From Pseudomonadota bacterium (GTDB lineage Bacteria; Pseudomonadota; Alphaproteobacteria; Acetobacterales; Acetobacteraceae): a DNA stretch of 54,854 bases. The notes beneath the pieces were generated by a model, which saw only the letters and a list, made by a program, of their open reading frames with translations, was not told the DNA's origin and ran no database searches. The DNA lies in NCBI GenBank assembly GCA_021780035.1, contig JAJXZO010000082.1, forward strand, positions 1 to 54,854. The letters run 5' to 3'. Made by a program: the position numbers and the translations under genes. Below are positions 1 through 54,854 of the stretch, piece after piece; the first letter of the stretch is position 1, and each line of letters starts with the position of its first letter.

Positions 1-1537
1 CACTTCCAACCCGTTCCTCCGCCTCGTACCGCCGCCGGCCGACGGGCGGGGGCTGAACCCGGTGCTGCAGGACCCCGGCCTCGCCTTCCATCCGCCGTTC
101 CTCTATCTCGGCTACGTCGGCTTTTCGGTGGCGTTCTCCTTCGCCGTCGCCGCGCTGATCGAGGGGAAGGTGGATTCCGCCTGGGCGCGCTGGGTGCGGC
201 CGTGGTCGCTGGCATCGTGGTGCGCGCTTACCGTCGGCATCGCCTCGGGCAGTTTCTGGTCGTACTACACGCTCGGCTGGGGCGGCTGGTGGTTCTGGGA
301 CCCGGTGGAGAACGCCTCGCTGATGCCGTGGATCGCCGGCACGGCGCTGATCCACTCCTCCATCGTGGTGGAACGGCGCGACACGCTGAAGAACTGGACG
401 GTGCTGCTGGCCATCGTCACCTTCTCCCTCTCCCTCGTCGGCACCTTCCTGGTGCGCTCGGGCGTGCTTACCTCGGTGCACGCCTTCGCCACGGACCCCA
501 GGCGCGGCGTGTTCATCCTGTTCCTGCTGCTGGCCACCGTCGGCGGCTCGCTTGCGCTCTACGCGGTGAGGGCGCCCTCGTTGCAGGGCGGCGGAGTGTT
601 CGCGCCGATCTCGCGCGAGTCGGCGCTGGTGCTGAACAACCTGCTGCTGGGCGCGGCGGCGTTCACCGTGTTCATCGGCACCCTCTATCCGCTGTTCCTC
701 GACGCGGTGGGTGGACCGAAAATCTCGGTAGGGTTCCCGTTCTTCGACGAGACGTTCGTGCCGATCTCGGTGCCGCTGCTGCTGGCCATGGCGCCGGGCA
801 GCCTGCTCGCCTGGAAGCGCGGAGACCTGCTCGGCGTGCTGCAACGCCTGTGGGCGGCCTTCGGCTTGGCGGTGGCGGCCATGGCGGTAAGCTGGTGGAT
901 CTTCCGTGGCGGGCCGCTGCCGGCGGTGGCGGGCCTGGGGCTTGCCGCCTACGTGTTCGGCGGCGCCCTGGTCGAGTTCGCCGATCGCGTGCGCCTGTTC
1001 CGGGCACCCTTCGGGGTGAGCGTGAGCCGGGCCCGGCACCTGCCACGCGCCGCCTGGGGCATGACGCTCGCACACATGGGGCTTGCCATATCGGTTGCCG
1101 GCATTTCCGGCTCGGCCTTCTCCGAGCAGGTGATCGCGGCGATGGCGCCCGGCAGCAGCCGGCCGCTGGCCGGCTACACCGTGCGCTTCGACGGCGCCAA
1201 GGCCGCTCCCGCCACCGATACCGAGGACGTCGTCGGCACGGTGACCATCAGCAAGGCCGGGCATACCGTGGCGGTGCTGCACCCGGTCCGCCGCACCTTC
1301 CCGCGCCAGCAGCAGACGCTTTCGGAGACCGCCATCACCAGCAACCTGCTGGTGAACTTCTACGTCGCCATGGGCAACCAGGACGCGAACGGCGCATGGT
1401 CGGTGCGTGCCTACTACCAGCCGCTGGTGGCCTGGATCTGGCTTGGCGGGCTGGTGATGGCCGCGGGCGGGGTGGTGAGCCTGAGCGACCGGCGCTGGCG
1501 CGTGGGCGTCGCGAGAAAGGTGAAGAGGGCGGTATAG
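1..1537 (+). CDS. ccmF: Cytochrome c maturation protein CcmF, 5' end outside window
   Basis: Membrane haem-handling subunit of the System I cytochrome c maturation machinery, which works with CcmH to attach haem to apocytochromes on the periplasmic side. The open frame runs in from the left edge (first full codon at base 2), so the N-terminus is missing; a GTG at 62 lies inside conserved sequence and is not the real start. The tryptophan-rich WWD signature WGGWWFWDPVENASLMPW is present near base 280, followed by several hydrophobic segments and the soluble C-terminal region with a final membrane helix around base 1440. Stop at 1535-1537, six bases before ccmG, so it heads or continues a ccmFGHI operon. 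The family is usually about 650 residues; about 510 are visible. Identification is secure. Confidence 0.97.
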   Translation, partial: TSNPFLRLVPPPADGRGLNPVLQDPGLAFHPPFLYLGYVGFSVAFSFAVAALIEGKVDSAWARWVRPWSLASWCALTVGIASGSFWSYYTLGWGGWWFWDPVENASLMPWIAGTALIHSSIVVERRDTLKNWTVLLAIVTFSLSLVGTFLVRSGVLTSVHAFATDPRRGVFILFLLLATVGGSLALYAVRAPSLQGGGVFAPISRESALVLNNLLLGAAAFTVFIGTLYPLFLDAVGGPKISVGFPFFDETFVPISVPLLLAMAPGSLLAWKRGDLLGVLQRLWAAFGLAVAAMAVSWWIFRGGPLPAVAGLGLAAYVFGGALVEFADRVRLFRAPFGVSVSRARHLPRAAWGMTLAHMGLAISVAGISGSAFSEQVIAAMAPGSSRPLAGYTVRFDGAKAAPATDTEDVVGTVTISKAGHTVAVLHPVRRTFPRQQQTLSETAITSNLLVNFYVAMGNQDANGAWSVRAYYQPLVAWIWLGGLVMAAGGVVSLSDRRWRVGVARKVKRAV

Positions 1538-1543
1538 GACGCC

Positions 1544-2080
1544 ATGCGCAAGCTGCTTTACGGAGTGCCGCTGCTGGCCTTCCTGGTGCTCGCCGGGTAT
1601 TTCGCCGTCGCGCTCAACTCGGGCCGCAACCCGAGCGAGGTGCCGACAGTGATGCTGGGCAAGAAGATGCCCGAGTTCGACCTGCCCGCGCTTGCCGGCG
1701 GCGGCAAGGTTTCCTCCGCGGCGCTGCGCGGGCACGTGGTGCTGGTGAACTTCTTCGCTTCCTGGTGCGTGCCCTGCCGCCTGGAGCAGCCGCTGCTGAT
1801 GCGCCTCGCCACCGACGACAAGCTCACCATCATCGGCATCGCCTACCAGGACAAGGCGCCCGCCATCGGGAAGCTGCTCGCCGACCTCGGCAACCCCTAT
1901 CGCGAAGTGGCGATGGATGAGGGCGGGCGCACCGGCATCGACTTCGGGGTGTATGGCGTGCCGGAGACCTACGTGATCGACCGGACGGGCATGATCCGCA
2001 AGAAATTCACCGGCCCGCTCGATCCGGCGAAGGTGGAGACGGTGCTGCTGCCGCTGGTGAAGGAGTTGCGCCGGCCATGA
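1544..2080 (+). CDS. ccmG: Periplasmic thiol:disulfide oxidoreductase CcmG/DsbE
   Basis: Membrane-anchored thioredoxin-like protein that keeps apocytochrome c haem-binding cysteines, or CcmH, reduced in the periplasm. The 178-residue product has an N-terminal anchor (about residues 5-24), then a thioredoxin fold with the active site FFASWCVPCR, Cys75 and Cys78. The conserved cis-proline region GVPETYVID is near residue 138. Length is normal for DsbE. It follows ccmF by six bases and its TGA overlaps the ATG of ccmH at 2077, so translation is coupled. Confidence 0.96.
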   Translation: MRKLLYGVPLLAFLVLAGYFAVALNSGRNPSEVPTVMLGKKMPEFDLPALAGGGKVSSAALRGHVVLVNFFASWCVPCRLEQPLLMRLATDDKLTIIGIAYQDKAPAIGKLLADLGNPYREVAMDEGGRTGIDFGVYGVPETYVIDRTGMIRKKFTGPLDPAKVETVLLPLVKELRRP

Positions 2081-2535
2081 TGCGCGTGCTGCTGCTGCTT
2101 GCCATGCTGCTTGCGCCCTCCCTGGCGGGAGCGGTCGAGCCTGGCGAGCAGCTTGCCAATCCGGCTTTGGAGGCCCGCGCGCGGGCGCTCGGCGAGACGC
2201 TGCGCTGCCTCGTCTGCCAGAACGAATCGATCGAGCAGTCTGACGCGCCGCTCGCCCACGACATCCGCGTGCTGCTCCGCCAGCGCCTGCTCGCCGGCGA
2301 CAGCAACGCCGAGGTGCGGCGCTATCTGGTGGCCCGCTACGGCGACTTCGTGCTGCTGAAGCCGCCAGTGATGCGCGATACGCTGCTGCTGTGGTTCGGT
2401 CCGGGCGCGGTGCTCCTGCTGGCGGGCGCGGGCGTGGGCTGGCACTGGAAGCGGCGGCGGAAAGCGGAGCCCCAGGCTCTGACGGCGGAGGAGCGCGAAC
2501 GGGTGGCGCGGCTGCTCAGGGATACGGAAGCGTGA
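2077..2535 (+). CDS. ccmH: Cytochrome c maturation protein CcmH (CcmL/CycL type)
   Basis: Periplasm-facing thiol protein of the haem ligation complex, working with CcmF and CcmG. The 152-residue product has a signal-anchor (residues 1-20), the diagnostic LRCLVCQNESIEQSDAPLA region with Cys44 and Cys47, and a C-terminal membrane helix around residues 105-125 followed by a basic cytoplasmic tail. This is the short form; the TPR part that is fused in E. coli CcmH is a separate gene here (ccmI, next). The ATG overlaps the ccmG stop by four bases and the stop overlaps the ccmI start. Confidence 0.96.
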   Translation: MMRVLLLLAMLLAPSLAGAVEPGEQLANPALEARARALGETLRCLVCQNESIEQSDAPLAHDIRVLLRQRLLAGDSNAEVRRYLVARYGDFVLLKPPVMRDTLLLWFGPGAVLLLAGAGVGWHWKRRRKAEPQALTAEERERVARLLRDTEA

Positions 2536-3875
2536 TGGCGCTGTTCCTGGTTCTGGCCATCCTGGCGCTGCTTGTCGCCGCGGTGGTGGCGCTGCCGCTG
2601 ATGCGTCCTGGCGCCGTGCCCGCCGCCCGCGCCCGCTACGACGCCGCGGTATACGGCGACCAGTTGCGCGAACTCGAACGCGACGTGGCGCGGGGGCTGC
2701 TTCCCGAGAGCGAACTGAAGAGCGCGCGCACCGAGATCGAGCGCCGGCTGCTCGCCTCCGCTTCCGCCGCGCCGGAACAGGCGGCGGCGGCCGGCACCAG
2801 CCGCGGGCTTGGCGTGGCGCTCGCGGTGCTTCTGGTGGGGGCCGCGGCGGGGACGTATGCGTATTTCGGCTCTCCCGGCGTGGCGGACGCGCCGTTCGGC
2901 GCGACGGCCGCCGACAGGGTGGTGGAGAGCGCGCAGACGAAGCTCGACCGGGAGGTGGCGGCGCTGGCGGCGAAGCTGAAGGAGAACCCGAACGACGCCG
3001 CCGGCTGGGAGGCATACGCGCGCGCGCTGGGGAACCTGCGCGACTGGGCGGGCGCGGCGCGGGCCTACGGAAGGCTGATCGCGCTCGGGCACACGGATCC
3101 GGGCACGGAGGCGGCCGCGGGCGAGATGGTGGTGCTGGCGGCGAATGGCGTGGTGACGCCGATCGCCGAGGCGACTTTCCGGCAGGCGCTGGCGCAGGAT
3201 CCGCTGAACCCGATCGCGCGCTTCTACCTCGCGCTGTCGCTGGCTCAGAGCGGACACAACCAGCAGGCCATCACGGCGTGGACGACCCTTGCCGGCGACA
3301 TCTCCGACAGCGCCATGCGCAAGGAAATCGCGCGGCGCATTGCCTCGGTGGCGAAGGCGAACGGGCTGCCGGTGCCGCCGTTGCCGCCTCCCGCCACGCC
3401 CGAGGCGCAGCAGGCGCAGCTTGCCGCCGAGCACAAGGCGATGGCGGAGCGGCTGGTCGCGCAGCTTCAGGCCAAGGTGGCGGCGAAGCCGGACGACGCG
3501 CAAAGCTGGCTCGCGCTCGGCGGCAGCTACGCCATGCTCGGCGATCAGGCCAAGGCCGCTGACGCCTATCAACACGCGGCGGCGCTGAAGCCCAACGACG
3601 CGGACGTGCTGCTGGCCGAGGCGCGGGCGGAAATCGCCGGCAGGCCCCAGGGCACGGCGGTGCCCGCGACGGCGGTGGCGGAGTTGCAGCAGGCGGCCGG
3701 GCTCGACCCGAAGAACGCGGAAATCCAGTGGTATCTCGGCCTGATCGCAGCCGGACGGAACGACGTGGCCGGCGCGCGCGGCTACTGGGAGAAGGCGCTT
3801 TCCCTGTTGCCGCCGGACAGCGCCAACTACCGCACGGTGCATGCGGCCTTGCAGTCGCTGCCGGCGAAGAAGTAG
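2535..3875 (+). CDS. ccmI: Cytochrome c maturation protein CcmI with TPR domain
   Basis: Apocytochrome c chaperone that delivers unfolded c-type cytochromes to the CcmF/CcmH ligase. I place the start at the ATG at 2535, which shares its A with the TGA of ccmH, and the product then begins MALFLVLAILALLVAAVV, a membrane segment. A second helix lies around residues 92-112. The conserved N-terminal part (YDAAVYGDQLRELERDVARG) is typical of CcmI, and the C-terminal two-thirds carries TPR-like helical repeats (WLALGGSYAMLGDQAKAADA, residues about 315-340). The 446-residue length fits the family. It ends the ccm operon, about 80 bases before a tRNA gene. Confidence 0.94.
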   Translation: MALFLVLAILALLVAAVVALPLMRPGAVPAARARYDAAVYGDQLRELERDVARGLLPESELKSARTEIERRLLASASAAPEQAAAAGTSRGLGVALAVLLVGAAAGTYAYFGSPGVADAPFGATAADRVVESAQTKLDREVAALAAKLKENPNDAAGWEAYARALGNLRDWAGAARAYGRLIALGHTDPGTEAAAGEMVVLAANGVVTPIAEATFRQALAQDPLNPIARFYLALSLAQSGHNQQAITAWTTLAGDISDSAMRKEIARRIASVAKANGLPVPPLPPPATPEAQQAQLAAEHKAMAERLVAQLQAKVAAKPDDAQSWLALGGSYAMLGDQAKAADAYQHAAALKPNDADVLLAEARAEIAGRPQGTAVPATAVAELQQAAGLDPKNAEIQWYLGLIAAGRNDVAGARGYWEKALSLLPPDSANYRTVHAALQSLPAKK

Positions 3876-3956
3876 CGCCGTCGCAGGGGTGTGGCGCGCG
3901 ATCCTGCGGTTGACAGGGTGGGGTAATCCGCGCTTTCTGGCGCTGGTCGGACCCGT

Positions 3957-4033
3957 CGGAGCGTAGCGCAGCCTGGTAGCGCATCAGTCTGGGGGACTGG
4001 GGGTCGTGGGTTCAAATCCCGCCGCTCCGACCA
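3957..4033 (+). tRNA. tRNA-Pro(GGG)
   Basis: A 77-nt cloverleaf. Acceptor arms are CGGAGCG (3957-3963) and CGCTCCG (4023-4029), with discriminator A and an encoded CCA (4031-4033). The D-arm sequence GCGCAGCCTGGTAGCGC and T-loop TTCAAAT are standard. The anticodon loop CTGGGGG gives anticodon GGG at 3991-3993, so it reads CCC (and CCU) proline codons. A perfect -35 hexamer TTGACA lies at 3910-3915; the matching -10 is poor (CTTTCT at 3933). No T-run terminator follows directly. A frameshifted gene starts 79 bases downstream; I found no direct repeat of the tRNA 3' end that would mark an attachment site. Confidence 0.97.
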
Positions 4034-4111
4034 TTCTCCTTGGCCTTAATCGCCCGGTGACGGATTGGCCTGAAAGATGGCGTGACGATATCCGTACCAG
4101 GAACGGATGGC

Positions 4112-4725
4112 ATGGCCGACGACGAACAAGCCGTCACCAATACGCCCGTGGAGTTCATCGAGGCGGCCGGAGGTCTCGGCTGCTATCTGCACCAGATCAT
4201 CCGGGCAATCCCCGCGGAGCTTCTTGGGCTGCAGGCGGAAGGCTGGCTGAAGCAGCGCCGCACGCGCAACCTGGCGCGGCTGGAGGCGGAAACGACCCGC
4301 ATCCTCCAGGGCATGGCGAAAGAACGCCTCACGGAGCCCAGCCCGTCGGTGGTGGTGCCGCTGCTACAGGAGTGCGTGGACGAGGGGCGCGAGTCGCTGC
4401 AGGGCTTCTGGGTGGCGCTGCTTGCCAACGTCATGGTCGATGGCGGGAGGAAGGTGCGGCGGGAGTTCTTCGAAGTGGCCAGAAGAATGGAGCCGGCGGA
4501 TGCGCTGCTGCTCGACATCGCCGGCATGGCGGGGGCGGCCAGTCCGGCGGATCTGTCGAAGATCGTGCGGTGCAGAGGCGTCGACAGGGCCTGCTTCCCG
4601 CCGAGATCGAGGTCTCCCTCGGTGCCCTGGTCGGCTTGAAGTGCCTGCGCGTCAACGATTTCGGCCCCCCGTTCCTCACCGCGTTCGGCTTGCGCTTCTG
4701 GGGAGCCTGCCAGCCTCCGGGTTGA
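4112..4725 (+). pseudogene. Frameshifted Abi-alpha/DUF4393-like protein
   Basis: Resembles the DUF4393/Abi-alpha family, some members of which are linked to abortive phage infection. The ATG at 4112 is preceded by AGGAA at good spacing (a GTG at 4082 is an alternative). The first frame gives the family-like core VVVPLLQECVDEGRESLQGF, then WVALLANVMVDGG and MEPADALLLDIA, up to about base 4560. In that frame the sequence then turns into implausible residues and stops at 4639. In the frame one base back, 4570-4725 encodes a convincing family C-terminus (VSLGALVGLKCLRV, then LTAFGLRFWGACQPPG) ending at 4725. The simplest reading is loss of one base between about 4545 and 4600. No slippery heptamer is visible, so programmed frameshifting is unlikely; a sequencing error remains possible. 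It sits alone beside tRNA-Pro. Confidence 0.72.
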
Positions 4726-4739
4726 CCAGCCTTGCCGCG

Positions 4740-4771
4740 CCGTCGCCCCGGTGGCGCGGGGACGGAGTTTT
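4740..4771 (+). terminator. Rho-independent terminator after the DUF4393-like gene
   Basis: A GC-rich hairpin with arms CCGTCGCCCC and GGGGACGG (one bulged G in the 5' arm), an 8-base loop, then AG and a short run of four T. It lies 15 bases after the stop of the frameshifted gene. Confidence 0.55.
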
Positions 4772-4793
4772 ATCAGACGCAAACCCGGTGGCT

Positions 4794-4824
4794 CCGGTCG
4801 CGGCGAACTGGACGCCGCGACCGG
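4794..4824 (-). terminator. Strong hairpin downstream of dctA, possible terminator
   Basis: Perfect 12-bp inverted repeat (arms 4794-4805 CCGGTCGCGGCG and 4813-4824) with a 7-base loop, 17 bases beyond the stop of the minus-strand transporter gene. There is no adjacent U-run on either strand, so it may protect the 3' end or act as a non-canonical terminator between two convergent genes. Confidence 0.45.
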
Positions 4825-4840
4825 ATGATATCCGAAGCTT

Positions 4841-6130
4841 TCAGGCGAACTCGGCGGCTTCGGCGGCGGGCGGTTCGCCGTTCAGCACCGCGTTCATGCG
4901 CGCGTCGTCGCGCTGGCCTTCCCACTTGGCGATGGCCATGGTGGCGACGCCGTTGCCGACCACGTTCGTCATTGTCCGCATGGCGTCGAGGAAGCGGTCG
5001 ATGCCGAGCAGCAGCGCGAGGCCGGCCATCGGGATCTCGGGGAAGATGGCGAGCGTGCCGGCGAGCACGACGAAGCCGCCCGCGGGCACCCCAGCCACAC
5101 CCTTCGACGACAGCAGGAAGATCGCCATCAGGCTGATGTCCTGGGCGAAGGTCAGGTGCACGTTCGATGCCTGGGCGATGAACATCGCCGCAGCGGTGAG
5201 ATAGAGCGACGAACCGTCGAGGTTGAACGAATAGCCGGTGGGGATGGCGAAGCCCACCACCGCGTCGGCGCAGCCGAGGTTCTTCAGCTTGGCGACCATG
5301 AACGGCAGCACCGCTTCGGAGGAGGCGGTGCAGAAGGCCAGGATCATCTCCTCGCGGATGTGCTTGATGAACTTCCACAGGCTGAAACCAGTGAGTTTGG
5401 CCACCGAGCCCATCACCACGGCGATGAAAACGACGCAGGCCGCGTAGGTGAGGATGATCAGCTTGGCAAGCGCGGCGAGCGAGCCGATGCCGAACTTGCC
5501 GATGACGAAGGCAGCGGCGCCGAACACCGCCAGGGGAGCCACCTTCATGATCGCGCGGATGATGATGAACACCACCTCGGTCCAGCGTTGCAGGAAGTCG
5601 ATCAGCGGTTCCGCCCGCTCGCCCATGAACAGGAGCGCGAAGCCGACGAACACCGAGAAGAACAGCACCTGCAGGATCGAGCCGGTGGCGAAGGAGCCGA
5701 CGGCGGTGTTCGGGATGACGTTGAGGATGAAGTCGATGATGGAGAGATGCTTGGCTGTGGCGGCGTAGCCGGCGGTGGCTGCGGCGCTGACCGAGGCCGG
5801 ATTGATGTTCATGCCGGCGCCGGGCTGGAAGATGGCGCTCGCCACCATACCGAGGATGAGCGCCAGTGTGCTGACCACCTCGAAATAGATCAGCAGCTTG
5901 ATGCCGAGCCTGCCGACCTTCTTCATGTCGCCCACCCGCGCGATGCCGGTGGAGACGATGAGGAAGATGAGAACGGCGATCACCATGCGGATCAGCCGGA
6001 CGAAGCCGGCAGCAAGCGGATTCATCGCCGCGCCGAGGTTCGGGTAGAGGAAGCCGACCAGCACGCCGAGAACCACGGCCACCAGCATCTGGAAGGCCAA
6101 GGTCCGGTAGAAGGGACGGGAAGTTGCCAT
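4841..6130 (-). CDS. dctA: Dicarboxylate/cation symporter, DctA-like (DAACS family)
   Basis: Inner-membrane sodium- or proton-coupled carrier for C4-dicarboxylates (succinate, fumarate, malate) or a related amino acid. The 429-residue product has the family's hydrophobic pattern and the two re-entrant-loop signatures: STGIARVGDM near residue 62 and, in the C-terminal half, PTGYSFNLDGSSLYLT plus SSKGVAGVPAGGFVVLAGTL, which closely follow DctA. I chose the ATG at 6130 because MATSRPFYRTLAFQM matches family N-termini and GGAAAC precedes it; an in-frame ATG exists at 6145. It is divergent from ttrS, so it could feed electron donors to tetrathionate respiration. Substrate is inferred. Confidence 0.88.
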   Translation of the reverse strand: MATSRPFYRTLAFQMLVAVVLGVLVGFLYPNLGAAMNPLAAGFVRLIRMVIAVLIFLIVSTGIARVGDMKKVGRLGIKLLIYFEVVSTLALILGMVASAIFQPGAGMNINPASVSAAATAGYAATAKHLSIIDFILNVIPNTAVGSFATGSILQVLFFSVFVGFALLFMGERAEPLIDFLQRWTEVVFIIIRAIMKVAPLAVFGAAAFVIGKFGIGSLAALAKLIILTYAACVVFIAVVMGSVAKLTGFSLWKFIKHIREEMILAFCTASSEAVLPFMVAKLKNLGCADAVVGFAIPTGYSFNLDGSSLYLTAAAMFIAQASNVHLTFAQDISLMAIFLLSSKGVAGVPAGGFVVLAGTLAIFPEIPMAGLALLLGIDRFLDAMRTMTNVVGNGVATMAIAKWEGQRDDARMNAVLNGEPPAAEAAEFA

Positions 6131-6379
6131 TGAGTGTGTTTCCATGCCTATTTGGCGAAACGATAATATTCGAATTTTAGCCGATCCGCCGATGCGAGCC
6201 TAGCGGGCGACGGAGGTTTCCCGGGCATCGCCACAAAACGAACGTTACGCGCACAGGAGCTGCGTTTTATGAAAGATTAATTCTCCGTAACGCCACGGAA
6301 AGCAGCATTTTTTCACCCCCTGTGGCCGCCGGCGGAGCCGCTTGCCGCGCGGCGGGGGTTCAGTCACATAGTTGCCGCC
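6131..6379. promoter_or_regulatory. Divergent intergenic region between dctA and ttrS
   Basis: About 250 non-coding bases, clearly richer in A+T than the flanks, which must hold the promoters for both divergent genes. On the dctA side, a TATTAT-like element and an imperfect palindrome around ATTCGAAT lie near 6160-6178. I looked for a sigma-54 pattern (TGGCAC-N5-TTGC) as in rhizobial dctA and saw none. No convincing -35/-10 pair was found for ttrS. Confidence 0.4.
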
Positions 6380-8167
6380 ATGAGGGCATTGCGAACGATC
6401 GTCGTGGCATGCCTGCTGCTTGCGCTCACCGGCACCGCGCTGCCGGCGCGGGCTGGAGAGGTGCGCATCGCCGTGCTTGCCTTCCGGGGCACTGCGAGCG
6501 CGCTAGCGGAATTCGAGCCGACCCGGGCGTTCCTGCAGAAGTCCCTGCCGGGTATCGACGTGCGGCTTGAGCCGTTCGACCTCGCGGGACTGGTGAAGGC
6601 GGTCGCGGATAACCGCGTCGACTTCGTCATTACGAATCCTGGCCAGTATATCGAGCTCGAATCGCACTTCGGCGTCACCCGCATCGCCACGCTGGAAAGT
6701 CGCCAGGGCGGCGGGCTGACGGATTCGGTGGGCGCGACGGTCATCGCGCGCGCCGGGCCGGACGCGCCGAGGACGCTGCGCGATCTCCGCGGGCTGAAGC
6801 TCGCCGTGGCGTCGCGGCAGGCGTTCGGCGGCTGGCGCGTCGCCTGGCGGGAGATGGCGGACGCCGGCATGACGCCCGGCGAACTCGGCGGGTTGATCGA
6901 GACCGGGTTCCCGATGGAGCGCGTGATCCGCGCCGTGCTTGACGGCAAGGCCGGTGCCGGCGTGGTGCGCACCTGCCTCGTCGAGGAGGAGGAAGCCGCC
7001 GGGCGGCTGCGGCCGGGCGCGCTCGCCATCGTTGGCAGGAAGGCGGTGCCAGACTTTCCCTGCGCGCTTTCCTCGCGGCTGTATCCCGACTGGCCGTTCG
7101 CCAAGATGCGGCAGACATCGGCGGACCTCGCGAAGAAGGTGGCCGCGAGCCTGCTCGCCATGCCGGCGGCGGGCGGCCGCGACTGGACCGCGCCGCTCGA
7201 CTACACCTCCGTGCACGCGCTGTACCGGCAGCTGAAGATCGGCCCCTACGCCTACCTCGCGCAGCCGACGCTCGCCGGTCTGGTGCGCGCGCACTGGCAA
7301 TATCTGATGGCGGGCCTGCTGGTGGTCGGCTGGTGGATCATCCATGTGGCGCGGGTGGAGACGCTGGTGCGCCGCCGCACCGTGGAACTCGAATCCGAGA
7401 TGCAGGAGCGCGTCCGCGCGGAGGAGGAGGCGCGGACCACGCGGGAGCAGCGCGACCAGTTCTCCCGCCTCGGCATCATGGGGGAGATGGCGAGCAACAT
7501 CGCCCACGAACTGAACCAGCCGCTCGCCGCCATCGCCAACTACGCCGAGGGCATGACGCGCATGATCGATTCGGGGCGCGCCGATCCGGCGTTGCTGCGT
7601 GACGGCGCCCGAGGCGTGGCCGGGCAGGCGGAACGCGCTGCCGCCATCATCCAGCGCATTCGCTCCTTCGTGCGCCGGCGCGAGGCGAAGCGGGAGCGGG
7701 TGGACCCGAACGATATCGTGCGCGAGACGCTGGCGCTTTTCGAGGGTCTGGCCGCGAGCCGCGGCGTGCGGCTCTACGTGCATCTTTCCCCGGAAACGCC
7801 GGCCATCGTCGCCGACCGCGTCGAGATCCAGCAGGTGCTGTTGAACCTGTTGCAGAACGCCGTCGACGCCATGAGCGAGGGCGGGGCGATGGGACGCGAA
7901 GGCGGGATCACCGTGCGCACCTCGCGCGATGGTTTGGATGCCAGGTTCGCCGTGCGTGACGCCGGGCCGGGCCTGACGCCCGCGGTCGAGGCGCATCTGT
8001 TCGAGACGTTCTTCACCACCAAGGCGCAGGGCCTCGGGCTGGGGCTGTCCATCTGCCGCACGATCGTGGAAGGTCACGGCGGGCGGTTGTGGGCGACGCG
8101 GAACGCCGATGCCGGCCTGACGATGCGCTTCACCCTGCCGGGGGCGCAGCAGGAGAAGAAGGCGTGA
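6380..8167 (+). CDS. ttrS: Tetrathionate sensor histidine kinase TtrS
   Basis: Membrane sensor kinase expected to detect tetrathionate in the periplasm and phosphorylate TtrR. The 595-residue product has a cleavable or anchoring signal (residues 1-25), a periplasmic PhnD/phosphonate-binding-like domain (about 27-285; VDFVITNPGQYIELESHFG is typical of TtrS), a membrane helix at about 305-323, a coiled-coil linker rich in Glu/Arg (325-360), the HisKA motif NIAHELNQPLAAIANYAEG with His376, and a HATPase domain with NLLQNAVDAM and GLGLGLSICRTIVEGHGG. Two cysteines, Cys199 and Cys228, sit in the sensor domain. The stop overlaps the GTG of ttrR. Gene order ttrSRBCA strongly supports the assignment. 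Confidence 0.93.
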   Translation: MRALRTIVVACLLLALTGTALPARAGEVRIAVLAFRGTASALAEFEPTRAFLQKSLPGIDVRLEPFDLAGLVKAVADNRVDFVITNPGQYIELESHFGVTRIATLESRQGGGLTDSVGATVIARAGPDAPRTLRDLRGLKLAVASRQAFGGWRVAWREMADAGMTPGELGGLIETGFPMERVIRAVLDGKAGAGVVRTCLVEEEEAAGRLRPGALAIVGRKAVPDFPCALSSRLYPDWPFAKMRQTSADLAKKVAASLLAMPAAGGRDWTAPLDYTSVHALYRQLKIGPYAYLAQPTLAGLVRAHWQYLMAGLLVVGWWIIHVARVETLVRRRTVELESEMQERVRAEEEARTTREQRDQFSRLGIMGEMASNIAHELNQPLAAIANYAEGMTRMIDSGRADPALLRDGARGVAGQAERAAAIIQRIRSFVRRREAKRERVDPNDIVRETLALFEGLAASRGVRLYVHLSPETPAIVADRVEIQQVLLNLLQNAVDAMSEGGAMGREGGITVRTSRDGLDARFAVRDAGPGLTPAVEAHLFETFFTTKAQGLGLGLSICRTIVEGHGGRLWATRNADAGLTMRFTLPGAQQEKKA

Positions 8168-8820
8168 GCACAGCGGATCCGGCCGAAGCGCGGCCCCTTG
8201 TCCTGGTGGTGGACGACGACGAGGCGATGCGCCGCTCCTCGGCGTTCCTGTTCGCCTCCGTCGGCCTGGAGGCGCAAACCTTCGAGCGCGCCGACGCGCT
8301 GCTCGCCGCCTATCCCGGTGGCGACAGCGGCCGGCCCGGCTGCATCGTGCTCGACGTGCGCATGCCCGGGATGAGCGGCCTCGAGGTGCAGCGCGTGCTT
8401 GGCGAGCGCGATTGCCCGCTGCCGATCATCCTCGTCACCGGCCACGGCGACGTGCCGATGGCGGTGGCGGCGCTGAAGGCCGGCGCCTTCGACTTCATCG
8501 AGAAGCCGTTCAAGGAGCAGCACCTGCTCGACATCGTCGATGCCGCCATCCGCCGCTCGCGGGAGACGATCGCCGTTGCCGATGCCAGACGCGCGGTGGA
8601 GGCCCGCTTCGCCCGCCTCGGCAAGCGCGAGCGCGAGGTGCTGGAGCGGGTGCTGGAAGGCAAGCCGAACAAGGTGATCGCCTTCGAACTCGACCTGTCG
8701 ATCAAGACCATCGAGGTCTACCGCGCCTCGCTGATGGAGAAGATGGGTGCCCGCTCGCCCGCCGAACTGGCGCACCTCGTCGCCGGATACCGCGCGGCGG
8801 CGAAGACGCGGCCGGCTTAG
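8164..8820 (+). CDS. ttrR: Tetrathionate response regulator TtrR (FixJ/LuxR type)
   Basis: Two-component transcriptional activator expected to switch on ttrBCA. I take the GTG at 8164 as start because it overlaps the ttrS stop (GTGA) and gives an N-terminus directly ahead of the receiver domain LVLVVDDDEAMRRSS. The phospho-acceptor is Asp64 in CIVLDVRMPGMSG; the switch Lys is in FDFIEKPF. The C-terminal LuxR-type helix-turn-helix is LGKREREVLERVLEGKPNKV (about residues 152-171) followed by LDLSIKTIEVYRASLMEKMG. Length is 218 residues, normal for FixJ/NarL-like regulators. A short inverted repeat overlaps its stop codon. Confidence 0.93.
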   Translation: MSTADPAEARPLVLVVDDDEAMRRSSAFLFASVGLEAQTFERADALLAAYPGGDSGRPGCIVLDVRMPGMSGLEVQRVLGERDCPLPIILVTGHGDVPMAVAALKAGAFDFIEKPFKEQHLLDIVDAAIRRSRETIAVADARRAVEARFARLGKREREVLERVLEGKPNKVIAFELDLSIKTIEVYRASLMEKMGARSPAELAHLVAGYRAAAKTRPA

Positions 8821-8831
8821 GGTTTTCCCTA
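8818..8831. promoter_or_regulatory. Inverted repeat TAGGG-N4-CCCTA, candidate TtrR operator
   Basis: A 14-bp perfect inverted repeat with 5-bp arms and a TTTT centre. It begins on the TAG stop codon of ttrR and lies 80 bases upstream of the ttrB start. LuxR-type regulators bind such dyads, so it is a candidate activator site for ttrBCA. No second copy was seen near ttrS. Confidence 0.4.
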
Positions 8832-8910
8832 GCCGAAGCCGGGAAGGCCCCGGATGGAAGCAGCGCGGAGGTGCGACTAGCGTCGGGCGAAATGAACCCG
8901 TGAGGCGCGC

Positions 8911-9621
8911 ATGGACCGCAGGGATTTCTTCAAGGCCGTGGGGCGGATCGCCGCGGGGCCGCCCGCGGCCCTGGCGGCCGGAACCGCCAGGGCCGCGACC
9001 GGTTCCGCCCATCACTGGGCGATGGTGGTCGATATCCGCCAGTGCATCGGCTGCCAGGCGTGCACCATCGCCTGCATCATGGAAAATCGCCCCCCCGAGA
9101 ACGAATTCCGCACCATCGTCTCCACTTACGAGGTGGCGGAGGGCGGGCGCGTGGACAGCTACATGCTGCCCAGGCTGTGCAACCACTGCGACGATCCTCC
9201 CTGCGTGCCGGTCTGCCCGGTCGGCGCCACCTTCAAGGCTGCCGATGGCGAGGTGCTGATCGACGCGGACCGCTGCGTCGGCTGTGGCTACTGCGTGCAG
9301 GCGTGTCCCTACGACGCCCGTTTCCTGAACGCCGAGACCGGAACGGCCGACAAGTGCACGTTCTGCGCCCACCGGCTGGAGGCGGGCCTGCTGCCCGCCT
9401 GCGTGGAAACCTGCGTCGGCAACGCGCGCGTGTTCGGCGATCTCGCCGACCCGCACAGCGAGGTTTCGCGGATGCTCGCCGAGCATCAGGGTGAGGTGCG
9501 CGTTCTGAAGCCCGAGCAGAATACGCATCCGAACGTTTTTTACATCGGCCTGGACCCGCGCTTTCAGGGTCGTGTCGACGGCGCGCCGACGCTCTGGCGT
9601 CCGACGCCAGAGAGAGCGTGA
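8911..9621 (+). CDS. ttrB: Tetrathionate reductase iron-sulfur subunit TtrB
   Basis: Electron-transfer subunit that carries electrons from the quinol-oxidising membrane subunit TtrC to the catalytic TtrA. The 236-residue protein opens with a twin-arginine signal (MDRRDFFKAVGRIAAGPPAA), consistent with Tat export to the periplasm. Four cysteine clusters for 4Fe-4S centres are visible: CIGCQACTIAC, CNHCDDPPCVPVC, CVGCGYCVQAC and CTFCAHRLEAGLLPAC. It begins 90 bases after ttrR and is followed by ttrC after nine bases. Length and cluster spacing match the DmsB/NrfC/TtrB family; gene context picks TtrB. Confidence 0.94.
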   Translation: MDRRDFFKAVGRIAAGPPAALAAGTARAATGSAHHWAMVVDIRQCIGCQACTIACIMENRPPENEFRTIVSTYEVAEGGRVDSYMLPRLCNHCDDPPCVPVCPVGATFKAADGEVLIDADRCVGCGYCVQACPYDARFLNAETGTADKCTFCAHRLEAGLLPACVETCVGNARVFGDLADPHSEVSRMLAEHQGEVRVLKPEQNTHPNVFYIGLDPRFQGRVDGAPTLWRPTPERA

Positions 9622-9630
9622 GGCAGCACC

Positions 9631-10737
9631 ATGTCCAGCAACATCACGGAAATCGTCAACGTCACGCGCGACATCGCCTGGGAGCCGTGGGCGGTGCAGT
9701 ATTTCTTCCTCATCGGCCTGTCCTATGGCGCCTTCGCGCTGACCCTGCCGGGCATCGTGTTCGGCAGCAGGAAATGGGCGAAGGCGAGCCGTTCCGCCCT
9801 GCTCGGCGCGCTGATCTGCGGCTTCTCGGCGCCGGTGGCGCTGCTTTCCGACCTGCACTCGCCGGGCCGCTTCATCAATTTCTACCTGTATCCGCAGCCC
9901 GGTTCGTGGATGTCGTGGGGATCGTTCTTCCTCGTCGCCTACACCGGCCTGCTGGCGCTCTATGCCTGGGCGGCGCTCGCGCCGGACCTCAGGACCGCCG
10001 CCGCCGAGGGCGGTCCGCTGGCGCTGCCGCGGCGGCTGCTTGGTGCCGGCACGCGCCCCGGTCTCGTGCGCGCGCTGGGGCTGCTCGCGCTCGTCGCCGC
10101 GGCGCTGGTGGCGCTCTACACCGGCATGGAAACGATGCTGGTGCGGGCAAGGGCGGTGTGGAACACGCCTCTGCTGCCATTCCTTTTCCTCGCCACCGCA
10201 TTCGCGGGCGCCATCGGCCTGACGCTTCTGCTCGAGCGATTCGCCTGCGGCAACGACCGGGCGACCGAGGTGCTGCTGAATCGGTGGCTTGCCGGAACCC
10301 TGGCGGTCGTCGGTGCCCTCGGCGTCGCATGGTGGGTGCGCGGGCTCGGCGGCGCACAGCCGGAGGCGACGGTTCTGGCACAGACGGCCGGTTCGGCGCT
10401 CTGGCATGCCAATGTGGTGTGGATGCTGATCGCCCTGGCCGCGCCCTTCGCCGTCGCAGCGGTGAAACCCGGCGGCACCGGCTGGCTCAGCGGCGCGCTC
10501 GCGCTGCATGCGGCATGGGCGCTGCGCTGGGTTGTGCTCATCGGCGGGCAGGATCTGCCGAAGACGGGTGCGGGGATGTACCACTTCGTCATCGCCGCCG
10601 GCCCCGAAGGCTGGGCCGGCATGATCGGCACCGCCGGACTGTGGCTCCTGATCCTGATCGTGCTGACAACCCTTCTTCCCTGGTCCGGCGCGCTCGGCTC
10701 CGGCACCGCCGCTGTCGCGGGAGGCTCGCGCTCATGA
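9631..10737 (+). CDS. ttrC: Tetrathionate reductase membrane subunit TtrC (NrfD-like)
   Basis: Integral membrane quinol dehydrogenase of the NrfD/PsrC family that anchors the complex and draws electrons from the quinone pool. The 368-residue product has about nine hydrophobic segments; LIGLSYGAFALTLPGIVFG near residue 30 is the first. The motif following it (DLHSPGRFINFYLYPQPGSW, residues about 77-96) resembles NrfD proteins. Its TGA overlaps the ATG of ttrA at 10734, so the two are translationally coupled. Confidence 0.92.
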   Translation: MSSNITEIVNVTRDIAWEPWAVQYFFLIGLSYGAFALTLPGIVFGSRKWAKASRSALLGALICGFSAPVALLSDLHSPGRFINFYLYPQPGSWMSWGSFFLVAYTGLLALYAWAALAPDLRTAAAEGGPLALPRRLLGAGTRPGLVRALGLLALVAAALVALYTGMETMLVRARAVWNTPLLPFLFLATAFAGAIGLTLLLERFACGNDRATEVLLNRWLAGTLAVVGALGVAWWVRGLGGAQPEATVLAQTAGSALWHANVVWMLIALAAPFAVAAVKPGGTGWLSGALALHAAWALRWVVLIGGQDLPKTGAGMYHFVIAAGPEGWAGMIGTAGLWLLILIVLTTLLPWSGALGSGTAAVAGGSRS

Positions 10738-13700
10738 CGTCACGCAGAAATGTCCTGAAGGCCGGTGTCGCCGTCGGCGGAGCCGCCGCCTTCGGGGTCG
10801 GCTTTTCCGAAACGGGCGAGCATGTCGTCGAGAACCTGTTCGGCGCGAAGAAGACCAACGGCGTCGTCGGCCGCTCGCTCGCCCCGGAGATGCGCGTGGA
10901 CGCCAAGGGCGGGCTTGCGCTCAATCCGGCGCAGCGGGTTTCGTATACCATGTGCATGGGCTGCACGACGCAGTGCGGCGTGCGCGTGCGCATCGATACC
11001 GCTACCGAAACGGTGGTACGCGTGGCGGGCAACCCTTACAGCCCGATGTCCACCGATCCGCAACTGCCGATGACCGCCTCGGTGCGCGAGAGCTTCATCA
11101 GCCTGTCGCGCTACGATGAGGAAGGTTTGGCCGGCCGCTCGACCGCCTGCGGCCGCGGCAACGCCGTGCTGGAGAACATGATCTCGCCGCACCGGGTGAC
11201 GGTGCCGCTGAAGCGGATCGGACCCCGCAATTCCGGCAGGTGGCAACCCGTCTCCTTCGAGCAACTGGTGAAGGAGGTGGTCGAGGGCGGCGATCTGTTC
11301 GGCGAGGGCCACGTGAAGGGGCTCAGGGAGATTCGCTCCTTCGAGCCGATCGATCCGGCGCAGCCCGAGCTTGGGCCGCGGGCGAACAGGCTCGCCATCG
11401 AGGTCTCGGCGGATGACGGCCGCAACGCTCTCGTCAAGCGCTTCCTGATGGAGGGGTTCGGCTCGATCAACATGACCGGCCACGGCTCGTATTGCGGCGG
11501 CGCCTTCCGTGCCGGCGCCGGGGCGGTGTTCGGCGACACCAAGGCGATGCCGCACGCGAAGCCGGACTACCAGAACGCGGAGTTCATCCTGTTCATCGGC
11601 ACCGCGCCCGCGCAGGCCGGCAACCCGTTCAAGCGGCAGGGAATGCTGCTCGCCAAGGCGCGCACCACCGGCAAGCTCGATTACGTCGTGGTCGATCCCG
11701 TGCTCGGCAACAGCGACAACATGGCCACGAAGCACCGCGGGCGCTGGGTGCCGATCAAGCCGGGAACCGATGCCGCGCTCGTGCTCGGCATGATCCGCTG
11801 GATGATCGACGAGAACCGCATCGACGCCAAATTCCTCGGCCAGCCGAATCTGAAGGTGGCGAAGACGGCGGGCGAGGCGGCGTGGTCGAACGCCACGCAT
11901 CTCGTCGTTGCCGAGCCGGGACATCCGCGGCACGGCGCCTTCCTGCGCGCCTCCGACATCGGGCTGCCGGTGGCGCCGGCCGACCGCTACAAGGAGAAGG
12001 ACGCCTTCGTTGTCATCGACGCGGCGAGCGGCAATCCGGTCGCGCATGATGCCGCGACGGGGCCGGCCGCGCTTTACGTGGAGCGGACGCTCCCGGTGGG
12101 CGGCGCGCAGGTAAAGGTCGCGTCCTCGCTGTCGCTGCTTGCCGCGAACGCGCGCATGCACACGGTCGAGGAGTATTCGGCGATCTGCGGCGTGCCGGCG
12201 GACACCATCGTCGGCCTAGCGCGCGAGTTCACCAGCCACGGCAAGAAGGCGGCGGCCGATACGCACGGCGGCGCGATGAGCGGCTCGGGTTTCGAGGCGG
12301 CGTTCGCCATCGTCATGCTGAACACGCTGGTCGGCAACCTCAACGTCAAGGGCGGTACCTTCGTCAACGGCGGCGGCTTCCCCGCCTATGGCGGGCCGCG
12401 CTACAGGCTGGCCAGCTTCGAGGGCGCGATCGCGCCGAAAGGCGTGCCGATCGGGCGCAACGTTCCCTACGAGAAGACCAGCGAGTTCAGGCGCAAGCAG
12501 GCGGCCGGCAAGCCGTATCCGGCGGAGGCGCCGTGGTACCCGATCCAGCCGCCGCTTTCCACCGAGTGGTGGGCGACGGTGCTGTCGGGCTATCCATACG
12601 GCCTCGACGCGCTGATCCTGTTCGGGTCGAACCCGGTGTACGGCATTCCCGGCCTGCGGCCGATGGCGGAAAAGCTGCTGAATGATCCGAGGAAGCTGCA
12701 GCTTCTCATTTCCGTCGATCCCTTCATCAACGAATCGAACACCTACGCCGACTACATCGTGCCCGAGGCGGCGATGTACGAAAGCTGGGGCTTCGTCTCG
12801 CCGTGGGCGGACGTGCCGACCAAGACCATGATCACGCGCTGGCCCGTGGTGACGCCGAAGACGGCGAAGACCGCCGATGGCGAGCCGGTATGCGGCGACA
12901 TGTTCGTCATCGCGCTGGCGAAGGCGCTGGACCTTCCGGGCTTCGGCAAGGACGCGATCAAGGGCGCCGACGGCAGGTCCTATCCACTCGACCGGCCTGA
13001 GGACTGGTGGTTCCGCGCGGCGGCGAATATGGCCTTCCTCGGCCAGCCGGTCGGCGACGCCACCGACGACGACATCGCGCTCTCCGGCGTGTCGCGGCTG
13101 ATGCCGGCGCTCAGGGCCACGTTGCCGGAGGAGGAGCTGCGCAAGGTCGCCTGCCTTTACTCGCGCGGCGGGCGGCACCAGCCGGGGAATCAGGGTTGGA
13201 CCCCGGAAGGCGTGGCGGCGTGGCCGTTCGAGAAGCCGCTCAATGTCTGGCACGAGACGCTGGCGCTGGCGAAGAGCGCCATCACCGGCAAGAACCACTC
13301 CGGCGCGCCGATCTGGATCGAGCCTTCCTTCGCCGACGGCAGCACGGTTACCCGGCACTATCCGGAGAAGGACTGGCCGCTGCTGCTGGTCAGCCAGAAG
13401 AGCGTGCTGCAGGGCTCGCGCTCGATTCCGTCGCGCCGGCTGCGCAACCTGCATCCGGACAACCCGGTGGCGGTGCACCGGCAGGACGCCGACGCGCTGG
13501 GGATCAGGTCGGGGGACGCGATCCGCGTTTCGACCCCGGCGGGTTCGGTGACCGGCGTCGCCATCGTGCGCGATGGTATCGCCAGGGGCGTCGTCGCTAT
13601 CGAGCACGGCTACGGCCACTGGGAGTTCGGCGCGCGCACCCACGTGATCGGCGGCAAGGAGATGCCGCACGACCCGAACATCGCTGCCGGCGTATCGCAG

Positions 13701-13811
13701 AACGACCTTGGCATTCTCGATCCGACGCGGAAGTGGCCCGCCGTGTACGTCGATCCCATCACCGGAACGGCCGCGCGCCAGGGCCTGCCGGCGCGCGTCG
13801 AACGCGCGTAG
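10734..13811 (+). CDS. ttrA: Tetrathionate reductase molybdopterin subunit TtrA
   Basis: Catalytic subunit, a periplasmic bis-MGD molybdoenzyme that reduces tetrathionate to thiosulfate. The ATG at 10734 overlaps the ttrC stop and gives a twin-arginine signal ([20 protein letters not shown]), so the longer open frame upstream is not coding. The N-terminal 4Fe-4S site is Cys74-x2-Cys77-x3-Cys81 with Cys139. The likely Mo ligand is Cys254 in HGSYCGGAF. The molydopterin dinucleotide-binding C-terminal domain starts near residue 900 ([16 protein letters not shown]). At 1025 residues it is almost the size of Salmonella TtrA. It ends the ttr operon. Confidence 0.94.
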
Positions 13812-13921
13812 CGCGAGGGTGCGGGCCGGGGCGGCGCCCGCCGTCCCGGTGCCGCTCTGGCACGGCGCGGTTTGGCGGTGGTATCAAGGGCGCTTCCAGT
13901 GTTGCCAGGGGCGGGGTGCCG

Positions 13922-14962
13922 ATGAAGGCCGTCATCTTCGAACGTTTCGGCGAGGTGCCGGAAGTCCGGGCGGTGCCCGACCCGGCACCGAGACCGGCCG
14001 GCGTGGTGGTGAAGGTGGAGGCGACGGGGCTCTGCCGCAGCGACTGGCACGGCTGGATGGGCCACGACCCGGATATCCGGCTTCCGCACGTGCCGGGGCA
14101 CGAGTTGGCCGGCACCATCGTTGCGCTGGGGAAGGACGTGACGGGCTGGCGGGCGGGCGAGCGCGTCACCGTGCCGTTCGTCGCCGGCTGCGGCGATTGC
14201 CCGGAGTGCCGCTCGGGCAACCAGCAGGTATGCGAGCACCAGTTCCAGCCGGGCTTCACTGCTTGGGGGTCGTTCGCCGAATACGTCGGCATCGATTTCG
14301 CCGCCGGCAACCTCGTGCGCCTGCCGGACGAGCTTGACTTCGCCACCGCGGCGAGCCTCGGCTGCCGCTTCGCCACCTCGTTTCGAGCCCTGGTGGACCA
14401 GGCGCGCGTCTCGGCCGGGGAATGGGTGGCGGTGCACGGCTGCGGCGGCGTGGGGCTTTCGGCGGTGATGATCGCCACGGCCCTCGGCGCCAACGTGGTG
14501 GCGGTGGACGTTCTGGAAGGGGCGCGAGCCCTGGCGCGCGAATTCGGGGCGGTGGCGACCGTCGATGCCGCGGGCCGCGCGGACGTGGTGGGCGCGGTGT
14601 GCGACATCACGAAGGGAGGCGCGCACGTGTCGATCGACGCGCTCGGCCACCCGGCCACCGCCTTCAACTCGGTGATGTGCCTCCGGCGGCGCGGGCGGCA
14701 CGTGCAGGTGGGACTGCTGCTCGCGGAGCACGCGCGCCCGGCGCTGCCAATGGACCGGGTGGTCGCCTGGGAACTGGAGATCAAGGGCAGCCACGGCATC
14801 CAGGCGCACCGCTACGGGGCGATGCTGGAGATGATGCGGGCGGGCCGGCTGCACCCGGAGAGGCTGATCCGGCGGCGGATCGGGCTCGCCGAGGCGCCGG
14901 AAGCGCTGGTGCGGCTGGGCGAGATGCGTGATCCCGGCATCAGCGTCATCACCGCGTTCTGA
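13922..14962 (+). CDS. Zinc-dependent alcohol dehydrogenase family protein
   Basis: Medium-chain NAD(P)-dependent dehydrogenase. The ATG at 13922 follows a GGGGCGG sequence and gives a typical start [18 protein letters not shown]; the much longer open frame upstream overlaps ttrA and is a shadow. Catalytic zinc ligands appear as Cys in [10 protein letters not shown] and the GHE motif (VPGHELAG); the structural zinc loop is [15 protein letters not shown]. The Rossmann motif is [13 protein letters not shown]. Length 346 residues. Substrate cannot be told from sequence. It lies in the same direction as ttrA but about 110 bases away, so co-transcription is uncertain. Confidence 0.9.
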
Positions 14963-15015
14963 GGGCGCGGCGGCGCGGTTTTGTGGTGGTATTTCCATAC
15001 CGCATCGGAAAGCGC

Positions 15016-15044
15016 TTGACCGGCCGGGGGAAAGCCTGCATAAG
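15016..15044 (+). promoter_or_regulatory. Promoter for rplM-rpsI
   Basis: TTGACC (-35, 15016-15021), a 17-base spacer and CATAAG (-10, 15039-15044). This would give a leader of about 25 bases before the rplM start at 15076. Placement after the adh stop and before a ribosomal operon supports it. Confidence 0.55.
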
Positions 15045-15075
15045 CCGCCGCCATCTGATTCTGGGGGCCTGACCG

Positions 15076-15540
15076 ATGAAGACTACCCTCTCGCTGAAAC
15101 CCGCGGAGGCGAAGAAGGACTGGGTGCTGATCGACGCCGAAGGCTTGGTTCTCGGCCGGCTCGCCGTCATCATCGCCAACCGGCTGCGCGGCAAGCACAA
15201 GCCGCAGTTCACGCCGCACGTCGATTGCGGCGACAACGTCGTGGTGATCAACGCCGCCAAGGTGAAGATCACCGGCGACAAGCTCGACCAGTCGGTGTTC
15301 TACTGGCACACGGGCTATGCCGGCGGCATCAAGGGGCGGAGCATCCGCCAGCGTCTCGACAGCGCGCATCCGGAACAGGTCATCGAGAAGGCGGTCGAAC
15401 GCATGATCACCCGCGGCCCCCTGCAGCGGCGGCAAATGAAGCATCTGCACATCTATGGCGGCGCCAGCCATCCGCACGAGGGGCAGGCGCCCCAGGTGCT
15501 CGATGTTGCCGCGCTCAACCGCAAGAACACGGGGGTCTGA
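15076..15540 (+). CDS. rplM: 50S ribosomal protein L13
   Basis: Early-assembly protein of the large ribosomal subunit. The 154-residue product begins [20 protein letters not shown] and contains the family signature region [20 protein letters not shown] and [16 protein letters not shown]. The conserved basic C-terminal part ([20 protein letters not shown]) is present. Length is slightly above E. coli L13 (142), as is common in Alphaproteobacteria. It is followed by rpsI after three bases, the universal rplM-rpsI operon. Confidence 0.98.
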
Positions 15541-15543
15541 TCC

Positions 15544-16035
15544 ATGTCCGAAACCCAGCAGACCCATTCGCTCGCCGACCTGAAGGACCTTGTCGGCACT
15601 CCTGCCGAGACGGCCGAGCTTACGCGCCGTGAGCCGAAGCGCGACGGGCAGGGCCGCTCCTACGCCACGGGCCGGCGGAAGAACGCCGTTGCCCGCGTGT
15701 GGATCAAGCCCGGCAAGGGCGAGATCGTGGTGAACGGCAAGAAGGTCGGCCAATACTTCGCGCGGCCCGTGCTGCGCATGCTGATCACGCAGCCGTTCCT
15801 GGTCGCCGACCGCTACAACCAGTTCGACGTGTATTGCACGGTCTCGGGCGGCGGGCTTTCCGGGCAGGCCGGCGCGCTGCGCCACGGCATCTCCCGCGCG
15901 CTCACCTACTACGAGCCGGAGCTTCGCCCCATCCTGAAGCTCGCCGGCTTCCTCACCCGCGACAGCCGCGTGGTGGAGCGCAAGAAGTACGGCCGCGCCA
16001 AGGCCCGACGCAGCTTCCAGTTCAGCAAACGCTGA
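15544..16035 (+). CDS. rpsI: 30S ribosomal protein S9
   Basis: Small-subunit protein whose C-terminal tail contacts tRNA in the P site. The 163-residue product has an N-terminal extension (residues 1-35, low conservation) before the conserved core [20 protein letters not shown]. The signature [19 protein letters not shown] and the basic C-terminal end [17 protein letters not shown] are intact. A strong terminator follows 26 bases after the stop. Confidence 0.98.
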
Positions 16036-16060
16036 GCCGCTTTTCCCGACACTGGCGAAG

Positions 16061-16098
16061 GGGGCAGGGCTCGGCGGGCTCTGCCCCTTTTGTTTTTT
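16061..16098 (+). terminator. Rho-independent terminator of rplM-rpsI
   Basis: A 27-base hairpin at 16061-16087 with 12 pairs (GGGGCAGGGCTC against GGGCTCTGCCCC, two G-T pairs), a 3-base loop, and the U-run TTTTGTTTTTT directly after. Textbook form. Confidence 0.9.
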
Positions 16099-16118
16099 GC
16101 CTGCCCGAGGAGGTTTCC

Positions 16119-17045
16119 ATGGCACGCCCGACCGTGTTCATCGACGGCGAAGCCGGCACCACCGGCCTTGGCATCCGCGAGCGCCTGCGCGTCCTGCCGG
16201 AAGTGGAGGTGCGAAGCCTCGCCGAGGAGAAGCGCAAGGATGCGGACGCGCGCCGTGCCCTGATGGCCGAGGTCGATCTGGTGGTGCTCTGCCTGCCCGA
16301 TGCCGCCGCCCGCGAAGCCGCCGCGCTGGCCGCGAGCCTGGGGGAGAGGGCGCCGAAGCTGCTCGACGCCAGCACGGCGCACCGGGTCGCGCCCGGCTGG
16401 GTGTTCGGCTTTCCGGAACTCGCGCCGGGACAGCGCGCGGCCATCGCCGCGGCGAGGCTTGTGGCCAACCCTGGCTGCTATGCCACCGCCGCCATCGCCC
16501 TGCTGCGACCGTTGGTGGATGCGGGGGTGCTGCCCGCCGACTATCCGGTGTGCATCAACGCCGTCTCCGGCTATTCGGGCGGCGGCAAGGCGATGATCGC
16601 CGCGCACGAGGCCGCCGGCGGGCCGGCGTTCGAATTGTACGCGCTCGGGTTCGAGCATAAGCATGTGCCGGAGATCGAGGCCTACGCGCGGCTTTCGCGG
16701 CGGCCGCTGTTCGTTCCCTCGGTGGGGCACTATCGCCAGGGAATGCTGGTCTGCGTGCCGCTGCACCTCGAAACATTGCCCGGCAAACCTTCGGGTGCCG
16801 CGTTGCACGAGGCGCTCGCCCGCCATTACGCCGGCAGCGCGTTCGTGCGGGTGGTGCCACCGACGGAGAACGGCAAGCTCGAGCCCGAGGCGCTGAACGA
16901 GACCAACACGCTCGAGCTTCGAGTGTTCGCCAACGAGGCGCGGGGGCAGGCGGCACTGGTGGCGCGGCTCGACAACCTGGGCAAGGGCGCGTCGGGCGCG
17001 GCGGTGCAGAACCTCCGCCTGATGCTTGGCCTCGACGCCGTCTGA
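16119..17045 (+). CDS. argC: N-acetyl-gamma-glutamyl-phosphate reductase, type 2
   Basis: Third step of arginine synthesis: NADPH-dependent reduction of N-acetylglutamyl phosphate. The ATG at 16119 has the ribosome-binding sequence GAGGAGG just upstream. The 308-residue product has the nucleotide-binding start [18 protein letters not shown] and the catalytic Cys120 in [11 protein letters not shown]. The short length and the GEAGTTG motif mark the type 2 (AGPR-2) subfamily rather than the longer type 1. The gene follows the rpsI terminator, so it likely has its own promoter; the gamma-carbonic anhydrase gene follows after ten bases. Confidence 0.95.
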
Positions 17046-17055
17046 GGAGGGCGGA

Positions 17056-17589
17056 GTGGCGGAATGCCGCTTTCCCTACGCCGGGGTGTGGCCGCAGGTG
17101 GCCGCAGACGCCTTCATCGCCCCTTCGGCGGTTCTCGTCGGCGACGTGAGCATCGCAGCGCGTTCCAGCGTGTGGTTCCAGTGCGTGCTCCGGGCGGACT
17201 CCAATATCATCCGCGTGGGCGAGGACACCAACATCCAGGACGGCACGATCGTGCACGTGGACACCGGGAACTTTCCCACCATCATCGGCAACAAGGTGAC
17301 GGTGGGGCACGCGGCCATCGTGCATGCCTGCACGCTGCATGACGGCGCCTTCGTTGGCATGGGAGCGACGGTGCTCGACGGCGCGGTGATCGAGGCGGGA
17401 GGGATGCTCGCCGCCGGCTCGCTGCTCGCGCCGGGCAAGCGCATCGGCGCGGGCGAGTTGTGGCGAGGCTCGCCGGCGAGGCTGGTGCGCGTGCTCGACG
17501 CCGGGGAGCGGGCGCGGTTCGCCGCGACCGCGGCGCACTATGTCGAACTGGCGAAGCAGTTCCGGGAAGAGATGAACAACCGGGCGTGA
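17056..17589 (+). CDS. Gamma-carbonic anhydrase family protein
   Basis: Left-handed beta-helix hexapeptide protein of the gamma-carbonic anhydrase/YrdA/PaaY family. The GTG at 17056 is chosen because GAGGAGGGCGG lies directly upstream; a TTG further upstream would overlap argC. The three zinc-ligand histidines of the family are present at His67 (IVHVDTG), His85 (VTVGHAAIV) and His90 (IVHACTL). Repeats of the I-G-x-x hexapeptide type run from about residue 20 to 145. Length 177 residues. Many bacterial members have no shown carbonic anhydrase activity, so activity is uncertain. Probably co-transcribed with argC. Confidence 0.88.
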   Translation: MAECRFPYAGVWPQVAADAFIAPSAVLVGDVSIAARSSVWFQCVLRADSNIIRVGEDTNIQDGTIVHVDTGNFPTIIGNKVTVGHAAIVHACTLHDGAFVGMGATVLDGAVIEAGGMLAAGSLLAPGKRIGAGELWRGSPARLVRVLDAGERARFAATAAHYVELAKQFREEMNNRA

Positions 17590-17650
17590 CGCGGGCCGGC
17601 CGTCGCGGTTTCGTGGAATGCGCCGGCAGCCGGCCAAATCCGCCACAATG

Positions 17651-17678
17651 CGACGCAGGTTGCAACCTGGAAACGTCG
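17651..17678. promoter_or_regulatory. Palindrome upstream of cydP-cydA, candidate operator
   Basis: The core CAGGTTGCAACCTG (17656-17669) is a perfect 14-bp palindrome. It is flanked by a further inverted pair, CGACG (17651-17655) and CGTCG (17674-17678). It lies about 125 bases upstream of cydP, in the only non-coding region ahead of the cyd operon. It does not match the FNR consensus (TTGAT-N4-ATCAA). The binding factor is unknown. Confidence 0.45.
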
Positions 17679-17792
17679 GCGCGAGCCTTTCCGTTCCGGG
17701 CTCGTCCCGTGGGTACTGTGCTTGCCATTGTCGTTGCCGCCGTGGTACTTCCTGGCCGGAGCGGGGGCTCGAATGAGGGGACGTGCGGGTCG

Positions 17793-17978
17793 ATGCGCCG
17801 CTTGACCTATTGGTGGGATATATCCTGGGTTCTGGTCCTGAAAGCGATCGGAATCGCCCTGTTGTATTTTCTGTTCTTCTCGACGGCGAAACCGCCTGTC
17901 CACACGGGAGAGGCGGTCGCGCAGCATGTCCTGGTGGCGGACATGCCGGTTCCGGGCGGTAAGTGGGGGATGCGATGA
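17793..17978 (+). CDS. cydP: CydP-like small membrane protein of cytochrome bd operon
   Basis: A 61-residue protein with one membrane helix (about residues 11-27, SWVLVLKAIGIALLYFLFF) followed by a short polar tail. Small proteins of this build encoded directly before cydA are annotated as putative cytochrome bd small subunit CydP. The ATG at 17793 gives MRRLTYWWDISWVLVLKAIG; no strong ribosome-binding site is visible. Its TGA at 17976 overlaps the ATG of cydA (17975), so the two are translationally coupled. Function in assembly or stability of the oxidase is inferred from position and shape. Confidence 0.65.
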   Translation: MRRLTYWWDISWVLVLKAIGIALLYFLFFSTAKPPVHTGEAVAQHVLVADMPVPGGKWGMR

Positions 17979-19543
17979 TCGACTCGACAGCGGTGGAACT
18001 GGCACGGCTCCAGTTTGGCCTTACCGCCATGTACCATTTCCTGTTCGTGCCGCTGACACTCGGTCTGTCGGTGCTGCTCGGGATCATGGAGACGGTCTAC
18101 GTCATCACCGGCCGGCAGATCTGGCGGGACATGACGCGGTACTGGGGCGTCCTGTTCGGCATCAACTTCGCCATGGGCGTGGCGACCGGTATCACCATGG
18201 AGTTCCAGTTCGGCACGAACTGGGCCTACTACTCGCACTACGTGGGCGACATTTTTGGCGCGCCGCTCGCCATCGAAGGCATGATGGCCTTCTTCCTGGA
18301 AGCGAGTTTCATCGGCCTGTTCTTTTTCGGCTGGGAGCGCCTCTCCCGGCTGGGGCATCTGGTCGTCACCTGGCTGGTGGCGCTCGGCAGCAACCTTTCG
18401 GCGCTGTGGATCCTGATCGCGAACGGCTGGATGCAGAACCCGGTCGGCGCCCATTTCGATTACCATTCGATGCGCATGGAAGTGACCAACTTCGCGCAGG
18501 TGGTGTTCAATCCGGTGGCGCAGGCGAAGTTCTTCCACACCACCAGCGCCGGCTATGTCACCGGCTCCATCTTCGTCATGGCCATCAGTTCGTGGTTCCT
18601 GATGCGCGGACGGAACGTGGAATTCGCCAAGAAGTCGATGACCGTGGCGGCGGCCTTCGGCCTGTTCGCCGCGCTGTCGGCGGTGGCGCTCGGCGACGAG
18701 AGCGGCTTCGACGCGATGCATCTGCAGCCGATGAAAGGCGCCGCCATCGAATCGGAATGGAAGACCGAGGCAGCACCCGCCGACTTCACCCTGTTCGGCA
18801 TCCCGAACCAGGCCGCCCACCGGACCGACTACGAGGTCCAGATCCCGGCTTTGCTCGGCATCATCGCCACGCGCTCGACGACCGGGGTCGTGCCTGGCAT
18901 CGACGAGCTGGTGAAGCAGACCGAAGGGCGCATCCGCAAGGGCATGGTCGCCTACGGGGCGCTGCTCAAATTGCGGGCGGAGCCGAACGATGCGGCGGCC
19001 AAGGCCACGCTCGCGGCGAACGTGGACGATCTCGGCTACGGGCTTTTGCTGCGGCGCTTCACCAACGACGTGACGCACGCCACGCCGAACCAGATCACGG
19101 CGGCGGCGTGGAGCACGGTGCCGGAGGTGTTGCCGCTGTTCTGGGCCTTCCGCTTCATGGTGGGTCTTGGCTTCTTCTTCATCCTCTACTTCGCCTCCGC
19201 CTTCTGGCTGGCGGCGAAACGGCGGCTCGATCGCCATCCGGCGTTCCTGCGGCTTTCCTTCTGGATCCTGCCGCTGCCGTGGATCGCCGCGGAACTGGGC
19301 TGGTTCGTCGCCGAGAACGGTCGCCAGCCCTGGACGATCAATGACGTCCTGCCGACGTACCTGTCCGCGTCGAGCCTCGGCGCCGGCACCGTCGCGACGA
19401 GCGTCGCGGGGTTCGTCATTTTCTACAGCGCCCTCTTCGTGGTCGAAGTGTACCTGATGGTCAAATACATCAAGCTCGGCCCGGAATACGACAAGCGGCC
19501 TGTCGGGCAGTCCGGCGCGCAGGCGCTGGGGGCGGGAGAATAG
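17975..19543 (+). CDS. cydA: Cytochrome bd quinol oxidase subunit I
   Basis: Haem-bearing subunit of the high-affinity terminal oxidase that oxidises quinol and reduces oxygen to water without pumping protons. The ATG at 17975 overlaps the cydP stop; a GTG at 17963 is less likely. Visible features: RLQFGLTAMYHFLFVPLTLG with His21 corresponding to the haem b595 ligand, the EFQFGTNWAYYSHYVGDIFG region, and the quinol-site motif ENGRQPW. The 522-residue length and long loop between about residues 245 and 385 suggest the long Q-loop (E. coli-type) subfamily. cydB follows after two bases. Confidence 0.96.
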   Translation: MIDSTAVELARLQFGLTAMYHFLFVPLTLGLSVLLGIMETVYVITGRQIWRDMTRYWGVLFGINFAMGVATGITMEFQFGTNWAYYSHYVGDIFGAPLAIEGMMAFFLEASFIGLFFFGWERLSRLGHLVVTWLVALGSNLSALWILIANGWMQNPVGAHFDYHSMRMEVTNFAQVVFNPVAQAKFFHTTSAGYVTGSIFVMAISSWFLMRGRNVEFAKKSMTVAAAFGLFAALSAVALGDESGFDAMHLQPMKGAAIESEWKTEAAPADFTLFGIPNQAAHRTDYEVQIPALLGIIATRSTTGVVPGIDELVKQTEGRIRKGMVAYGALLKLRAEPNDAAAKATLAANVDDLGYGLLLRRFTNDVTHATPNQITAAAWSTVPEVLPLFWAFRFMVGLGFFFILYFASAFWLAAKRRLDRHPAFLRLSFWILPLPWIAAELGWFVAENGRQPWTINDVLPTYLSASSLGAGTVATSVAGFVIFYSALFVVEVYLMVKYIKLGPEYDKRPVGQSGAQALGAGE

Positions 19544-19545
19544 CC

Positions 19546-20685
19546 ATGTCATTCTTCGATTTCGCGACCATGCGCGTTATCTGGTGGCTCCTGCTCGGCG
19601 TGCTGCTGATCGGCTTCGCCGTCATGGACGGGTTCGATCTCGGTGTCGGCATGCTGCTGCCGTTCGTGGGACGCACGGACGGCGAGCGGCGGCTCGCCAT
19701 CAATTCGGTCGGGCCGGTGTGGGAGGGCAACCAGGTCTGGCTGGTGCTCGGCGCCGGCGCCATCTTCGCCGCCTGGCCCGTGATCTACGCCGTGGCGTTC
19801 TCCGGCTTCTATCTGGCGATGTTCGTCGTGCTGTCCTCGCTGATCGTGCGGCCCGTCGGCTTCAAATACCGCAGCAAGGTGGAGGCCGCGGCCTGGCGCT
19901 CGTTCTGGGACTGGATGCTGTTCATCGCCGGTTTCGTGCCGTCGCTGATCTTCGGCGTCGCCGTCGGCAACGCCCTGCTCGGCGCGCCGTTCAGCTTCGC
20001 GCCGTCGATGCGCATGACCTACCATGGCACGTTCTTCGGCCTGCTCACGCCGTTCGCGCTGCTGTGCGGGCTTACCTCGGTGGCGATGCTGGCGATGCAG
20101 GGCGGCAACTACCTGGTGATGAAAACCACGGGGATGGTGGCGGAGCGGGCGCGGAAGTTTTCCATGACCGCCTCGGTGGCGCTGATCGTGCTGTTCGCCA
20201 TCGGTGGGCTGTGGGTGTCGCACCTGCAAGGCTACCAGATCACCGGCACCATGCCGCACGACGCGCCCTCCGACCCGCTGATGAAGACGGTGGCGCGCGT
20301 CGCCGGAGGCTGGCTTGCCAACTATCACGCGATGCCGTGGACCATGATCGCTCCGGCGCTCGGTTTCGCCGGCGCGGCGCTGTCGCTGCTGTTCGCGTGG
20401 CGCGGCTTCGAGAAGCTGGCATTCGTTTGCGGCAGCGGCGGCGTGTTCGGCGTGGTGTCGACGGCCGGGATCAGCATGTTCCCGTTCATCCTGCCCTCGT
20501 CGTTCGATCCGAAGAGCAGTCTCACGGTGTGGGATGCCTCGTCGAGCTATTCGACCCTGGTGCTGATGCTGATCATGGCGCTGATCTTCGTGCCGATCAT
20601 CTGCGCCTACACGGCCTTCATTTATTACGTGCTGCGCGGCAAGCTGACCGAGCGGCAGATCGAATCCGACCGGCACAGCTACTGA
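19546..20685 (+). CDS. cydB: Cytochrome bd quinol oxidase subunit II
   Basis: Second large membrane subunit of cytochrome bd. The 379-residue product has about eight or nine hydrophobic segments. The conserved beginning includes WWLLLGVLLIGFAVMDGFDL, and GRTDGERRLAINSVGPVWEG and the tryptophan-rich GNQVWLVLGAGAIFAAWP follow, all typical of CydB. Two bases separate it from cydA. cydX starts 15 bases after its stop behind a GAGGAGG sequence. Confidence 0.96.
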   Translation: MSFFDFATMRVIWWLLLGVLLIGFAVMDGFDLGVGMLLPFVGRTDGERRLAINSVGPVWEGNQVWLVLGAGAIFAAWPVIYAVAFSGFYLAMFVVLSSLIVRPVGFKYRSKVEAAAWRSFWDWMLFIAGFVPSLIFGVAVGNALLGAPFSFAPSMRMTYHGTFFGLLTPFALLCGLTSVAMLAMQGGNYLVMKTTGMVAERARKFSMTASVALIVLFAIGGLWVSHLQGYQITGTMPHDAPSDPLMKTVARVAGGWLANYHAMPWTMIAPALGFAGAALSLLFAWRGFEKLAFVCGSGGVFGVVSTAGISMFPFILPSSFDPKSSLTVWDASSSYSTLVLMLIMALIFVPIICAYTAFIYYVLRGKLTERQIESDRHSY

Positions 20686-20700
20686 GGAGGGCAAGGAACG

Positions 20701-20814
20701 ATGTGGTATCTCAGCTGGTTCCTCGGCGTCGGCCTTGCGTCCCTGTTCGCGGCGGCGTGCGGGATCGGGCTTGAGCTCGGCGACAGCGGCAAGGACGGCT
20801 CTTCCGGGCGCTAG
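20701..20814 (+). CDS. cydX: Cytochrome bd small subunit CydX
   Basis: A 37-residue single-helix protein that stabilises the haems of cytochrome bd. The translation starts MWYLSWFLGVGLASLFAAAC and continues GIGLELGD; the MWY-x-SW-x-LG start and the acidic residue after the helix match the CydX family. The ATG at 20701 has a good ribosome-binding site (GAGGAGGGCAAGG). Its last position in a cydP-A-B-X operon makes the call firm despite the size. Confidence 0.9.
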   Translation: MWYLSWFLGVGLASLFAAACGIGLELGDSGKDGSSGR

Positions 20815-20841
20815 CCGGGGCGCGCGCGAACCCGGGGCGCC

Positions 20842-21354
20842 TTACGGCGACGGCGTCGGCACGGCGAGCGGCTTGGCGAGGTACACCTGGGCATGCCCTG
20901 GCGGGAAATCCGGCAGCACGCCGAAGCGGCGGTAGCCGGATTTCTCGTAGAAGGCGGAGGCCTGGAAGTCGAACGCCTCCACCCGGGAGCCGAGGCAGTC
21001 GCGCGCCCGCGCCTCGTTCTCCGCCTCGGCCAGCAGCGCCGAGCCGAGCCTCTGCCCGCGCAGGGGGGCGGGGACGAACAGCATCTGCACGGAAAGCCAG
21101 CGGAACAGCGTGCAGCCCCAGAAGCCGCCCACCACGGCGCCGCCGTTGTCGCGCAGCGGAATGACCAGCGGTTCCGGCGCGGCGTGGCCTATCAGCGCGG
21201 CGGTTTCGGCGTCGAGCGCGCGGAAGATGGCCTCGAAGATACCCGGCTCGGCGCCGGTGTAGCGATGCGGGCCGCCGGCGACGGCGGGCGCTGCGGCCTT
21301 CTGCGTATCCTGGCGGTTCGCAATGGTGGCGTGCGGCACGCCTTCCCGTAGCAC
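20842..21354 (-). CDS. GNAT family N-acetyltransferase
   Basis: Acetyl-CoA-dependent N-acetyltransferase of unknown substrate. The conserved fold parts are visible: VVGGFWGCTLFRWLSVQMLF (strands 2-4), the acetyl-CoA loop VPAPLRGQRLGSALLAEAE, and the C-terminal FDFQASAFYEKSGYRRFG. The end DFPPGHAQVYLAKPL is common in small GNAT proteins. Start is uncertain: GTG at 21354 (used here, 170 residues) or GTG at 21339; the open frame continues upstream into the cupin gene and that part looks non-coding. Convergent with cydX, 27 bases apart. Confidence 0.78.
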   Translation of the reverse strand: MLREGVPHATIANRQDTQKAAAPAVAGGPHRYTGAEPGIFEAIFRALDAETAALIGHAAPEPLVIPLRDNGGAVVGGFWGCTLFRWLSVQMLFVPAPLRGQRLGSALLAEAENEARARDCLGSRVEAFDFQASAFYEKSGYRRFGVLPDFPPGHAQVYLAKPLAVPTPSP

Positions 21355-21389
21355 GAAGCCGGTAAAGGCCCGGCTAATGCGTGGAGGTT

Positions 21390-21872
21390 TCAGCGGCGGG
21401 AAAGTTCCGCGGGGCGATCCCCGTCGAGGAAGGCCGCAACGCTGGGCGTGGCGCGCAGGACGGCAAGCTCCTCGGCGTTCGGCAGCGACGGGCGGTCGCG
21501 GTTGCGGTTCACCATGCAGAGGAAGCCGAAGGCCGCGCCTTCCGTGGCGCGGAACTGGTGCCACGTCCAGGCCGGGATGGTGAGGAGGTCGAACGCCGCC
21601 ACCCGGTGAACGGCGGTGCCGAGCAGGCAGTGGCCGCGGCCACGCAGGATCATCACCGCGTGCGTATGCTCGTGGCGTTCCAGCGACGAGTGTCCGCCGG
21701 GTGCCATCTCGAAATAGCGAAGCTCGCAGCCGAGGGCGGCGTCGTCGAACAGCGCATGGCGGGAGATGGCGCGGAACGAGGCGCCCGGCTCCTCCTTGTA
21801 AAGCCGCGCCTCCACGCCCTCCCAGCGGAAGTCGCGGCAGCGGCGGAGCAGGTTTTCCGGGGTGGCGTTCAC
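21390..21872 (-). CDS. Cupin-domain protein, possible methylthioxylulose 5-phosphate sulfurylase
   Basis: Single-domain cupin of 160 residues, beginning at a GTG that overlaps the stop of the RuBisCO-like gene. The metal-binding motif 1 is visible as SSLERHEHTHAVMILRGRGH (about residues 64-83) with three histidines and a Glu, and motif 2 as FDLLTIPAWTWHQFRATEG. In Rhodospirillum rubrum a cupin encoded near a RuBisCO-like protein (Rru_A2000) removes methanethiol from 1-methylthioxylulose 5-phosphate to give 1-deoxyxylulose 5-phosphate. The arrangement and the cupin motifs here suggest the same role, but that is inference; it could serve another sugar phosphate route. Confidence 0.7.
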   Translation of the reverse strand: MNATPENLLRRCRDFRWEGVEARLYKEEPGASFRAISRHALFDDAALGCELRYFEMAPGGHSSLERHEHTHAVMILRGRGHCLLGTAVHRVAAFDLLTIPAWTWHQFRATEGAAFGFLCMVNRNRDRPSLPNAEELAVLRATPSVAAFLDGDRPAELSRR

Positions 21873-22969
21873 GGACGGAACTCCTCCAATGCGCGCTGGA
21901 AGGCGGCGGCCGCCTCGGGGATGCGCTCGCGCGCCTGCAGCAGGCTGCCGCCGATCAGCAGCATCACGTCGGGACCGAAGAAGTGCAGCAGTTCCGGCAC
22001 GCGGGCCAGTTCCATGCCGCCCGCCGGCGTGGGCAGGCAGGGGCGCAGTCCGTGCAGCGGGCTGGTGGCGCGCCCGGCGAGCGAGCGGCAGATGTCCCGC
22101 GAGAAGCCGAACCGGCCGCCGTAGTTGGCGAAGATCGCCGCATCCGCTCCCCACAGCCGGAGCAGCGTGCCGAACAGCAGGTCGGGCGTGATCAGCCCCG
22201 AGCCGCTCATCGAGGGATGCGCGAGCACCGCCATCTCCGGCCACTCGCGCGCGAGCGCCTGCAGCGTGGCGACGCCGGAAAGCATCGGCGCCAGCATCAC
22301 CGTGTCGATGCCGCAGTCGCGCGCGAGGCGAAGCTGGACTTGCATGCGTCCCCAATCGCCCGAAAGCATCGGTACGTAGCGGGTTGCCCGGCCGGTGACG
22401 GCGCGGGCCCGCTCCACGGCCCCGGCGATGGCGGGAACGCGGGTGGCGAAGGGCGCGGAGGGCTGGTCGGCGAGGTTGTGGTCGTCCTTGATGTAGTCGA
22501 GCCCGCCGAGCGCGAACTGGTGGGCGAGGCGGGCGAGTGCCGCCGCATCGAGCCCCTGCGGCTTCAGCGCCGTGGCCGAGAGCGGCCTTGCGGAAGCGCC
22601 CACGCGCGCCCGCAGGCCCGCGATGCCGTGGCGCGGGCCGCCGAAGCACGCGGCGAAAGTCTCGGGGATTTCCACGTCGATGAGGCTGATGCCCGGATGC
22701 ATGGAGGAATTGCCGAGCACGATGTTCAGCATCTGCCCGGCGTCGGTGCCCACGGTGGCGACGCCGAGGGCGATGCGTACGGTGAAGCCGTCGTCGCCGT
22801 CATCGACGATGCCGGCCACCTGGCCGACGACTTCGGCGAGCACATGCGGGGCGTCGATGGCGTCGAGCGGCATCTCCACGCTCTGTTCGACGGCGATGCC
22901 GCGCGCCCGCGCCTCGATCTCGGCGGCGGGGCAGCGCACACGATAGGTGGCGACAAAGCGCGCGGACAT
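21869..22969 (-). CDS. RuBisCO-like protein (form IV), possible methylthioribulose 1-phosphate isomerase
   Basis: A 366-residue member of the RuBisCO large-subunit superfamily. The ATG at 22969 follows AAGGAA and begins MSARFVATYRVRCPAAEIEA. The N-terminal domain (about 1-125) includes LGNSSMHPGISLIDVEIP; the barrel carries ATALKPQGL and GGLDYIKDDHNLADQ. In true RuBisCO the second motif is KDDE, where the Lys is carbamylated and the Glu binds Mg; here His replaces that Glu, so carboxylase activity is not expected. Motifs resemble the R. rubrum RuBisCO-like enzyme of the methylthioadenosine-isoprenoid shunt. It overlaps the cupin by four bases, which supports a shared pathway. A 3-oxo-isoapionate-phosphate enzyme is an alternative. 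Confidence 0.85.
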   Translation of the reverse strand: MSARFVATYRVRCPAAEIEARARGIAVEQSVEMPLDAIDAPHVLAEVVGQVAGIVDDGDDGFTVRIALGVATVGTDAGQMLNIVLGNSSMHPGISLIDVEIPETFAACFGGPRHGIAGLRARVGASARPLSATALKPQGLDAAALARLAHQFALGGLDYIKDDHNLADQPSAPFATRVPAIAGAVERARAVTGRATRYVPMLSGDWGRMQVQLRLARDCGIDTVMLAPMLSGVATLQALAREWPEMAVLAHPSMSGSGLITPDLLFGTLLRLWGADAAIFANYGGRFGFSRDICRSLAGRATSPLHGLRPCLPTPAGGMELARVPELLHFFGPDVMLLIGGSLLQARERIPEAAAAFQRALEEFRP

Positions 22970-23009
22970 CGGCTTCGGTTCCTTGGCGGCGGAGGGGCTT
23001 GCGCGGGGG

Positions 23010-23639
23010 TTAGCGCGGCGGGTGCGGCCCTGTCCATGCCTCACCCGATCGGGGCAGGGCTTCCCGGGTGTCGAAGTCGCGCAGCACCGAATCGTCCGCG
23101 ATGACGACGCGGCAGATGTCGTCCTCGTGGAGAGCGAGAAGGGCGCGGGCGCCGCGGTCACCCTGGAGGGAGAGGATCTCGGCGAAGAAGGCGCGGCCCC
23201 ACAGCACGGGGTTGCCCTGCTTTCCGGCGTGCACCGGCACGACGATGCGGCGTCCTGGCGCGGGGGCGTAGGCGTCGATCAGGCGGTCGAGGGTGCGTGT
23301 CGCGACGAGCGGCATGTCGCCCAGGCAGACGAGAACGGCATCGGCTTCGGCGGGGAGCGCGCGGATGCCGGCGGAGAGGCTCGCGGAAAGGCCGAGGGCG
23401 TAGTCAGGGGCCTCCACGAAGCGGAGCGGGCGCCCCGCGAGCGCCGCCCTGATTTCCGCCGCCCGCCAGCCCACGACCGCCAGCACCGGGCTTGCCCGCG
23501 AGCGCATCACGGCATCGGCCACGGCGGCGATCATCGGCACGCCTGAGGCATCCGGGTGCAGGAGCTTGTTCGCCGGGGCGGCGCGCGACGAGCGGCCGGC
23601 GGCCAGGATCAATGCCGCCACGCGCCGGGGCGTGTTCAC
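23010..23639 (-). CDS. MobA/MocA-like molybdenum cofactor nucleotidyltransferase
   Basis: NTP transferase, probably CTP:molybdopterin cytidylyltransferase (MocA-like), which makes the MCD form of the cofactor for xanthine dehydrogenase or CO dehydrogenase type enzymes. The GTG at 23639 gives VNTPRRVAALILAAGRSSR with the LAAGxSxR nucleotide signature and then NKLL. The catalytic metal region is VLVCLGDMPLVA, and GKQGNPVLWGRAFF matches MocA proteins. 209 residues. It follows the two xdhC half-genes by two bases, the usual maturation context. No molybdenum hydroxylase gene is in the window. Confidence 0.85.
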   Translation of the reverse strand: MNTPRRVAALILAAGRSSRAAPANKLLHPDASGVPMIAAVADAVMRSRASPVLAVVGWRAAEIRAALAGRPLRFVEAPDYALGLSASLSAGIRALPAEADAVLVCLGDMPLVATRTLDRLIDAYAPAPGRRIVVPVHAGKQGNPVLWGRAFFAEILSLQGDRGARALLALHEDDICRVVIADDSVLRDFDTREALPRSGEAWTGPHPPR

Positions 23640-23641
23640 GC

Positions 23642-24343
23642 CTATTCCGGCCGGGGTCGCCGGGCGAGCGGCGAGCCGCGCCACGCGGCGACGAGTTCCG
23701 CGGCGATGGACAGCGCGATCTCCGGCGCGGTGACGGCGCCGATGGCCAGCCCGGCGGGGCCGTGGATGCGCGCGAGCGTCATCGCGTCGTGGCCGAGGTC
23801 GGCGAGGCGCCGGAGCCTTTCGGCGTGGTTTTTGCGGCTGCCGAGGGCGCCGATGTAGAAAGCCTCGCTCCGGAGCGCGCGGTCGAGCGCGGGGTCGTCG
23901 AGTTTCGGATCGTGGCTGAGCGCCACCACCGCCGTCTGCCGGTCGGGCGCGAGGGCGTCGAACGCCTCGTCCGGCCACTCGACGCTGAGCGCGGCTTCGG
24001 GGAAGCGCTCGGCGGTGGCGAAGGCCTGGCGCGGATCGATGACCGTCACCGTGAAGCCCACCGCGGCCGCGACCGGCACCAGCACCTGGGCGATATGGAC
24101 GGCGCCGATCACGAACAGCCGCGGCGGCGGGGCGTGCACCTCCAGCAGCCAGATGCCGTCGGCGAGGGAGGCGGTGCGGCTCTGCTGCTGGTGGAGCGCG
24201 GCGACGGCGGCCTGGGCAAGCCCGTCGGTGGCGAAGGGGGCGGCCAGCAGGCGTTGCGCGCCGTCCGGCAGGCGGGTCGCCAGCACCGCCGGCTGGCGCT
24301 TCCGGCGCGCCGCCACCAGGGCCGCGAGAATTTCGGGCGTCAC
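23642..24343 (-). CDS. XdhC family protein, C-terminal (Rossmann) part
   Basis: The 233-residue product matches the C-terminal Rossmann-like half of XdhC/CoxF proteins, which bind and sulfurate the molybdenum cofactor for xanthine dehydrogenase-type enzymes. The nucleotide-binding region PPPRLFVIGAVHIAQVLVPV is around residue 72, and DDPALDRALRSEAFYIGALG followed by SRKNHAERLRRL is family-typical. The ATG at 24343 overlaps the stop of the N-terminal partner gene. In many organisms both halves are in one protein; here they are two genes. Confidence 0.86.
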   Translation of the reverse strand: MTPEILAALVAARRKRQPAVLATRLPDGAQRLLAAPFATDGLAQAAVAALHQQQSRTASLADGIWLLEVHAPPPRLFVIGAVHIAQVLVPVAAAVGFTVTVIDPRQAFATAERFPEAALSVEWPDEAFDALAPDRQTAVVALSHDPKLDDPALDRALRSEAFYIGALGSRKNHAERLRRLADLGHDAMTLARIHGPAGLAIGAVTAPEIALSIAAELVAAWRGSPLARRPRPE

Positions 24344-24666
24344 GCGAGCTTCTCCACGAACACCTCGATCTTTCCGCCACAGGCAAGCCCGGCGCCCCAG
24401 GCCTGATCGTCGCTTACGCCGAAAGCGAGAAGGCGTGGCTCGCCGCTGGCGATGACTTCCCCTGCCGCGCGCGCCACCGCGCCTTCGACGCAGCCGGCGC
24501 TGACCGAGCCGGCCATGCGGCCGCTCGCGCCGATCGCCATGCGGCTGCCGACCGGGCAGGGAGAACTGCCCCAGGTGGCGGTGACTACGGCAAGGGCAAT
24601 GGAATCGCCCTCCGCGAGCCAGGCGGCCGCGGTGGCGAGCACATCGGTGGCGTCGGTCGTGGGCAC
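24340..24666 (-). CDS. XdhC/CoxI family protein, N-terminal part
   Basis: A 108-residue protein equal to the XdhC_CoxI domain. The GTG at 24666 follows AGGGGGA and gives a start just before DVLATAAAWLAEGDSIALAV. The domain signature TATWGSSPCPVGSRMAI and SVSAGCVEGAV is present, with the Cys of SAGCVEG that is conserved in XdhC. It overlaps the XdhC C-terminal gene by four bases and the MocA-like gene follows, so the three form a cofactor-maturation operon. The upstream open frame to 24720 has no support. Confidence 0.84.
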   Translation of the reverse strand: MPTTDATDVLATAAAWLAEGDSIALAVVTATWGSSPCPVGSRMAIGASGRMAGSVSAGCVEGAVARAAGEVIASGEPRLLAFGVSDDQAWGAGLACGGKIEVFVEKLA

Positions 24667-24859
24667 GGTTCCCCCTTCGGCGGGTGGCGCGGACAACGCG
24701 CGCGCTCCGCCGGGCTGCACGACGGGAGAATCACCGATGCGGGACGGCAGCGCAACACCGCAAGGCGTTCGGGCGCTGGCGCGGCGGCGGCGGGCGGCCT
24801 AGATTTCGCGCGCTTTGCCGGCCGGCCGGCCGGCCGCATTGCACCAGGGAGTTATCTGC

Positions 24860-25339
24860 ATGTTGCGCCGTCTGTTTTTTGCCTTCCTTCTTGTCGCGCC
24901 CTGGCTTGCGCATCCGGCCGCCGCCGAGCCGACCGGCCCGCAGCCGGTGCTGCCGAAGGAGACGCTCGTCATCGTCACCCGCGACGGCGTGCACCACGTC
25001 TTCCACGTGGAGATGGCGCTGACAGAGGCGCAGCAGATCACCGGCCTGATGTTCCGCAAGAGCGTGCCGGCCGACGGCGGCATGCTGTTCGACTGGGGCG
25101 CACCGATCGAAAGCCGCATGTGGATGGAGAACACGCTGGTCAGCCTCGACATGCTGTTCATCGGGCCGCACGGCACCATCCGCGCCATCGCCGAGCACAC
25201 GGTTCCGGAAAGCCTCGCGGTGATCGACAGCCGCGTCCCGGTGCAGGCGACGCTCGAAGTCGCCGCCGGCACCGCCGAACGCCTCAACATCCTGGTCGGC
25301 GACAAGGTTCTGCAGCGGATCTTCCACAACGCGCCATGA
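24860..25339 (+). CDS. DUF192 family secreted protein
   Basis: Unknown function; DUF192 proteins are small, often exported, and widespread. The ATG at 24860 has AGGGAG nine bases upstream and gives a Sec signal peptide (about residues 1-26, ending in PAAAE). The mature part shows the family signatures EMALTEAQQITGLMFRKSVP, GGMLFDWGAP and MWMENTLVSLDMLFIGPHG, and a C-terminal ATLEVAAGTAERLNI. 159 residues, normal length. It is followed 50 bases later by tRNA-Pro. Confidence 0.93.
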   Translation: MLRRLFFAFLLVAPWLAHPAAAEPTGPQPVLPKETLVIVTRDGVHHVFHVEMALTEAQQITGLMFRKSVPADGGMLFDWGAPIESRMWMENTLVSLDMLFIGPHGTIRAIAEHTVPESLAVIDSRVPVQATLEVAAGTAERLNILVGDKVLQRIFHNAP

Positions 25340-25349
25340 GCGGCCGGCC

Positions 25350-25378
25350 TTGCGTTCGCCGCCTCTCCCCCGTACTTT
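25350..25378 (+). promoter_or_regulatory. Promoter for tRNA-Pro(UGG)
   Basis: TTGCGT (25350-25355), a 17-base spacer and TACTTT (25373-25378), 12 bases ahead of the mature tRNA 5' end. Position and spacing fit a stable-RNA promoter. Confidence 0.5.
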
Positions 25379-25390
25379 GGCCGCGGTCCG

Positions 25391-25467
25391 CGGGGCGTAG
25401 CTCAGCCTGGTAGAGCACAGCGTTTGGGACGCTGGGGCCGGAGGTTCGAATCCTCTCGCCCCGACCA
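25391..25467 (+). tRNA. tRNA-Pro(TGG)
   Basis: A 77-nt cloverleaf. Acceptor arms CGGGGCG (25391-25397) and CGCCCCG (25457-25463), discriminator A, and encoded CCA (25465-25467). The anticodon stem CAGCG/CGCTG holds loop TTTGGGA, so the anticodon is TGG (UGG) at 25425-25427, reading CCA/CCG and, with modification, other proline codons. T-loop TTCGAAT is standard. It complements the GGG isoacceptor at 3957. Confidence 0.97.
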
Positions 25468-25478
25468 ATCGCAGGGAA

Positions 25479-25507
25479 TTGACCCGGACGGCCGACGGTC
25501 CTAGCGT
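25479..25507 (+). promoter_or_regulatory. Possible promoter for the aldolase-dehydratase pair
   Basis: TTGACC (25479-25484), a 17-base spacer and TAGCGT (25502-25507), 33 bases before the aldolase ATG. The -35 is good, the -10 weak. Confidence 0.35.
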
Positions 25508-25539
25508 TACCGCTACCTTTCAGGAGAGGGAAACGCGAC

Positions 25540-26316
25540 ATGGTCAATCTTCTCAAGCAGCGCTGGGCGTCCGGGAAAGCGGCGGTGAACGCCTGGCTCG
25601 CCATTCCGTCGAGCTTTTCGGCGGAAGTGATCGCCCGCTGCGGCTTCGATTCCGTCACCGTCGATGTCCAGCACGGCGTGCAGGACTACATGTCGATGGT
25701 GCAGTGCTTCCAGGCGATGGGTGCCCATCCGGTGACGCCGCTGGTGCGCGTGCCCTGGCTCGAGCCCGGCATCGTCGGCAAAGTGCTGGACGCCGGCGCC
25801 CAGGGGGTGATCTGCCCGATGGTGAACACGCCGGAGGCCGCCGAGGCGCTGGTGCAGTACGCGAAGTATCCGCCGCGCGGCGCGCGTTCCAACGGGCCGA
25901 TCCGCATCACCATGTACGGCGAGGCTTCCGACTATCAGAAGACCGCCAACGACGACACGCTGGTGATCCCGATGATCGAGACGCAGCAGGCGGTGCAGAA
26001 CCTGGATGCGATCCTCGACGTGAAGGGCCTGGCCGGCGTCTATATCGGCCCGGCGGACCTTGCCTTCTCCTACGGGAAGACGCCGAAGCTCGACCACGAG
26101 GACCAGTTCTTCTTCGACATCTATGCGAAGATCATCGCCGCGTGCAGCAAGCGCGGCCTCTATGCCGGCATCCACACCGGCCGGGGCGCCTACGCCGCGC
26201 GCATGATCAAGATGGGCTTCCGCCTCACCACCATCGCCAACGACAGCGGGCTGATGGCGATGGCGGCGAAGGCCGAGATCGCCGACGCGCGCAAGAACTC
26301 CGACGGGATCGCTTGA
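25540..26316 (+). CDS. HpcH/HpaI-type class II pyruvate aldolase
   Basis: Metal-dependent aldolase that cleaves a 4-hydroxy-2-oxoacid to pyruvate (or a homologue) and an aldehyde. The residues known from E. coli HpaI line up by position: His45 (VDVQHGVQDY), Arg70 (VRVPW), Glu147 (IPMIETQQA) and Asp173 (IGPADLAFS). 258 residues. The ATG at 25540 follows AGGAGAGGG. Followed 82 bases later by a UxaA-type dehydratase, it probably cleaves the 2-keto-3-deoxy product of that enzyme; the exact sugar acid is unknown. Confidence 0.92.
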   Translation: MVNLLKQRWASGKAAVNAWLAIPSSFSAEVIARCGFDSVTVDVQHGVQDYMSMVQCFQAMGAHPVTPLVRVPWLEPGIVGKVLDAGAQGVICPMVNTPEAAEALVQYAKYPPRGARSNGPIRITMYGEASDYQKTANDDTLVIPMIETQQAVQNLDAILDVKGLAGVYIGPADLAFSYGKTPKLDHEDQFFFDIYAKIIAACSKRGLYAGIHTGRGAYAARMIKMGFRLTTIANDSGLMAMAAKAEIADARKNSDGIA

Positions 26317-26398
26317 TCCGTCACCTCGCTCTGTGCTTCTGACTGGATGGGCCGGGCATTCTGTCCGGCCCATCGGCGTTTCCGGGAGAGACCCCTAC

Positions 26399-27922
26399 AT
26401 GGCACCACCCAGCGTGCTCCGCCTGCATCCTGATGACGGCATCGTCATCGCCCGCGTTGCGCTGCCCGAAGGCACGGCGATCGCCGATGGCGTCGTGACG
26501 AAAAGCCGCATCCCGGCCGGGCACAAGGTTGCGATCCGCGCCCACGCGGTGGGCGAGGCGGTGCGGCGCTACGGCCAGATCATCGGCTTCGCCACCCAGC
26601 CGATCGCCGCGGGCGAGCACGTGCACGTGCAGAACCTGGCGGTGGGCGAGTTCTCCCGCGACTACGCCTGGGGCGTCGATGCGCGGCCTACCGCGTTCGT
26701 GCCCGCGCCGGCGAGCTTCGAGGGCATCCGCCGCGCCGACGGGCGAGTGGCGACGCGCAACTACATCGGCGTGCTGACCAGCGTGAACTGCTCCGCCTAC
26801 GCGGCGCAACTGGTGGCCGACGCCTTCCGCCGCAGCCCGTTCCTGCGCGACGATCCGCTCGCCGACTTCCCGAACGTCGACGGCGTGGTGGCGCTCACCC
26901 ACAAGACCGGCTGCGGCATGACCTTCGGCGAGCCGATGGCGCTGCTGCGCCGTACGCTGGGCGGCTATGCGCGGCACCCGAACTTCGCCGCCGTCATCAT
27001 GCTCGGCCTCGGCTGCGAGATGAACCAGGTCGGCGGTCTGCTGAACGACCAGAACCTCGCCGGGAAGATCCGCACGCTCGCCATCCAGGACCTGGGCGGC
27101 ACGCGCAAGGCGGCCGAGGCGGGGATCGCCCTGGTGCGCGAATCGCTGGCCGACGCCAACCGCGTGAAGCGCGAGACGGTGCCGGCGAGCGAACTCGTCG
27201 TCGGCCTGCAATGCGGCGCCTCGGACGGATATTCGGGCGTTTCCGCCAACCCGGCGCTGGGGGCGGCGAGCGACCTCGTGGTGCGGCACGGCGGCACCGT
27301 CATCCTCTCGGAGACGCCGGAGACCTACGGTGCCGAGCACCTGCTGACGCGCCGCGCCGTGAGCCGCGAGGTGGGCGAAAAGCTCGTGTCGCTGATCCGC
27401 TGGTGGGAGGAATACACCGCCCGCGAAGGGGCCGAGATCGACGCCAACCCGAGCCCGGGCAACAAGGCGGGCGGGCTTACCACCATCCTGGAGAAGTCGC
27501 TCGGCGCGCTGGTGAAGGCGGGCAGCACCAATCTGGTGGACGTACTGCGCTACGCCGACACGGTGACGCAGAAGGGCCTCGTGTTCATGGACACGCCCGG
27601 ATACGACCCGGTTTCCGCCACCGGGCAGGTGGCGGGCGGCGCCAACCTCGTGTGCTTCACCACCGGGCGCGGCTCGGTCTACGGCTGCAAGCCGACGCCG
27701 TCCATGAAGCTCGCCTCCAACACGGCGATGTTCCAGCACATGCAGGACGACATGGACGTCAACTGCGGCACCATCCTCGACGGCGAGGAGACGCTGGAGC
27801 AGTGCGGCGAGCGCATCTTCCGGGCGATGCTGCGGGTGGCGAGCGGCGAGAAGACGAAATCCGAACTTCTCGGCGTCGGCGACGCCGAGTTCGCCCCCTG
27901 GGTGCAAGGCGCCGTGATGTGA
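26399..27922 (+). CDS. UxaA/GarD family dehydratase (altronate dehydratase-like)
   Basis: Dehydrates a sugar acid to the 2-keto-3-deoxy acid. The 507-residue product starts at ATG 26399, after GGGAGAG, with an SAF domain (about residues 1-95, SVLRLHPDDGIVIARVALPE) followed by the catalytic UxaA region: GVLTSVNCSAYAAQLVADAF, the cysteine motif THKTGCGMTFGEP, and NPSPGNKAGGLTTILEKSLG. Cys-containing stretches near the C-terminus (GRGSVYGCKPTPSMK) are also typical. Both domains in one polypeptide is the usual altronate/galactarate dehydratase layout. Substrate is not fixed by sequence; altronate is only the best-known family example. Confidence 0.88.
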   Translation: MAPPSVLRLHPDDGIVIARVALPEGTAIADGVVTKSRIPAGHKVAIRAHAVGEAVRRYGQIIGFATQPIAAGEHVHVQNLAVGEFSRDYAWGVDARPTAFVPAPASFEGIRRADGRVATRNYIGVLTSVNCSAYAAQLVADAFRRSPFLRDDPLADFPNVDGVVALTHKTGCGMTFGEPMALLRRTLGGYARHPNFAAVIMLGLGCEMNQVGGLLNDQNLAGKIRTLAIQDLGGTRKAAEAGIALVRESLADANRVKRETVPASELVVGLQCGASDGYSGVSANPALGAASDLVVRHGGTVILSETPETYGAEHLLTRRAVSREVGEKLVSLIRWWEEYTAREGAEIDANPSPGNKAGGLTTILEKSLGALVKAGSTNLVDVLRYADTVTQKGLVFMDTPGYDPVSATGQVAGGANLVCFTTGRGSVYGCKPTPSMKLASNTAMFQHMQDDMDVNCGTILDGEETLEQCGERIFRAMLRVASGEKTKSELLGVGDAEFAPWVQGAVM

Positions 27923-27933
27923 GAGCCGCGCAC

Positions 27934-27962
27934 CCGTCCCCGGAGTTGGCCCCCGGGGACGG
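27934..27962. terminator. Hairpin between convergent genes
   Basis: Perfect 10-bp arms CCGTCCCCGG (27934-27943) and CCGGGGACGG (27953-27962) with a 9-base loop, between the stops of the dehydratase (+) and the flavin reductase (-). No U-run on either side, so terminator function is tentative. Confidence 0.45.
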
Positions 27963-27971
27963 CGGCGAGCC

Positions 27972-29033
27972 TCAGTTCAAACCGAGGGCCGGGTAGTCGG
28001 TGTAGCCGCGCGCGCCGTTGCTGTACAGCGTCTGCATGTCCACGGTGGCGAGCGGGGCGTTGTGGCCGAGCCGATGCGGCAGGTCCGGGTTGGCGATGAA
28101 CAGCTTGCCGAAGGCGACAGCGTCGATTTCGCCGCCGGCGAGCGCCGCTTCGGCCTGTTCCGGCGTGAAGCCCTCGTTGCCGATCACCGCGCCGGCGAAC
28201 AGCGCCTTCAGCTTCGGCAGCAGCCTCGGCTCGTGGCGGCTCTCGCGGATGAACAGGAAGGCGATGGAGCGCCGGCCGAGTTCGCTCGCCACATGGCCGA
28301 AAGTGGCGGCGGGGTTGGAATCGCCCATGTCGTTGCCGTCGCCGCGCGGGGCGAGGTGCACACCGACGCGCCCCTTGCCCCAGACGGAGACGCAGGCGTC
28401 GGTCACTTCCAGAAGCAGCCGGGCCCGGTTCTCCACCGAACCGCCATAGGCATCGGTGCGGCGGTTGCTGCCATCCTGGAGGAACTGGTCGAGCAGGTAG
28501 CCGTTAGCGCCGTGCACCTCGACACCGTCGAAGCCGGCGCGTCTGGCGTTCTCAGCCCCCTGGCGGAAGGCGGCGACGATGCCGGGAATTTCCCCGATTT
28601 CAAGCGCCCGCGGTACCACGAACGGGCGGGCGGGATAGATGCGGTTGACGTGGCCCTTCGGCGCGATGGCGCTGGGGCCGACGGGGAGAGCGCCGCCGAG
28701 ATACACCGGGTCGGAGACGCGGCCGACGTGCCACAGTTGCAGCACGATGCGCCCGCCGGTCGCGTGCACCGAATCGGTTACCCGCTTCCAGCCCGAAACC
28801 TGCGCCTCGGACCAGATGCCCGGCGTGTCGGGGTAGCCGATTCCCATCGGCGTCACCGAGGTGGCCTCGCTGAGGATGAGCCCGGCGGAGGCGCGCTGGC
28901 GGTAGTACTCGGCCATCAGCGCGTTCGGCACCCGCCCCTCGGAATCGGCGCGCGAGCGCGTCAGCGGCGCCATGACGATGCGGTTGGGAAGGCGAAGCTC
29001 GCCGAGGGAGACGGGGTCGAACAGTCCGGGCAT
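27972..29033 (-). CDS. Old yellow enzyme family alkene reductase
   Basis: FMN-dependent NAD(P)H:flavin oxidoreductase that reduces activated C=C bonds (NemA/XenA-type). The ATG at 29033 gives MPGLFDPVSLGELRLPNRIV, the standard OYE start. The FMN and substrate-binding region VEVHGANGYLLDQFLQDGSN and TDAYGGSVENRARLLLEV is intact, and GNEGFTPEQAEAAL with AFGKLFIANPDLP forms the phosphate-binding end. 353 residues. It heads toward the dehydratase on the opposite strand; a role in the neighbouring acid metabolism is possible but not shown. Confidence 0.94.
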   Translation of the reverse strand: MPGLFDPVSLGELRLPNRIVMAPLTRSRADSEGRVPNALMAEYYRQRASAGLILSEATSVTPMGIGYPDTPGIWSEAQVSGWKRVTDSVHATGGRIVLQLWHVGRVSDPVYLGGALPVGPSAIAPKGHVNRIYPARPFVVPRALEIGEIPGIVAAFRQGAENARRAGFDGVEVHGANGYLLDQFLQDGSNRRTDAYGGSVENRARLLLEVTDACVSVWGKGRVGVHLAPRGDGNDMGDSNPAATFGHVASELGRRSIAFLFIRESRHEPRLLPKLKALFAGAVIGNEGFTPEQAEAALAGGEIDAVAFGKLFIANPDLPHRLGHNAPLATVDMQTLYSNGARGYTDYPALGLN

Positions 29034-29116
29034 GATGCATCCTGTTTGCAAATTGCAACTGCCCGCAGGTGGGGAGGCGGGAGCGGCGCGTCAATGTCCG
29101 CGCCGCCCTGCCGCCG

Positions 29117-29962
29117 TCAGGCGGCGACGACGCGCTGCCGCTGCTCGCCCAGCCCTTCGACGCCGAGCCGCATCTCCTGGCCGGGGCGCAGGAAGATGGG
29201 GTTCGGCTTCTTCCCCATGCCGACGCCCGGCGGCGTGCCGGTGGAGATGATGTCGCCCGGATGCAGGGTGATGAAATGGCTTACGTAGGAGACCAGTTTC
29301 CTCACGCCGAAGATCATCGTGCGCGTGCTGCCGCTCTGCATGCGCCGGCCGTCCACGTCGAGCCACAGGGCGAGGTTCTGCGGGTCGAGCACTTCGTCCT
29401 TCGTCACCATCCAGGGGCCGGTGGGGCCGAAGGTATCGCAGCCTTTGCCCTTGTCCCAGGTGCCGCCGCGCTCGATCTGGAACTCCCGCTCGCTGACGTC
29501 ATTGACGATGCAGTAGCCGGCGACGAAATCGAGAGCTTCCGCCTCCGATACGTATTGCGCCCGGCTGCCGATGACGATGCCAAGCTCCACCTCCCAGTCG
29601 GTCTTCGCCGAGTTGCGCGGGATCTTCACCTCGTCGTAGGGACCGTTGAAGGCGCCGAGCGACTTCAGGAAGATGATCGGCTCCTTCGGCAAGGGCGAGC
29701 CGGTTTCCGCCGCGTGGTCGGCGTAGTTGAGGCCGATGCAGACGAAATTGAGCGGCCTGGCGATGCAGGGGCCGATGCGGTGCGTGCCGTGCACGACAGG
29801 CAGCGTGGCGGGGTCGATTGCCGCGAGCTTGGCCAGCCCCGCGGGCGAGAGGGTATGGCCGTCGATGTCCGGCACGACGTCGGACAGGTCGCGGACGTTG
29901 CCGTCCTTGTCGGCCAGTCCGGGCTTCTCGGCCCCGGCGGGGCCCCAGCGCAACAGTTTCAT
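29117..29962 (-). CDS. Fumarylacetoacetate hydrolase family protein
   Basis: FAH-fold enzyme, probably a hydrolase or decarboxylase acting on a diketo or keto acid. The 281-residue product has the short N-terminal cap (residues 1-70) and the catalytic domain beginning NFVCIGLNYADHAAETG. Metal-binding acidic residues lie in KTDWEVELGIVIG (two Glu) and in YCIVNDVSEREFQ (Asp). GTWDKGKGCDTFGPTGPWMV and the end GDIISTGTPPGVGMGKKP are family hallmarks. Closest recognisable subfamily is the 2,4-didehydro-3-deoxy-L-rhamnonate hydrolase/ureidoglycolate-lyase-like group. It lies on the same strand between the OYE and dehydrogenase genes. Confidence 0.92.
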   Translation of the reverse strand: MKLLRWGPAGAEKPGLADKDGNVRDLSDVVPDIDGHTLSPAGLAKLAAIDPATLPVVHGTHRIGPCIARPLNFVCIGLNYADHAAETGSPLPKEPIIFLKSLGAFNGPYDEVKIPRNSAKTDWEVELGIVIGSRAQYVSEAEALDFVAGYCIVNDVSEREFQIERGGTWDKGKGCDTFGPTGPWMVTKDEVLDPQNLALWLDVDGRRMQSGSTRTMIFGVRKLVSYVSHFITLHPGDIISTGTPPGVGMGKKPNPIFLRPGQEMRLGVEGLGEQRQRVVAA

Positions 29963-30004
29963 TCCTGCTCCTCCCCTTGAGGTGTGCGATCGCGATGGCG
30001 GGGT

Positions 30005-31009
30005 CTAGCGTCCGCCCGCGACGATGACGTTCTGCGGCCGCGGCCCGAACAGGGCGGCGGCGGCGGTTTCCGCCGATTTCGTGCGGATGTCGTCCCAGGC
30101 CTGCGGCGAGTGGTAGGCGGCGTGCGGCGTCACCACGAGGCGACCGCGCAGCCATTCCTCTCCGGCGCGGTAGGCACGCAGCAGGTCGGGCAGCGGGTCC
30201 TGCGGCGGTTCGACCGGCAGCACGTCGAGCCCGGCGCCGGCGATGGTACCTTCGCGCAGCAGCACTTCCAGCGCCGCGAGGTCCATCACCGGCCCGCGCG
30301 AGGTGTTGACCACCACCGCGCCCTCTGCGAGCAGGCGCAACTGGTCGAGGCCGATCATGTTCCTGGTTTCGTCGGTGAGCGGCGTGTGCAGGCTGAGCAC
30401 GTTGGTGCCTTCGAGCAGCGACTCCAGGGTCTTGGCCCGCCGCACGCCGAGCGAGAGTTCGGTGCCCGGCGGCCGGTACGGGTCGTAGAACCAGACGTCG
30501 AAGCCGAACGCCTTCGCCCTGAGCGCCACCGCGGTGCCGATGCGCCCCAGTCCGACAATGCCGAAGCGCTGGCCACCGAGTCGCGCCACCAGCGGCGTGG
30601 GGATGGCGTCCCACGCTTCCGGCTGCTCGCCGCGCTGGCCGTCGTGATAGAGGGCAATGCCGCGCCGCAGCGTCAGCATCAGCGCCATGGCGTGGTCGGC
30701 GACCTCGGTGGTGCCGTAGTCGGGCACGTTGCACACCATCACGCCGTTGGCCGTGGCCGCCTCGCAATCGATGATGTCGTAGCCCACTCCCATGCGCACG
30801 ATGGCGCGGAGCCGCGGGAAGCGGGGAAAATCGGCGGTGCCGACGCGGACGTAGATGCTGAGGATCGCATCGACATCGGCGCATTCGGCGTCGTCGAGTT
30901 CGGCAAGCGCGGCGACGTTGCGCATCAGCACGCGCACGCCATCGCCGAACAGTTCCCGCTCCACGGCGTCGTCGCTGTAGGGGCTGTCCGCGTAAAGGAT
31001 GGTGGTCAT
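30005..31009 (-). CDS. D-isomer-specific 2-hydroxyacid dehydrogenase (CtBP-like)
   Basis: NAD(P)H-dependent oxidoreductase interconverting 2-keto acids and D-2-hydroxy acids. The ATG at 31009 gives MTTILYADSPYSDDAVEREL; an upstream extension to 31285 overlaps the divergent gene and is not coding. Visible motifs: Rossmann FGIVGLGRIGTAVALRAK, catalytic Arg in VVNTSRGPVMDLAAL, Glu in DVLPVEPPQDPLP and His in VVTPHAAYHS. 334 residues. The C-terminal-binding-protein-like subfamily often acts on phosphoglycerate, glyoxylate or hydroxypyruvate. It shares a 121-base divergent promoter region with the ThDP enzyme. Confidence 0.92.
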   Translation of the reverse strand: MTTILYADSPYSDDAVERELFGDGVRVLMRNVAALAELDDAECADVDAILSIYVRVGTADFPRFPRLRAIVRMGVGYDIIDCEAATANGVMVCNVPDYGTTEVADHAMALMLTLRRGIALYHDGQRGEQPEAWDAIPTPLVARLGGQRFGIVGLGRIGTAVALRAKAFGFDVWFYDPYRPPGTELSLGVRRAKTLESLLEGTNVLSLHTPLTDETRNMIGLDQLRLLAEGAVVVNTSRGPVMDLAALEVLLREGTIAGAGLDVLPVEPPQDPLPDLLRAYRAGEEWLRGRLVVTPHAAYHSPQAWDDIRTKSAETAAAALFGPRPQNVIVAGGR

Positions 31010-31130
31010 CGTTCCTCCGCACCTTGCGCCGCCAGCGGGGCGGGCGCAGACGAGGACACTGTGCGCCGGAAGCGGGGCTTGCGGAAGATCCACGCGTCGC
31101 GCGTGGGCGGAAGGAGAGAATACGGCGATC

Positions 31131-32669
31131 ATGAACGGTGCGGAAAGCCTGGTGCGCACGCTCGGTGCCTCCGGCGTCGATACGTGCTTCGCCAATCCCG
31201 GCACGAGCGAGATGCATTTCGTTGCCGCGCTCGACCAGGTGGGCGGCATACGCTGCATTCTCGGCCTGTTCGAAGGCGTGGTCACCGGCGCCGCCGACGG
31301 CTACGCCCGCATGGCCGGCAAGCCCGCCGCCACACTGCTGCACTGCGGCCCGGGTCTGGCCAACGGGCTGGCCAACCTGCACAACGCCCGGCGCGCCGCC
31401 TCGATGGTGGTTAACTGCGTCGGGGACCAGGCCACCGGGCACCGGCCGCTCGATGCGCCGCTCACCGCCGATACCGAGGGTTGGGCGCGCGGCGTTTCCT
31501 CGTGGGTGCGCACGGCGGCCAACGCCGCCGAGGTGGGCGTGGCGGGAGCCGAGGCGGTGCGCGCGGCGCGCACCTCGCCGGGCGGAATCGCCACGCTGAT
31601 CCTGCCTTCCGATACCTGCTGGAACCCGGGCGGCGTGGTGGCCGCGCCCCTGCCGGTGCCGCCGGCGCCCATGGTCGCCCCGCATGTGGTGGGCGAGATC
31701 GCCCGCGTGCTGCGCCGTGGCGAGCCCGCGATGCTGTTGCTGGCGAACGATGCGCTGCGCACCGGGGCGCTGGCTGCCGCGCACCGCATCGCCGCCGCCA
31801 CCGGGGCACAACTGTGGGCGCCGCACGGCAACCGCCGCATCGAGCACGGCGCCGGGCGCTTCCCGATCGCGCGCGTGCCCTACGTGGTGGATACCGCCGT
31901 CGCTACCTTCGCCAACATCCGCCACGTCATCCTGGTGGGCGAGCCGCGGCCGCCGGTGGGCTTCTTCGCCTATCCGGGCAAGCCCGGCATCATGACGCCG
32001 CCCGGGGCGGAGGTGCACGTTCTCGCCCGGCCGGAGCAGAACCTGTTGGCGGCGCTCGAGGCGCTGGCCGAAGAACTCGGGGCGCCCGCGGTGCCGTCTC
32101 CCGCCGGAAGCCAGCCGGAAGCGGCGACGGGGGCGGTGACGGCGGAGAGCTTCGCCGCCTCGCTCGCGGCGCTGCTGCCGGAAGGGGCGATCGTCGTGGA
32201 GGAGAGCGTCTCCTTCGGGCGCGGCTGCTATCCGGCCTGCCACTTCTCCCCGCCCCACGACTGGCTGGCCATTACCGGCGGGGCCATCGGCTGCGGCATT
32301 CCGCTGGCCACGGGGGCGGCGGTGGCCGCGCCGGGGCGGCGGGTGGTGACGCTCGAGGCCGACGGCTCGGCACTTTACACTCTACAGGGGCTGTGGACGC
32401 AGGCGCGGGAGGGGCTGGACGTGACCACCGTCGTCCTCGCCAACCGCAAATACGCGATCCTGCTGCGCGAGTTCGCCAACGTCGGCGCCGTTCCGGGGCC
32501 GATCGCGCACACCATGATGGACCTCGAGCGCCCGTGCCTCGATTTCGTGGCGCTGGCGAAGGGGCTTGGCGTGGAGGCGGCGCAGGCGGCCGACATGGCG
32601 GCGTTCAACGACCTGTTCGCGGCGTCGCTGCGGCACAAAGGGCCGTTCCTGATCGAACTGGCGATCTGA
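31131..32669 (+). CDS. Thiamine diphosphate-dependent enzyme, acetolactate synthase-like
   Basis: Member of the large ThDP family (acetolactate synthase large subunit/benzoylformate decarboxylase type). The ATG at 31131 has AAGGAGA upstream. N-terminal Pyr domain with SGVDTCFANPGTSEMHFVAA and the catalytic Glu region LGLFEGVVTGAADGYARMAG (about residue 47); central domain; C-terminal PP domain with the Mg-ThDP motif TLEADGSALYTLQGLWTQAR ending in VLANRKYAI. 512 residues, shorter than biosynthetic IlvB and with no IlvN neighbour, so valine synthesis is unlikely. It probably decarboxylates a 2-keto acid. Substrate unknown. Confidence 0.88.
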   Translation: MNGAESLVRTLGASGVDTCFANPGTSEMHFVAALDQVGGIRCILGLFEGVVTGAADGYARMAGKPAATLLHCGPGLANGLANLHNARRAASMVVNCVGDQATGHRPLDAPLTADTEGWARGVSSWVRTAANAAEVGVAGAEAVRAARTSPGGIATLILPSDTCWNPGGVVAAPLPVPPAPMVAPHVVGEIARVLRRGEPAMLLLANDALRTGALAAAHRIAAATGAQLWAPHGNRRIEHGAGRFPIARVPYVVDTAVATFANIRHVILVGEPRPPVGFFAYPGKPGIMTPPGAEVHVLARPEQNLLAALEALAEELGAPAVPSPAGSQPEAATGAVTAESFAASLAALLPEGAIVVEESVSFGRGCYPACHFSPPHDWLAITGGAIGCGIPLATGAAVAAPGRRVVTLEADGSALYTLQGLWTQAREGLDVTTVVLANRKYAILLREFANVGAVPGPIAHTMMDLERPCLDFVALAKGLGVEAAQAADMAAFNDLFAASLRHKGPFLIELAI

Positions 32670-32678
32670 GAGCGTCGC

Positions 32679-33668
32679 CTACCCGTCGAAGCGCTGCTTC
32701 CAGCCGGGCACGGCGCCGGGAAAGGGCAAGGGCGCGGCCTCGTAGACGCCGCGGGCGATGGCGCGCGCCAGCACCATGGTCGCCGCCTGCCCGATCTCGG
32801 TGAGTTCCCGCTCGTCCGCCGCGGGACCATCGCCGGTGGCGGCGGCAAACACCGTGTCGCCGTCCATCGGCGCGTGCGCCGGCAGCAGCGCGCGCGAAAG
32901 CCCGTCGTTCGCCATCAGCGCGAGCCGCTTCGCCTGCGGCTTGGAGAGCGAGGCGTCGGTTGCCACGAGGGCGATGGTGGTGGCGGCGGCGCCGGTGCGC
33001 TTGAGGCGCGGCGTCAAGGCCGCGGGCGGCATCCTCTCCGGCCAGCCGCGGCCGCCGAACTCCGCTCCCTGCTCGAACGGCGCAGCCCAGAACCAGGGTC
33101 CGTCGCCGATGAGCGGCGTGCCAAGCGCATTCACCGCGGCGACGGCGCCGACGACGCGGCCGCCGGCGGTGACGGCGGAGGCGGAGCCGAGACCGCCCTT
33201 CACGTTCGCCGTGGTCGCTCCGGTGCCGGCGCCCACGCTGCCGAGGGCGAAATCGCCCGAAGCGGCGTTGCGGGCCGCCTCGTAGCCGAGATCCCGCCAC
33301 GGTGGGAACCGGCCCCAGTCGAGACTTCCGCCGTTGCCGAGATCGAACAGGATGGCACAGCTCACCAGAGGCACCGGCGCTCCGCGCATGACGAAGCCGC
33401 GACCCTGCTCCCGAAGCGCCGCGCGCACGCCCCCCGCGGCGTCGAGGCCCCATACCGAGCCACCGGAGAGCGCCACCGCGTCGATGGCGCCGATGGTCAT
33501 TTCCGGCTCCAGCATGGCGGTATCCTGCCCGCCCGGCGCGCCGCCGAGCACGGCGACGGAGACCACCGCCGGCCTGTCGAACACGATCGCGGTGACGCCG
33601 GAGGCGAGCGCGACATCGGTCGCATGTCCCACGGTGATGCCGCCGATGTCGGTGATCAGGTTGCGCAT
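32679..33668 (-). CDS. P1 family (DmpA-type) peptidase
   Basis: N-terminal nucleophile-type aminopeptidase of the S58/DmpA family, which activates itself by internal cleavage. The ATG at 33668 follows GGAAGGAG and gives MRNLITDIGGITVGHATDVA, the common family start. Other signatures: AVALSGGSVWGLDAAGGVRA, GSVGAGTGATTANVKGGLGS, and TTIALVATDASLSKPQAKRL, which corresponds to the start of the small subunit; then MDGDTVFAAATGDG. 329 residues. It converges with the ThDP gene (9 bases apart) and diverges from the phosphatase. Confidence 0.9.
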   Translation of the reverse strand: MRNLITDIGGITVGHATDVALASGVTAIVFDRPAVVSVAVLGGAPGGQDTAMLEPEMTIGAIDAVALSGGSVWGLDAAGGVRAALREQGRGFVMRGAPVPLVSCAILFDLGNGGSLDWGRFPPWRDLGYEAARNAASGDFALGSVGAGTGATTANVKGGLGSASAVTAGGRVVGAVAAVNALGTPLIGDGPWFWAAPFEQGAEFGGRGWPERMPPAALTPRLKRTGAAATTIALVATDASLSKPQAKRLALMANDGLSRALLPAHAPMDGDTVFAAATGDGPAADERELTEIGQAATMVLARAIARGVYEAAPLPFPGAVPGWKQRFDG

Positions 33669-33747
33669 CGCGTCTCCTTCCTCCATTTCTGCCGACGCGG
33701 GAAGGGGGACCGGAAGGCCGGTCCGCCTGCCGCACCGGAGGACTTGC

Positions 33748-34641
33748 GTGGACGATACATGCGGAGTGGTGCGGCCGATGCCGCTCGACGGCGTCTCCAA
33801 CCTGCGCGATCTCGGCGGGTGGCCGGCTTCGGGCGGAGTGCGCGTGCGTTTCGGCGAAATCTACCGGTCCGCGGTGCCGGCCACGCCGACGGCGGAGGAC
33901 TGCGCCCGCCTGTCCGCGATGGGCCTGCGCACCCTGGTCGATCTGCGCAGCGAGCCGGAGAAGTCGATGGTGCCGCTGCGGCTCGACTGCCTTGGCGGCG
34001 TGCCGGTGGAGGAATTGCCGGTCGATCCCTCGCTCGGTGTGCCGCTGCACAGGCTGGCAGCGGCGTACGACAAGGACGGCGACTACGCGCTTGGCCTGCT
34101 GCGGCACGCCTACGCCAGCTACGCGCGTGATTGGTCGCACCAGTACGCGCGGCTGCTGGAACTGCTGGCCGACCCGGCGTGCCGGCCGCTGCTGTTCTTC
34201 TGCTCCGCCGGCAAGGATCGCACCGGCTTCGGCGCGGCGCTGGTGCTGGCGGCGCTCGGTGTCGGCCGCGAGGCGATCCGCGCGGATTACCTGCAGACCA
34301 ACGTTCTCTGGCGGGGCGACGAGAAGCTGCGCGCGCTGCTGCCGCCCGCCATCGCCGAGGTGCTGATGGCGGCGCACGCCGAACTGCTCGACGTCGCCTT
34401 CGCGGCGATGCGCGAGGACAGCGGCTCGGTCGCCGGTTATCTGGAACGGCGGCTCGGGCTGGATGCAGAGCGCTGCCGGCGGTTGCGTGCGGATCTGCTG
34501 GTGGCCGGGCCGGGGGGCGCCGTCTCAGGCCTTGCGCCTGCGGCCGATGGTGAGCAGGCCCGCGCTGACGATCACCATCGCGCCGATTATGGTCCAGAAG
34601 TCGGGCCAGGCGCCGAAGACTGCCCAGCCGAGGCCGGTTGA
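33748..34641 (+). CDS. Tyrosine/dual-specificity-type protein phosphatase
   Basis: Phosphatase of the Y_phosphatase3 family. GTG at 33748 with GGAGGA just upstream gives a start ahead of the conserved VSNLRDLGGWPASGGVRVRF. The CX5R catalytic loop is FFCSAGKDRTGFGAA with Cys152 and Arg158; the general-acid region upstream is loosely conserved. Length 297 residues. The last 39 codons or so overlap, antisense, the end of the convergent exporter gene; that tail (after about residue 257) is Asp/Ala/Gly-rich and probably not part of the fold. Substrate may be phosphotyrosine or a phospho-sugar or lipid. Confidence 0.86.
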   Translation: MDDTCGVVRPMPLDGVSNLRDLGGWPASGGVRVRFGEIYRSAVPATPTAEDCARLSAMGLRTLVDLRSEPEKSMVPLRLDCLGGVPVEELPVDPSLGVPLHRLAAAYDKDGDYALGLLRHAYASYARDWSHQYARLLELLADPACRPLLFFCSAGKDRTGFGAALVLAALGVGREAIRADYLQTNVLWRGDEKLRALLPPAIAEVLMAAHAELLDVAFAAMREDSGSVAGYLERRLGLDAERCRRLRADLLVAGPGGAVSGLAPAADGEQARADDHHRADYGPEVGPGAEDCPAEAG

Positions 34642-35418
34642 CCACAGCAACTGCATGTAGCTGAACGGCGCCAGCAGCGAGGCGTTGGCGTGGCGGTAGG
34701 CCAGCACCACCAGGTATTGCGCGGTGGCGGCGATGGTTCCGAGCAGAAAGGCGAGGCCGAGCTGCCACCACGCCGGCACCACCGCCACCAGCGGCAGCAT
34801 CGCCGTGAGAATCAGCAGCCCGACGCCGGCCGACCACACCAGGGTGGTGGTGGAACGCTCGACGCCGGCGATCTTGCGGGTGATGACGCTGCCGATGGCC
34901 CAGCAGGTCGCCGAGATCAGCGGCAGCACGGCGGCGGCCTGGAAGGCCGCGGCGCCCGGCCGCACGACGATCAGCACGCCGGCAAGGCCGAGCAGCACCG
35001 CCACCCAGCGGCGCGTCCCCACCGCCTCGTGCAGCAGCGGCGCCGACAGCAGGGTGATGATCGGGGACGAGACGAAGCTGATGGCGGTGATCTCGGCGAT
35101 CGGCATGCGCCACAGGCCGAGGATGAAGAAGATCGCCGAACCGAAAATGCCCAGGGCGCGCGCCACCTGCATCGAGGGCCGTTGCGTGCGGAAGCGGCGG
35201 CCCGGCGCGCGCATTTCCAGGCCGACGGCGAGCGCGAGGAAGGCGATGTAGCGCAGCCAGAGGATCTCGAGAACCGGCAGCGAGGAGCTGAGGTACTTCG
35301 CCATGGCGTCGGAGGTGCTGAAGCATACCGTCGCCGCGATGAGCAGCATCACGCCCTGCCGCGCCGACAGCCGTCCGGAATGCGCCTGCTGGCCGCCGCC
35401 GCTTGCCTCGCCCGCCAT
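34525..35418 (-). CDS. EamA/DMT family transporter
   Basis: Inner-membrane exporter of the drug/metabolite transporter superfamily. The ATG at 35418 follows GAGGAGA. 297 residues with ten hydrophobic segments in two EamA repeats; the first repeat includes LPVLEILWLRYIAFLALAVG and WRMPIAEITAISFVSSPIIT, the second ends with YMQLLWSTGLGWAVFGAWPD. Substrate unknown (such proteins export amino acids, riboflavin or metabolites). Its 3' end overlaps that of the convergent phosphatase gene by 117 bases. The chorismate mutase gene lies 29 bases upstream on the same strand. Confidence 0.92.
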   Translation of the reverse strand: MAGEASGGGQQAHSGRLSARQGVMLLIAATVCFSTSDAMAKYLSSSLPVLEILWLRYIAFLALAVGLEMRAPGRRFRTQRPSMQVARALGIFGSAIFFILGLWRMPIAEITAISFVSSPIITLLSAPLLHEAVGTRRWVAVLLGLAGVLIVVRPGAAAFQAAAVLPLISATCWAIGSVITRKIAGVERSTTTLVWSAGVGLLILTAMLPLVAVVPAWWQLGLAFLLGTIAATAQYLVVLAYRHANASLLAPFSYMQLLWSTGLGWAVFGAWPDFWTIIGAMVIVSAGLLTIGRRRKA

Positions 35419-35447
35419 GCCGGAAAGCGTCTCCTCGCCGCGCTTCC

Positions 35448-35753
35448 CTAGCAGGAAGGCCGACGGGGGAATTTCTCGTGGTGGCGGATGACCTCCCGGA
35501 TGATGAAGCCCAGGTATTTCTCCGCGAATTCCGGGTCGAGCCGCGCCTCGAGGGCAAGGCGGCGCAACCGCGCCACCTGCACCTCCTCGCGCGCCGGGTC
35601 GGCGGGCGGCAGGTCGTGCTGCGCCTTCAGCGCGCCGACGCGCTTGGTGCAGCGGAAGCGCTCGGCGAGCATGTAGATCATCGCCGCGTCGATGTTGTCG
35701 ATGCTGGCGCGCAGTTCGGCCAGTTCTGCCGCAACGCCGGGGTCGTCTGCCAT
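35448..35753 (-). CDS. Chorismate mutase (AroQ class)
   Basis: Converts chorismate to prephenate for phenylalanine/tyrosine synthesis. A 101-residue all-helical protein: helix 1 with ELRASIDNIDAAMIYMLAER, the cationic active-site residues in RCTKRVGALKA, and PAREEVQVARLRRLALEA containing the conserved Arg and Glu. Size matches the minimal AroQ fold. The ATG at 35753 follows AGGAGGCC with normal spacing. It precedes the EamA gene and may be co-transcribed with it; it is divergent from hypF. Confidence 0.93.
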   Translation of the reverse strand: MADDPGVAAELAELRASIDNIDAAMIYMLAERFRCTKRVGALKAQHDLPPADPAREEVQVARLRRLALEARLDPEFAEKYLGFIIREVIRHHEKFPRRPSC

Positions 35754-35837
35754 GAGGCCTCCTTGACGCGATTCTGGGGTAGTGTGCGCCTGCCCGGTCC
35801 TCGTCTAGCGCCGACTCCCACAGGAAGCCAAGCCAGA

Positions 35838-38114
35838 GTGTGCAGTTCCTCCGATACCCGTGCCTCCGGTCTGAAAGGCCCGCCGACGGTTGGGGCGGCG
35901 CGTGGCACCGGCCGGCAGCGGGTGCGGGTGCGCGGTATCGTGCAGGGGGTCGGCTTCCGCCCGCACGTATGGAGGCTGGCGAAGGTCCTCGCGCTGTCCG
36001 GCTGGGTGAGGAACGACGCCGAGGGCGTGCTACTCGAAGTGCAGGGGGAACGCGCCGGGGAATTCGTGGCAAGACTCGAGGCCGAACCGCCGCCGCTCGC
36101 CCGCATCAGCGGCATCGAGGCCGAGTGGGTGACGTCCGTCGCGGGAGAGCCGGAGTTTCTCATCCTCGGCAGCGCCGGCGGGGTGGTCACCACCTCGGCC
36201 GCGCCCGATGCCTGCGTCTGCCCGGCGTGCCTGGCCGAGATGTGCGACCCGGCCGACCGCCGCTGGGGCTACCCGTTCCTTAACTGCACGGAATGCGGCC
36301 CGCGGTTCACCATCATCAGCCGCCTGCCCTACGACCGGCCGAACACGGCGATGGCGGTGTTCCCCATGTGCAAGGCGTGCCGGGCGGAATACGAGAATCC
36401 GGCCGATCGTCGCTTCCACGCCCAGCCGGTCGCCTGTCCCGAATGCGGACCGAGGCTCTCGCACCCGGTGGCCGAGGTGGTGGCGGCGCTCCGTGCCGGA
36501 CGCATCGTCGCGCTGAAGGCACTCGGCGGCTTCCAGTTGTTGTGCGACGCCACCGATGCGGACGTGCTGGCGCGACTTCGCGAACGCAAGGGGCGGGAGG
36601 CGAAGCCGTTCGCGGTAATGGCGCTGAACGCACGAAGCGTCCGTCGTTTCGCCAAGATCGGTCCGGCCGAGCAGGCGAGCCTCGAATCGCCGGAGCGGCC
36701 GATCGTGTTGCTCACGCGCAAATCCGGCCTGCCGGAGGAACTGGCGCCGGAGCTGGATACGCTCGGCGTGATGCTGCCGGTGGCGCCGCTGCATTTTCTC
36801 CTGTTCCACGAGGCTGCAGGCCGTCCGTCCGGCACGGACTGGCTCGGCTGGGAGAGCGGCCTGCTGCTGGTGGCGACCAGCGCCAATCCGGGCGGCGAGC
36901 CGTTGGTGATCGACGATGCGGAGGCGACGGCGCGGCTTGCCGATATCGCCGATCTCGTCGTTACCCACGACCGCCTGATCGTCACCCGCTGCGACGACAG
37001 CGTGGTGCGGGTGATCGGAGGCGAACCGAGATTCCTCCGCCGCGCCCGCGGCTACACCCCGCGCGCCATCGCGCTGGCCCGATCCGTGCCGCCGGTGCTG
37101 GCGCTGGGGGGAACGCTGAAAGCGACCGCCTGTGCCACGCGCGGCGCGGAGGCGGTGCTGTCGCAGCACGTGGGGACGCTGGAAAACGCGCCGACGCTGC
37201 GCTTCCTCGACGAGGCGGCGCGGCACCTGCTGCACCTGCTCGACCTCAAGCCGGTGCTGGTCGCCCACGATATGCACCCGGAAGTGCCGGCACGACGCCT
37301 GATCGAGCGCCTCGGGCTGCCCGCGCTCGCGGTGCAGCACCACCACGCCCACGCCGCCGCCGTATTGGCCGAGCACCGGGTGACGGCGCCGGCGCTCGCC
37401 GTGGTGCTCGACGGCTTCGGCCATGGCAGCGACGGCGCGGCGTGGGGCGGGGAGTTGCTTCGCCTGGATGGGTCCGAATTTCGTCGGCTCGGGCATCTTT
37501 CCCCGCTGCCGCTGCCGGGCGGCGACATGGCGGCGCGGCAGCCTTGGAGGATGGGCGCGGCGGCGCTCTCGGCGCTCGGGCGCGGCGGGGAGATCGCCTT
37601 GCGCTTCGGGGAACAGGCGATGCCGCTCGCGCGCCTGCTGGCTGCGGGGAGGGTGCCGCGCACCACCTCCTGCGGGCGGCTGTTCGACGCCGCCGCGGCG
37701 CTGCTCGGGGTAATCCGCACGAGCGGCTATGAAGGGGAAGGGGCGATGCGGCTCGAGGCACTGGCGCACGCACCGCGCGCGCTTCCCGGCGGCTGGCGGC
37801 TCGACGGTCCGGTGCTCGACCTGCTGCCGCTGCTCGGCGCGCTGCCCGGCCGCCCGGCCGCCGAAGGGGCGGACTTGTTTCACGGCACGCTGGCGGAAGG
37901 CATCGTCGGCTGGGCGCTTGCGGCGGCGGAGCGGGAGAATCTCGACACGGTGGCGCTCGGCGGCGGCTGCTTCATCAACCGCGTGCTCGCCGAGGGGGTG
38001 GAGACCGGGCTGCGCGCCGCCGGACTGCGCCCGCTGCTGCCGCTGGAGGCGCCACCGGGCGACGGCGGCCTAAGCCTCGGGCAGGCGTGGATCGCGGCGC
38101 TGACGTTGGGTTGA
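35838..38114 (+). CDS. hypF: Carbamoyltransferase HypF
   Basis: [NiFe]-hydrogenase maturation protein that turns carbamoyl phosphate into the cyanide ligand precursor, passing it to HypE. The GTG at 35838 has AGGAAG ten bases upstream; the open frame continues upstream antisense to chorismate mutase but that part is not coding. Domains in order: acylphosphatase (GIVQGVGFRPHVWRLAKV), two zinc-finger pairs (CPACLAEMC..CTECGP and CKACRAEY..CPECGP), YrdC-like ATP-binding domain (about 210-390), and the Kae1-like carbamoyltransferase with HHHAHAAAVLAEH and VALGGGCFINRVLAEG. 758 residues, close to E. coli HypF (750). No other hyp or hydrogenase gene is in the window. Confidence 0.95.
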   Translation: MCSSSDTRASGLKGPPTVGAARGTGRQRVRVRGIVQGVGFRPHVWRLAKVLALSGWVRNDAEGVLLEVQGERAGEFVARLEAEPPPLARISGIEAEWVTSVAGEPEFLILGSAGGVVTTSAAPDACVCPACLAEMCDPADRRWGYPFLNCTECGPRFTIISRLPYDRPNTAMAVFPMCKACRAEYENPADRRFHAQPVACPECGPRLSHPVAEVVAALRAGRIVALKALGGFQLLCDATDADVLARLRERKGREAKPFAVMALNARSVRRFAKIGPAEQASLESPERPIVLLTRKSGLPEELAPELDTLGVMLPVAPLHFLLFHEAAGRPSGTDWLGWESGLLLVATSANPGGEPLVIDDAEATARLADIADLVVTHDRLIVTRCDDSVVRVIGGEPRFLRRARGYTPRAIALARSVPPVLALGGTLKATACATRGAEAVLSQHVGTLENAPTLRFLDEAARHLLHLLDLKPVLVAHDMHPEVPARRLIERLGLPALAVQHHHAHAAAVLAEHRVTAPALAVVLDGFGHGSDGAAWGGELLRLDGSEFRRLGHLSPLPLPGGDMAARQPWRMGAAALSALGRGGEIALRFGEQAMPLARLLAAGRVPRTTSCGRLFDAAAALLGVIRTSGYEGEGAMRLEALAHAPRALPGGWRLDGPVLDLLPLLGALPGRPAAEGADLFHGTLAEGIVGWALAAAERENLDTVALGGGCFINRVLAEGVETGLRAAGLRPLLPLEAPPGDGGLSLGQAWIAALTLG

Positions 38115-38120
38115 AGCCGT

Positions 38121-38888
38121 TCACACGCGCCCGATAGCGGCGGCGGCGAACACGGCGAGACGGTCGCCGAGGCCGCGCGGCGAAAAGCCTGCTTCCAGGC
38201 GGTTCCGGGCGAGGCGGTGCAGGTCGCGCCGGGCGAGCGTGCCGATCAGTCCGGCGCCGAGCAGCGGATACGGCAGCCGTCCGCCGGCGGAGGCGAGTTG
38301 CCGGCGGCCCCAGGTTGCGAGTTCCGCCGCCTCCGCACGCGCGGACGGCTCCATCCGGAGGAGTAGCCGGGCCACGCCATAGGCGGTGCCGAGAGCGGCC
38401 AGGCGAGTGCGTTCGGGGGCAGTGGCGCCGAGGGCGCGTCCCGCCGCCGCCGCCAGCGCGCCTTCGGTAGCGGCGATATGCGCCTGCCACGCCGCCACGC
38501 CGAGGAGCGGTCCCGCCAGTTCCTCCTCGCGGGCGGCGAGCAGCGCACGCAGATCGCCGGCGTCGAGCAGGCTGGCATCGAGCGCCGCTCCCAGGGGCGA
38601 GGCGACCTCGTGGCGGGGGCGGCCGCCGTCGGTCACCTCGCGCCACCATTGCAGCCGGATCAAGCCCAGCGCGGGCTCGCTCGCCATCTCGGGGACGCGG
38701 GCGAGTTCGTGGCCGAAGGCGTAGAGCGCGGCCAGGGCGAGGCGGCGGGACGGCGGGGCGAACAGGGTGACGAGCAGGCGGTCGGGGTCGCGCCGCTTCA
38801 GCAGGGCGAGCAGCGCCGCCTCGCCAATTTGCTGATTTGTCGCAATATCGTGCGCCGGCTCGGGTTGACGCGGGGGAGGGGCGTCCAT
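38121..38888 (-). CDS. Squalene/phytoene synthase family protein, NDUFAF6-like
   Basis: A 255-residue protein of the squalene/phytoene synthase fold. The best-matching subgroup is the NDUFAF6-like proteins, whose eukaryotic member is a complex I assembly factor. The stretch ALYAFGHELARVPEMASEPA followed by GLIRLQWWREVTDGG fits that group. In active synthases the first motif carries Asp residues (DxxxD) for Mg and diphosphate; here it reads ELARVPE, so prenyl transfer is unlikely. The ATG at 38888 is chosen; 38903 is an alternative. Convergent with hypF (6 bases apart), divergent from sodB. Confidence 0.8.
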   Translation of the reverse strand: MDAPPPRQPEPAHDIATNQQIGEAALLALLKRRDPDRLLVTLFAPPSRRLALAALYAFGHELARVPEMASEPALGLIRLQWWREVTDGGRPRHEVASPLGAALDASLLDAGDLRALLAAREEELAGPLLGVAAWQAHIAATEGALAAAAGRALGATAPERTRLAALGTAYGVARLLLRMEPSARAEAAELATWGRRQLASAGGRLPYPLLGAGLIGTLARRDLHRLARNRLEAGFSPRGLGDRLAVFAAAAIGRV

Positions 38889-38893
38889 AGCTA
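38865..38893 (+). promoter_or_regulatory. Possible sodB promoter
   Basis: TTGACG (38865-38870), a 17-base spacer and TAGCTA (38888-38893), about 70 bases before the sodB ATG. It overlaps the first codons of the divergent NDUFAF6-like gene. Confidence 0.4.
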
Positions 38894-38963
38894 ACGGGAG
38901 CATCGTTGCGGCGCCGGTCGTTGCCGTCGCATCCATCCAGCACCCAGTTTCGGAGAGAGCGTC

Positions 38964-39566
38964 ATGGCCTTTGAACTTCCCCCGCTTCCCTATGCGCACA
39001 GCGCGCTGGCTGCCCGCGGCATGTGCCAGGAGACGCTGGAGGTGCACCACGGCAAGCACCACCAGGCCTATGTAACGGCTCTGAACGGGCTGATCGAGAA
39101 GAACGCCGCGCTGCAGGGCAAGTCGCTCGAGGAGGTGATCGCGCTCGCCTACAACAAGCCCGACCTCGTCCCGGTGTTCAACAACGCCGGCCAGCACTGG
39201 AACCACAGTCTCGCGTGGAAGAGCATGTCGCCCACCAGCGGCGGCGTTCCGGGCCGGCTCGAGCGCAAGCTCGTCGCGGACTTCGGTTCGCTCGCCGCCT
39301 TCAAGGAGGCGTTCAAGGCCGCCGCGATCGGCCAGTTCGGCTCGGGCTGGGCGTGGCTGGTGCTGGCGCCGGACGGCAAGCTGAAGATCGCGAAAACTCC
39401 GAATGCCGTCACGCCGCTGGTTACCGGCGAGGGCAAGCCGCTGCTCGTGCTCGACGTGTGGGAGCACGGCTACTACCTCGACTTCCGCAACCGCCGGCCC
39501 GACTACGCCCAGAACTGGCTCGACAATCTGGCCAACTACGAGTTCGCCGCGGCCGAACTCGGCTGA
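38964..39566 (+). CDS. sodB: Superoxide dismutase [Fe]
   Basis: Converts superoxide to oxygen and peroxide in the cytoplasm. The 200-residue product begins MAFELPPLPYAHSALAARGM after a GGAGAGAG ribosome-binding site. Metal ligands lie in HHGKHHQAYV (His), NNAGQHWNHSLAW (His), and DVWEHGYYLDF (Asp and His). The Gln in NNAGQHWNH is the usual outer-sphere Gln position of iron SODs, which favours Fe over Mn, though cambialistic use is possible. A strong terminator follows the stop. Confidence 0.97.
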   Translation: MAFELPPLPYAHSALAARGMCQETLEVHHGKHHQAYVTALNGLIEKNAALQGKSLEEVIALAYNKPDLVPVFNNAGQHWNHSLAWKSMSPTSGGVPGRLERKLVADFGSLAAFKEAFKAAAIGQFGSGWAWLVLAPDGKLKIAKTPNAVTPLVTGEGKPLLVLDVWEHGYYLDFRNRRPDYAQNWLDNLANYEFAAAELG

Positions 39567-39582
39567 GGCGGGCGGAAACCCG

Positions 39583-39614
39583 AACGCCGGGCCCCTCCGC
39601 GGGCCCGGCGTTTT
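39583..39614 (+). terminator. Rho-independent terminator of sodB
   Basis: Perfect 12-bp stem (AACGCCGGGCCC at 39583-39594 with its complement at 39601-39612), a 6-base loop and TTTT at 39611-39614. It sits between sodB and the convergent yajC and may serve both. Confidence 0.88.
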
Positions 39615-39619
39615 CGTCT

Positions 39620-40036
39620 CTACTCTCTTTTGCCGAAGAGGCCTTTCAGCTTCGCGCCGAGTCCGCCCAGGGGAGCGGCGGCGGCTTGGCTCGCCGGCTT
39701 GGCGTCGTTGGCGGCCTGGGGCTTGATCACGGCGCTGATCGTCTCCCTGAGCACGCTGATGCGCACGTTGGGGGCGATTTCCACCTCGATCTCCCGCTCG
39801 TCGGCGGCGCGCGGCGGCCGGCTGACCACGCCGAGCACGCCGCCGCCGGTGACAACCCTGTCGCCGCGCTTCAGCGCCGCGATGGCGGCCTTCATCTGCT
39901 TCTGCTTCTGCTGCTGCGGGCGGATCAGCAGCAGGTAGAACACGACGAAAATCAGCACCAGAGGCAGGAACTGCGACACCATCCCCAAAGGGTTGGCGGC
40001 GGTGGCGGCCTGGGCGTAGGCGGGAGTGATGAGCAT
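39620..40036 (-). CDS. yajC: Preprotein translocase subunit YajC
   Basis: Small accessory subunit of the Sec translocon that associates with SecDF. The ATG at 40036 gives MLITPAYAQAATAANPLGMV, the typical start with a single membrane helix at about residues 24-41 (LPLVLIFVVFYLLLIRPQQQ), followed by QKQKQMKAAIAALKRGDRVV and TGGGVLGVV. Length 138 residues with a variable Ala/Lys-rich tail. secD and secF are usually adjacent downstream; they are not seen here, where sodB converges on it. Confidence 0.95.
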   Translation of the reverse strand: MLITPAYAQAATAANPLGMVSQFLPLVLIFVVFYLLLIRPQQQKQKQMKAAIAALKRGDRVVTGGGVLGVVSRPPRAADEREIEVEIAPNVRISVLRETISAVIKPQAANDAKPASQAAAAPLGGLGAKLKGLFGKRE

Positions 40037-40119
40037 CTGAGGTTCCGGGTTGCTATGGGTGGGGTCGGACCATAGTTTCCGCCATTCGCACGTCAAGGTT
40101 TGTGAAGGTTCCCGCCCCG

Positions 40120-40992
40120 ATGGACGATCATCTGCTCGTTGCCGTCACCCGCATCGCCGCGGCACTCGAGCGCCTCGCCCCGCCGTCGCCGCCGCCGCCC
40201 GATCTCGACGCCTCCGACGGCTTTGTCTGGCATCCGCCGCCGCCGCCGCGGAACGGCGGGTTCCTGCAGCCGGTCGGCAGCATCGCCCGCGTGGACATCG
40301 GCCTGCTGCTCGGCGTCGAGCGGCAGAAAGCCATCCTGCTGGAGAACACGCTCCGCTTCACCCGGGGGCTCGCCGCCAACAACGCCATGCTGTGGGGGGC
40401 GCGCGGCATGGGCAAGTCGTCGCTGGTGAAGGCCGTGCACGCGGCGGCGAACGCGCGCTTCCCCGGCACGCTGGCGCTGATCGAGATCCACCGCGAGGAT
40501 ATCGCCACCCTGCCGGCGCTGCTCAGGATTCTGCGGGAAAAATCACGTCGTTGCCTTGTGTTCTGCGACGATCTTTCCTTCGAACATGAGGATGCCGATT
40601 ACAAGGCGCTGAAATCCGTGCTCGACGGCGGCATCGAGGGACGCCCGCCGAACGTACTGTTCTACGCCACCTCCAACCGCCGGCACCTGATGCCGCGCGA
40701 CATGATCGAAAACGAGCGCGCCACCGCGATCAACGCCTCCGAGGCGACCGAGGAAAAAGTCTCCCTCTCCGACCGCTTCGGGCTCTGGCTCGGCTTTTAC
40801 AACTGCGACCAGGACACGTTCTTCGCCATGATCGGGGGCTACGCGAGGGCCTACGGGCTCGACGTTTCCGAGGCGCAGTTGCACGCTGAGGCGGTAGAGT
40901 GGTCGGTGACGCGCGGCGCGCGTTCGGGACGGGTGGCGTGGCAGTACATCCAGGATCTCGCCGGCCGGCTCGGCGTGCCGGTGCCGCCGTAG
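40120..40992 (+). CDS. DUF815 family AAA-type ATPase
   Basis: ATPase of unknown role in the DUF815 group. The ATG at 40120 is preceded by AAGG (a GTG at 40102 is possible). N-terminal low-complexity proline stretch (about residues 22-45), then Walker A GARGMGKS (93-100), Walker B CLVFCDDLSF (about 145-154), and the DUF815 signature ALKSVLDGGIEGRPPNVLFY, ATSNRRHLMPRDM and LSDRFGLWLGFYNCDQDTF. 290 residues. Divergent from yajC, and its stop is one base from that of the convergent small gene. Confidence 0.9.
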   Translation: MDDHLLVAVTRIAAALERLAPPSPPPPDLDASDGFVWHPPPPPRNGGFLQPVGSIARVDIGLLLGVERQKAILLENTLRFTRGLAANNAMLWGARGMGKSSLVKAVHAAANARFPGTLALIEIHREDIATLPALLRILREKSRRCLVFCDDLSFEHEDADYKALKSVLDGGIEGRPPNVLFYATSNRRHLMPRDMIENERATAINASEATEEKVSLSDRFGLWLGFYNCDQDTFFAMIGGYARAYGLDVSEAQLHAEAVEWSVTRGARSGRVAWQYIQDLAGRLGVPVPP

Positions 40993-40993
40993 C

Positions 40994-41290
40994 TCAGCCC
41001 GTGCCGTTGAGCAGCGCCGCGAGCAGGCGCTGCCCTTCGGCCTCGATCGGGCCTGCTTGCGGCTCGGTGCCGGCGCGGCGGTACCAAAAGGCCGCGTTCG
41101 CCAGATCGCCCTCCTTGCGGTGAAGGTAGGCGTGCACGGCGGCGCCGGCCTCGGTGGGGTCCTGTTGCGCCGAGCGGTGCGCCTGCTCCCAGTCGCCCTT
41201 GGCGTCCCACCACAGGGCCTGCAGCGCGCCAGAGAGCACGGCGGGAGGCGATTCGGCGGCGAGGGAGTTGCGGAAAGCGGTCGGGTCCAT
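40994..41290 (-). CDS. Small conserved protein of unknown function
   Basis: A 98-residue soluble protein without signal or membrane segment. The central block LQALWWDAKGDWEQAHRSAQ then AAVHAYLHRKEGDLANAAFW and YRRAG looks conserved and helical, like one and a half TPR-type repeats; similar small proteins occur in Alphaproteobacteria, from memory. The ATG at 41290 follows AGGCAGCC. It lies one base from the end of the DUF815 gene and 35 bases after the sugar aminotransferase gene on the same strand. No function is known to me. Confidence 0.72.
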   Translation of the reverse strand: MDPTAFRNSLAAESPPAVLSGALQALWWDAKGDWEQAHRSAQQDPTEAGAAVHAYLHRKEGDLANAAFWYRRAGTEPQAGPIEAEGQRLLAALLNGTG

Positions 41291-41325
41291 GGCTGCCTCC
41301 GGTTCTGTCCCTCTCAGATAGGGAG

Positions 41326-42456
41326 TCAGAAGGCGGCGCGCACCGCCGCCGCGATGCGGTCGATGTCCGCCCCGGACAGGTAGGGGTGGATCGGCAGCGC
41401 CAGGATGCGCGATGCGATGTCCTCCGCCACCGGCAGGCGGCTGCCGTCGTGGGCCGCGCGGTAGGCGGGCTGCAGGTGCAGGGGCCGTGGGTAGTAGATG
41501 GCGCTCGGCACGCCGGCGACGGTGAGCGCCGCCTGCAGGCGGTCGCGCGCCGCCCCGTCCGGCAGCAGGATGGCGTAGATCGCCCAGGCCGACGCGCTGC
41601 CCGCGACACGCGCCGGCACGGTGACGAGCGAAGAAAGGTGGGCGTCGTAGGCGGCCGCCACCTTCTCGCGGGCGGCGAGCTCATCCTCAAAGATGGCAAG
41701 CTTGGCGAGCAGCACCGCCGCCTGCAGGCTGTCGAGGCGGCCGTTCATGCCGGTGCGCAGCACCTCGTAGCGCGTCTGTCCCTCGCCGTGGGTGCGGAGC
41801 GACCGCCAAGCGGCAGCCCGCGCCGCGTCCTCGCAGAACAGGGCACCGCCGTCGCCGTAGGCGCCGAGCGGCTTCGAGGGGAAGAAGCTGGTGGCGGTGG
41901 CATCCGCCTGGGTGCCGAGGCGCACGCCGTGCAGCGAGGCGCCGAACGCCTGCGCGCAGTCGTCGAGCGCGAACAGGCGCTCCTTGGCGGTGATCTCGCG
42001 CAGGGCGGGCCAGTCCGCCGGCTGGCCGAACAGATCGACGCCGATCAATGCCCGCGGCCTGAGGCGGCTTTCGCGGCGGATCTCGCTGATGCGCGCCTTC
42101 AGGTGCTTCGGGTCGATCTGGAAGGTGTGCGGGTCGACATCGACGAATACCGGGGTGGCGCCGAGCAGCAGCGGCACCTCGGCGGTGGCGGTGTAGGTGA
42201 AGGCGGGCAGGAACACCGCATCGCCGCGGCCCACCTGTTCCGCCATCAGCGCGATCTGCAGCGCGTCGGTGCCCGAGGAGACCGCCACGCACTGCGCGGC
42301 GCCGCAAAAGGTAGCGAGCCTTTCCTCGAGTTCCGCCACTTCGGGGCCGAGGATGAACTTGCAGTGATCGAGCACGGCGTCGAGCCGGCGGCGCAGATCG
42401 GCCGCGATGCGACTCTGCTGGGTCTTGAGGTCGAGGAACGGGACCTGGGAGGCCAT
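41326..42456 (-). CDS. DegT/DnrJ/EryC1/StrS family sugar aminotransferase
   Basis: PLP-dependent enzyme that transfers an amino group to a nucleotide-linked 3- or 4-keto sugar, for surface polysaccharide or glycoconjugate synthesis. The 376-residue product shows the start VPFLDLKTQQSRIAADLRRR, the PLP phosphate region SSGTDALQIALMAEQVGRGD, the aspartate region FALDDCAQAFGASLHG, and the Schiff-base Lys195 in SFFPSKPLGAYGDGGA. The end GVPSAIYYPRPLHLQPAY is typical. It directly follows the membrane NDP-sugar dehydratase gene (9 bases) so the two likely act in sequence on the same UDP-sugar. Confidence 0.94.
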   Translation of the reverse strand: MASQVPFLDLKTQQSRIAADLRRRLDAVLDHCKFILGPEVAELEERLATFCGAAQCVAVSSGTDALQIALMAEQVGRGDAVFLPAFTYTATAEVPLLLGATPVFVDVDPHTFQIDPKHLKARISEIRRESRLRPRALIGVDLFGQPADWPALREITAKERLFALDDCAQAFGASLHGVRLGTQADATATSFFPSKPLGAYGDGGALFCEDAARAAAWRSLRTHGEGQTRYEVLRTGMNGRLDSLQAAVLLAKLAIFEDELAAREKVAAAYDAHLSSLVTVPARVAGSASAWAIYAILLPDGAARDRLQAALTVAGVPSAIYYPRPLHLQPAYRAAHDGSRLPVAEDIASRILALPIHPYLSGADIDRIAAAVRAAF

Positions 42457-42465
42457 GCGCGGTCC

Positions 42466-44391
42466 TTAGGGTTGCGCCGGGCCGGCATGCGCTTCGGCCT
42501 GTGCGGCTGGGGTGTCATCGTGCCGGAACTCCGGCACCAGTCGTTGCAGCAGGGAGAGGGCGACTTCCTCGTCGCCCTCCCGGCAGGCGTCGGCGATGGT
42601 GTCGATCATCGCGCCCACGGAAGCGGCATCCGCGGTGCGGGGACTCGCCATCAGCAGCCCCGCGTGCCCGGTGGGAGTAGCCGGCTCGCGGCCATGGAAC
42701 AACTCCTCGAACAGCTTCTCGCCGGGCCGGAGGCCGGTGAAGTCGATGGCGACGTCCACGCCGGGACGCAGCCCGGCGAGGCGGATCATCTGCCGGGCCA
42801 GATCGACGATGCGCACCGGCTCCCCCATGTCGAGGACGAAGATGCCGCCGTCCTGCGGGGCGTCGGCGCCGGTGCCGGCCACGGTCGCCTGCAACACCAG
42901 GCCGACCGCCTCGCGCACGGTCATGAAGTAGCGGCGCATGTCGGGGTGCGTCACCGTCAGCGGGCCGCCGCGCGCCAGTTGGCGCTGGAACAGCGGCACG
43001 ACGCTGCCGGTGCTGCCCAGAACGTTGCCGAAACGGACGGTGATGCAGCGCATGCCGCCAGAGTTGCCGCGCGCCGCGCCGTCGAGCCCTTGGCAGTACA
43101 TTTCCGCCAGCCGCTTCGAAGCGCCCATCAGCGAGGTGGGGTTCACCGCCTTGTCGGTGGAGATGAGCACCATCGCCTGCGCGCCCGCCGCCCGCGCGGC
43201 ATCGGCGACGAGACGGGTGCCGAGCGCGTTGGTGAGCAATCCCTCCAGCGGGTTCGCCTCCACCATCGGCACGTGCTTCAGGGCGGCGGCGTGGAACACC
43301 AGGTCGGGGCACGCTTCCTCGAACAGGCGGCGAAGCTTGGCGCCGTCGCGCACATCGGCCACCACCGGGCGGCGCTTCACCGAGGGATGCGTCTCGCCGA
43401 GTTCGATGTCGATCTGCCACAGCGCGAATTCGCCGTTGTCCAGCAGGGTGAGGAACTCGGGGCCGAGGGCGGCGACCTGCCGGGCGAGTTCGCTGCCGAT
43501 AGTGCCGCCGGCGCCGGTGACCAGCACGCGCCTTCCCTGCACGAGGCGCGCCATGCCCTCGCGGTCGAGCGGTACCTGCGGGCGGTTCAGCAGGTCCTCG
43601 ATGGCGATCGGCCGCAGTTCCAGGCGGGTGGACCCATGGGGCGCCTCGCGGTCGAGCGCCGTGATGCGGGGCGCGCGGGCGAGGCGCACACCCTCGCGGT
43701 CGGCCGCCTCCATCAGCGCCGCGAGCCTCTCTCCGGCGAGGTCGGGGTCGGTCAGCACCAGCGTCGTCGGCAGCCGGCCGGTAGCGCGCAGCCGGGCGAG
43801 GATCTCGCCCGCGTCCTCGATGTTGCCGAGGATCGGCACGCCGCCGATGCGCCGGCCGGTCTGCGCCCGGCCGAGCGAGAGCAGCCCCACCACCACGAAC
43901 GGCCGGCCGGGATCGGCGGCCAACGCGCGAAGGAACAGATCGGCGGCCTCGCCGGCCCCGACGACGAGCACGGGCGCCGCGCGGCCGTTGTCGGGCGGCA
44001 TCCTGCTTTCCTGAGTCAGCCGGTAGATGACGCGCGGCAGCGCGAGGAGCACGGTCAGCGTGAGCGCGTGCAGGACGGGGAAGGCGGGCCCGGGAAAGGG
44101 CACGCCCGCCTCGTGCAGGGCAAGCGGGTAGATGGCGGCGGCGGCCACCGCGGCGGCGCCGACGTTGAGCAGGTCGCCTGCGCCGGCGAAGCGCCAGTAC
44201 TGGGTGGAAAGCCGGAAGGGCAGGCCGGCGAGCAACAGCGCCACGGCGCCCCAGGCGATGGTCCAGACGGGCAGGAGCGGGTTGGCTGCCGGAGCGGCAA
44301 GCCAGCGGGCCAGCACCACCGCCGTGCCGGCCAGCAGGGCATCGACCCCAACGTTCACGGCAATACGGAAAAGGGCGGGGCGAGCGGCCAT
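42466..44391 (-). CDS. Membrane NDP-sugar 4,6-dehydratase/epimerase (CapD/WbpM/FlaA1-like)
   Basis: Large polysaccharide-biosynthesis enzyme acting on UDP-GlcNAc-type substrates, forming the 4-keto-6-deoxy sugar for the following aminotransferase. The 641-residue product has four N-terminal membrane helices (about residues 10-115), a CoA-binding-like Rossmann region (VLVVGAGEAADLFLRALAAD), and a second Rossmann with VTGAGGTIGSELARQVAALG. The catalytic block is STDKAVNPTSLMGASKRLAE, as in WbpM/FlaA1 relatives, where Met-Lys replace the usual Tyr-Lys. The ATG at 44391 is chosen; 44409 and 44430 are in frame but unsupported. Confidence 0.92.
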   Translation of the reverse strand: MAARPALFRIAVNVGVDALLAGTAVVLARWLAAPAANPLLPVWTIAWGAVALLLAGLPFRLSTQYWRFAGAGDLLNVGAAAVAAAAIYPLALHEAGVPFPGPAFPVLHALTLTVLLALPRVIYRLTQESRMPPDNGRAAPVLVVGAGEAADLFLRALAADPGRPFVVVGLLSLGRAQTGRRIGGVPILGNIEDAGEILARLRATGRLPTTLVLTDPDLAGERLAALMEAADREGVRLARAPRITALDREAPHGSTRLELRPIAIEDLLNRPQVPLDREGMARLVQGRRVLVTGAGGTIGSELARQVAALGPEFLTLLDNGEFALWQIDIELGETHPSVKRRPVVADVRDGAKLRRLFEEACPDLVFHAAALKHVPMVEANPLEGLLTNALGTRLVADAARAAGAQAMVLISTDKAVNPTSLMGASKRLAEMYCQGLDGAARGNSGGMRCITVRFGNVLGSTGSVVPLFQRQLARGGPLTVTHPDMRRYFMTVREAVGLVLQATVAGTGADAPQDGGIFVLDMGEPVRIVDLARQMIRLAGLRPGVDVAIDFTGLRPGEKLFEELFHGREPATPTGHAGLLMASPRTADAASVGAMIDTIADACREGDEEVALSLLQRLVPEFRHDDTPAAQAEAHAGPAQP

Positions 44392-44495
44392 GGCGCGCTC
44401 ATAGCCCATCGCCGCGGCGGCGGAAAGCAACGCCGCCCGCGGGCGGAGCGGGCATCGCTTCCCCCGCCGCGACGGGGCGGCTAAAGGAAACGCCT

Positions 44496-45551
44496 ATGAC
44501 GCTGTTCGCCCTTGGCCGCCACCTCGTCTTCGCCGCCGGCATCGCCCTGATCTCGGCGCTCGTGGTGCGCGCGATGATCACCGCGCGGGTGATGGACCTG
44601 CCGAAAGCGCGCTCCTCGCATGCGGTGCCGACCCCGCGTGGCGGCGGGGTGGGCATCGTCGTCGGCTTCCTGCTCGGCGTGTCGGTGCTGTACGGCTTCG
44701 CCTCGTTCGCGCGCATCGGCGACCCGTATTTCCGCGGCGTGATCCTGGCCTCGATCGCCATTGCCGTCGTCGGCTTCATCGACGACCTGCGCGACTGGCC
44801 GTTCTCGGTCAAGCTCGGCACGCAGACGGCGGCGGCGCTGGTGGCGGTGGGCAGCGGGCTCTACGTTTCGGTGTTCCGGCTTCCGGTGATCGGCGCGGTT
44901 TCCATCGGTCCCGTCGCTGGGGCGGCGGTGACCGTGGGCTGGATCGTGCTGGCCACCAACGCCATGAACTTCATCGACGGGCTGAACGGGCTGGCGGCCG
45001 GCACGGCGCTGGTAGCCGCGGGATTCCTCGCCGTCATCGCCGCGCTGCAAGGTGGCTGGTTCGTCTATTTCGCCGCGCTCCTGCTGGCTGCCGGCATCCT
45101 GGGCTTCATGCCCTACAACTTCCCTCGCGCGCGTATCTTCATGGGCGACGTCGGCAGCCAGTTCTGCGGCTTCGTGCTGGCGGTGCTGGGCGTGGCGGCG
45201 AACCGCTTCGAGCGGGTGGAGATGTCGTTCCTGCTGGTGCCGATGCTGCTTTCCGGCGTGCTCTATGACGTGGTGTTTACTCTCGTCCGCCGGGCGCTGG
45301 CGGGCGAGCGTATCACCGAGGCGCATCGCGGCCATCTGTACCAGGTGGCGCAGCGTTCCGGGATCGACGCACGGATTGTGGCGATGGCGCACTGGGGTTT
45401 CGCCGGCTTGGGCGGGATCGTCTGTTTCGGATTTCTTGCCGTGCCGAGCGGGGCGAAGGCGTGGCTACCGGCCGTTTTGCTATTGCCCCAGGTGGCGTGG
45501 ACATTCTACGTGCGGGCGCTGGCGCGGCGGGCGGGACTCGGCCGCTGGTAG
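44496..45551 (+). CDS. Polyprenyl-phosphate sugar-1-phosphate transferase (WecA/MraY family)
   Basis: Integral membrane glycosyltransferase of the family 4 type that loads a sugar 1-phosphate on undecaprenyl phosphate, the first step of surface polysaccharide synthesis. 351 residues with about ten helices. Key catalytic loops: PKARSSHAVPTPRGGGVGIV, VVGFIDDLRDWPFSVKLGTQ (the Asp-Asp motif), ATNAMNFIDGLNGLAAG and RARIFMGDVGSQFCGF. The MNFIDGLNG motif is characteristic of WecA/TagO-like members rather than MraY. It is divergent from the dehydratase gene. Confidence 0.92.
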   Translation: MTLFALGRHLVFAAGIALISALVVRAMITARVMDLPKARSSHAVPTPRGGGVGIVVGFLLGVSVLYGFASFARIGDPYFRGVILASIAIAVVGFIDDLRDWPFSVKLGTQTAAALVAVGSGLYVSVFRLPVIGAVSIGPVAGAAVTVGWIVLATNAMNFIDGLNGLAAGTALVAAGFLAVIAALQGGWFVYFAALLLAAGILGFMPYNFPRARIFMGDVGSQFCGFVLAVLGVAANRFERVEMSFLLVPMLLSGVLYDVVFTLVRRALAGERITEAHRGHLYQVAQRSGIDARIVAMAHWGFAGLGGIVCFGFLAVPSGAKAWLPAVLLLPQVAWTFYVRALARRAGLGRW

Positions 45552-45576
45552 GGCGCGGACGAATGAGGAGAGGCAC

Positions 45577-46158
45577 ATGAATCTGGTGAAGATCGCCCTG
45601 GCTGCCGCGTTGCTGGTCCCTGCCGCCGCGATGGCGCAACCGGACCCCTCGTTCATGATCCGGAACGAAGGCCAGAAGCCGATCACCGCGTTCTTCGCCA
45701 CCCCGGCGGGGCGCGCCAACTGGGGGCAGGACCGGCTGAACGGGCGAGGGCTGGCGGTGGGAGCCACGGCGGCGATCCGCCTGCGGCGCGACGGCAACTG
45801 CATCTACGATCTGCGCGCCACTTTCGCGGGCGGGCAGACCGAGGACCGGCGCGCGGTGAACACCTGCACGATGAAGCGCGTGGCGGTGAAGGAGCTTGCG
45901 GCCGGGCCGCGCGCTTTCCGGGTGCTGAACCAGGGCGCGGCGCCAATCGTCGAACTCGACGCCCGCCCGGCGGGATCGGCGAAGTGGGAAGTGAACCACC
46001 TACCCCGCGGAGCGATCGCACCCGGGCAGGCACGCCAAATCACGCTACCGCCGCGCGGCGGCTGCGTGTTCGACCTTCGGGTTCGCTTCGCTAACGGCAC
46101 CGTGCGCGAGAAACACGCCGCGGACCTGTGCCGCGCGCCGGACCAGGCGATCCGCTAG
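45577..46158 (+). CDS. Secreted protein with two tandem copies of a small Cys-containing domain
   Basis: Unknown function. The ATG at 45577 follows GAGGAGAGG. A Sec signal peptide is clear (residues 1-21, ending MAQ). The mature 172 residues form two similar halves: the first with SFMIRNEGQKPITAFFATPA, INLRRDGNC-like IRLRRDGNCIYDLRATFAGG and VNTCTMKRV; the second with AFRVLNQGAAPIVELDARPA, LPPRGGCVFDLRVRFANGTV and AADLCRAPDQ. Each half has two cysteines in matching positions, so one disulfide per domain is likely in the periplasm. I recall similar secreted proteins in Acetobacteraceae, with no known role. It may be co-transcribed with the upstream transferase gene. Confidence 0.78.
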   Translation: MNLVKIALAAALLVPAAAMAQPDPSFMIRNEGQKPITAFFATPAGRANWGQDRLNGRGLAVGATAAIRLRRDGNCIYDLRATFAGGQTEDRRAVNTCTMKRVAVKELAAGPRAFRVLNQGAAPIVELDARPAGSAKWEVNHLPRGAIAPGQARQITLPPRGGCVFDLRVRFANGTVREKHAADLCRAPDQAIR

Positions 46159-46166
46159 AACCGGAC

Positions 46167-46183
46167 CGCCTGGACACCAGGCG
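46167..46183. terminator. Hairpin between convergent genes
   Basis: Inverted repeat CGCCTGG-ACA-CCAGGCG between the stop of the secreted protein gene and the stop of the MarR gene. No U-run; weak terminator candidate. Confidence 0.35.
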
Positions 46184-46192
46184 ACGGGGTTG

Positions 46193-46582
46193 TCAGCCGG
46201 CGGCGACCTTCTTCGCCGGGGCCGCGGTTTCGGTCTTGCGGGCGGTGGCGGCAGCCTCGCCCATGATGGAGCGCATGTCGCGCAGGAAGGCGTTGCCCTT
46301 CAGCGTGCGCTGCACCAGGACGCTCCGGCGGTCCATCGGGTCCACCTTGCGCCGCGCGAGGTCGAGTTCGCCGAGGCGGTCGAGGGCACGGGTGATCGCC
46401 GGCTTGGAAACGTTCAGTTCCGCGGCGAGACCCCGCACCGTGTGCGCTCCGTCCTGCAGGTAGCAGGTGAGGAAAACGCCGAGTTGGCGGGCCGACAGAT
46501 CCGGACCCTCGCGACGCACGAGGGAAACGACCGTATCGCGCAGGATGCCGACGAGCTGCTCGGCCGAAGGAGTGGTGGCCAT
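46193..46582 (-). CDS. MarR family transcriptional regulator
   Basis: Small dimeric DNA-binding regulator. The 129-residue product has the winged helix-turn-helix (AAELNVSKPAITRALDRLGE, about residues 57-76) and the wing with the MarR signature KVDPMDRRSVLVQRT. The N-terminal helix LVGILRDTVVSLVRREG and the C-terminal helix form the dimer arm; the last 15 residues are Ala/Lys-rich. A palindrome over a possible promoter lies upstream at 46709. Ligand and targets are unknown. Confidence 0.92.
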   Translation of the reverse strand: MATTPSAEQLVGILRDTVVSLVRREGPDLSARQLGVFLTCYLQDGAHTVRGLAAELNVSKPAITRALDRLGELDLARRKVDPMDRRSVLVQRTLKGNAFLRDMRSIMGEAAATARKTETAAPAKKVAAG

Positions 46583-46708
46583 AGTGCTTCACCCTTTCTT
46601 TATGCCGGCGTACCGCACCGTTCTTTGCTTGCGGGGCACGCCAGAAATTTAACAGAAAACACGTACTCGTGAACACATCGGCGGACTCGATCCACACCAC
46701 CGCACGAG

Positions 46709-46724
46709 CTATTACTGATAATAG
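46709..46724. promoter_or_regulatory. AT-rich palindrome upstream of marR gene, candidate operator
   Basis: CTATTA-CTGA-TAATAG, a perfect inverted repeat with 6-bp arms, in the roughly 200-base AT-richer gap ahead of the MarR gene. On the minus strand it includes TATTAT, which could be a -10 box with TTATCG 18 bases upstream. MarR proteins often repress their own gene by binding such dyads. A weaker dyad CACG-N4-CGTG is at 46660-46671. Confidence 0.4.
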
Positions 46725-46779
46725 GCGCTCCAGAGCCAGAACGATAATCTCAATTACGTGACCGGCACGTTTTCCCGCC

Positions 46780-48162
46780 TTACATCACATCCACGTTGGC
46801 TTCTATGGCGGCACTGACGGAACGGACCAAAGGTGCTTCCCCGCCTTCCGGACGACCCGGTCGTGTCGTGTCATTCCATGCATAGACGTCGAGATGAACC
46901 CAAGGTGACTTGGATGTAATGAACCGCCGCAGGAACAGCGCCGCCACTACCGCGCCCGCCATCTTGCCTGAGCCGGTGTTGCTGACGTCCGCCACCTGGC
47001 TTTCGAGCCAGCGGTCGTAACCATCCCACAGCGGCAGCCGCCACATCGGGTCGGCGCGGTCGCGGCCCGCGGCGAGCAGGCGTTCGGACCAGCCGTCATC
47101 GTTCGAGAACAGCGCCGGCAGGTCGGGGCCGAGCGCAGTGCGTGCCGCGCCGGTGAGAGTGGCGCAGTCGATCAGCAGCGCCGGGTTCTGGTCGGATGCC
47201 TCGGCGAGCAGGTCGGCAAGCACCAGTCGGCCTTCGGCGTCGGTGTTGCCGATCTCCACGGTAAGCCCGCGGCGGCTCCTCAGCACATCGAGCGGGCGCA
47301 TGGCGCGGCCGGAGACGGCGTTCTCCACGCAGCCCACGCGGAGGATCAGGCGGATCGGCAGGTCCGCCTCCATCAGCACGCGGGCGACGGCGAGCAGGAT
47401 GGCGGCGCCGCCCATGTCTTTCTTCATGCGCAGCATCGACTCGGAGGGTTTGAGGTCGAGGCCGCCGGAATCGAAGCACACGCCCTTGCCGCACAGCGCG
47501 ATCAGCGGCGCGTCGTCGGCGGCGCGGCTGCCGCGCCAGCTGAAGCCGGCCATCACTGGCGGACGTGCTGAGCCGGCGCCGACGGTGGCGATGGAGGGAT
47601 ACGCGGCAACGAGATCGGCACCCTCGAAGCGGATCGGCGCCGCGCCGTAGCGGCGGCCGAGGCCGGTGATGGCGTCGGCGAGTTCGTTCGGCCCGAGCAG
47701 GTTGGCGGGACGGTTGATAAGGTCGCGCGCCATCCAGATCGCCTCCGCCTCGGCGAGCGCGCGCTTCTGTCGGGAGATGGCCAGGGTCGCGGCCGGCCGT
47801 GCCGCCGCTTTCAGTTCCCCGTAGCGGTAGGCGCCGAGCAGGAAGCCAAGGGTGGCATCCTCCGGCCGGAAGTCGCCCGGCTCGATGCGCCACGCGCCAT
47901 CGGCCGGCAGGCGGCCCGCGAGGTCGCCGAAGGCGAACGGCGTGCGGTCGTCGCCGAGCCCCGCCACCGCGCCGGCGATGCCTTCGGGGTCCGGCAGCAG
48001 CAGCAGTTCCTGCGCCCCGCCGGTAAAGCCCGCCGCCCGCAGCCACGCCGCCTGTGCCGGCGGCAGTTGTTGCAGCAGCGCCTGCAAGCTGGCGGGACGG
48101 ACGGCGTAGAGTGGACGCGCGGCGGAGTCGCCGGAGACGACGGGAAGGCTGCGATCGGACAC
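46780..48162 (-). CDS. Leucyl aminopeptidase family protein (M17)
   Basis: Cytoplasmic zinc/manganese aminopeptidase that removes N-terminal residues from peptides. The 460-residue product has a variable N-terminal domain (1-150) and the M17 catalytic domain: LCGKGVCFDSGGLDLKPSES and MKKDMGGAAILL with the metal-binding Lys and Asp, and the hallmark NTDAEGRLVLADLLAEA, then LIDCATLTGAARTALG. The ATG at 48162 follows AGGGATG. Its 3' end is somewhat lower in GC than the surroundings. Shorter than PepA (503), closer to PepB-like members. Confidence 0.93.
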   Translation of the reverse strand: MSDRSLPVVSGDSAARPLYAVRPASLQALLQQLPPAQAAWLRAAGFTGGAQELLLLPDPEGIAGAVAGLGDDRTPFAFGDLAGRLPADGAWRIEPGDFRPEDATLGFLLGAYRYGELKAAARPAATLAISRQKRALAEAEAIWMARDLINRPANLLGPNELADAITGLGRRYGAAPIRFEGADLVAAYPSIATVGAGSARPPVMAGFSWRGSRAADDAPLIALCGKGVCFDSGGLDLKPSESMLRMKKDMGGAAILLAVARVLMEADLPIRLILRVGCVENAVSGRAMRPLDVLRSRRGLTVEIGNTDAEGRLVLADLLAEASDQNPALLIDCATLTGAARTALGPDLPALFSNDDGWSERLLAAGRDRADPMWRLPLWDGYDRWLESQVADVSNTGSGKMAGAVVAALFLRRFITSKSPWVHLDVYAWNDTTRPGRPEGGEAPLVRSVSAAIEANVDVM

Positions 48163-48287
48163 GGAAACATCCCTCTTGCTGGGCCGTACCCGGCAGTCGT
48201 GCCCGGTACCGGCGCGAGGAATGCCATCGTCGCGGAAGTGTTACAACCGCGCGGCGCCCGTCATGCTGTCACAACGCCGTGGGCGGA

Positions 48288-48533
48288 TCAGCCCTTGGCG
48301 CGCCGCGGCTTCGCGACGGGAGGCGGCATCCACGCGCTCGCCCCCGACGCCAGCTGGCTTTCGCGCAGCACCCGTTCGTGCCCGTCGCTCAGGTTTTTCA
48401 CCCGGTACTGGAAGCCGCCGGCTTCCATCGGCAACTGGCGGACGATGCGGTAGGTGCCGCGGGGCACGTTGAAATCGAAGGCGCTCGGCACAAGGCTTAC
48501 TTCCTGGCCGACCGTGAATTTGTGGTGCTGCAT
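48288..48533 (-). CDS. Small conserved protein, SH3-like
   Basis: An 81-residue soluble protein. The first 60 residues look like a small beta barrel: HKFTVGQEVSLVPSAFDFNV, RGTYRIVRQLPMEAGGFQYR, VKNLSDGHERVLRESQL, alternating hydrophobic strands with short turns. The tail from about residue 63 is Pro/Lys/Arg-rich. I recall many similar small proteins in Alphaproteobacteria with this VGQxV ... YRIVRxLP ... GHERVxRESxL layout, with no assigned function. It stands alone between two aminopeptidase genes on the same strand. Confidence 0.72.
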   Translation of the reverse strand: MQHHKFTVGQEVSLVPSAFDFNVPRGTYRIVRQLPMEAGGFQYRVKNLSDGHERVLRESQLASGASAWMPPPVAKPRRAKG

Positions 48534-48717
48534 ATTCGTCTCCGAACCTCGCCGTCCGGAAAAGGGGGCAGGGAAGGTGCCGCGGCTGAATCCGGCCGGC
48601 CGCGCACACCTCTACTCCCGCCTTCTCCGACGGCAGGCGGTGTCAGAGTTTCCATATGGTGGCGCGCGTCCGTCCTGCGAGGGGCGGACGGAAAAAATTC
48701 CCGCGCGGCGGTCCGGT

Positions 48718-51354
48718 TCAGCCGAGCGTGCGGGCAACCTGCTCGGCAGTGAAGCGGCTGAGGCCGGGCGTAGCCTGGATGCGCCGCAACTGCTCGCGCA
48801 TCAGCGCCTCCCGCGCCGGCTCCTGGCGGGTGGTGGCGCAGAGCGGCCCGACGAGGCGCGCCGCCGCCTGCCCGTTCCGGCGATCGACGGCGATCACCAT
48901 GTCGGCGAGGAAAGCGTAGCCCGCGCCCGAGAGCGTGTGGAAGCGCACCGGATTGGCGGCGGCGAAGGTTCCGGCCAGAGCGCGCACGCGGTTCGGGTTG
49001 GTGATCTCGAAGGCCGGGTGGCGGGCCAGCGCGGCCACGTCCTCCACTGTCTGCGGCCGCGGCGAGGCGGCCTGGATGGCGAACCATTTGTCGAGCACTA
49101 GCGCGTCTCCCTGCCAGCGCCGATAGAAAGCCTCCAGCGCGTGCACCCTCTCCGGCGAGTCGCTCGCCGCCAGGGCCGAGAGCGCGGCGAGCGAATCGGT
49201 CATGTTCACGGCTTCGGCGAACTGCCGGGCGGCCAGCGCGATGCCATCTTCCGATGCGGCGGCGAGCATGGCGAGGCAGACGTTGCGCAGCGCGCGGCGG
49301 CCGATCGCCGCGCCGTCGAGCGCGCGGTCGTCCGCCACGGCGAGGCGGCGGTAGGTTTCCAGCAGTTGCCTCCCAAGCGCGCGGCCGAGCTCGCGGCGGA
49401 GGTACTGCCGCGCCGTGTGGATGGCGTCCGGGTCGGATTTTTCCATCTGTCCGGCGATGACGGTTTCGCTCGGCAAGGGGAGCGCCTCGGCGGTGAAGCG
49501 CGGATCGGCCCCGGCTTCCGCCAGCAGCCGCGCCTGCGCCTCCACTAGGCCCGGGTCGAGCCGGAGCGCACGCCCCTGCCGCACGGAGGCGACGAGATCG
49601 AGGATCACGCCCATGGCGTGACGCTGGCCGGCGTCCCAGCGGAGGAACGGGTCGGTGTCGTGGTTGGCGAGGAAGCGCAGCCGTTCCGCATCCATCGGGG
49701 CTTGCGTGACGGGGGCGGAGAAGCCGCGCAGCAGCGAGGGGACGGGGGGTGCCTCCACCTCCTCGAAAACGAAGCGCTGCTCCGCCCGCTCCAGCAGCAG
49801 CATCCGGGTGGCGGTGCGCCTCTCGTTCTCGCCTTCCAGCCGCGCCGGCAGTTCGCCGCCGTCGGGGCCGAGCAGGCCGGTGGCCACCGGAATGGGCAGG
49901 GGATGCTTCTCCGCCTGGCCCGGCGTGGGTTCGGTTTTCTGCCGCAGCGTCAGCACGAAACGCTTCGCCGCCGGATCGTAGGATTCCTCCGCCTCCAGCC
50001 GCGGCGTGCCCGCCTGCCCGTACCACGAGAGGAAGCCGGTGACGTCGATGCCGCTGCCATCGCTGAGTGCCTGGAGAAAGTCCTCGATGGTGACGGCCTG
50101 GTGGTCGTGGCGGGAGAGATAGCAGGCAAGCCCGCGCCGGAAGCCCTCCGTGCCGAGGCGGCGGCTCAGCATGCGGCAGATTTCCGCGCCCTTCTCGTAG
50201 ACGGTGGGGGTATAGAAATTGTCGATCGCCACATAGGTGTCGGGCCGCACCGGATGGGCGAGCGGGCCCGCGTCCTCGGGGAATTGCGTCGCGCGTAGCC
50301 GGCGGACGTCGGCGATGCGCTTCACCGCCGGGCTGCCGCGGTCGGCACCGAAGGACTGGTCGCGGAAGACGGTGAGCCCTTCCTTGAGCGAAAGCTGGAA
50401 CCAGTCGCGGCACGTGACGCGGTCGCCTGTCCAGTTGTGGAAATACTCGTGGGCGATGACGCGTTCAATGCCTTCGTAGTCGTCGTCGGTGGCGGACTCG
50501 GGGTTGGCGAGCACGTATTTCGTGTTGAAGATATTGAGGCCCTTGTTCTCCATCGCTCCCATGTTGAAGTCCGACACGGCGGCGATGTTGAACACGTCGA
50601 GGTCGTATTCGAGACCGAAGGCGTCCTCGTCCCACGCCATGCTGGCCTTCAGCGCCGCCATCGCGTGCGCGCAGCGCCCCTCGTCGCCGCGGCGCACCCA
50701 GATGGCCAGCGCCACGTCGCGCCCCGAGCGCGTGAGGAAACGGTCGCGCACGGCAACGAGGTCGCCCGCAACCAGGGCGAACAGGTAGCAGGGCTTCGGG
50801 TAGGGGTCGTCCCAGGTGGCGAAGTGCCGCCCGTCGGGCAGGTCGCCGCTTGCCGCCGGGTTGCCGTTCGACAGCAGCACCGGCAGCGCCCTGGGGGCGA
50901 CGACCGTGACGGTGAAGCGGGCGAGCACGTCGGGGCGGTCGGGGAAGTAGGTGATGCGGCGGAATCCTTCCGCCTCGCACTGGGTGAAATAGGCCCCTTG
51001 CGACACGTAGAGCCCGGAAAGTTCGGTGTTGCGGGCGGGAGCGATGCGCGTGACGAATTCCAGTCGCGCACGCTCGCCGAGGCCGGGAACGGTGAGCCCG
51101 GCATCGGTGAGCGTGTAGCGTTCGGGTGCGAGAACCTCGCCGTCGAGCCGCGCCTCGACGAGCGCCAGCGCCTCGCCGTCGAGATGCAGCGGCGCGTCCG
51201 CGTCGGTCGTTGCGGGGTTGCGGCGCAACTCGAGCCGGGAGCGGACGAGCGTCGCCTCGGGATCGAGTTCGAACCGCAGCGCGACCGCGTCGACGAGGAA
51301 GGCCGGAGGCCGATAGTCGAGCCGGCGGGTGCGCTCGGTTCTGGCTTCGGTCAT
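48718..51354 (-). CDS. pepN: Aminopeptidase N (PepN, M1)
   Basis: Zinc aminopeptidase that degrades peptides in the cytoplasm. The ATG at 51354 follows GGAGCC and gives MTEARTERTRRLDYRPPAFL, the usual PepN N-terminus. The exopeptidase motif GAMENKGLNIF and the zinc motif VIAHEYFHNW followed by LSLKEGLTVFRDQSFG are intact. The C-terminal helical domain (about 550-878) ends EQVARTLG. 878 residues, matching E. coli PepN (870). It lies 37 bases downstream of the PhoR-like gene on the same strand. Confidence 0.96.
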   Translation of the reverse strand: MTEARTERTRRLDYRPPAFLVDAVALRFELDPEATLVRSRLELRRNPATTDADAPLHLDGEALALVEARLDGEVLAPERYTLTDAGLTVPGLGERARLEFVTRIAPARNTELSGLYVSQGAYFTQCEAEGFRRITYFPDRPDVLARFTVTVVAPRALPVLLSNGNPAASGDLPDGRHFATWDDPYPKPCYLFALVAGDLVAVRDRFLTRSGRDVALAIWVRRGDEGRCAHAMAALKASMAWDEDAFGLEYDLDVFNIAAVSDFNMGAMENKGLNIFNTKYVLANPESATDDDYEGIERVIAHEYFHNWTGDRVTCRDWFQLSLKEGLTVFRDQSFGADRGSPAVKRIADVRRLRATQFPEDAGPLAHPVRPDTYVAIDNFYTPTVYEKGAEICRMLSRRLGTEGFRRGLACYLSRHDHQAVTIEDFLQALSDGSGIDVTGFLSWYGQAGTPRLEAEESYDPAAKRFVLTLRQKTEPTPGQAEKHPLPIPVATGLLGPDGGELPARLEGENERRTATRMLLLERAEQRFVFEEVEAPPVPSLLRGFSAPVTQAPMDAERLRFLANHDTDPFLRWDAGQRHAMGVILDLVASVRQGRALRLDPGLVEAQARLLAEAGADPRFTAEALPLPSETVIAGQMEKSDPDAIHTARQYLRRELGRALGRQLLETYRRLAVADDRALDGAAIGRRALRNVCLAMLAAASEDGIALAARQFAEAVNMTDSLAALSALAASDSPERVHALEAFYRRWQGDALVLDKWFAIQAASPRPQTVEDVAALARHPAFEITNPNRVRALAGTFAAANPVRFHTLSGAGYAFLADMVIAVDRRNGQAAARLVGPLCATTRQEPAREALMREQLRRIQATPGLSRFTAEQVARTLG

Positions 51355-51391
51355 GGCGGCTCCTTGTACGTGTGGAATGGCGGGCGGAAGC

Positions 51392-52756
51392 TCAGGATTG
51401 CTCCACCGGCAGCCAGACGGAACACGTGGTTCCCTTGGCTTCCTCGCTGGCGATGGTGAGCACGCCGCGGTGGCGGCTGACGATGTGCTTGACGATGGCG
51501 AGCCCGAGCCCGGTGCCGCCGACGGCGCGCGACCGCCCGGCATCGACGCGGTAGAAGCGTTCGGTGAGGCGCGGCAGGTGCTGCCGGGCGATGCCGAGCC
51601 CGTCGTCGGCGACGGTGAACAGCAGGCCCGGACGCGCCGGCCATCCCTGTCCGGGCGGGGCTTCCGCTAGTTCCACCCGCACGCTGCCGCCGTCGCGCCC
51701 GTATTTCAGCGCGTTGTCGATCAGGTTCTGCGCTACCTGGGCAAGCTGGTCGGCATCGCCCGCGACTTCCGGCAGCCCCGGCGCCAGCGTGAGCCGCAGC
51801 GTCACCCGGCGCCTGCCGGCTTCCGGTTCGAAGCCGGCGACCACGCGTTGCAGCAGCGCGGCCAGGTCGGCGCGTCCAAGCGGCGGCTGGTGCTCGTCGA
51901 GCTCGATGTGCGAGAGAACCAGAAGGTCGTCGATGAGGCGGTTCATGCGCGCCGCCTGCTCGGCCATGATGCCGAGGAAGCGGCTTTGCGCCGCCGCGTC
52001 GTCGGCCGCCGGCCCGCGCAGGGTGTCGATGAAGCCGATCAGCCCGGCAAGCGGCGTGCGCAACTCGTGGCTGGCGTTGGCGACGAAATCGGCGCGCATG
52101 CGGTCGAGCGCGCGCTCCCGCGTGCGGTCGGACAGCACGACGATGGCGCGGGCCCCTCCGGGGAGCGGCGGGTCGAGCAGGAAGACGCTCGCGCGCACCT
52201 CGCGCGGCATCGGCACCGGTAGTTGCAGGTCGGTCGTTTGCGGGCCCGCGCCAGCGAAGGCACGGTCGATGGCGGCGCGCATGCCGGGATGGCGCAGCAC
52301 CGCCGGGATGTCGTCGCCGAACGCTTCGCGCGCCGCCTTGTTGGCCCGGCGTGTCTGCCGGTCCTCGCCGAGCACCAGCAGCGGATCGGGCAGGGCCTCG
52401 ACGATCGCCTCGTTGGCGGTGGAGAGGCGGCCGACCTCGGCGGTCCGGGCATCGCGCGCGCGCACCAGCCGGCCGATGGCCAGCGCGATGCGCTGCAGGG
52501 CGGGGAAGCGCGGCAGTGCCAGCGGGGGGGCGCTGTCGTGCTGGCGCTCCAGTGCCGCGTGGCGCAGCGTCTCGGCGAGCAGGTGCAGGTCGCGGGCGAA
52601 GAGGGCGGCGAGCGCCATCGCCGCCGCTGCGCACGCTCCCGCCGCGGCTAGGGACGCTCCCGGCGTGGCCGAACCGGTCACCGCCAGCGCGAGCAGGGCG
52701 GCCACGGGAACCGCCGCCACGGCGAAGGATGCGCCGATGAAGGGTCCGAGGCGCAT
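51392..52756 (-). CDS. Sensor histidine kinase, PhoR-like
   Basis: Membrane sensor kinase. The 454-residue product has two N-terminal helices (about residues 7-28 and 34-55), a PAS-like region (about 105-215), the HisKA motif DFVANASHELRTPLAGLIGF with the phosphorylated His, and the HATPase domain with NLIDNALKYGRDGGSVRV, DDGLGIARQHLPRLTERFYR and GGTGLGLAIVKHIVSRH. Layout and motifs fit PhoR, the phosphate-starvation sensor. However, no phoB, pst or phoU gene is in the window, so the name is not assigned as a symbol. Downstream of an LpoA-like gene and upstream of pepN. Confidence 0.87.
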   Translation of the reverse strand: MRLGPFIGASFAVAAVPVAALLALAVTGSATPGASLAAAGACAAAAMALAALFARDLHLLAETLRHAALERQHDSAPPLALPRFPALQRIALAIGRLVRARDARTAEVGRLSTANEAIVEALPDPLLVLGEDRQTRRANKAAREAFGDDIPAVLRHPGMRAAIDRAFAGAGPQTTDLQLPVPMPREVRASVFLLDPPLPGGARAIVVLSDRTRERALDRMRADFVANASHELRTPLAGLIGFIDTLRGPAADDAAAQSRFLGIMAEQAARMNRLIDDLLVLSHIELDEHQPPLGRADLAALLQRVVAGFEPEAGRRRVTLRLTLAPGLPEVAGDADQLAQVAQNLIDNALKYGRDGGSVRVELAEAPPGQGWPARPGLLFTVADDGLGIARQHLPRLTERFYRVDAGRSRAVGGTGLGLAIVKHIVSRHRGVLTIASEEAKGTTCSVWLPVEQS

Positions 52757-52769
52757 GCTGCGCGGACTC

Positions 52770-54032
52770 TCAGGGGGCGGCCGGCGGCAACGACGCGGCC
52801 GGCGGCTGGATCATGGTGGCGCCGGGACCGCTGATCCGGAACAGAGCGAGGCTGCGCGCCACGCTGCCGTCCGGTCGCAGTGCCAGCAGCCCGTCCACCC
52901 CGGAGAATCCCTGCGGCTGGCAGAGCGCGGTGGCGCTGTACGGGCCGCTTGCCGCGAGAACCCGGCCGATCGCCGCCGCGTCGTAGGCGAAATCTGCGAC
53001 GCCGGGCGGTGGCGCGCCGTATTTGGCGGCGTACGCGGCCGCGAAGCTCGCTCGCGCCGCCGGGTCGGGTCCGGCGTACCATGCGCCGTCGAGCGTGGCA
53101 CCCTGGCGGGCCTGCGGCGCGGCCCAGATCGTCGGCCCCATCACCTGCACCTCGGGCGCGCTCACGTCGTAGTAGGGAAGGAAGGTGCTGAGCCACGCCA
53201 GATTCTCGCCGGTGGCGCCGAGCAGCAGCGCGTCGAATGGCGCGGGCGGCACCGGCTGCCTCCCCAGCGCCGCCGCTTCCCGGCGCCCGGCCGCCGTGTG
53301 CTGCGCCAGCGCCGCGCGCCGCCTCGCCTCCAGCGGGCCGCGGCGATTCGCGTAGTCGGAGACGTCGCGCATGGTGGCGGCGATGGCCTTGTTGTCGTTC
53401 TCGTAGAAACGGATGCTGGCCGGCGGGGCGCCGGCGGCCTGAACCGCCTGGGCGAGCGCGACGCCCAGCGCCCGCCCGAACGGCGTGTTCGGCAGCGCCG
53501 CGGCGAAGCGGCTCTTGTTCTGGGCGAGTTCCGCCCCGACCATCGGCTGCACCTGCTGCAGGGGCGTGATGCCGAGCGTCCAGACCCCGGGTTGCGCCAT
53601 CGTGGGGTCGTTGGTGAAGGCAAGCACCGCCGCTCCCGCCTGCCGCGCGATCGGTGCCACCGCCTGGGTTTCGCCCGCTGTCAGCGGGCCGATGATCAGC
53701 GCGTCGCCGGCGGCGATCGCGGCACTGGCGGCGGTGGCGGCGCCCTGCGGCGTGCCGCCGGTATCACGCACGTCGAGCGGCGGCGAACCGGGCGGAGAGA
53801 GCGCGAGTTGCGCGGCGTTCGCCAGCCCCTGGCCGATATCGGCGAGCGGGCCGCTGAGCGGCGCCAGCAGGGCGATGGTGTGTCCGGCCGGCGGCGGTGG
53901 AGTCGGCACGGAAACGCCGGGCGGTGCTACGCTTGGCAGCAAGGGAGTGATAGAGGGCTGCGGAGGCACGGCCTCCATGCACGCGGCCAGGGTCAGTGTA
54001 GCCGCGAGGAAAACGAATGCCCGACGAAACAT
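52770..54032 (-). CDS. Penicillin-binding protein activator-like lipoprotein (LpoA-like)
   Basis: Outer-membrane or periplasmic lipoprotein with a type 1 periplasmic-binding fold. The ATG at 54032 gives a lipoprotein signal MFRRAFVFLAATLTLAACME, with lipobox LAAC; the cysteine would be lipidated. A Pro-rich linker (about 24-60) leads to HTIALLAPLSGPLADIGQGL, the start of the binding-protein-like domain, then DALIIGPLTAGETQAVAPIA. 420 residues. Genes for LpoA-like proteins often lie next to rsmI, as here: rsmI starts on the other strand and their 5' ends overlap. Role in activating PBP1A is by family, not shown. Confidence 0.85.
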   Translation of the reverse strand: MFRRAFVFLAATLTLAACMEAVPPQPSITPLLPSVAPPGVSVPTPPPPAGHTIALLAPLSGPLADIGQGLANAAQLALSPPGSPPLDVRDTGGTPQGAATAASAAIAAGDALIIGPLTAGETQAVAPIARQAGAAVLAFTNDPTMAQPGVWTLGITPLQQVQPMVGAELAQNKSRFAAALPNTPFGRALGVALAQAVQAAGAPPASIRFYENDNKAIAATMRDVSDYANRRGPLEARRRAALAQHTAAGRREAAALGRQPVPPAPFDALLLGATGENLAWLSTFLPYYDVSAPEVQVMGPTIWAAPQARQGATLDGAWYAGPDPAARASFAAAYAAKYGAPPPGVADFAYDAAAIGRVLAASGPYSATALCQPQGFSGVDGLLALRPDGSVARSLALFRISGPGATMIQPPAASLPPAAP

Positions 54033-54854
54033 GCCCAACCCCTTCGCTTGCCGGTCCGCCCGCACCCGCAGCCGCGGCAGCCGAGCGATTTTCCGGGCTC
54101 ACCCTGGTGGCGACGCCGATCGGCAACCTGGGCGACCTTTCTCCGCGCGCGCTCGCCGCTTTGCAAGCGGCCGAAGTCATATTGTGTGAAGATACGCGTA
54201 TCACCGCTCGGTTGTGCAACACTTTCCGCATCACGGCACCACTCGTGACGCTCCATGACCACAACGAAGAACAGCGGACCGCGGAAGTTCTGCAATGGTT
54301 GCAGGCCGGCCGGAACGTGGCGCTGGTTTCCGATGCCGGTACGCCGCTGATCTCCGATCCCGGTTTCCGGCTGCTCAGGGCGGCGGTGGCGGCAGGCGCG
54401 GCGGTTTCCGCCGTGCCGGGGCCGAACGCCGGCCTGCTCGCCTTGACGCTCTCCGGTCTGCCGCCGCAGCCCTACCTGTTCCAGGGCTTCCTGCCGCCGA
54501 AAGCGGCGGCGCGGCGGGCGGCGCTGGCGAAACTGGTGGCAGCGGAGCGGGCCGGGCTCTCGGCCACGCTGGTGTTCTACGAGGCGCCGCACCGGCTGGC
54601 GGAAACGCTCTCCGATCTCGCCATGCTGCTCGGCCCGCGTCCGGCGGCGGTGGCGCGCGAACTCAGCAAGCGGTTCGAGGAGGTGGTGCGCGCGCCTCTC
54701 GATGTTCTCGCCGCGCGCTACGCCGCCACGCCGCCCCGCGGCGAGATCACCGTGGTGGTGGGCCCGGCGGAAGCCGAGGCCGCACCCGCCCCGGACATCG
54801 ACTCGCTGCTCGTGGCGGCGCTGGCCAGGGGCAGTCTGAAGCAGGCGGTGGCGG
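54017..54854 (+). CDS. rsmI: 16S rRNA (cytidine(1402)-2'-O)-methyltransferase RsmI, 3' end outside window
   Basis: S-adenosylmethionine-dependent enzyme that methylates the ribose of C1402 in the decoding centre of 16S rRNA. The ATG at 54017 has GAGGAA seven bases upstream; the frame is open to the right edge, giving 279 residues so far. An N-terminal stretch of about 25 residues is Ala/Pro-rich. Tetrapyrrole-methylase fold motifs follow: LTLVATPIGNLGDLSPRAL, CEDTRITARLCNTF, VSDAGTPLISDPGFRLL, and LVFYEAPHRLAETL. Its start overlaps that of the divergent lipoprotein gene by 16 bases, so its promoter must lie inside that gene. Confidence 0.95.
   Translation, partial: MPDETCPTPSLAGPPAPAAAAAERFSGLTLVATPIGNLGDLSPRALAALQAAEVILCEDTRITARLCNTFRITAPLVTLHDHNEEQRTAEVLQWLQAGRNVALVSDAGTPLISDPGFRLLRAAVAAGAAVSAVPGPNAGLLALTLSGLPPQPYLFQGFLPPKAAARRAALAKLVAAERAGLSATLVFYEAPHRLAETLSDLAMLLGPRPAAVARELSKRFEEVVRAPLDVLAARYAATPPRGEITVVVGPAEAEAAPAPDIDSLLVAALARGSLKQAVA

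Follow-up and report, generated by a model that had tools for sequence, protein, structure and literature searches.

The closest described systems to the gene pair considered here are those of Rhodospirillum rubrum and Rhodopseudomonas palustris. In both bacteria, according to the parts of three papers that deal with them (PMC5893883, PMC4958253, PMC4334135), a RuBisCO-like protein (RLP) of the DeepYkr type converts 5-(methylthio)ribulose 1-phosphate into 1-(methylthio)xylulose 5-phosphate and 1-(methylthio)ribulose 5-phosphate in a 3:1 ratio, and a cupin, with glutathione, yields 1-deoxyxylulose 5-phosphate. For R. palustris, the relevant part of one of these papers describes both the isomerase activity of RLP1 and the role of the cupin as demonstrated, and gives these biochemically proven proteins as 53% and 56% identical to those of R. 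rubrum (PMC5893883). An R. palustris strain without rlp1 and ald2 grows poorly when methylthioadenosine is the only sulphur source (PMC5893883). The mtnA and mtnP genes of R. rubrum are given, in the section that names them, as Rru_A0360 and Rru_A0361 (PMC4958253).

The DNA that we analyzed, from here on the window, is a stretch of 54,854 nucleotides (contig C208) from an Acetobacteraceae genome assembled into 253 contigs (2.67 Mb in total), with 90.03% completeness and 2.52% contamination. On its minus strand, the window carries an RLP gene (21869..22969, 366 aa, with the ATG start codon at 22969 and the stop codon TGA at 21871-21869), immediately followed by the gene of a single-domain cupin (21390..21872, minus strand, 160 aa, with a GTG start at 21872). 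Stop and start overlap by four bases, GTGA (21869..21872, minus strand), and the RLP has the motif KDDH at residues 161-164. The coordinates, the four-base overlap and the motif had all been given in the original prediction, made from the window by itself, and they were exact when we read the window again. Such an overlap suggests that the two genes are translationally coupled. The R. palustris genes for RLP1 (RPA2169) and its cupin (RPA2170) are likewise consecutive loci, whereas the R. rubrum genes are 934 bp apart.

How general is this arrangement? We scanned the genome_contigs database and kept the best 80 of 340 relatives, with flanks of up to 8 kb and often shorter (three of the loci, L036-L038, are the same as L025-L027; they are counted within the 80, 76 and 87 given in this text, and entered once in the tree). 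The cupin is directly downstream of the RLP in 75 of these 80 best loci, and in all 8 of the relatives' loci that we examined. Five loci have no cupin right next to the RLP: in L093, L056 and L084 there are 712, 293 and 45 bp of sequence left, respectively, in L086 a cupin lies about 1.4 kb beyond the RLP, and the fifth is L047. The RLP of L047 (around 8001-9089) belongs to the cupin-linked clade, and we found no cupin within 8 kb on each side of it. Among the 76 loci with a cupin on the same strand, using start codons picked by a script, RLP and cupin genes overlap or abut in 26, 12 of them with an overlap of exactly four bases. In R. rubrum, whose RLP gene is not one of the 80 best loci, the RLP and the cupin are separated by an oppositely oriented open frame of 124 aa (L142, 7069-7443); because the pair is adjacent in most related loci, this frame is perhaps a later insertion.

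The RLP matches the Pfam family RuBisCO_large (PF00016) with 90.1 bits against a cut-off of 30.1. Its best PDB match is 3qfw (7.4e-107, with the runner-up at 8.7e-34), an entry titled "Rubisco-like protein from Rhodopseudomonas palustris", which is presumably RLP1, given that 2qyg is the entry titled rlp2. Six NCBIfam models match the RLP, and none passes its cut-off; among them, PRK09549 scores 160.3 of 409 bits, MtnW 113.6 of 513.6 and OiaX 67.8 of 700. The R. rubrum RLP behaves likewise (153.4, 108.6 and 61.6 bits, respectively). The window RLP and the R. rubrum RLP are 54.4% identical, and the active-site columns of the window protein are common to both in the alignment. A structure model of the RLP (mean pLDDT 84.1) has 3qfw as its best structural match as well (Z 45.0, rmsd 2.2, 349 aligned residues), with the next entry at 40.5.

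The KDDH motif occupies the position of KDDE in the one MtnW and the one OiaX-like protein that we aligned, and of KNDE in the RuBisCO compared, which we take to be a form II enzyme. Among the 80 genome_contigs loci, which were partly picked by the KDDH pattern, 79 have KDDH and one has KEDH. The R. rubrum RLP (picked via its cupin), 3qfw and every one of the 8 rows of an alignment of relatives (A1) have the motif as well, and none of these was chosen with the KDDH pattern. From these alignments, KDDH is the normal state for this RLP clade, and not a peculiarity of the window gene.

A tree of 49 rows (IQ-TREE, LG+C20+F+G4) groups the window RLP, the R. rubrum RLP and 3qfw in one clade, which counts 33 rows and has 100/100 support. 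Also in it are seven relatives, 18 loci that we picked by hand from the genome_contigs set of 80, four Rhodospira family genomes, and one plasmid-borne relative. Outside of it are one MtnW, an OiaX-like group, the RuBisCOs that we included, and the transketolase-linked RLPs. L032 and L035 (G003), which carry fragments of a disrupted RLP at the ends of contigs, were left out of the tree. Within the clade the window RLP groups with its own genus at 100/100, and most deep branches are poorly supported. The original prediction had asked for such a phylogeny; in ours the window RLP falls with the R. rubrum enzyme and apart from the MtnW and OiaX-like proteins included. (The prediction had also listed OiaC for comparison; to our knowledge OiaC is not a RuBisCO homologue and has no place in an RLP tree.) Thus, the window RLP is very probably, as judged from its relatives, a 5-(methylthio)ribulose-1-phosphate 1,3-isomerase of the DeepYkr type.

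The cupin matches the Pfam family Cupin_2 (PF07883) with 46.0 bits against a cut-off of 27.2, and its three top PDB matches are 3jzv, which is Rru_A2000 (2.5e-54), 3kgz (8e-44) and 3ibm (1.5e-31). A structure model of it has a mean pLDDT of 76.8. For neither the RLP nor the cupin could the best PDB match plausibly arise by chance. We aligned 87 cupins, including three duplicates: His67, His69 and His71 occur in all rows, and His105 and Cys119 in 86, the remaining row having a gap; the R. rubrum cupin has all five residues. The conserved cysteine, Cys119, is reported to be catalytic in the R. rubrum cupin. The window cupin, a homologue of Rru_A2000 by these matches, is a probable 1-(methylthio)xylulose-5-phosphate methylsulfurylase. 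At 56.6% identity for the cupin, and with the value given above for the RLP, the window proteins are as close to those of R. rubrum as the proven R. palustris pair is.

The original prediction had remarked that mtnP and mtnA, which act upstream of the RLP, are absent from the window. Both are present elsewhere in the same genome and above their curated cut-offs: mtnP at C118:946-1662 (311.2 bits, cut-off 274.85) and mtnA at C85:18423-19400 (406.2 bits, cut-off 279). They sit on separate contigs, neither of them near the RLP-cupin pair, unlike the consecutive mtnA and mtnP loci of R. rubrum. (One stretch of the R. rubrum genome that we chose by guess had no mtnP or mtnA match.) An O-acetylhomoserine sulfhydrylase is found at C161:12401-13663 (583.4 bits, cut-off 495.1). 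The genome also has dxs (C147:12996-14858, over its curated cut-off), so the shunt would add to the usual supply of 1-deoxyxylulose 5-phosphate and not take its place. A full classical methionine salvage pathway, named in the prediction as a competing possibility, is not seen in this roughly 90% complete genome: there is no match to the MtnD family (ARD, PF03079), and the sole match to Aldolase_II is a 3-oxo-tetronate 4-phosphate decarboxylase, OtnC (282.1 bits, cut-off 250), which reaches 60.0 of 137.05 bits against the mtnB model, so that no candidates for MtnB or Ald2 appear among the Aldolase_II matches. Because the assembly is in many contigs and about 90% complete, the absence of MtnB, MtnD and Ald2 is suggestive only. 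Ald2 and a second RLP, which R. palustris also possesses, are not seen in the genome of the window, at that completeness.

A search of 60 genomes, own genome included, finds RLP matches in 20, of which 9 are at least 50% identical and 11 at most 34%. All 9 genomes with the closer RLP belong to the same family as the window, and mtnA is present in every one of them (9/9, with 36 genomes of the family searched). We observe that within the family MtnD exceeds its cut-off in only 1 of the 9 genomes with the RLP versus 21 of the 27 without it (Fisher p 0.0007, a value that ignores shared ancestry when 6 of the 9 genomes are from one genus). Comparing the 9 genomes to all 51 others, p is 0.14. The genus itself is not uniform: G005 carries the RLP together with an MtnD-family match above the cut-off (80.1 bits), G004 has one under the cut-off (23.1 bits), and G006 has mtnA and no RLP match.

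The neighborhood of the pair varies as well. In four of six same-genus genomes (G001, G002, G004 and G005), a single open frame just upstream of the RLP, ending 21-57 bp from it, fuses a CoA-binding domain (PF13380) with an O-acetylhomoserine sulfhydrylase (525-2333 in L025, with matching frames in L026, L027 and L028). The domains were confirmed in G002, the one fusion checked, at 602.4 bits for a cut-off of 495.1. The fusion is not present in the window, nor at the locus of G003, where mocA and the RLP are 490 bp apart, too close for it to fit between them. The C161 sulfhydrylase and the fused one share 48% identity, and the C161 stretch that was read has no CoA-binding match. According to the parts of two papers that cover this step, the R. 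rubrum pathway uses an enzyme of the fusion's type to convert methanethiol to methionine (PMC5893883, PMC4958253). Downstream of the cupin, the window has a GNAT acetyltransferase gene (20842..21360, minus strand), with a relative likewise downstream in G002 and G003. Further away, at 25540-27922, an HpcH/HpaI-type aldolase adjoins a protein of the galactarate/altronate dehydratase family (415.5 of 730.85 bits, under the cut-off); by their family matches, these are probably genes of a sugar-acid pathway.

Directly 5′ of the RLP, on the same strand, the window shows at 23010-24720 a mocA-like gene and an xdhC split into two genes. The first is a MocA-like molybdenum cofactor cytidylyltransferase (23010..23633, minus strand), separated from the RLP by 40 bp and scoring 130.1 bits, less than its cut-off of 186.45; the other two, also part of the genomic context, encode a protein with the C-terminal (Rossmann) domain of XdhC (23642..24343, minus strand) and one with the XdhC/CoxI N-terminal domain (24340..24720, minus strand).

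Putting these observations together, we are highly confident, by analogy, that the RLP-cupin pair encodes the enzymes of a methylthioadenosine-isoprenoid shunt of the R. rubrum kind, as the original prediction had proposed; the clade of the RLP, the match of the cupin to Rru_A2000, the presence of mtnP and mtnA, and the conserved adjacency all argue for it. The likeness to the R. rubrum shunt (Rru_A1998, Rru_A2000) extends to the RLP clade, the KDDH motif, an identity of 54-57% for both proteins, and the two upstream genes. All the reactions, the role of the metal and the flux are modeled on the proven enzymes of R. rubrum and R. palustris. MtnP and MtnA, whose genes are on other contigs, would convert methylthioadenosine to 5-(methylthio)ribulose 1-phosphate, which the RLP, with a metal probably held at the KDDH site, would isomerize (1,3-isomerization) to 1-(methylthio)xylulose 5-phosphate. 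The cupin would then, with glutathione, strip the methylthio group to give 1-deoxyxylulose 5-phosphate for isoprenoids and, ultimately, methanethiol, which an O-acetylhomoserine sulfhydrylase would turn into methionine.

Could the RLP belong to another branch of the superfamily? It could be an MtnW-type enolase or an OiaX-like decarboxylase, with the cupin as an unrelated neighbor or an MtnD-like dioxygenase. The RLP does share the RuBisCO-like fold with MtnW, of the Bacillus-type methionine salvage, and the RuBisCO superfamily with OiaX, the 3-oxo-isoapionate-4-phosphate decarboxylase, and it matches both models weakly. However, its scores are far below both cut-offs, the MtnW and the OiaX-like proteins compared have KDDE and not KDDH, and both fall outside of the 33-row clade (the OiaX-like protein is itself under the OiaX cut-off, with 473.4 of 700 bits). 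MtnB, needed upstream of MtnW, is not seen in the roughly 90% complete genome, and a dioxygenase role for the cupin goes against its match to Rru_A2000 and the lack of an ARD family match in this genome. Altogether, we regard this possibility as extremely unlikely; model scores and tree rule out MtnW, OiaX and RuBisCO as identities for the RLP. The other question is whether the pair takes part in molybdenum-enzyme maturation, with a role next to xdhC and mocA. The mocA-like gene is on the same strand and close to the RLP, and a relative of it is also upstream in G001, G002 and G003, but the sulfhydrylase fusion separates the two in G001 and G002. Moreover, none of the 77 other genome_contigs loci (that is, L036-L038 aside) has a match to xdhC or mocA at E 1e-8 in flanks of at most 8 kb, which makes such a role unlikely, to the point that we give it hardly any weight. 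The mocA-like gene is context of the RLP, and not a step of the pathway.

A subtler alternative concerns the substrate. The pair could mainly serve another sugar phosphate such as 5-deoxyribulose 1-phosphate, derived from 5′-deoxyadenosine, which the RLP would convert to 1-deoxyxylulose 5-phosphate without any need for the cupin. Upstream enzymes could be shared, as the kinase DrdK of Bacillus thuringiensis accepts both 5-methylthioribose and 5-deoxyribose, in the part of the paper that describes it (PMC6079011), and an Ald2-like aldolase is not among the genes seen in this genome. On the other hand, a substrate without a methylthio group needs no cupin, and yet nearly all loci retain one right after the RLP; we also found no published RLP with 5-deoxyribulose 1-phosphate as substrate in the open PMC literature. 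We consider it very unlikely that this is the main function. That the RLPs of the clade take both substrates, with the cupin required for methylthioribulose 1-phosphate and with 5-deoxyribulose 1-phosphate leading directly to 1-deoxyxylulose 5-phosphate, is a less remote proposal, and one that we still think improbable. If it were true, methylthioadenosine and the waste of radical-SAM enzymes would both feed isoprenoid synthesis, in a genome where other known enzymes for either intermediate were not seen.

Next to the cupin-linked clade there are operons with an RLP and no cupin. As an example, we observe the order mtnK, mtnA, transketolase N-terminal half, transketolase C-terminal half, and RLP in the record annotation of six Rhizobiaceae and Devosiaceae plasmids (L154, 5691-11122, from the same record as L126; L127, L149, L150, L151 and L152). 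These are 6 of the 12 records that we opened out of 363 with a match, and a sugar ABC transporter ATPase gene is beside the operon in the 5 plasmids with enough flank shown. Of the remaining six records, one has an RLP and a cupin, one an OiaX-like gene, one mtnW, one has no annotation, and two have the transketolase pair and an RLP with no mtn genes within the stretch shown. These two are plasmids of Vibrio nigripulchritudo (L130, 2001-5104) and Ponticoccus alexandrii (L131, 1971-5047), in which the RLP comes after a transketolase/thiamine enzyme encoded by two genes; mtnK and mtnA are absent from the stretch shown, which includes an FGGY kinase in Vibrio and a molybdopterin oxidoreductase in Ponticoccus; the motif is KEDH in the Ponticoccus RLP, and the Vibrio RLP does not match the motif pattern. 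The RLPs of the operons with mtnK and mtnA have KDDH in both cases checked, and they branch outside of the cupin-linked clade yet next to it. The C-terminal half of the transketolase scores 200 bits for the transketolase model and 176 bits for dxs, both under the cut-off. Perhaps a thiamine enzyme replaces the cupin there, cleaving the RLP product to glyceraldehyde 3-phosphate and a methylthio-acyl or acetyl unit. We found nothing in the open PMC literature on RLPs with transketolase or with 5-deoxyribose. These operons are more unusual than the window pair, and there may be something new in them.

The RLP-cupin pair of the window very probably belongs to an already known and biochemically solved kind, and as such the finding itself is ordinary. 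What it would add is an Acetobacteraceae genus to the carriers of the oxygen-independent methionine salvage route. The genus also contributes context for the last step, in the sulfhydrylase with a fused CoA-binding domain that adjoins the RLP, and these bacteria would be candidate sources of methanethiol.
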